Positions 1 to 28,145 of a stretch of DNA of 28,145 nt are shown here, piece after piece. Position 1 is the stretch's first letter; each line of letters begins with the position of its first letter. The stretch covers positions 281,049 through 309,193 of the forward strand of contig CAMPET010000050.1 in NCBI GenBank assembly GCA_946803715.1, given 5' to 3'. The DNA comes from Beroe ovata (Eukaryota > Ctenophora > Nuda > Beroida > Beroidae). A program made the translations under genes and the position numbers. The notes beneath the pieces were generated by a model. That model was not told the origin of the DNA, made no database searches, and was given only the letters and a program-made list of their open reading frames with translations.

Positions 1-1175
1 TCGATTATGTATGTGCATTGAGTTATAACGACGAAGATATAGTGCACTAACGACAGTCAAGTGAACTCAATATGATATAGGTCAAGTGAACATAGTATAG
101 AGTGAGATCACTTCACGATCAAGACGTGTACTCGAATGAGATCACTCACTAGCGGCTGTTTCTAAAAATAAGTTATTTCTGCAGAATCGAGATATATATT
201 CATCTTCTGATCCCAGGAGGACTCAATGTCTGTGTGCTAAGGACCTGGTCATTGCCAATACACATGCGGTTCAGGAGGGGGGTGCTCATTTTGAACGGCA
301 CGAACAAACACTATGCCTCCATTCGAGCTCATTTCAGGGCTCAAGCGCTACTAAATTTAAACATAATGATCTACATTGTAATTGGATAATTTACATAATC
401 ACCTGCTATGGATCACTTAAGAGGAGAGGGGAATCTAATTAACTTTGTGACTCGGGAGAGAAAGAGGGTGTCACTATGTTTTGTGTGTGTGTGTGGGCCT
501 CACACATAGTTTGTGGACAGTTTTGATACAGTTTGAGATGTCGTGTATTCGCTGCGCTAGGTCGAGTTGTAGTGATGGATGTTTTGCGACCTGGCCACCA
601 GATCTGTTCGACTCTAACCGCCAAGAAAAGGTAAAATAGTGATGTTGCCACTGTAGATGCATGGCGTCACTGAGATGAGTATTATAGGTATAATAGGAGA
701 GGTAATACTTACTTATTACTCAGAATCATGATGTTTTATTGCAGATATCAATACTTCTAACTAGCACCCCGGACTACCTATAAGTACCCTGTATTCTGGA
801 GTAGACATCCTCTGTATCTGTATGTTGTTCACCACCACCATGATGTGTCTGTGTGTCTGTGTCTGTGTATGTGAGTGTGTCTGTGTCTGTGTGCGCGCGT
901 GTGTGTGTGTGTGGTGAACAATGGTTGCTCTTGCTCCTGCATCTAATGAGCACTCTTATAGCACACAGCACGCTGTGTGTGTTATACGGAGAATTACAGG
1001 GCTTTATTAGGAGAAGGACCGCTTGGATTATTATACTGTTTACGTCATTGTCATCATGATCATGATCACGGGGTTTTGTATTTGTATGTACACACAGTAC
1101 ACACAGTACACAGTACACACACACACACACACACAGTGTCACAGTACACACATACACACACACAGTCCATGAGCC
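1..1175. other. 5' flank of the channel gene; microsatellites, no supported gene
   Basis: I find no convincing exon here. Open frames on both strands translate simple repeats (Cys/Val or Thr/His runs) and resemble nothing I know. The stretch holds a short GT run near 481-494, an interrupted TGTGTC/TGTG array near 841-912 and a CA array near 1088-1165 that ends about ten bases before the first channel ATG. It may contain the channel's 5' UTR and promoter, but I see no TATA box or other clear element. Confidence 0.5.
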
Positions 1176-4100
1176 ATGTCAAAGTTTCTGAGTGGCGCCG
1201 CATTCCGGTCTGGCTCCCGGAAGAAGAGTTCACGGAAACTCACGCTCCCCTCGAGCCCTGAGGTTCTTCTTGACACCGGCTTCAGAGACGATGACTCGCC
1301 TCAGGTAAACTCAGCTCCTCCACACAGCTCGATACAGGATACATGTTTCCTCAAATACCAAGTTGTAGTTTTCTCCTATTAGTGTTATCTTATCTGTCGC
1401 GCAATTTCAATTGAATCCTGCGCACCGTTCTGAAATTCAACGCGCGACAAAGTCAGGGAAAGCAGCTTTTATCGGGTGNGCCCTGAGGTTCTTCTTGACA
1501 CCGGCTTCAGAGACGATGACTCACCTCAGGTAAACTCAGCTCCTCCACACAGCTCGCTACAGGATACATATACCTCAGATACCAAGTTGTAGTTTTCTCC
1601 TATTAGTGTTATCTTATCTGTCGCGCAATTTCAATTGAATCCTGCGCACCGTTCTGAAATTCATAACGCGCGACAAACTCAGGGATGCCCCAGTGACACT
1701 ATGATTTATGTTAAAGGTACCTATCTGTGTAATGTACCTCTAATCAGTCAAGTTATAGTCATCATGGTCAAGACTGAGCTTGAATTCGTCTCATCATGTT
1801 ATGATACCACCCATTACCAAGAAGGAAAGAACCATGTTACGAAGCTCAATTAGGTCCAATCACTTGCTCAAGTAAATTGCTACTCGAAAATTAATTAGAT
1901 AAACAGTTAGTTGGATCATTCCCGCTAATTGGATGATATTCGGGAATTGATTACTTCCTGTAATTAACCTCAGGTCCTATTAATAAAGATAATCTTTCCA
2001 TCTATACAATTTAGTTTTTCACTGCCATTTTGTGGAATTCGGTATCCAATCGGTATGTTTTGTCTGTCATGTTTGTGTGACCAACTCCAAAACTACTCTA
2101 TCATGATATTGGGATATTTGGGTGGTGTCTTGACATAGCAGTTTTCCCCCCTTTTCGAAATTTCTTATTCCCTTCCTCATTTCAGACATTCAGTTTGGTC
2201 AACAAACGTATGGGGAAGAAAGTTTTCTTCCGGTTCAGCAAAGAAAAGTCGCTGTTTTTCCTGGCGTTCACGAACCCTATCCGCCGATTCTGCATCCGAC
2301 TGATCTGTACGCAGTGGTTCGACCACTTCATCATTTCGATAATTCTGATAAACTGTGTCCTGTTAGCGGCCAACTATGAGGATAACAATGTCGAGTGAGT
2401 GCTCTTGTTCCTCATTCCAACTAGTCCCCATTCCTCGTGATATCCTCAACATCAATCCTCATTCCTCATCACTCCTCATTTCAACCCCCAGTGTTACCAA
2501 GCTTCACATCATGCATTCGACCAGCCATCGCTCAACCTTCACCCACACAGTCATTATAAAGGCCGGTTTGAAATATATACTTTTCAATTGATCACCATTC
2601 AATAATCTCACCACCTGGCCAGTCCTCATTCCTCACCCCTCTCACCCCAATCCTCACCTGACTCCTCACCCGTTCAGGTACGCATTTGCCGTGGTCTACA
2701 CCGTGGAGATGATTCTCAAGGTCTTGGCTCGGGGTTTTGTTTTACATAAACACGCGTATTTGCGTGACCCTTGGAATCGATTAGATTTTGTTGTTGTTAT
2801 GTTCGGGTGAGTGTTGCTATGGTAACATCATTTCCCATATCATGATTCCCATTTCCCATTTGTGCAGCTGCTATATACGCTGAAATCACCTCGAGACATT
2901 TTCTGTCGAAAACAAAACCATTTTTGCAAATTGCTGATGTTTGCTTCCCCTATTTCAGATATTTAACATTAGTGGAGCAATTAAAACGCTTCTCATTCAT
3001 TAAAGCTCTAAGAGTGTTACGGTCGTTAAGAACGATAACAGTAGTACCAGGTCAGTACAACCACAAAACTTTCATAAAACCCATTTTCAGGTATTTAACT
3101 CTTGTGGAAGAATTAAAAAAATTGTCATTTATAAAAGCGTTGAGGGTGTTACGATCATTGCGGACAATAACAGTTGTCCCCGGTAAGTCCATGATAATCG
3201 TCACGCTAGCTGATGTATAGCCGCTACAGCAAACTCGCTATAACACCGACACCAGATGGACTCTCTGTATACTGTGTAGAACTGACACGCCGATGTTCCA
3301 TCGGCAATCGGCATGTATCGCTCGAGTCTCTCTGTGTCTCATTGTGTCTCCTTGTGACGCAGGTGTGTTCTCCGAGCAGTGTCTCAGTGAGCCGTTGTCT
3401 TCATCACCCTGTGCCTCAGAGACTGAGTGAGCTCCGTTATAGCGGTCATGAGTCCAATAGACTGTAATGTATTCATGATAGTCCGGGGCTGTGTTGGGAC
3501 GTGGAGTAGTGGTCATGGTATTTGGTCACTAGGTAGTCTGCTCACTTATCATAGACACTGGCGCCGAGTCGCTGTACAGTGTACACTGTCCAGTGGACAT
3601 AGGTCTCGTATAGTGACTCTAGTGAGTCTATACTATAGAGTCTCCATGACATTGTCATTGTGTCAAGTTCCGACATATACTGCAGTATGATGAGTGGTCG
3701 ATCAAGGGTGGTCATATTCTGTAATAGCCAGATTCCCAGCAGTCATGGTCAGCAGGTGTTTGTCAGCAAATTATTGGGCCGTCTGGAGGAACATTGCGCT
3801 ATACCTGTCATATCTGTCGCATGATGTACAGTATCAATTGATGAATGATATCCCCCTCTATTACACCCTACCGATCCACACTCTTTCCCTATAGGGCCCT
3901 ACTTGAACCCCTCTTTTCCCCCACTCTCCCTCTATCCCCAAATAGTAACCCCTGTTTTCCCCCCTCAGGGTTGCGGATAATGGTAAACTCGTTACTAAAA
4001 TCACTGAAGAACCTGTCAGACGTTATGCTCCTGACTATATTCTTCCTGGCGGTGTTTGCCATTATCGGGCTGCAGCTGTTTATGGGCAACCTCAAGAACC

Positions 4101-7100
4101 GGTGTATCACGGAGCCCGACAACAAGGACTCGCTCTTGTGGTGGAATCTCACAGTTGCCGGGGAAAAGTTGACGGGAGCGGATCTTGTCGAGAAGGATCT
4201 GTATGTTGACAACGAGGACTTCTGGCACACAAACGATGATGACGAGCCTATTATTTGTGGGAAGGAGGGATCACCGTGAGTATATAATAATGGGAGTGGT
4301 GTCACCTGATTGTATATGATATTGACACCAGGCGTCAATATTGACATATTATGTGTCTTGACCTCCCTCATTTGCAGTGGTACGCGACAGTGTCCCCTAG
4401 GGACGTACTGTATCCAGACGAATATCAACCCGAATTCCGGTTACACCAACTTTGACCACTTCGGTTACGCCATGCTGACGTGTGCCCAACTGATCACACT
4501 CGACTTCTGGGAGGATGTGTATGGGAAGGTATGTTTCTGTCAATGCGCTCATTGCGATATTCATGCGCTCTGAAACAATTGCAATGCTTTAATCATTCCT
4601 CTTCGTTTAGGTGTTAGGGTCCTGTGGATCTTATTACATCGTCTACTTCCTTTTCATTATCTTCTTCGGGTCGTTCTACCTCATCAACTTGGTCCTTGCT
4701 GTAGTTGCCATCTCATACGAGCAAGAAGTCCTATCTCCGCAAGAAGAAAAGGTAATTCGGTGATCTCTCATTCCCATTTTTCTGCATCCTATTCTGAAAA
4801 TGTCGTGAAATTCTCGCGAACTCCCCTCTCTCCCAATTTCATACACTTCCTCCACATAATTCTTACTAACCCCCTCCCTCCCTCCCCATAGACTGGTCTC
4901 CCGAAACTCGACGATGACGGAGACGAGTGTAGTTTTGTGGAAGAAGGTGACGAAGTGGGTGAGGGTGGTGCAGCTGGTGAGAACCATGTACAGAACCACC
5001 TCGGCCAGGGCGTGATAGCACACCCCCCGCCCAAACAGAGTTTCTGCAGCGTGCTCATGAGCAGGTGTTGCTGTTGTTGCTGTTGCTGTGGAGATGAACC
5101 AGATTCGCGGTCAACTGTGGTCGTGGATCCCGAAAACGGGACCATGATCACCGCTCTGCCCCCTGAAATCCCGGAATCGTGCTGCGACAAGTTCATGGAC
5201 GTGTGGTCGTGGTTTAGGTCGCACATCAGGAGCTTCATCTACAGTTTCTGGTTTGAGAACGGCATCATGTTGTGCATCGTAGTGAACACGCTATGTCTCG
5301 CCCTCGATTCCCCAAGTATCAGCGACGAATTCGACTACGTGCTCTCCAAGATCAATGACGTGAGTAATGAGTATCATGACGTGTAGCAATTCAACTCATA
5401 GCCATCCTTTGCCGCGATACTGATACGATTTTGTTCACTGTCCGCTGCGATTTTGTACATTTTCGCAGCTTCGGTGCCGCAAGTTTCTTGACCCTTTAAC
5501 CGTGATGAATATTTACCCTTGATCAACCCCTCCCTCCCTCTTTAGTGTCTGACGTGGATATTTACAACTGAGCTGGTCATCAAGTTAGTGGGCCTCCTCC
5601 CTACAGAGTTCTGGAAAACCAAGTGGAACATTTTCGATACTATCATCGTCATCGTCTCGCTTGTGGAACTCAACTTGGGGACGAGTAGCTCCTTCAATGT
5701 GTCCGGTCTACGGTCACTCAGAGTGGTAAGTTGGGCTTGTTTTTCAGTGTCTGTGTGTTGTTTGCCGGTGTTTCTGGGGGATTGGACTGATATACTCATA
5801 TCTATCGTTTTCAGTTGAGGGTATTCAGATTAGCCAAGTCGTGGAGCACCATGAAAGCTCTCATTGACATCATTGCTGAGTCCATATCCGGTCTTGTCTA
5901 TCTGTCCATCATTTTGGGCGTGGTCATCTATACGCTATCCGTTATCGGAATGAACTTGTTCATGCCGCGGTATGCGGAATATTACGGAGAAGACATGATC
6001 CGGTGGAATTACCAGGACTTCAAGCATTCCTTCGTCCTACTCTTCAGAATACTCTGTGGAGAGTGGATAGAGCTGCTTTATGAAACACTCGATGCTACCG
6101 ACAAGCTACTCTGGCCAGTGATTTTCTATCTAGGAGCTCTGGTTCTGGGAAATTTCCTTGTTCTTAACCTGTTCCTTGCCCTGCTGCTCAATGCGTTTGG
6201 GGAGGAGTCCATCAAGGAGAAGAGTGGGGGAGGATCCGACGCCAACTCGACCAAGATATCGTTGTCAGTGAAGCTGAAGAACAAGCTGTTTAACATCAGG
6301 AAGAAGAAGCATAAGCTTGCATCTGAGATCCGGATGTCATCACTTGCTCTAAGCCCAGCTGAACAGATGAAGAGCGCTTGCCACCTTAGGAGCAAACCTA
6401 ACGGAAACCCTGCTGATGTTATGGATGGAGCTAACAACAATAATAATAACAACAACAATAACAACAACAATCGGGCTGACCATGATCATGACGCTGACGA
6501 GTGTAAGTTGTCTCACGCCCCTGATCCCCTCTCTGCCTGTCTCACCCTCCTCATCTCACCCTCCCAATCCTCACCCTCCCTCCCTCTCCTCTCCCTACAC
6601 CCTGAACCCCTGAACACCTCCCTCTCTCACGCCCCCAATATCTATACCCCCCTCTCTCAGATATGTCCAGTATCGATGATCATGAGGGTCACGACAAGTA
6701 CAGCTGTGACGACTGTTGTCAATGCTGCATGATCTGCTGTCGACCGTTCTGCGTTTGCTGTTCCAGGTTCCGGGCTGCTGTTCGTCGTGTGGTTGAGCAC
6801 CGCGCGTTCGAGTGGACCATCCTCTTCCTCATCATGGCATCGAGTCTGACCCTGGCGTTCGAGGATATCACTCTCGAGAAGAGTCCAGTTCGGAAGGAGA
6901 TAGTGGAGACGCTCAACATGTTCTATGTAGTGGTCTTCACTATCGAGATGTGTCTCAAGCTCTTTGCATTTGGTGTCGTCACCTACTTTGAGTCAGCGTG
7001 GCACTGGATCGATTCTCTGGTTGTTGCGGTAAGTCAGTTCCCATACTACCTCACCCCACATCTCTGATCTATCTCACCACATCAGCTCACCCCTTACTTC

Positions 7101-9490
7101 ACCAAGTGATATACCCTCACCCCGTCTCCAGATCTCCATCGTGAGCATTGTTATCCGTAATGCGGGTGTCAGTGGACTGAAAGCTATCCGAGCCCTGAGG
7201 GCGTTGCGTCCACTCCGAGCTATATCGCAGTGGGAGGGAATGCGACTATCAGTGAACGCTCTCATCTCCTCCATCCCCTCATTCGGCAATGTGTCCCTTG
7301 TCTGTCTGGTTCTGTGGCTGGTTTTCTGGTGAGTATGGATAAGTACAGCTGGTTACCACCACTACTCATTGAACATTGAGTGGCGTGGTATCAATAGCAG
7401 CTGTTTGGAATATTTCAACTGATAACACACCGAACCTTCAGTATATTGGGAGTTCAATTTTTCGGCAAGAAGTTCTACAAGTGCATGAAGGATGGGAACA
7501 AATTGAGTTACGATGAAATACAGAACAAGACGCAGTGCATTCAGCTGTATGGTGAACTCGCTTGGCAAAACTCCAAAATCAACTTTGACAATACGATCAT
7601 GGCATTCTTTGCCCTTTACCAAGTGGTTCGTATCTGACACACGGATGAGTTTTTCTAGTCACGGTGTGTTTTTCCCATGAGCGCTAACATTCGTCCGATT
7701 CCAGGCCACCTTTGAGGGCTGGATGGAAGTGATGGAGGACGCTGTGGACTCAACAAAGATCGACGAGCAGCCCAGATTCGAGAACACTTTCGTCGCTTAT
7801 GTCTTTTTCCTCATATTCATCTTTGTTGGCTCATTTTTCACTCTCAATCTTCTGGTTGGAGTCATTATCGACAACTTCAATCGGTTGAAGAAAGAGGTAA
7901 GTGACAGCTCTATTTTATATGCGGCTATCAGTCGGTATTATTCTGCATATTGAGATAACTCTGTAGCCATGATGTTGTACTGAACCAACCTCTCCATCAG
8001 TACGAAGAGAAAGGTCAGCTTGGTGTTCTCCTGACTCCCGCACAGCGCAGATGGATGTCAACATTCAGAAAGATGGCTAAAACAAAGCCCATTCGGATGG
8101 TCACGCGTCCGACTAACAAGTTCATGAAGTTTTGTTACGATATGTCCGAGAATCAGAAATTCGAGGTTGTCATCACCATTATCATCCTGTTGAACATGGT
8201 TCAAATGGCCATGGAACACGATAGTGCGTCCGACGAGTTCACGTATGCAATGGCCATCGCAAACTATATCTTCACCGTCATTTACACGCTGGAAGCTCTC
8301 CTCAAGATCATTGGAACGCGGAAGTTCTATTTCTACAAGTCTTGGAACATATTTGACTTTGTGATCGTTGTGTTCGCATGGCTGGGCATAGCCATGGACA
8401 ACATCATTCCCAACTCCGTCATAGACCCTTCGATACTTCGTAGTTTCCGTGTCTTCAGGGTGGCCAGGATCTTGCGAATCATCCAGATGGCTAAGGGTAT
8501 CAGACGACTCTTGTACACACTCATATGTTCGCTGCCAGCCCTCATCAACATAGGGACACTTCTCTTACTTATCATTTACATTTATGCTGTTGTTGGAGTA
8601 GCTATGTTTGGGTATGTCAGAAGACAGGGTATTCTTAATGATCAGGTGAGTTCCTCTCTCCTTCCGTTAGCTGATTCCAACAACCCCAAATCCAATATAC
8701 CGTACCTCATTGACCCATTCTCCCGTCATCGCAGGTTAACTTCGAGCAAACGCCGGCGGCGATTATCCTGATGACACGGCTCGCCACCTCTGCCGGTTGG
8801 AATGACGTCCTGGACGCCATCATGGTACAGCCGCCAGACTGCGACCGATACCTCTACGAGTCAGTCGGTCAATCCGGCGACTGTGGCTTCAAGGAGTTCG
8901 CCATCGCCTACTTTTCATCATTCGTCCTCATTGCCTTCCTAATCATGATTAACATGTACATCGCCGTTATTCTTGACAACTTTAGCGAGGCACAACAAGC
9001 CGATGAAATCGGCATAGATGAAGACGACATCAATCTCTTCTATGAGAAATGGAAGGTCTTCGATCCTAAAGCGACACAATTTCTCAATGTCAGTAAACTA
9101 CGTGATTTGGTAGGACAGTTGGCTCAGCCGCTGGGCATCCCAGAGGTCACTGAGGACGATATTTTACAGTTAGACATCCCTCTCTACCCCTCTGATAGGG
9201 CGCACTGCATCGATGTCCTGCAAGCCCTCATTTCGAGAACTCTGGGCCCTAATAACAATACAGATGAATTTGAAATGATAAAAGAACTAATGGCGGAAAG
9301 TTTCCGGGCGGCTTTCCCCACCTTAGCGGCAGAAGTGGTAGAAACCACGACAAAACAGCGGCTGAGGGAGATCAGGGCGGCCATTGTCCTCCAGAAAGCC
9401 TTCAGGAGGTTTAAGAACTATAAGCGCAATGAGGCGCTAGAAGGGGCAAATCAAAAAGGGGTATCCTCGCCTCATGTGGCTAAAGTTTAA
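1176..9490 (+). CDS. Nav2: NaV2-type four-domain voltage-gated sodium (cation) channel, complete
   Basis: This is a plasma-membrane voltage-gated cation channel alpha subunit. Exons: 1176-1304, 2186-2394, 2678-2806, then 2959-3050 or 3091-3182, 3969-4275, 4378-4528, 4611-4751, 4892-5359, 5546-5725, 5815-6502, 6661-7028, 7132-7328, 7442-7625, 7705-7896, 8001-8645, 8735-9490. Phases agree throughout and give about 1611 aa. The ATG is preceded by an in-frame TGA at 1170. Four S1-S6 repeats with Arg-rich S4 helices are visible. Pore-loop residues are Asp331 (LDFW), Glu685 (CGEW), Glu1085 (TFEGW) and Ala1380 (TSAGW), i.e. DEEA. DEEA marks NaV2/DSC1-like channels; NaV1 has DEKA. The III-IV linker reads GVLLT where NaV1 has IFMT. 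The C-terminus carries an EF-hand-like region and an IQ motif (VLQKAFRRF, near residue 1578). The I-II and II-III linkers are Cys-rich, and the latter also has 13 Asn. Splice sites are inferred; the 6503 and 7626 donors are the least certain. Confidence 0.95.
1255..1686 (+). repeat. Same 0.2 kb segment twice across an N (exon 1 end and intron 1)
   Basis: Bases 1255-1460 and 1480-1686 are the same sequence with a few differences, separated by a short unique tail and an N at 1479. The second copy starts directly after the N and repeats the last part of exon 1 with its GTAAAC donor but no acceptor. This fits two overlapping contig ends from different haplotypes that were not merged, so intron 1 is probably shorter in the real genome. 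Confidence 0.8.
2959..3050 (+). other. Alternative exon 4a of the channel (domain I S3-S4, Gln form)
   Basis: This 92-nt exon has acceptor TTTCAG ending at 2958 and donor GTCAGT at 3051. It begins with the third base of Gly156 and ends with the first base of the following Gly. It encodes [11 protein letters not shown] and then an S4 segment with [10 protein letters not shown]. It is one of two adjacent exons of equal length and phase with the same domain role. Splicing 4a to 4b would shift the frame, so only one can be used per working transcript. Confidence 0.9.
3091..3182 (+). other. Alternative exon 4b of the channel (domain I S3-S4, Glu form)
   Basis: This 92-nt exon has acceptor TTTTCAG ending at 3090 and a strong donor GTAAGT at 3183. 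It encodes [11 protein letters not shown] and the same S4 as exon 4a. The protein differs at only three linker positions (Q/E163, R/K166, F/L167), while most synonymous sites differ, so this is an old duplication under strong protein constraint and not an allele or an assembly repeat. The gap between the two exons is 40 nt. Confidence 0.9.
3183..3968 (+). other. Intron 4 of the channel, no additional gene seen
   Basis: This is the 786-nt intron that follows the alternative exon pair. Its open frames have no recognisable domains and no channel-like residues. Its size stands out among introns mostly near 100 nt, which is common beside alternatively used exons and may give room for splicing control elements. 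I did not identify a complementary docking/selector pair by eye. Confidence 0.5.
5066..5089 (+). other. Eight consecutive Cys codons in the channel's I-II linker
   Basis: Mixed TGT/TGC codons encode Cys445-452 in the cytoplasmic linker before domain II. A second pair of Cys lies shortly before S1 (ESCCDKF). Family NaV channels often have a short Cys motif before domain II; eight in a row is longer than I would expect. Membrane anchoring by palmitoylation or metal binding are possible roles, both inferred. Confidence 0.85.
6433..6471 (+). repeat. Poly-Asn (13 AAY codons) in the channel's II-III linker
   Basis: An AAC/AAT trinucleotide run encodes Asn809-821 in the disordered II-III linker, followed by an acidic/His stretch (ADHDHDADE). 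The mixed codons suggest either an older repeat or selection for the residue. It is likely length-variable between individuals. Confidence 0.9.
6699..6767 (+). other. Cys-rich cluster before domain III of the channel
   Basis: The end of the II-III linker, immediately before domain III S1, reads as spaced Cys pairs ([13 protein letters not shown], then [10 protein letters not shown]), eleven Cys in about two dozen residues. Vertebrate NaV1 channels have a shorter Cys motif at this site. Spacing in CC pairs is compatible with acylation or a metal cluster, but no known zinc-finger spacing fits. Confidence 0.85.
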
Positions 9491-10600
9491 AATCTGTGAG
9501 TGAGTGTGTAAATGTGTGAGTGAGTGAGTGAGTGAGCAATATAGTGAGTGAGGAGAGGAGAACCAACTGTTTTTATCATTTCATACTGTGGGCGAAATAT
9601 TCATTGGCGATGATATGATCAAGTCTAAATAATATACACACATAATAGCACAGATATATAATTGATGATGTTCCTTTAAAATTCTTGCAGCTTTAATTAC
9701 TCTTTTTAGTTATATGTTTACCTTTGCAAGCGTCATTTTGGTGTGTCACTCAAGAGTATCTGATATTTCCGATTGAAATAATAGAATCTGGATTTTCACA
9801 TTCTTCGCCGCATTAATATTTAATGATTTGATCTATCACAGGGCTTCTTCCCATGTTAATATGATGGAAACATATAATTAACGGTCAGAGTTTTGAATTA
9901 ATTAATTCTGCCAATTGAAGCAACGGCTGGATTTTTGTTATTTTACGGCAACCTTAAATAGACATGAGAGTATATTATACTTACGCAAAAGTGCACGATT
10001 TATCTAAGGTATGTTTCTATTGAACAGATATCTATCTTAGCTTTATTTGTATCATACGTAGTTGGGAAACTAAAGGTTACAAAATGTCTGCCTTGGGCGC
10101 TGACCACGCCTAATTTTGTAAGCTTAACTTATTTCGCCAAGATTAGGTTTGTACCGAACATTTATGTTTTTTAATAATTTTGTATCAAATACTTGCTGTA
10201 TGATTGAGTGAGGGAAGATCCGTGGTTCAGGGACGAAAAAGGTCAGTTTTCTGATTTTTCTGTTCTCAAAGAGTAAGAAACACCTACACACAGCAGGTGT
10301 ACTTGTATAAAAGGTCGTCTTTGCAAATCACAGATGCAGTTGCAGTGTTATTACTATTCTCTAGCTCCCAAATCCTGAGCCAAATCGGCTGGAAACTGAC
10401 CATGCCAGCTTCTTGCAGTACCAGTGTTTCATCAGGACTGATCAGTCCGATTCTAAGGAGATGAATATTGATGAAAATGCAATGGCGCATCACAGTTTAC
10501 TCATAAGAACATCAATGATGCATATCCAGGAATTCTTAAGAGTTAACGGAAACAGTGTTCATGTTTCCGAAGCACTGAAATTGTAACCTGAAATTGTGAG
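9491..10600 (+). other. 3' flank of the channel: GTGA repeat then AT-rich, no gene
   Basis: Right after the TAA stop a GTGAGTGA-type tetranucleotide repeat occupies about 9496-9552, inside the likely 3' UTR. The rest is AT-rich without a convincing coding frame. I did not find a canonical AATAAA close to the stop, so the transcript end is undefined. Confidence 0.6.
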
Positions 10601-11357
10601 CACACGTTGCGCGCCCCTTATAGCTATATTTATGATTTTACTCTGTCAGTGTCACTGTGATCAAAAAGTAAAATAGAAATGTCGTAAAATTCAAATGTCC
10701 CCAAGTTGCGTGACCCAACGCTGCCGCGTTTTCTAAAACGCGACATACGAGTACGACTAGACTACGAGTACGACTTTTCAGTTCACAGAGTAAAACTAGA
10801 ATAGCAAATAGGGGCGCACTTGCCGGATGTTAATGTTATTTGTTCACTGTTTCTTGCGCGCCTTCGATGAAGGCAAGGGCGCACACCGTGTGCACAAATC
10901 TTGCATAGTTCTAGTTGAAGGGTTTTTCCTGTGCCCGTTTTCCTGCACACGTTGAATTGCGCTCCCCCATTTTACTCAATGAAATGAAAGTTTAAGTTAA
11001 AGTAGTAGAAAGGTTGGGTCACGCAATTGCAACGTAGGATTCCGATTAGGAACAGTTTGCGCGCAAGATGAAGAAACAGTGGACAGATAACATCCGGCAG
11101 TGAACAGTTTAATTTTTCCCTACCATCGGCGCGCGAAACCCGGGCCTATCGTACTACTACTAGACAGGTATGCGCGCGCCTTTGCACTTTGTCAGGTTTC
11201 AATTTTATCTGACCTCTGTTTCTCGCGCGCGCGTGTTCCCGCGCTGCGTGACCCAAATACTCCGCGCGCGCTGCGCGTCTCCGTGGTGGTCTCCGTGGTG
11301 GTCCTTTCTACGACTTTTCAGTTCACTGAGTAGAACAGGGGCGCGCAACGTGTGCAC
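10600..11357. repeat. Cluster of a short dispersed repeat family in both orientations
   Basis: A unit of roughly 80-120 bp recurs: in + sense a CACACGTTG start, a (G)CGCCCCT box, TACTCAGTGAACTGAAAAGT and a GGGTCACGCA box. Degenerate + copies lie near 10600-10690 and 10938-11035, and reverse copies near 10703-10820 and 11237-11352. A further + copy lies at 13365-13445. A possible fragment of the same boxes is at 18690-18715. It has no coding capacity and may be a non-autonomous element; its exact ends are not fixed by eye. Confidence 0.6.
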
Positions 11358-12316
11358 ACGCGCGCGCGACTGTCCGCCTTCAACTGTTTCGACCTTTGAC
11401 GAAGGCGCGCGAGATTGCGAGAATTAACAGGGGACAGACTACGACATTTCAGTTTCACTTCCAGTTCCAGATCACAGGAACCCGAACACACTAACAGGAA
11501 CTGCACAGTGCACTTTCAACTTTGATCTTTGCCCATTGGTCTGCCTGCCAGTGCAATGGGTGTGTCTGCATCTGCATCATGCATGGCAATCAAAGGGTAA
11601 AAACAGGTGATAATGGTTTCATTGATGAAGTAAAACTAAAACTGTTACACTTTAAACTAAAACTTTTACAAAGTACTAGGTACACGCTTCGCAATTGGTA
11701 TCAATATACTCAGTGACGACAGATCAACAATTTTGAAGGCCTCATCCACCCGCAACACACAATTATAATACAAAATGAATATCTCTGACTATTTCTCCAA
11801 GACTCAGAGTACAGACAGCTCTCTCACAGACCGGGATTTACGAGTTATTAAGCAAATTAGTAAAACTGTGGGATCCTTGTGATGATGTCTAATTGTTTAC
11901 AATGATGGAGAGGTTTCACCGTTGCAGGTCACTACTGCAGTGGCACACAATAGTGTGCATGCTAGTATTGGGGACAACGGGCGATTAAAAGAGTGGCACT
12001 GCAACACCGGGAGTCTATACAGTGGAGAATTAGTGGTCCTGTCCAGACGTTTGAGCGTGCGGTGGTCACTAAAACCTGAACGACCACTCTAATAGACTTA
12101 GAGCAGGAGAGGGGGTCATGCATATTTTCTGAATTCACATGATTTGATTCTCCCTGCTGCTGCTTTGCCTTGATCACTACACGTGTAAATCTGTATTAGT
12201 TTTTGTAGCACTCTTCTACTTTCTAAATCATTGATCAATGATCTAAAAGTAAATGAGACACACGTGGGCGTCACGTATCTACCATAGCGACCAATGAAAT
12301 AGTGCCGTTGCTAGTG
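10860..12316. repeat. Left copy of a 1.4 kb segment (haplotype 1?), ends at an N
   Basis: This stretch matches 13203-14587 over its whole length, closely in the 3' part (about 11750-12316) and with small insertions and deletions in the 5' part. It stops abruptly at the N at 12317, exactly where the right copy carries on toward the PRDM promoter. It contains no supported gene. A 35-codon ORF at 11775-11882 (MNISDYFSKTQ...) is open here but frameshifted by 2 nt in the other copy. Confidence 0.75.
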
Positions 12317-12317
12317 N

Positions 12318-12988
12318 CCAGGTAGCCACGAAATGGTCGTGGTGATCGTAGGTATGACATCCGTCATCCGTACTCGTAGCCATAGTTCTATGAAAATTTG
12401 CTGAGAGGAATCTGGTAACGACCAGCGATTACTCTCAGCCAATACCATTGGTCCATTCATCCATACAAAGCCATAGTTAGTATAGCCTGAGCTGAGTTTC
12501 CTGAGGGTTAGCTAAAATAAAGCTAAGGGAAAGTATGCTTTCCGTAAAGAATGCCAAGTAGCCACGGTAAGGTCGTGGATGACGTAGGTTTAAGGTCCAT
12601 ATTCCATAGCCGGAGTTCCCGTGTCGATTTATTGAGAGGAATCGGATAGACAACCATCGTTACTCTCTGCTGATAATATTCATCCGTGTAAACGCCATTG
12701 GGTAGAAGCCATCCATATAGGATTAGGATGCTAGGTAGCTAGTCTCTTCAAATGAAGAGATTGATACCCTGGGATATTCCTGAATGGGGATTCGAGAATC
12801 GGCAATCCCTCCATGGGGTGCCATGATACCACGACTTAGTGAATCTAGTCGTAGAGTTATAGTCCATAATGAGAATAGGTACCGTTAATCCATCATAATA
12901 GAAGAGTCCTGAGAACTGATTCCCTGGGGGATTTGCTGAAAAGGAAAAGCAATCCCTCCACGGGATGCCATGATACCACGATCTAGTC
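12318..12988. repeat. Isolated 0.67 kb contig made of two diverged repeat pairs
   Basis: The piece lies between Ns at 12317 and 12989 and shares nothing obvious with its neighbours. Two halves each contain a diverged direct repeat: one unit near 12318-12480 recurs near 12546-12700 (shared GTAGCCACG, GGTCGTGG, TGAGAGGAATC), and another near 12766-12850 recurs near 12921-12987 (shared CAATCCCTCCA and TGCCATGATACCACGA). It looks like satellite or transposon-derived DNA and may be misplaced by scaffolding. No gene is visible. Confidence 0.55.
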
Positions 12989-12989
12989 N

Positions 12990-13134
12990 AACCCTTACCA
13001 AACCCATCCCTCACCCTCACCTACCCCTAACCAATCTACCCAAACCCTAACCCTAACCCTAACCCTAACCCTAACCCTAACCCTGACCCAAACCCTAACC
13101 CTAACCGTTAAGGTTAGGGTTAAAGTTAGGTTAG
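12990..13134. repeat. Interstitial telomere-like CCCTAA array with a small palindrome
   Basis: Six perfect CCCTAA units at 13045-13080 are followed by degenerate ones and two more perfect units (13093-13104). The strand sense then flips through a 5-nt centre (AACCCTAACC, GTTAA, GGTTAGGGTT at 13097-13121). Degenerate units precede it from 12990, straight after an N. The equivalent position in the left segment copy has no such array. Confidence 0.9.
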
Positions 13135-13202
13135 CATAAAAGCTGGCAGGCGCGTCGCAAGTACGGTCGTGCGCGGATTCAAACGAGGCAGAATAGCAGC
13201 TG

Positions 13203-14587
13203 GGTTCGATGAAGGCAAAGGCGCACAAATCTTGTAGTTCTAGTTGAACGGTTTTTCTTGGCTGTCGATGATAGCCCCTGTCGAGAATTTCATTGCGCGC
13301 GCGCCGCAAATTATTCTCGCGGCTCGCGTCAGCTGGGCCTAGCATCGCCAGGCAAGGTTTTTCCTGTGCACACGTTGCAATTGCATGCCCCTATTCTACT
13401 CAGTGAACTGAAAGTGAAAAGTCGTAGAAAGGTTTGGTCATGCAATTGCAACGTGGGAACCGAACAGTTTTTCCTTACCATCGGCGCACGAAACCCGGGC
13501 CTATCGTATAAACAGGCATGCGCCGCGCGCCTTTGTCAGATTTTATTTTTATCTGACCGGCGACCGCTCTGTTTCTCGGGCGCGCGACTTTCCGCCCGCG
13601 CCTTCAACTGTTGTGCAACCTTTAAATTTTAAATTTAATGAAGGCGCGCGCGCGAGAAACATAACAGGGGATAGATTACGACATTTCAGATCACAAAAAC
13701 CCGAACAGTGCACTTACAAGAACTGCAACTGCAGTGCATTTTGATCCTTGCCCATTGGTCTGCCTGCAAGTGCAATGGGAGTGTCTGCAGTCTGCATGGG
13801 ACCGGTGACCGCAAAATTGCAATCAAAGGGTAAAAACAGATGATAATGGTTATGGTTTCATTGATGAAGTAAAACTAAAACTGTTAAACTTTAAACTACA
13901 AAGTACTAGGTACACGCAATTGGTATCAATATACTAGTCTCAGTGACATCAGATCAACAATTTTGAATCCTTATCCTGGATAACCCCATTTTATCCACTC
14001 GCAACACACAACTATAAGCTACATACAAAATGAATATCTCTGACTTTTTCTCCAAGACTCAGAGTACAGACAGCTTACACAGACCGGGATTTACGAGTTA
14101 TTAAGCAAATTAGTAAAACTGTGGGATCCTTGTGATGAAGTCTAATTGTTTACAATGATGGAGAGGTTTCACCGTTGCAGGTCACTACTGCAGTGGCATA
14201 CAATAGTGTGCATGCTAGTATTGGGGACAACGGGCGATTAAAAGAGTGGCACTGCAACACTGGGCCGAGTCTATACAGTGGAGAATTAGTGGTCCTGTCC
14301 AGACGTTTGAGCGTGCGGTGGTCACTAAAACCTGAACGACCACTCTAATAGACTTAGAGCAGGAGAGGGGGCCATGCATATTTTCCAGAATTCACATTGT
14401 AACACGATTTGATTCTCCCTTCTGCTGCTTTGCCTTGAAGTTGATCACTACACGTTTAAATCTGTAAGTTTATAAGTTTTTGTAGCACTCTTCTACTTTC
14501 TAAATCATTGATCAATGATCTAAATAAGACACACGTGGGCGTCACGCATCAACCATAGCGACCAATGAAATAGTGCCGTTGCTAGTG
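13203..14587. repeat. Right copy of the 1.4 kb segment, upstream of PRDM
   Basis: It matches 10860-12316 and continues without a break into the PRDM 5' region, so this is the copy that sits in its true genomic context. It lacks the roughly 120-bp block present at 11237-11352 in the left copy. No coding gene is supported. Confidence 0.75.
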
Positions 14588-14600
14588 CTACGTCACGTGC
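14532..14600 (+). promoter_or_regulatory. Candidate PRDM promoter elements (E-boxes, CRE-like site)
   Basis: About 135-200 bp upstream of the PRDM ATG lie a CACGTG E-box near 14532, a CCAAT motif near 14561 and TACGTCACGTG at 14589-14599, in which a CRE-like TACGTCA overlaps a second CACGTG. The first E-box and CCAAT motif are also in the left copy at about 12260-12296. These are short motifs, so their function is inferred from position only. Confidence 0.35.
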
Positions 14601-14733
14601 AGCGCGTTATTTATCGAGGCTAATGGTAATAACGTTCGTTTGGCATTTGCTTGCAGTTTTCAGCCGTTGTTGACACTATGAATCGTGACACAGCACAGAC
14701 AACGAGACAGTCACTTTGATATAGCACAGGTAA

Positions 14734-17568
<2,835 letters not shown>

Positions 17569-17810
17569 TGTCCAAGACGATTCGACGAATGGTTACATCG
17601 GGTGATTTCCAGTGATGAACATTGAACAGTACAGAGGTGTATTGTTAGTTAAATGGATTGGCAGTGACTTATTTTGCTTACTTTTATTAGGAGCTTATCA
17701 TTGACTGCCTTACTTAGGACTCTAAAGACGATTATATTGGTTGAAGCGGATAGCATATAAAGGGTACAAGTGCGTATGAATTGGATAAAACAGTGGAACA
17801 AGTCCCAATA
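17569..17810. other. Tail-to-tail spacer between PRDM and THOC1
   Basis: Only 242 nt separate the PRDM stop (+) from the THOC1 stop (-). No AATAAA is seen for PRDM on the + strand, so its 3' UTR may overlap THOC1. I see no gene in the spacer. Confidence 0.7.
17683..17688 (-). terminator. Poly(A) signal AATAAA for THOC1
   Basis: TTTATT on the + strand reads AATAAA on the minus strand, about 125 nt past the THOC1 stop codon. Its placement supports the view that the gene ends at 17811 and does not continue into a further exon. Confidence 0.6.
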
Positions 17811-20800
17811 CTATGACGTGACCTCCATTCCATTCTCCTTCTTATACTCCTTGCCTATCAGAGTGATTATATTCTGTAAGTTGTCTGTAAGTGTCAGGTT
17901 TTTAGTGTTCTGTATGTGCTGGAAATAGGGCACACTCTGTCGTGCAAGGAGGCGCAAACTACGCCATACAAACGCCGTCTCGTTCGTCAAGTAGTACTCC
18001 TTTTCGACGCCAGAGTCAGGCTCCAGCTGCTCTATTGCATCCTCGAAGAACTTGTACGTCTGTAAGGAAGTGAGAGCGATAAAAGGGGAAACCCCTAATG
18101 TAACATTGACAATAATTGTCCCCGAGTTAAATTTCGCATCACTTACATCTGGAGTAAACTTCCTGGCGGCATCTTGGCAAGCTGCCAAGTTGTCAGGGCA
18201 AATATTCCACAGATCTGTCAGGGTCTGACTACCCAAGTCAAATTTATCCGAGGATAAGTCCATGGCTTTCACGTTGCGCTTCAAATTCTTCTGCTTAACC
18301 GACACAGTCTGTAGAAGGCATGGATTTGCGAATACATGATACAAGATACTCTGTGGGAAAATCATCGCTTATCTGAGTGACGTACCTTATCAGGTTGTTT
18401 GGCAAGTGATGGGCAACCTTCGTTCTTCCACGCACTCCACTTCTCCTCGTATCTGAGTACCGATTTGACGTGCTTGACAAATGTTTGCCCGTCCGGGGGT
18501 GTTTCTGATAGAATGGAGTAGATCTTCGTAGTTGCATCTCGTATCCATGCTTTCCTGGGTTCAGACAACACCTAATAAAGTGGGAATCAGTAATCACCGT
18601 AAGTTCCAACTTCAGAACTTGAAAAACCAATATCGACCGAATTGCCGCCAATCACGCGTGATTTCTACGGAATGCGCGCGCTATAGTGGCGTGGGCTAAA
18701 TGCTGCGTCACGCAATAATGTCTTCGCGCCCTTCAGTCATGCTGGAAAATGGCACAAACAGTGCGTCAACACCCAAATCAGAAACAATTGCAGATGCAGA
18801 TTCGTTTTTTGGCAGATTTAGATTCACATTCCACACACCAGTTTGTTGGGCTTGAACTTGACATCTGCAGTGAGATACTGGAAAAGTGTGAGTATTTGAA
18901 CCAGAATATGCCTCCTGAAGTTGGAATCTGAGATTTGGAGCGTGAGAAGTCGTTCGCTGGTGAGGAATTTAGCGAAATATGCCTCCTCGTTTGACACTTG
19001 ACAGCTGCCTTCGTGTTTGTAGTTCTCAAATATCCGACAAATCTCATTCACAGTATCTGATAATGAGTTGTTGAGAATGGAGCAATAAGTTTTTTTATCG
19101 ATGCTACAATTACCAAGTCGGTTATATGTAATGTCTATAAATTGGGGAATCTGCAGGGCATCACGATGAAAAGGTAAAAAGTGAAGCACAGTTGAGAATT
19201 CTTGTAATTTTGTACCTTCCATTTTCTTCCAATTAGTATCATTAGATATCTGGTTAGGATTTCTGAAGTAGTCTTGTATTGACCATAGTGTGCGGTAGAA
19301 GAGATAGGAGATCTGAAATAATACTCTATGTCACAGCGCCATACCGCAATTCAAAGATCATTTTATTCCAAGTATCTCATATTCGAATGCATTCCGGGAT
19401 ATCAAATACTTGGAAAAACATCACATTGGAATTTCTGTGGTATGAAAGTCTCTCTTTCAAAAACCTCTTTATCGTCACTATCCATTAGTGTCTCTACGTC
19501 TTGTGATTCAGTGGTGTACTCAGTAATGTTGTCTGAGTTGAATAGAGACTGCAGATTGAGTCCAGACCTGAGAGAGATAGAGAGTGTGTGTGTGTGTGTG
19601 TGTGTGTGTCGGTGTGTGTGTATGTGTGAAGTAAAAGGGATGTCAGACAAAAATTGGTGTAAAGGTATACCAGTGTCAAGGGAGAGTGGTGTCAGGCAAA
19701 AGTGGTGTCAAGATATAGGTACCAGTGTCAAGATAAACTGGTGTCAAGGTATAATACTGTCCCAAATCACAAGACAATTTCCATCCTTTTCCAGTCTGAA
19801 AAAAGAGTTTTCCCACACATTNTGTGTGTGTGTGTGTCTGTGTGTGTGTGTCTGTGTGAGTAAGTCTCTCTGTGTGTATGTGTGTGTTTAGTGTACATTT
19901 ATACTTACCTCTCTGATATAGGAAATATTTTAGCTAGCATAATCTGTATTCTGCCGCAAAATAGTGTGTTTAACGACTTTGAACATCGTCGAATGAGATC
20001 GTTGCACAAACGTAACACAACATTACGGTTAGCTGCAGCTTCACCGGCAAACACAGCGCTCTTCTCTTCAACGTAACTGCAAATAACTTTGTGAAGGAGC
20101 AGATCATGCAGAAATGTGATGCTTTTGTGTGTGTAGAGGGAGTCCCTTACAAACATCCAATCCAAGAGTTTATTACCTCTCGAACGAAATTTGCCAAACC
20201 TTACTCATATCCAAAAAGTGCTTTGAGTATACGTGTCACCTAATATCCAGGAATCGTGATCAAAGGCAGATCGCTACTACGATTTCACATATTTCAGTTT
20301 TCACTGACTTCACTCCATCGTTTGTGAATGTTCAATCCTTGTGTTTCGTAGTCTATCACCACCAACTTACAACTCTGTTCTCTAGTCATCACAAATCATG
20401 ATAAATTCATCAACATATGTACACACAAAGATTATTCATAAAAACCGTCAATCGGGTTTTTTCAGTGAAAATGATACGGTCAGGTGATCATTACCGAGAA
20501 ATGAATAAGTGCTGTATTGAGGTCATTACTCTATACTGCTCTCGTGATCATATAGCAGACATGTGGGGCTTCCTAATATCCATTAATGTTTTAACTCTTT
20601 TTATGCCTATTGCCTACTTGTTTAGTAATTTAGTACGACAGTGCGTCATACAACTGTTGGCTTACATTCGCGATGGCATGGCAATAAGTTATGACTAAAC
20701 ATGGTTAGGGGGCGGTTAGATTTAAAGTACGGGATAAAGTACGAGTTTTAAACTTATCAACACTACTTATTACAATCAAATTTGAGGTGGTGCAATAGAA

Positions 20801-21629
20801 GAGCAGTTCCCNGCAAATAACTTTGTGAAGGAGCAGATCATGCAGGAATATGACGTTTATAAAGAAGCTTCCGCTATTGCTTTTGTGTGTGCGATATCGT
20901 AGAGGGAGTCCCTTAGAAACATCCAATCCAAGAGTTTATTACCTCTTGAACGAAATTTGCCACAGCTTACTCAAATCCAAAAAGTGATTTGAGTATACGT
21001 GTCACCTAATATTCGTGATCAGAGGCTATTACGATTTCACATATTTCAGCTTTTACTTCACTCCATAGTTTGTGAATGTTCAATCCTTGTGTTTCGTAGT
21101 CCATAACCGCCAACTAACAACTCTGTCCTCTAGTCACCACAAACCATGATAAGTTCATCAACATACGCACACACAAATATTTTTCATGAAAACCGTCAAT
21201 CAGGTTTTTTCAGTGAAAATGATACGGTCAGGTGATCATTACTGAGAAATGAATCAGTGCTGTATTGAGGTCATTACTGCTCTCGTGATCATATAGCAGA
21301 CATGTGGGGGTTCCTAATATTCATTAATGTTTTAACTCTTTTTATATGCCTATAGCCTACTCGTTTAGTAATTTAGTACGACAGCGCGTCATACAACTGT
21401 TTGCTTACATTCGCGATGGTATGGCAATAAGTTATGACTAAACATGGTTAGGGGGTGGTTAGATTTAAAGTACGGGATAATGTTTAATATCGTCTCACAA
21501 TTAGCACTCACAGACAGGCTCATATACCGACATTTGACACATACACTGGACAGTAGACACATGAAAAAACAAACACACAGACGCACCAAACATACAAACC
21601 AATACATACACACACATACGAATTAAGAC

Positions 21630-21662
<33 letters not shown>

Positions 21663-24543
21663 NACACACACACACACACACACATACACGCACACACATG
21701 CATACACACGCACGCACATACACACACACGCACACACACACTACACACACGAACATCAGACCCCATACTCCAAGTGACTAATAGGGAACAGTGCATAGCT
21801 CTCCTACACTAATTGGCAATCAGTGTACAAATAATGGCTTGTACTGATGATTACAAGCTTTAAAATCCCTTGCATACCCAGTATACAAGTAAATATAGAA
21901 ATGTAGGCACTACTTATTGTTTCGCTCGCGTTAACGCTGGGTTTTATGATGCGGTTCTCACGTAAGATACGTCACACTCCTTCTTTTTCTTGTCGTGACA
22001 ATAACCCAGGTTCTAATCAATCAATGACATTCATTTCTCATTCCAGCGGTGAAATAACGTCATGTGACTATGTACAGTGTATAGTGTGTATACACGATAT
22101 TGTGTGAATCAATGTTACACTGCCAAATTCCTATTCACTACGATGATGTTTCCTCTGCTTTGCGTTCTCTTCACACCTTCTCTTACTTCAATCTGTGATG
22201 TTAATCAATGTCTCCCTGTCCCCAACTTTGAGCTGGTGTCTACGTGGGATTTCCGACACTCTGGAAATTTCGATACATCGTCTATCCGGGCAGTTCAATT
22301 AAGCGGTACAGCACAGGAAAAATGCGAGCTATCTTTCAAGAGCATGAATCAGCGGAGTGATAAGTATGGGGAGATAAACATCACCGTAAACGCGGATACC
22401 ATGACCATGTGGAGTGACTATAGCGAGTACTCTGTGACGAGTGTCATGAGGAAAAACAATTTCAACATCAGTGACAATCACATTGATTTTACAATCGAGT
22501 TCCTCAACCAAGATGAACTTTTCCTGAAGGTGTACTCCAGCACACAAACTATGGGCAGTTTTTCATACGGTGATTTAGACCAGACAGATAATGAGATCCC
22601 CAAACTAACATTCAGGAAGTTGCTAGCCGGAGAGAAGTTGTCGAAAAACGACCTCATTGGGAGCAGGACTATCAGATCCCAGGGTTGTCATAGTGACGTT
22701 ACAGTTCACCTGTGTCCTTGTCGCTCTCCAGTCATTGCCTCGCTCGATCTCACAGGAACAGAGTTGAGATGCACAGCACACAGTCTCGATCCGATAACTA
22801 TATCATGGGACAGCGGGGGAAACCCGGCAACTGAAAACCCGAGCGGGTCTCGGGCTTTCACCTCCCGCCTCCAGAACGTTACCGAACCCGGTACATACTC
22901 CTGTGTGGCGGAAACAGCTGCTGGACAGCGGGTGAGCAGGCAGTTCGTGCTGGAAAGCGAGGAGTCCGAGGCGGCGACTCGCGGCGGCGATCGTTGGAAA
23001 AAAGTGACAGTTCCCGTGATAGTAGTGGTGATTGTGGTAGTGGCAGGTGGTAGTATTGCTGCTGTCTGGTGGCTGAAACGGCGACACCAGAGGAAAGTTG
23101 AGAGAGTGGGGAATTTGCCACAACCCTCATTCAGGATGATATCAGAACCCCCGCCGGGAGTTGGAATGGAGCCAACCCTTGCCAGTGGGATACAGCCCAC
23201 TTTCCAGGATATAGCTCCGCCTGAGTCCACACCGACACCGATCTATGCTGCACTGAGCTTGGGGAGGAGCCCTCAGCCCGAGGAGAGCATCTACAACAGA
23301 CTGGATCCAAACACCATGACAACAAGTCGAGATGGCTGGAGAACACTCCAAATGCAGGGTGCGTGGGGGACGATGCCGAGAAACCGGCATGTGCTACTTA
23401 GCAACCAGCATGCTATGCCTGGGAACAACCCTGTTGCATCACCAGCCATGTTCCACACCTTGCCCCATAATGCCAGCCATTATCTCCGTGATGAAAGCCA
23501 TGGCATGGCCCCGCATCAATCAACATTTACTAGCATATCTGGAAATTCCATGTCAAGCAATAATCCTCCTACATTCAAACCACCCCAGCCTCCGTCAATA
23601 AGATTTGCCTTGGCGCCCTCTAACAGAGACTCAGGTGTATATCAGGAGACACTTGATCTAAACCTGTAGTGAGAAAAAATGCTACCATCTATTATATAAA
23701 AAAATGAAAACAGAGCAATCATAGTTGAATCCATACCAAGAAGTTGCGCATTTGATATCTTTGATGGAAGTTTGTTGTGCAATGTGTTATGTTTGAATAA
23801 TGGATATAAATTTCTATGTATCTCATTTACTACCTATTAAATCCAAGTGAATGTTTTGATCTCTTTGTCATTTGCAATTCTGAGTTATTGCCTTGGAAAA
23901 ACATTGTTTAATTTTGAATAAACTTACAGAAAGGAATTTGGCAACTATTGAAACAATAGGACAACAATGAAGCAACAGCAACACAACAATTCGACAGAGG
24001 TTCTGATCTATATTCCCATGATAACCTACCTGAATATTTCTTGGCATTTGTCAAGTGTAAGGCAATCAAATACATCTGCAAGTACAAAATAAGGTGTACT
24101 GTTAGAGCAGTATCCCGCTTCTGATGCCCCAAATGCGACCTCAATGTAGTTCCTGATGACTTGGTTTCCCAGCATCACCTGAATTATTATATGGAAATAA
24201 ACATAAGGAATGATAATAAAGGGATTAATGATGGGCATGAAGATACAGAAAGCATGACCCTCTATTTGATGAAAACAGATCAGTAGGGTTTAGGAAGAAT
24301 CTGGACCTCACTTAATGAGATTTCTGAATATATACGTATTCTATCTGTTCAAAGATATCTGCTGTCTTTGTAAAGTCTTACTTTGCTGAAGAGAGCTTTA
24401 CGGAAAGCTACATCCAGGGAAGTCTTTTTCTCTTGATCAGATCCAACACTGTGCTCCAAAAGATGGCACACATCCCCAACACTATTCACATTATCAGAGA
24501 GAGCAGCTATATACTGCTTACATAACTCCCGAAAACCAGACAT
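17811..24543 (-). CDS. THOC1: THO complex subunit 1 (HPR1/p84 family), apparently lacking the death domain
   Basis: THOC1 is a core subunit of the nuclear THO/TREX complex, which couples transcription to mRNP assembly and export. Minus-strand exons are 24543-24382, 24178-24030, 20076-19909, 19567-19420, 19312-18839, 18571-18386, 18308-18147 and 18059-17811. They join in frame to about 565 aa. Family landmarks in order are TPYFVLADVFDCLTLDKC, NDLIRRCSKSLNTLFCGRIQ, SGLNLQSLFN, LWSIQDYFRNP, YFAKFLTSERLL, DSNFRRHILVQ, LFQYLTADVKFK, SETPPDGQTF, WSAWKNEGCPS, LWNICPDN and FFEDAIEQLEPD with WRSLRLLARQS. The vertebrate protein is about 657 aa and ends in a death domain; here the frame stops soon after the LARQS region. 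The 19419 donor (GTTTTT) is the weakest call. The largest intron (20077-24029) holds another gene on the + strand and an assembly duplication. Confidence 0.93.
19586..19880. repeat. GT microsatellites in a THOC1 intron, with an N
   Basis: GT-rich arrays occupy about 19586-19628 and 19823-19888, with an N at 19822. Between them is a loose tandem of TGGTGTCA units (about 19651-19760). The splice sites on either side (19568 acceptor, 19908 donor of THOC1 on the minus strand) are intact. Confidence 0.85.
20079..21480. repeat. 0.66 kb segment present twice across an N in a THOC1 intron
   Basis: 20079-20737 and 20813-21480 are two versions of one sequence with substitutions and small indels (for example about 30 nt extra near 20851-20895 in the second). 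The second starts immediately after the N at 20812, at the base next to the THOC1 exon boundary. It most likely represents overlapping haplotype contigs, so the real intron would be shorter by about 0.7 kb. Confidence 0.8.
21622..21750. repeat. CA microsatellite with an N
   Basis: A long CACACA run (with CATACACG variants toward the 3' end) is interrupted by an N at 21663. Simple-sequence open frames across it are not genes. Confidence 0.95.
22143..23669 (+). CDS. Single-pass Ig-domain receptor with a cytoplasmic ITAM, intronless, nested in THOC1
   Basis: This is a predicted type I membrane protein of 508 aa; I do not recognise an orthologue. The start is chosen at the second ATG cluster because MMFPLLCVLF then forms a signal peptide; the frame stays open upstream to 22077. 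An N-terminal region of about 180 residues with several Cys and N-glycosylation sites matches no domain I know. An Ig-like domain follows (about 195-280; Cys210, ISW Trp222, GTYSC Cys254). A Val-rich transmembrane helix (288-311) ends in a KRRHQRK stop-transfer. The roughly 190-residue tail has YAAL at Tyr368 and YNRL at Tyr384 with 12 residues between, which fits the ITAM consensus YxxL-x(6-12)-YxxL. It also has PPQPP motifs and a C-terminal VYQETL. In ITAM receptors the paired phosphotyrosines recruit Syk-type tandem SH2 kinases; that role is inferred here. Confidence 0.88.
   Translation: MMFPLLCVLFTPSLTSICDVNQCLPVPNFELVSTWDFRHSGNFDTSSIRAVQLSGTAQEKCELSFKSMNQRSDKYGEINITVNADTMTMWSDYSEYSVTSVMRKNNFNISDNHIDFTIEFLNQDELFLKVYSSTQTMGSFSYGDLDQTDNEIPKLTFRKLLAGEKLSKNDLIGSRTIRSQGCHSDVTVHLCPCRSPVIASLDLTGTELRCTAHSLDPITISWDSGGNPATENPSGSRAFTSRLQNVTEPGTYSCVAETAAGQRVSRQFVLESEESEAATRGGDRWKKVTVPVIVVVIVVVAGGSIAAVWWLKRRHQRKVERVGNLPQPSFRMISEPPPGVGMEPTLASGIQPTFQDIAPPESTPTPIYAALSLGRSPQPEESIYNRLDPNTMTTSRDGWRTLQMQGAWGTMPRNRHVLLSNQHAMPGNNPVASPAMFHTLPHNASHYLRDESHGMAPHQSTFTSISGNSMSSNNPPTFKPPQPPSIRFALAPSNRDSGVYQETLDLNL
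23917..23922 (+). terminator. Poly(A) signal AATAAA for the Ig/ITAM gene
   Basis: AATAAA occurs about 250 nt after the stop codon, still inside the THOC1 intron and roughly 110 nt short of the next THOC1 exon (24030-24178). This gives the nested gene a complete transcription unit within the intron. Confidence 0.55.
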
Positions 24544-25911
24544 ACCCTTCCTTACCAATAATGATGGATTAAGAAATAAAAATTTGTGGTGTATATAAGT
24601 GCACTAGTATCTAAATTATTACATAAGTTTTCAACTGAATGGTAAAATATGATAGGCATTTGATGATGTATAAACAGAGTGGAAGTATAAGGTAGCACAA
24701 TATGTATTGAAAGGAAAAATATTCCATTCAATTATGGATAAGGACACATCCTACTGACACATTTAAAACTATCTGTTTGATCTACAATGTAGAAATAGCT
24801 GAAAAGTGAAATCTTGAAGTTGCTAAATTTATCATATCATCACTGAATAGTATTAATTGAAATGATTTGAATATACAAATAAATGAATTATTAAAGAGAA
24901 TAAATTACATAGCCACTGTTACATATATCAACCGACAACATTAAAGCATCAAACATATACGAAGAAAATAATTTGATAAAATAGAAATCTCAAATAACAA
25001 TTATCCATACAAAAAACATTAAACAAAGACCAATAATATGAAATTGAATTGAATTAAAAACGTGTGCGCGAAATTCAGATAACTATAAAAGTTTTCATAA
25101 CATTTAATATTTTGATTTGCTTAAGCAGAATAATTATTACACAATTCACGAAAAAATAGTTTGATATTATTTGACTTCTGTTTTGTGTCGCGCGCAGCGC
25201 GGGTACGGTAATATTAGCTTGTTTGGGCTCTCGCTTTAGAACTTGTTCAATTATTCATATGAACTATTTGTCCTAATAATTAGATGATAATTCCAGCATC
25301 CAATAATTCAAATCCACTGGGATGGATGATATAAAACTTTTGATCCTGAGCAACAAGACAGTCCTGTGCCCGGCCAGAGCTCCAAATTTCTGCAAAATCA
25401 GTCCAAATGGGTTAATACCAAACTAAATACCCAATGGGCTATCTGGAGATAATTTACCCCTTGAATTCTGAGTTAATTGCTAGAAGGGCCAGAGATTGAA
25501 TTTTCGTCGATGAATATGATAATCTAATTGCTGTTATGCAAGTATTCGTTTCTAGTGTTCAATTCAATTCTGCACTCAAAACAATAAGTTATAAGAGCCT
25601 TAAATTATTCATAGGTTATTCATGGGTATACACTATACAACCCAACATGGATGAAGTATTGATTTTAGTATTGATAAAGATGTCATAATACTGATAGTAG
25701 TAGATTATGTGGAATCTATTGATATGTTTGTCTAGTTATGTTCTATGGTATACCTTTGGGTTCAAGTCTAGGTCAATCCAATACTTATCTGAGTTTCTCT
25801 CCTATTCATGGCCCTATCCAAATGATCTAATGAAATGATTGTTTCATTTCAGGATGACAATGACCTATGAGCTATACTGTGAGATTTCATAATAAGATGG
25901 ATCATTGAAGC
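24544..25911. other. AT-rich head-to-head intergenic region (THOC1 / transporter)
   Basis: It separates the divergent starts of THOC1 (-) and the transporter (+). The sequence is strongly AT-rich with no convincing coding frame. One short GC-rich spot (GTCGCGCGCAGCGCGGG near 25187-25203) is the only striking feature and could belong to a shared promoter. Confidence 0.5.
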
Positions 25912-28107
25912 ATGTTGATTGGTGACAGTGACAGTGAAGATGATAATGTTATTTACAATGTATCCAATGGGAATGAATACATTTCATTACAAAACGTAAG
26001 TGTTGCGGTTTATAATGTAATTTTTTTTCATATCTCCTTACATTGAGTCGACAGAAATTTTCTATATTCTACTGACAGATTGATGATTCTGGGCTAAAAG
26101 TTGACGTGAAGTCATGGGCTCCAGAAGCCCCTCGTACATCAGGGTAGGTTGTTTAAGTGTGAAAAACAATGATTGAAGAGATATTCACTTGTTCTCATCA
26201 TGACATTATCGAATCATCTCATAGATTGAAGAGATATAATAGAATATCATTCCATTAAAAGTGTATTCCCTCTGTAGTGTGGGAGCTGTTTTTGCAAATC
26301 TGTTCAAGTGCTATACAGGAGCTGGAATATTGAGTCTTCCGTTTGCTTTCAGATATAGTGGGATCGTGGTGAGTTGTTTTGATTATCTGTTTTATCCAGA
26401 GGCTGCTCGATTTACTGACTCAGAAGTATTGATTGTACAATTTCAGGCAGGTGTATTATGTCTTATGCTGGTTTCGGTAATGTGTACAGTTTCTATGGTT
26501 TGTCTGGTTAAGTGCAAGAACCATCTGTCACTTAAATCATCCACAAATCTTTCTTACAGTGACATTGTTCTCTTACTTTTGGGCAGGTTGGTTTCGATCA
26601 TTCTGAGAATCTTCTACTGACACTGAAAAAAATAGCATGAAATTCTCATATTTCAGGCATTGGAGTATTGTATTAGATGTTGTGATTATCACTTTCCAGT
26701 TTGGAGCTGTGATTATCTATTTCGGTATGTTCCCATGATCACCGACATTGTTAAGGATATGGCAAAAGAGAAATGGATGAACTACCATTCTACTTTACAA
26801 TGAATCATAGTTTTTTCTCGATCCACAACCTCTCATCTTTCAGTATTTGTGTCGGAAAACTTGACTCCTTACTTTACCATCCTTTCTCCTGCTGCTGCTC
26901 GATGGGCTTGGATGGCCTTTATAACCCCCTTATATGTCGGTCTCAGTTGGATAAGATCGTGAGTTTTTTGCCAAGGCATATGGTTATTGTTGAATATACC
27001 GGTAATGTTATTGTTAATTTTCATTTCGCCCATAAAAGAGGCAACCCCCAAATTGGGTAGTTTCAATCAAAAATTCAATCATAATTCGTTTTCGAAGGAG
27101 ATCAGAAATTTCCGAATCAATCAACTGTCATTTTCAGGATGAAGCACATTGGGATAATATCATTCTTTGCTGAGCTGACCATCGTTGGTGGTAGGCATTT
27201 ACTGACTTATCATGCTAGAAAACTGTTTTACTTGTGGAGCAAAGCGGAGAAGGGGTCACAGATCCCATATCAGGGAATTCCTGATATGTAGTTGATACAG
27301 TATGGTCGATTCTGAATTGTTCATGTATTGAAACATTTCCAGGAATTGTGGTGACTGCAATCATTGGATGTGTCCAGCTTTCCCACCAAGTTGTTCCTGA
27401 TCTTGCATACAATGTCGACGTGTTACCACCGTGGAGGTATGTTACTGCTAAGTGCTAGTTTCAATCATTATCATTGGAGACAAGTTAACACTAATAGACA
27501 CAAGTGACCACTGTAACACCACGCCTGACAAACTGTCGAACTGTATTGACCTGGAAACAAAAAGTTATAGCGACAAGTGAATGCAGATCAAATTACATTG
27601 TGTCTCAAGTGTCTCACTGGGTAACACTATGACCTGCTAGAACGTCAAGTCACGGTACCAACTCTCACAAAAACACATGTCAGGAGGGACGCTCATTTTC
27701 ACACACTTCCACAGGACACTACCACTCATGTTTGGGATGGCTGCATTTGCATTTGAAGGAGCGGGCGTTGTCATACCGACGGAATGCAGCATGAAAAAAC
27801 CACACCTTTTCAACAAGGTACAGAACAGAGAGTTATCAGGTAGACTGTATTGAAATCGACTGACGATAGTGTCATAGTGTCATATTTGGACAATTTGACA
27901 CAGATTAAATTCATCATCACAGGTTTTGGTGTTCGTCCTAGTTTGTGCTACTCTGATGTACACTACTTTTGGGGTGCTCATGTACCTCGCATTCGGCCCG
28001 GATACTGGATCAACAACGGGTCAGATCACTGAGAATTTGGAGCAGTTTGCAGTCCATATGCCAAATCGGGGGTTCTGGCACATGGTACAAGTCATTGTGA
28101 GATTGAG
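25912..28107 (+). CDS. SLC36-like proton-coupled amino acid transporter (Aa_trans family), 3' end beyond window
   Basis: This is a multi-pass amino acid transporter; SLC36 relatives act at the plasma or lysosomal membrane. Exons are 25912-25995, 26079-26143, 26278-26368, 26447-26586, 26657-26724, 26844-26958, 27138-27190, 27343-27436, 27715-27817 and 27923-28107, all in phase, about 332 residues so far. After an acidic N-terminus (DSDSEDD) comes the family's first-helix signature (NLFKCYTGAGILSLPFAF). Later landmarks are YSDIVLLLLG, FVSENLTPYF, FGMAAFAFEGAGVVIPTE and TLMYTTFGVLMYLAFG. SLC36 proteins are about 450-500 aa with about 11 helices, so the last three or so helices should lie downstream. 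The start is supported by an upstream stop (ATGGATCATTGA just before). The last donor (28108 GTAGGA) is tentative because the gene runs off the window. Confidence 0.88.
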
Positions 28108-28145
28108 GTAGGATAGACAGTAGACACACACACACACACTCACAC

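Follow-up and report, generated by a model that had tools for sequence, protein, structure and literature searches.

The window, that is, the whole stretch of 28,145 nt analysed here, comes from a 77.8-Mb ctenophore assembly (contig C50, 281049-309193). It contains a gene that we call NaV2a (positions 1176-9490), with 16 coding exons and a predicted product of 1611 aa, and further downstream lie zinc-finger exons, an open frame for an Ig-domain protein and a transporter exon (Table 1). The filter residues of NaV2a read DEEA, where NaV1 channels have DEKA, and its C-terminus carries an IQ-like segment. A motif search recovered DEEA in NaV2a, in its paralogue NaV2b and in the four closest relatives (6/6), as expected from the original prediction of a NaV2-type filter. 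The nearest proteins are models from Bolinopsis microptera ("isoform X8", P0001) and Mnemiopsis leidyi (P0002), each 82% identical to NaV2a, together with P0003 (82%) and P0004 (75%). The remaining 116 of the best 120 of 1827 matches have 40-47% identity and include cnidarian, arthropod and deuterostome channels. Judged by the DEEA motif and these similarities, on which the NaV2 assignment is based, the gene is a ctenophore NaV2 channel.

Table 1. Exons of NaV2a and other features of the window (positions in the window).
Feature	Position	Strand	Remarks
Exon 1	1176..1304	+	Start codon; 63% identity with Bolinopsis P0001 at the N-terminus
Exon 2	2186..2394	+	Domain I S1
Exon 3	2678..2806	+	Domain I S2 to S3; constitutive partner upstream of A/B; donor score 11.4
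Exon A (exon 4A)	2959..3050	+	S3-S4 linker and S4; Gln at exon position 7 (Q163); acceptor 13.5, donor 7.7 bits
Spacer, 40 nt	3051..3090	+	Best branch-point candidate: an A at 24 nt from the exon A donor
Exon B (exon 4B)	3091..3182	+	S3-S4 linker and S4; Glu at exon position 7 (E163); acceptor 9.9, donor 11.0 bits
Intron after B, 786 nt	3183..3968	+	No further exon copy found
Exon 5	3969..4275	+	Domain I S4-S5, S5; constitutive partner downstream of A/B
Exon 6	4378..4528	+	Domain I filter Asp (TLDFWED)
Exon 7	4611..4751	+	Domain I S6
Exon 8	4892..5359	+	I-II linker with 8-Cys run; domain II S1
Exon 9	5546..5725	+	Domain II S2-S4
Exon 10	5815..6502	+	Domain II S4-S6, filter Glu; II-III linker
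Exon 11	6661..7028	+	II-III linker Cys cluster; domain III S1-S3
Exon 12	7132..7328	+	Domain III S3-S5
Exon 13	7442..7625	+	Domain III S5-P; end placed by comparison with P0001
Exon 14	7705..7896	+	Domain III filter Glu, S6
Exon 15	8001..8645	+	III-IV linker; domain IV S1-S5
Exon 16	8735..9490	+	Domain IV filter Ala, S6, C-terminus with IQ-like motif, stop
Zinc-finger exons	16371..17500		C2H2 type
Ig-domain protein	22068..23666		533-aa open frame
Transporter exon	26243..26617		Amino-acid transporter (Aa_trans)

The III-IV linker of NaV1 channels carries the motif IFM. At its place NaV2a reads GVLLTPAQ (window 8001-8645), as do the four close relatives, and NaV2b reads GVLLTPGQ. The paralogue NaV2b is a second NaV2 gene, on contig C23 (L026/L027), with 1074 of 1521 aligned residues identical to NaV2a and a matching exon layout from exon 2 to exon 16, while a search for its exon 1 found none. 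This agrees with a review that, in the parts surveyed, gives two DEEA genes per ctenophore and reports NaV2 channels to be Ca-permeable (PMC5095125). Here and below, statements from cited papers refer to the surveyed parts of their text.

The assembly also contains two repeats that span single Ns. In the window (1255-1685, N at 1479), the end of exon 1 and the start of its intron are repeated at about 96% identity, probably as unmerged haplotypes at a scaffold join, which would leave a spurious second exon-1 end. In a four-domain channel gene on contig C107, probably a CaV, the domain I voltage-sensor exons occur twice at 90% identity across an N at 4506 (L028 3796-5162). These duplicates have the look of alternative exons, but they probably arose in assembly in the same way.

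The exon pair in domain I

Exon 4 of NaV2a is present in two copies, A and B, of 92 nt each, which lie 40 nt apart, have plausible GT/AG splice sites and share a phase, both beginning after codon base 2 and ending after codon base 1. Each encodes 30 residues of domain I that start at the end of S3 and include S4. The coordinates, lengths, spacer and splice sites are all as originally predicted, and so is the loss of frame on double inclusion, since the frame stops at codon 189 when A is joined to B; without either exon it likewise stops, at codon 236. The proposal of a mutually exclusive architecture is thus supported at the sequence level by the equal phase, the splice sites and the loss of frame with both exons or neither, and we infer that A and B are used as either/or alternatives. 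In a splice-site matrix built from 27 other introns of NaV2a and NaV2b, acceptors have a median score of 10.2 bits and donors one of 9.3 bits (range 4.8-12.9), to be compared with the values of the pair in Table 1; the donor of A, GTCAGT, is weaker than the median and lies inside this range.

Some animals have introns near 40 nt, which makes the steric step less certain. In the two NaV2 genes, the other introns measure 79-1715 nt (n=29, a count that includes the two flanking the pair, taken as if only A were used), and the spacer is about half as long as the smallest of them. A survey of human exon pairs took a distance below 50 nt as its criterion for steric exclusion and found it in 57 clusters (9%) (PMC5740500); the branch-point-like A of the spacer, with its 24 nt to the donor of A, falls under this limit. 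The short spacer would probably exclude the joining of A to B sterically. As to other signals, GCATG and YCAY showed no clear excess in the flanking introns and spacer, each count being reached by at least 27 of 200 shuffles, and long-range pairing of the spacer was unremarkable (45/100 and 24/100 shuffles equally good). The pairing of intron 3 with the downstream intron, one of three pairing tests, was equalled by 2 of 100 shuffles. No further copies of exon 4 were found in NaV2a or NaV2b, and no other exon of NaV2a has a close duplicate, except exon 1 at the N join and leaving aside weak matches between domains.

Residue differences and the vertebrate site

From A to B three residues change, Q163E, R166K and F167L (exon positions 7, 10 and 11), and only Q163E alters the charge. 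Of 174 proteins, 129, mostly from insects and birds, align over the 30-residue segment without gaps; we left out 15 that need gaps, 26 that cover it in part and 4 that show no match. The Gln/Glu position of the pair corresponds to column 7 of this alignment. Glu predominates in this column (77 proteins), followed by Asp (36), Asn (11) and Gln (2), and Ser, Lys and Leu occur once each. The two proteins with Gln are the Bolinopsis model and one ant protein (P0115). Among the ungapped bird segments, all 5 of SCN1A/SCN2A have Asn and all 14 of SCN4A have Asp; elsewhere we find Asn in Nematostella P0007, Ser in P0004 and Ala in NaV2b. Given this variety, a neutral residue at column 7 is not by itself a sign of an exon pair.

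The vertebrate NaV1 exons 5N/5A (6N/6A) resemble A/B in being tandem copies of the 30-residue domain I S3-S4 segment separated by a short intron. The vertebrate N exons, with a neutral residue (S/N), precede the A exons, with Asp, across that intron (PMC5811987), and the alternative segment of SCN5A also has 30 aa (PMC13011093). In both systems, then, the neutral copy lies upstream, the acidic one downstream, and the swap falls at column 7 (PMC5811987, PMC13011093). The vertebrate pair differs in belonging to NaV1 genes, whereas the ctenophore pair belongs to a NaV2 gene (DEEA), with a spacer of 40 nt. The predicted equivalence to the vertebrate site is supported by the ungapped alignment with bird SCN1A/SCN4A proteins, by which, rather than by vertebrate exon boundaries, the match was judged, and by the length of the SCN5A segment. 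A rough post hoc estimate, from three differences in an 11-residue linker, puts a coincidence at column 7 at about 2%. The ctenophore pair repeats the vertebrate segment, swapped column, chemistry and order, an analogy that is suggestive, but no proof, of a shared function. In our view the most telling feature of the locus, and one absent from the original prediction, is this single exchange of a neutral for an acidic residue, which matches 5N/5A in both column and exon order.

Age, origin and alternative readings

Exons A and B are identical at 67 of 92 nt (73%) and 27 of 30 aa. Their 30 codons comprise 11 identical, 16 synonymous and 3 non-synonymous pairs (NG86 pS 0.77, pN 0.08). Residues 12-30, which include S4, are the same in both, and over the last 18 codons (the S4 half) 15.0 of 15.6 synonymous sites differ, against 0 of 38.4 non-synonymous ones. 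The codons differ for 16 of the 27 shared residues (59%), where independent codon choice would give 18.8; between NaV2a and NaV2b the figure is 580/993 (58%), counted outside exon 4 and leaving out Met and Trp. The flanking introns of A and B have no mutual similarity by blastn. By these measures the duplication is old, at synonymous saturation, and both copies are kept under purifying selection, as had been proposed from the identity of S4; the saturated synonymous sites also exclude recent gene conversion between the copies.

This divergence bears on three readings in which the pair would have little or no functional meaning. That two haplotypes were assembled side by side has a precedent in the repeats at single-N joins described above (96% and 90%). 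Yet there is no N between 1480 and 12316, the differences between A and B are mostly synonymous, and their flanks lack similarity; with 73% identity in the pair against 90-96% in the probable artefacts, we rejected this explanation, whose probability is practically negligible. It is also improbable that one of the exons is dead or nearly unused, as the weaker donor of A could suggest and as happened to the SCN1A N exons, which have decayed in many mammals (PMC5811987). Both frames are open with all S4 charges retained, and the S4 half has no amino-acid change despite synonymous saturation. Finally, the duplication could be real and the choice neutral, the three differences being without effect and the copies serving as redundant templates. 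It fits this reading that no more than 3 of the 30 residues differ and that two of the changes are conservative; however, redundant copies would not be expected to last to synonymous saturation, and column 7 is Gln or Glu in 3 of the 4 close relatives and Ser in the fourth. We consider neutral choice unlikely.

Another alternative concerns the origin of the pair, for which either a very deep origin or convergence had been put forward. If the pair predated the split of ctenophores and bilaterians, 5N/5A and A/B would be orthologous and lost elsewhere, in line with the same 30-residue segment, the neutral-first order and the swap at column 7; nor does synonymous saturation set an upper limit on age. 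However, the whole 224-nt stretch matches only two places in the 77.8-Mb assembly, its own locus and a single NaV2b exon. NaV2b carries one copy of exon 4, and no relic of a second was detected. Of the 30 residues, A and B share 27, A and NaV2b 23, and B and NaV2b 24, whereas both A and B share 13 with the bird Asn (SCN1A) segment and 14 with the bird Asp (SCN4A) segment. A does not group with the Asn nor B with the Asp segment, in a comparison where the bird segments come from different genes and not from one pair. Homogenisation within the gene could in principle hide such a grouping, but recent conversion is excluded by the saturated synonymous sites. The vertebrate duplication has moreover been dated to early vertebrate evolution (PMC5811987). 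Shared ancestry is thus very unlikely, and the convergence half of the original prediction is the one favoured. From the single-copy NaV2b and from the far closer similarity of A and B to each other than to vertebrate segments, we strongly infer that the A/B pair arose independently of 5N/5A, which is much likelier than shared ancestry.

Other ctenophores provide some indications of the same pair. Exon positions 5-11 read VEQLKRF in A, VEELKKL in B and IDALKDL in NaV2b; the relatives have IDQLKDL (Bolinopsis), VEELKNL (Mnemiopsis), VEELKEL (P0003) and FESLKEL (P0004), with Gln at column 7 in Bolinopsis, Glu in Mnemiopsis and P0003, and Ser in P0004. Over exon 4, B shares 29 of 30 residues with Mnemiopsis and with P0003. 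The Bolinopsis protein is overall nearest to that of Mnemiopsis (90.0%), and in exon 4 the two differ at 4 of 30 residues against 1.0 expected (P 0.019), Mnemiopsis and P0003 differing at 1. This suggests that the X8 model may show the other exon copy, and the pair is likely, though not proven, to be common to other ctenophores. The case for Bolinopsis is weakened by the domain IV loop, which also has 4 differences (of 21) between Bolinopsis and Mnemiopsis, and by exon 4 of P0001 itself, which is no nearer to A (26/30) than to B (26/30) and has 27/30 in common with NaV2b. Scans of viral contigs and genome contigs revealed no relative. Searches for fragments gave 3 matches with a 73-aa query and 51 with a 156-aa query. 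The 24 of these 54 viewed in full include fragments of exons 2, 3 and 5 close to NaV2a, but exon 4 of this gene is not among them. The remaining 30 (156-aa query) were compared as exon-4 segments only, where they reach exon 4.

Proposed role and known systems

We propose that A and B arose when, long ago, the 92-nt exon that encodes the S3-S4 linker and S4 of domain I was duplicated in tandem in a ctenophore NaV2 gene. Some 24 nt separate the donor of A from the likely branch point of B, which would sterically block the joining of A to B, and transcripts with both exons or neither would be frameshifted and stop early. Each splice form would retain all S4 charges, and the choice of exon would swap one extracellular charge, Gln163 (A) for Glu163 (B), along with Arg/Lys and Phe/Leu. 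This swap would probably tune the domain I voltage sensor, in its availability or its recovery after depolarisation, and leave the pore unchanged, with the A and B isoforms expected in different cells or stages. As a whole, i.e., an old tandem duplication with mutually exclusive splicing, tuning of the domain I sensor and an origin independent of vertebrates, we hold this proposal to be highly probable. The gating effect, which we deem probable, is drawn by analogy with NaV1 5N/5A, where the N exon raises availability after brief depolarisations in the literature surveyed; the analogy is weakened by the Ca permeability of NaV2 and by its III-IV linker without IFM.

Exon choice in voltage-sensor segments of four-domain channels is already known from vertebrate domain I 5N/5A, and from the Drosophila sodium channel and vertebrate SCN8A (18N/18A), where, to go by the text surveyed, the pairs lie in domain III S3-S4 instead of domain I. 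The 18N exon of SCN8A carries a stop codon, whereas A and B both encode a full S4. Convergent tandem exons are likewise known in the NaV/CaV superfamily of human, fly and nematode, as repeated independent duplications like that of A/B; these cases come from vertebrates, arthropods, nematodes and, for one event, molluscs, whereas A/B is from a ctenophore, at a site used by vertebrates (PMC9741552). Invertebrate four-domain channels also include the NALCN exon 15/31 and CaV3 exon 12a/12b choices, which alter selectivity at the pore or turret, and not the voltage sensor as in A/B (PMC6259924, PMC4436565). What appears new is the domain I S3-S4 exon pair in a ctenophore NaV2 gene. A search of titles and opening lines of abstracts, which reached few subscription papers, found no earlier mention of a pair of this kind, be it in ctenophores or in NaV2 genes, and the surveyed parts of PMC6259924, PMC8527503, PMC3404004, PMC9741552, PMC13011093, PMC5811987, PMC5740500, PMC5295241, PMC7017565, PMC4436565, PMC5095125 and PMC5435141 hold no account of one.

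In the literature surveyed, it is the NaV1 genes of vertebrates that choose between exons for the domain I voltage sensor. If the proposal is true, four-domain channels would have in this linker position a favoured site of tuning, one that can be reached independently in animals with nervous systems of possibly separate origin. A broader reading, to which we give somewhat less than even chances, is that the pair, with its neutral/acidic swap and its exon order as in vertebrates, is ctenophore-wide and represents an independently evolved splice switch of the vertebrate-brain type, tuning a Ca-permeable NaV2 by cell type or stage in a nervous system that may itself be of separate origin. With isoforms that differ at three neighbouring residues, the locus would offer a natural experiment on nearly a single charge.

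The NaV2 proteins show several other features. P0003 and P0004 begin with another N-terminus (MSSNRPGSSG... and MTSNLPGSSG..., respectively), which was not found between 5 kb before the window and window position 2300 and is possibly an alternative first exon. The I-II linker (window 4892-5359) has a Cys run of 2-8 across the six NaV2 sequences compared. A Cys cluster in the II-III linker, with at most 3 residues varying (window 6661-7028), is common to all six including the paralogue; it could possibly serve palmitoylation or metal binding. The same linker carries a poly-Asn run (window 5815-6502) of 13 residues in NaV2a; in the five others, the longest Asn stretches measure 2-6 residues.
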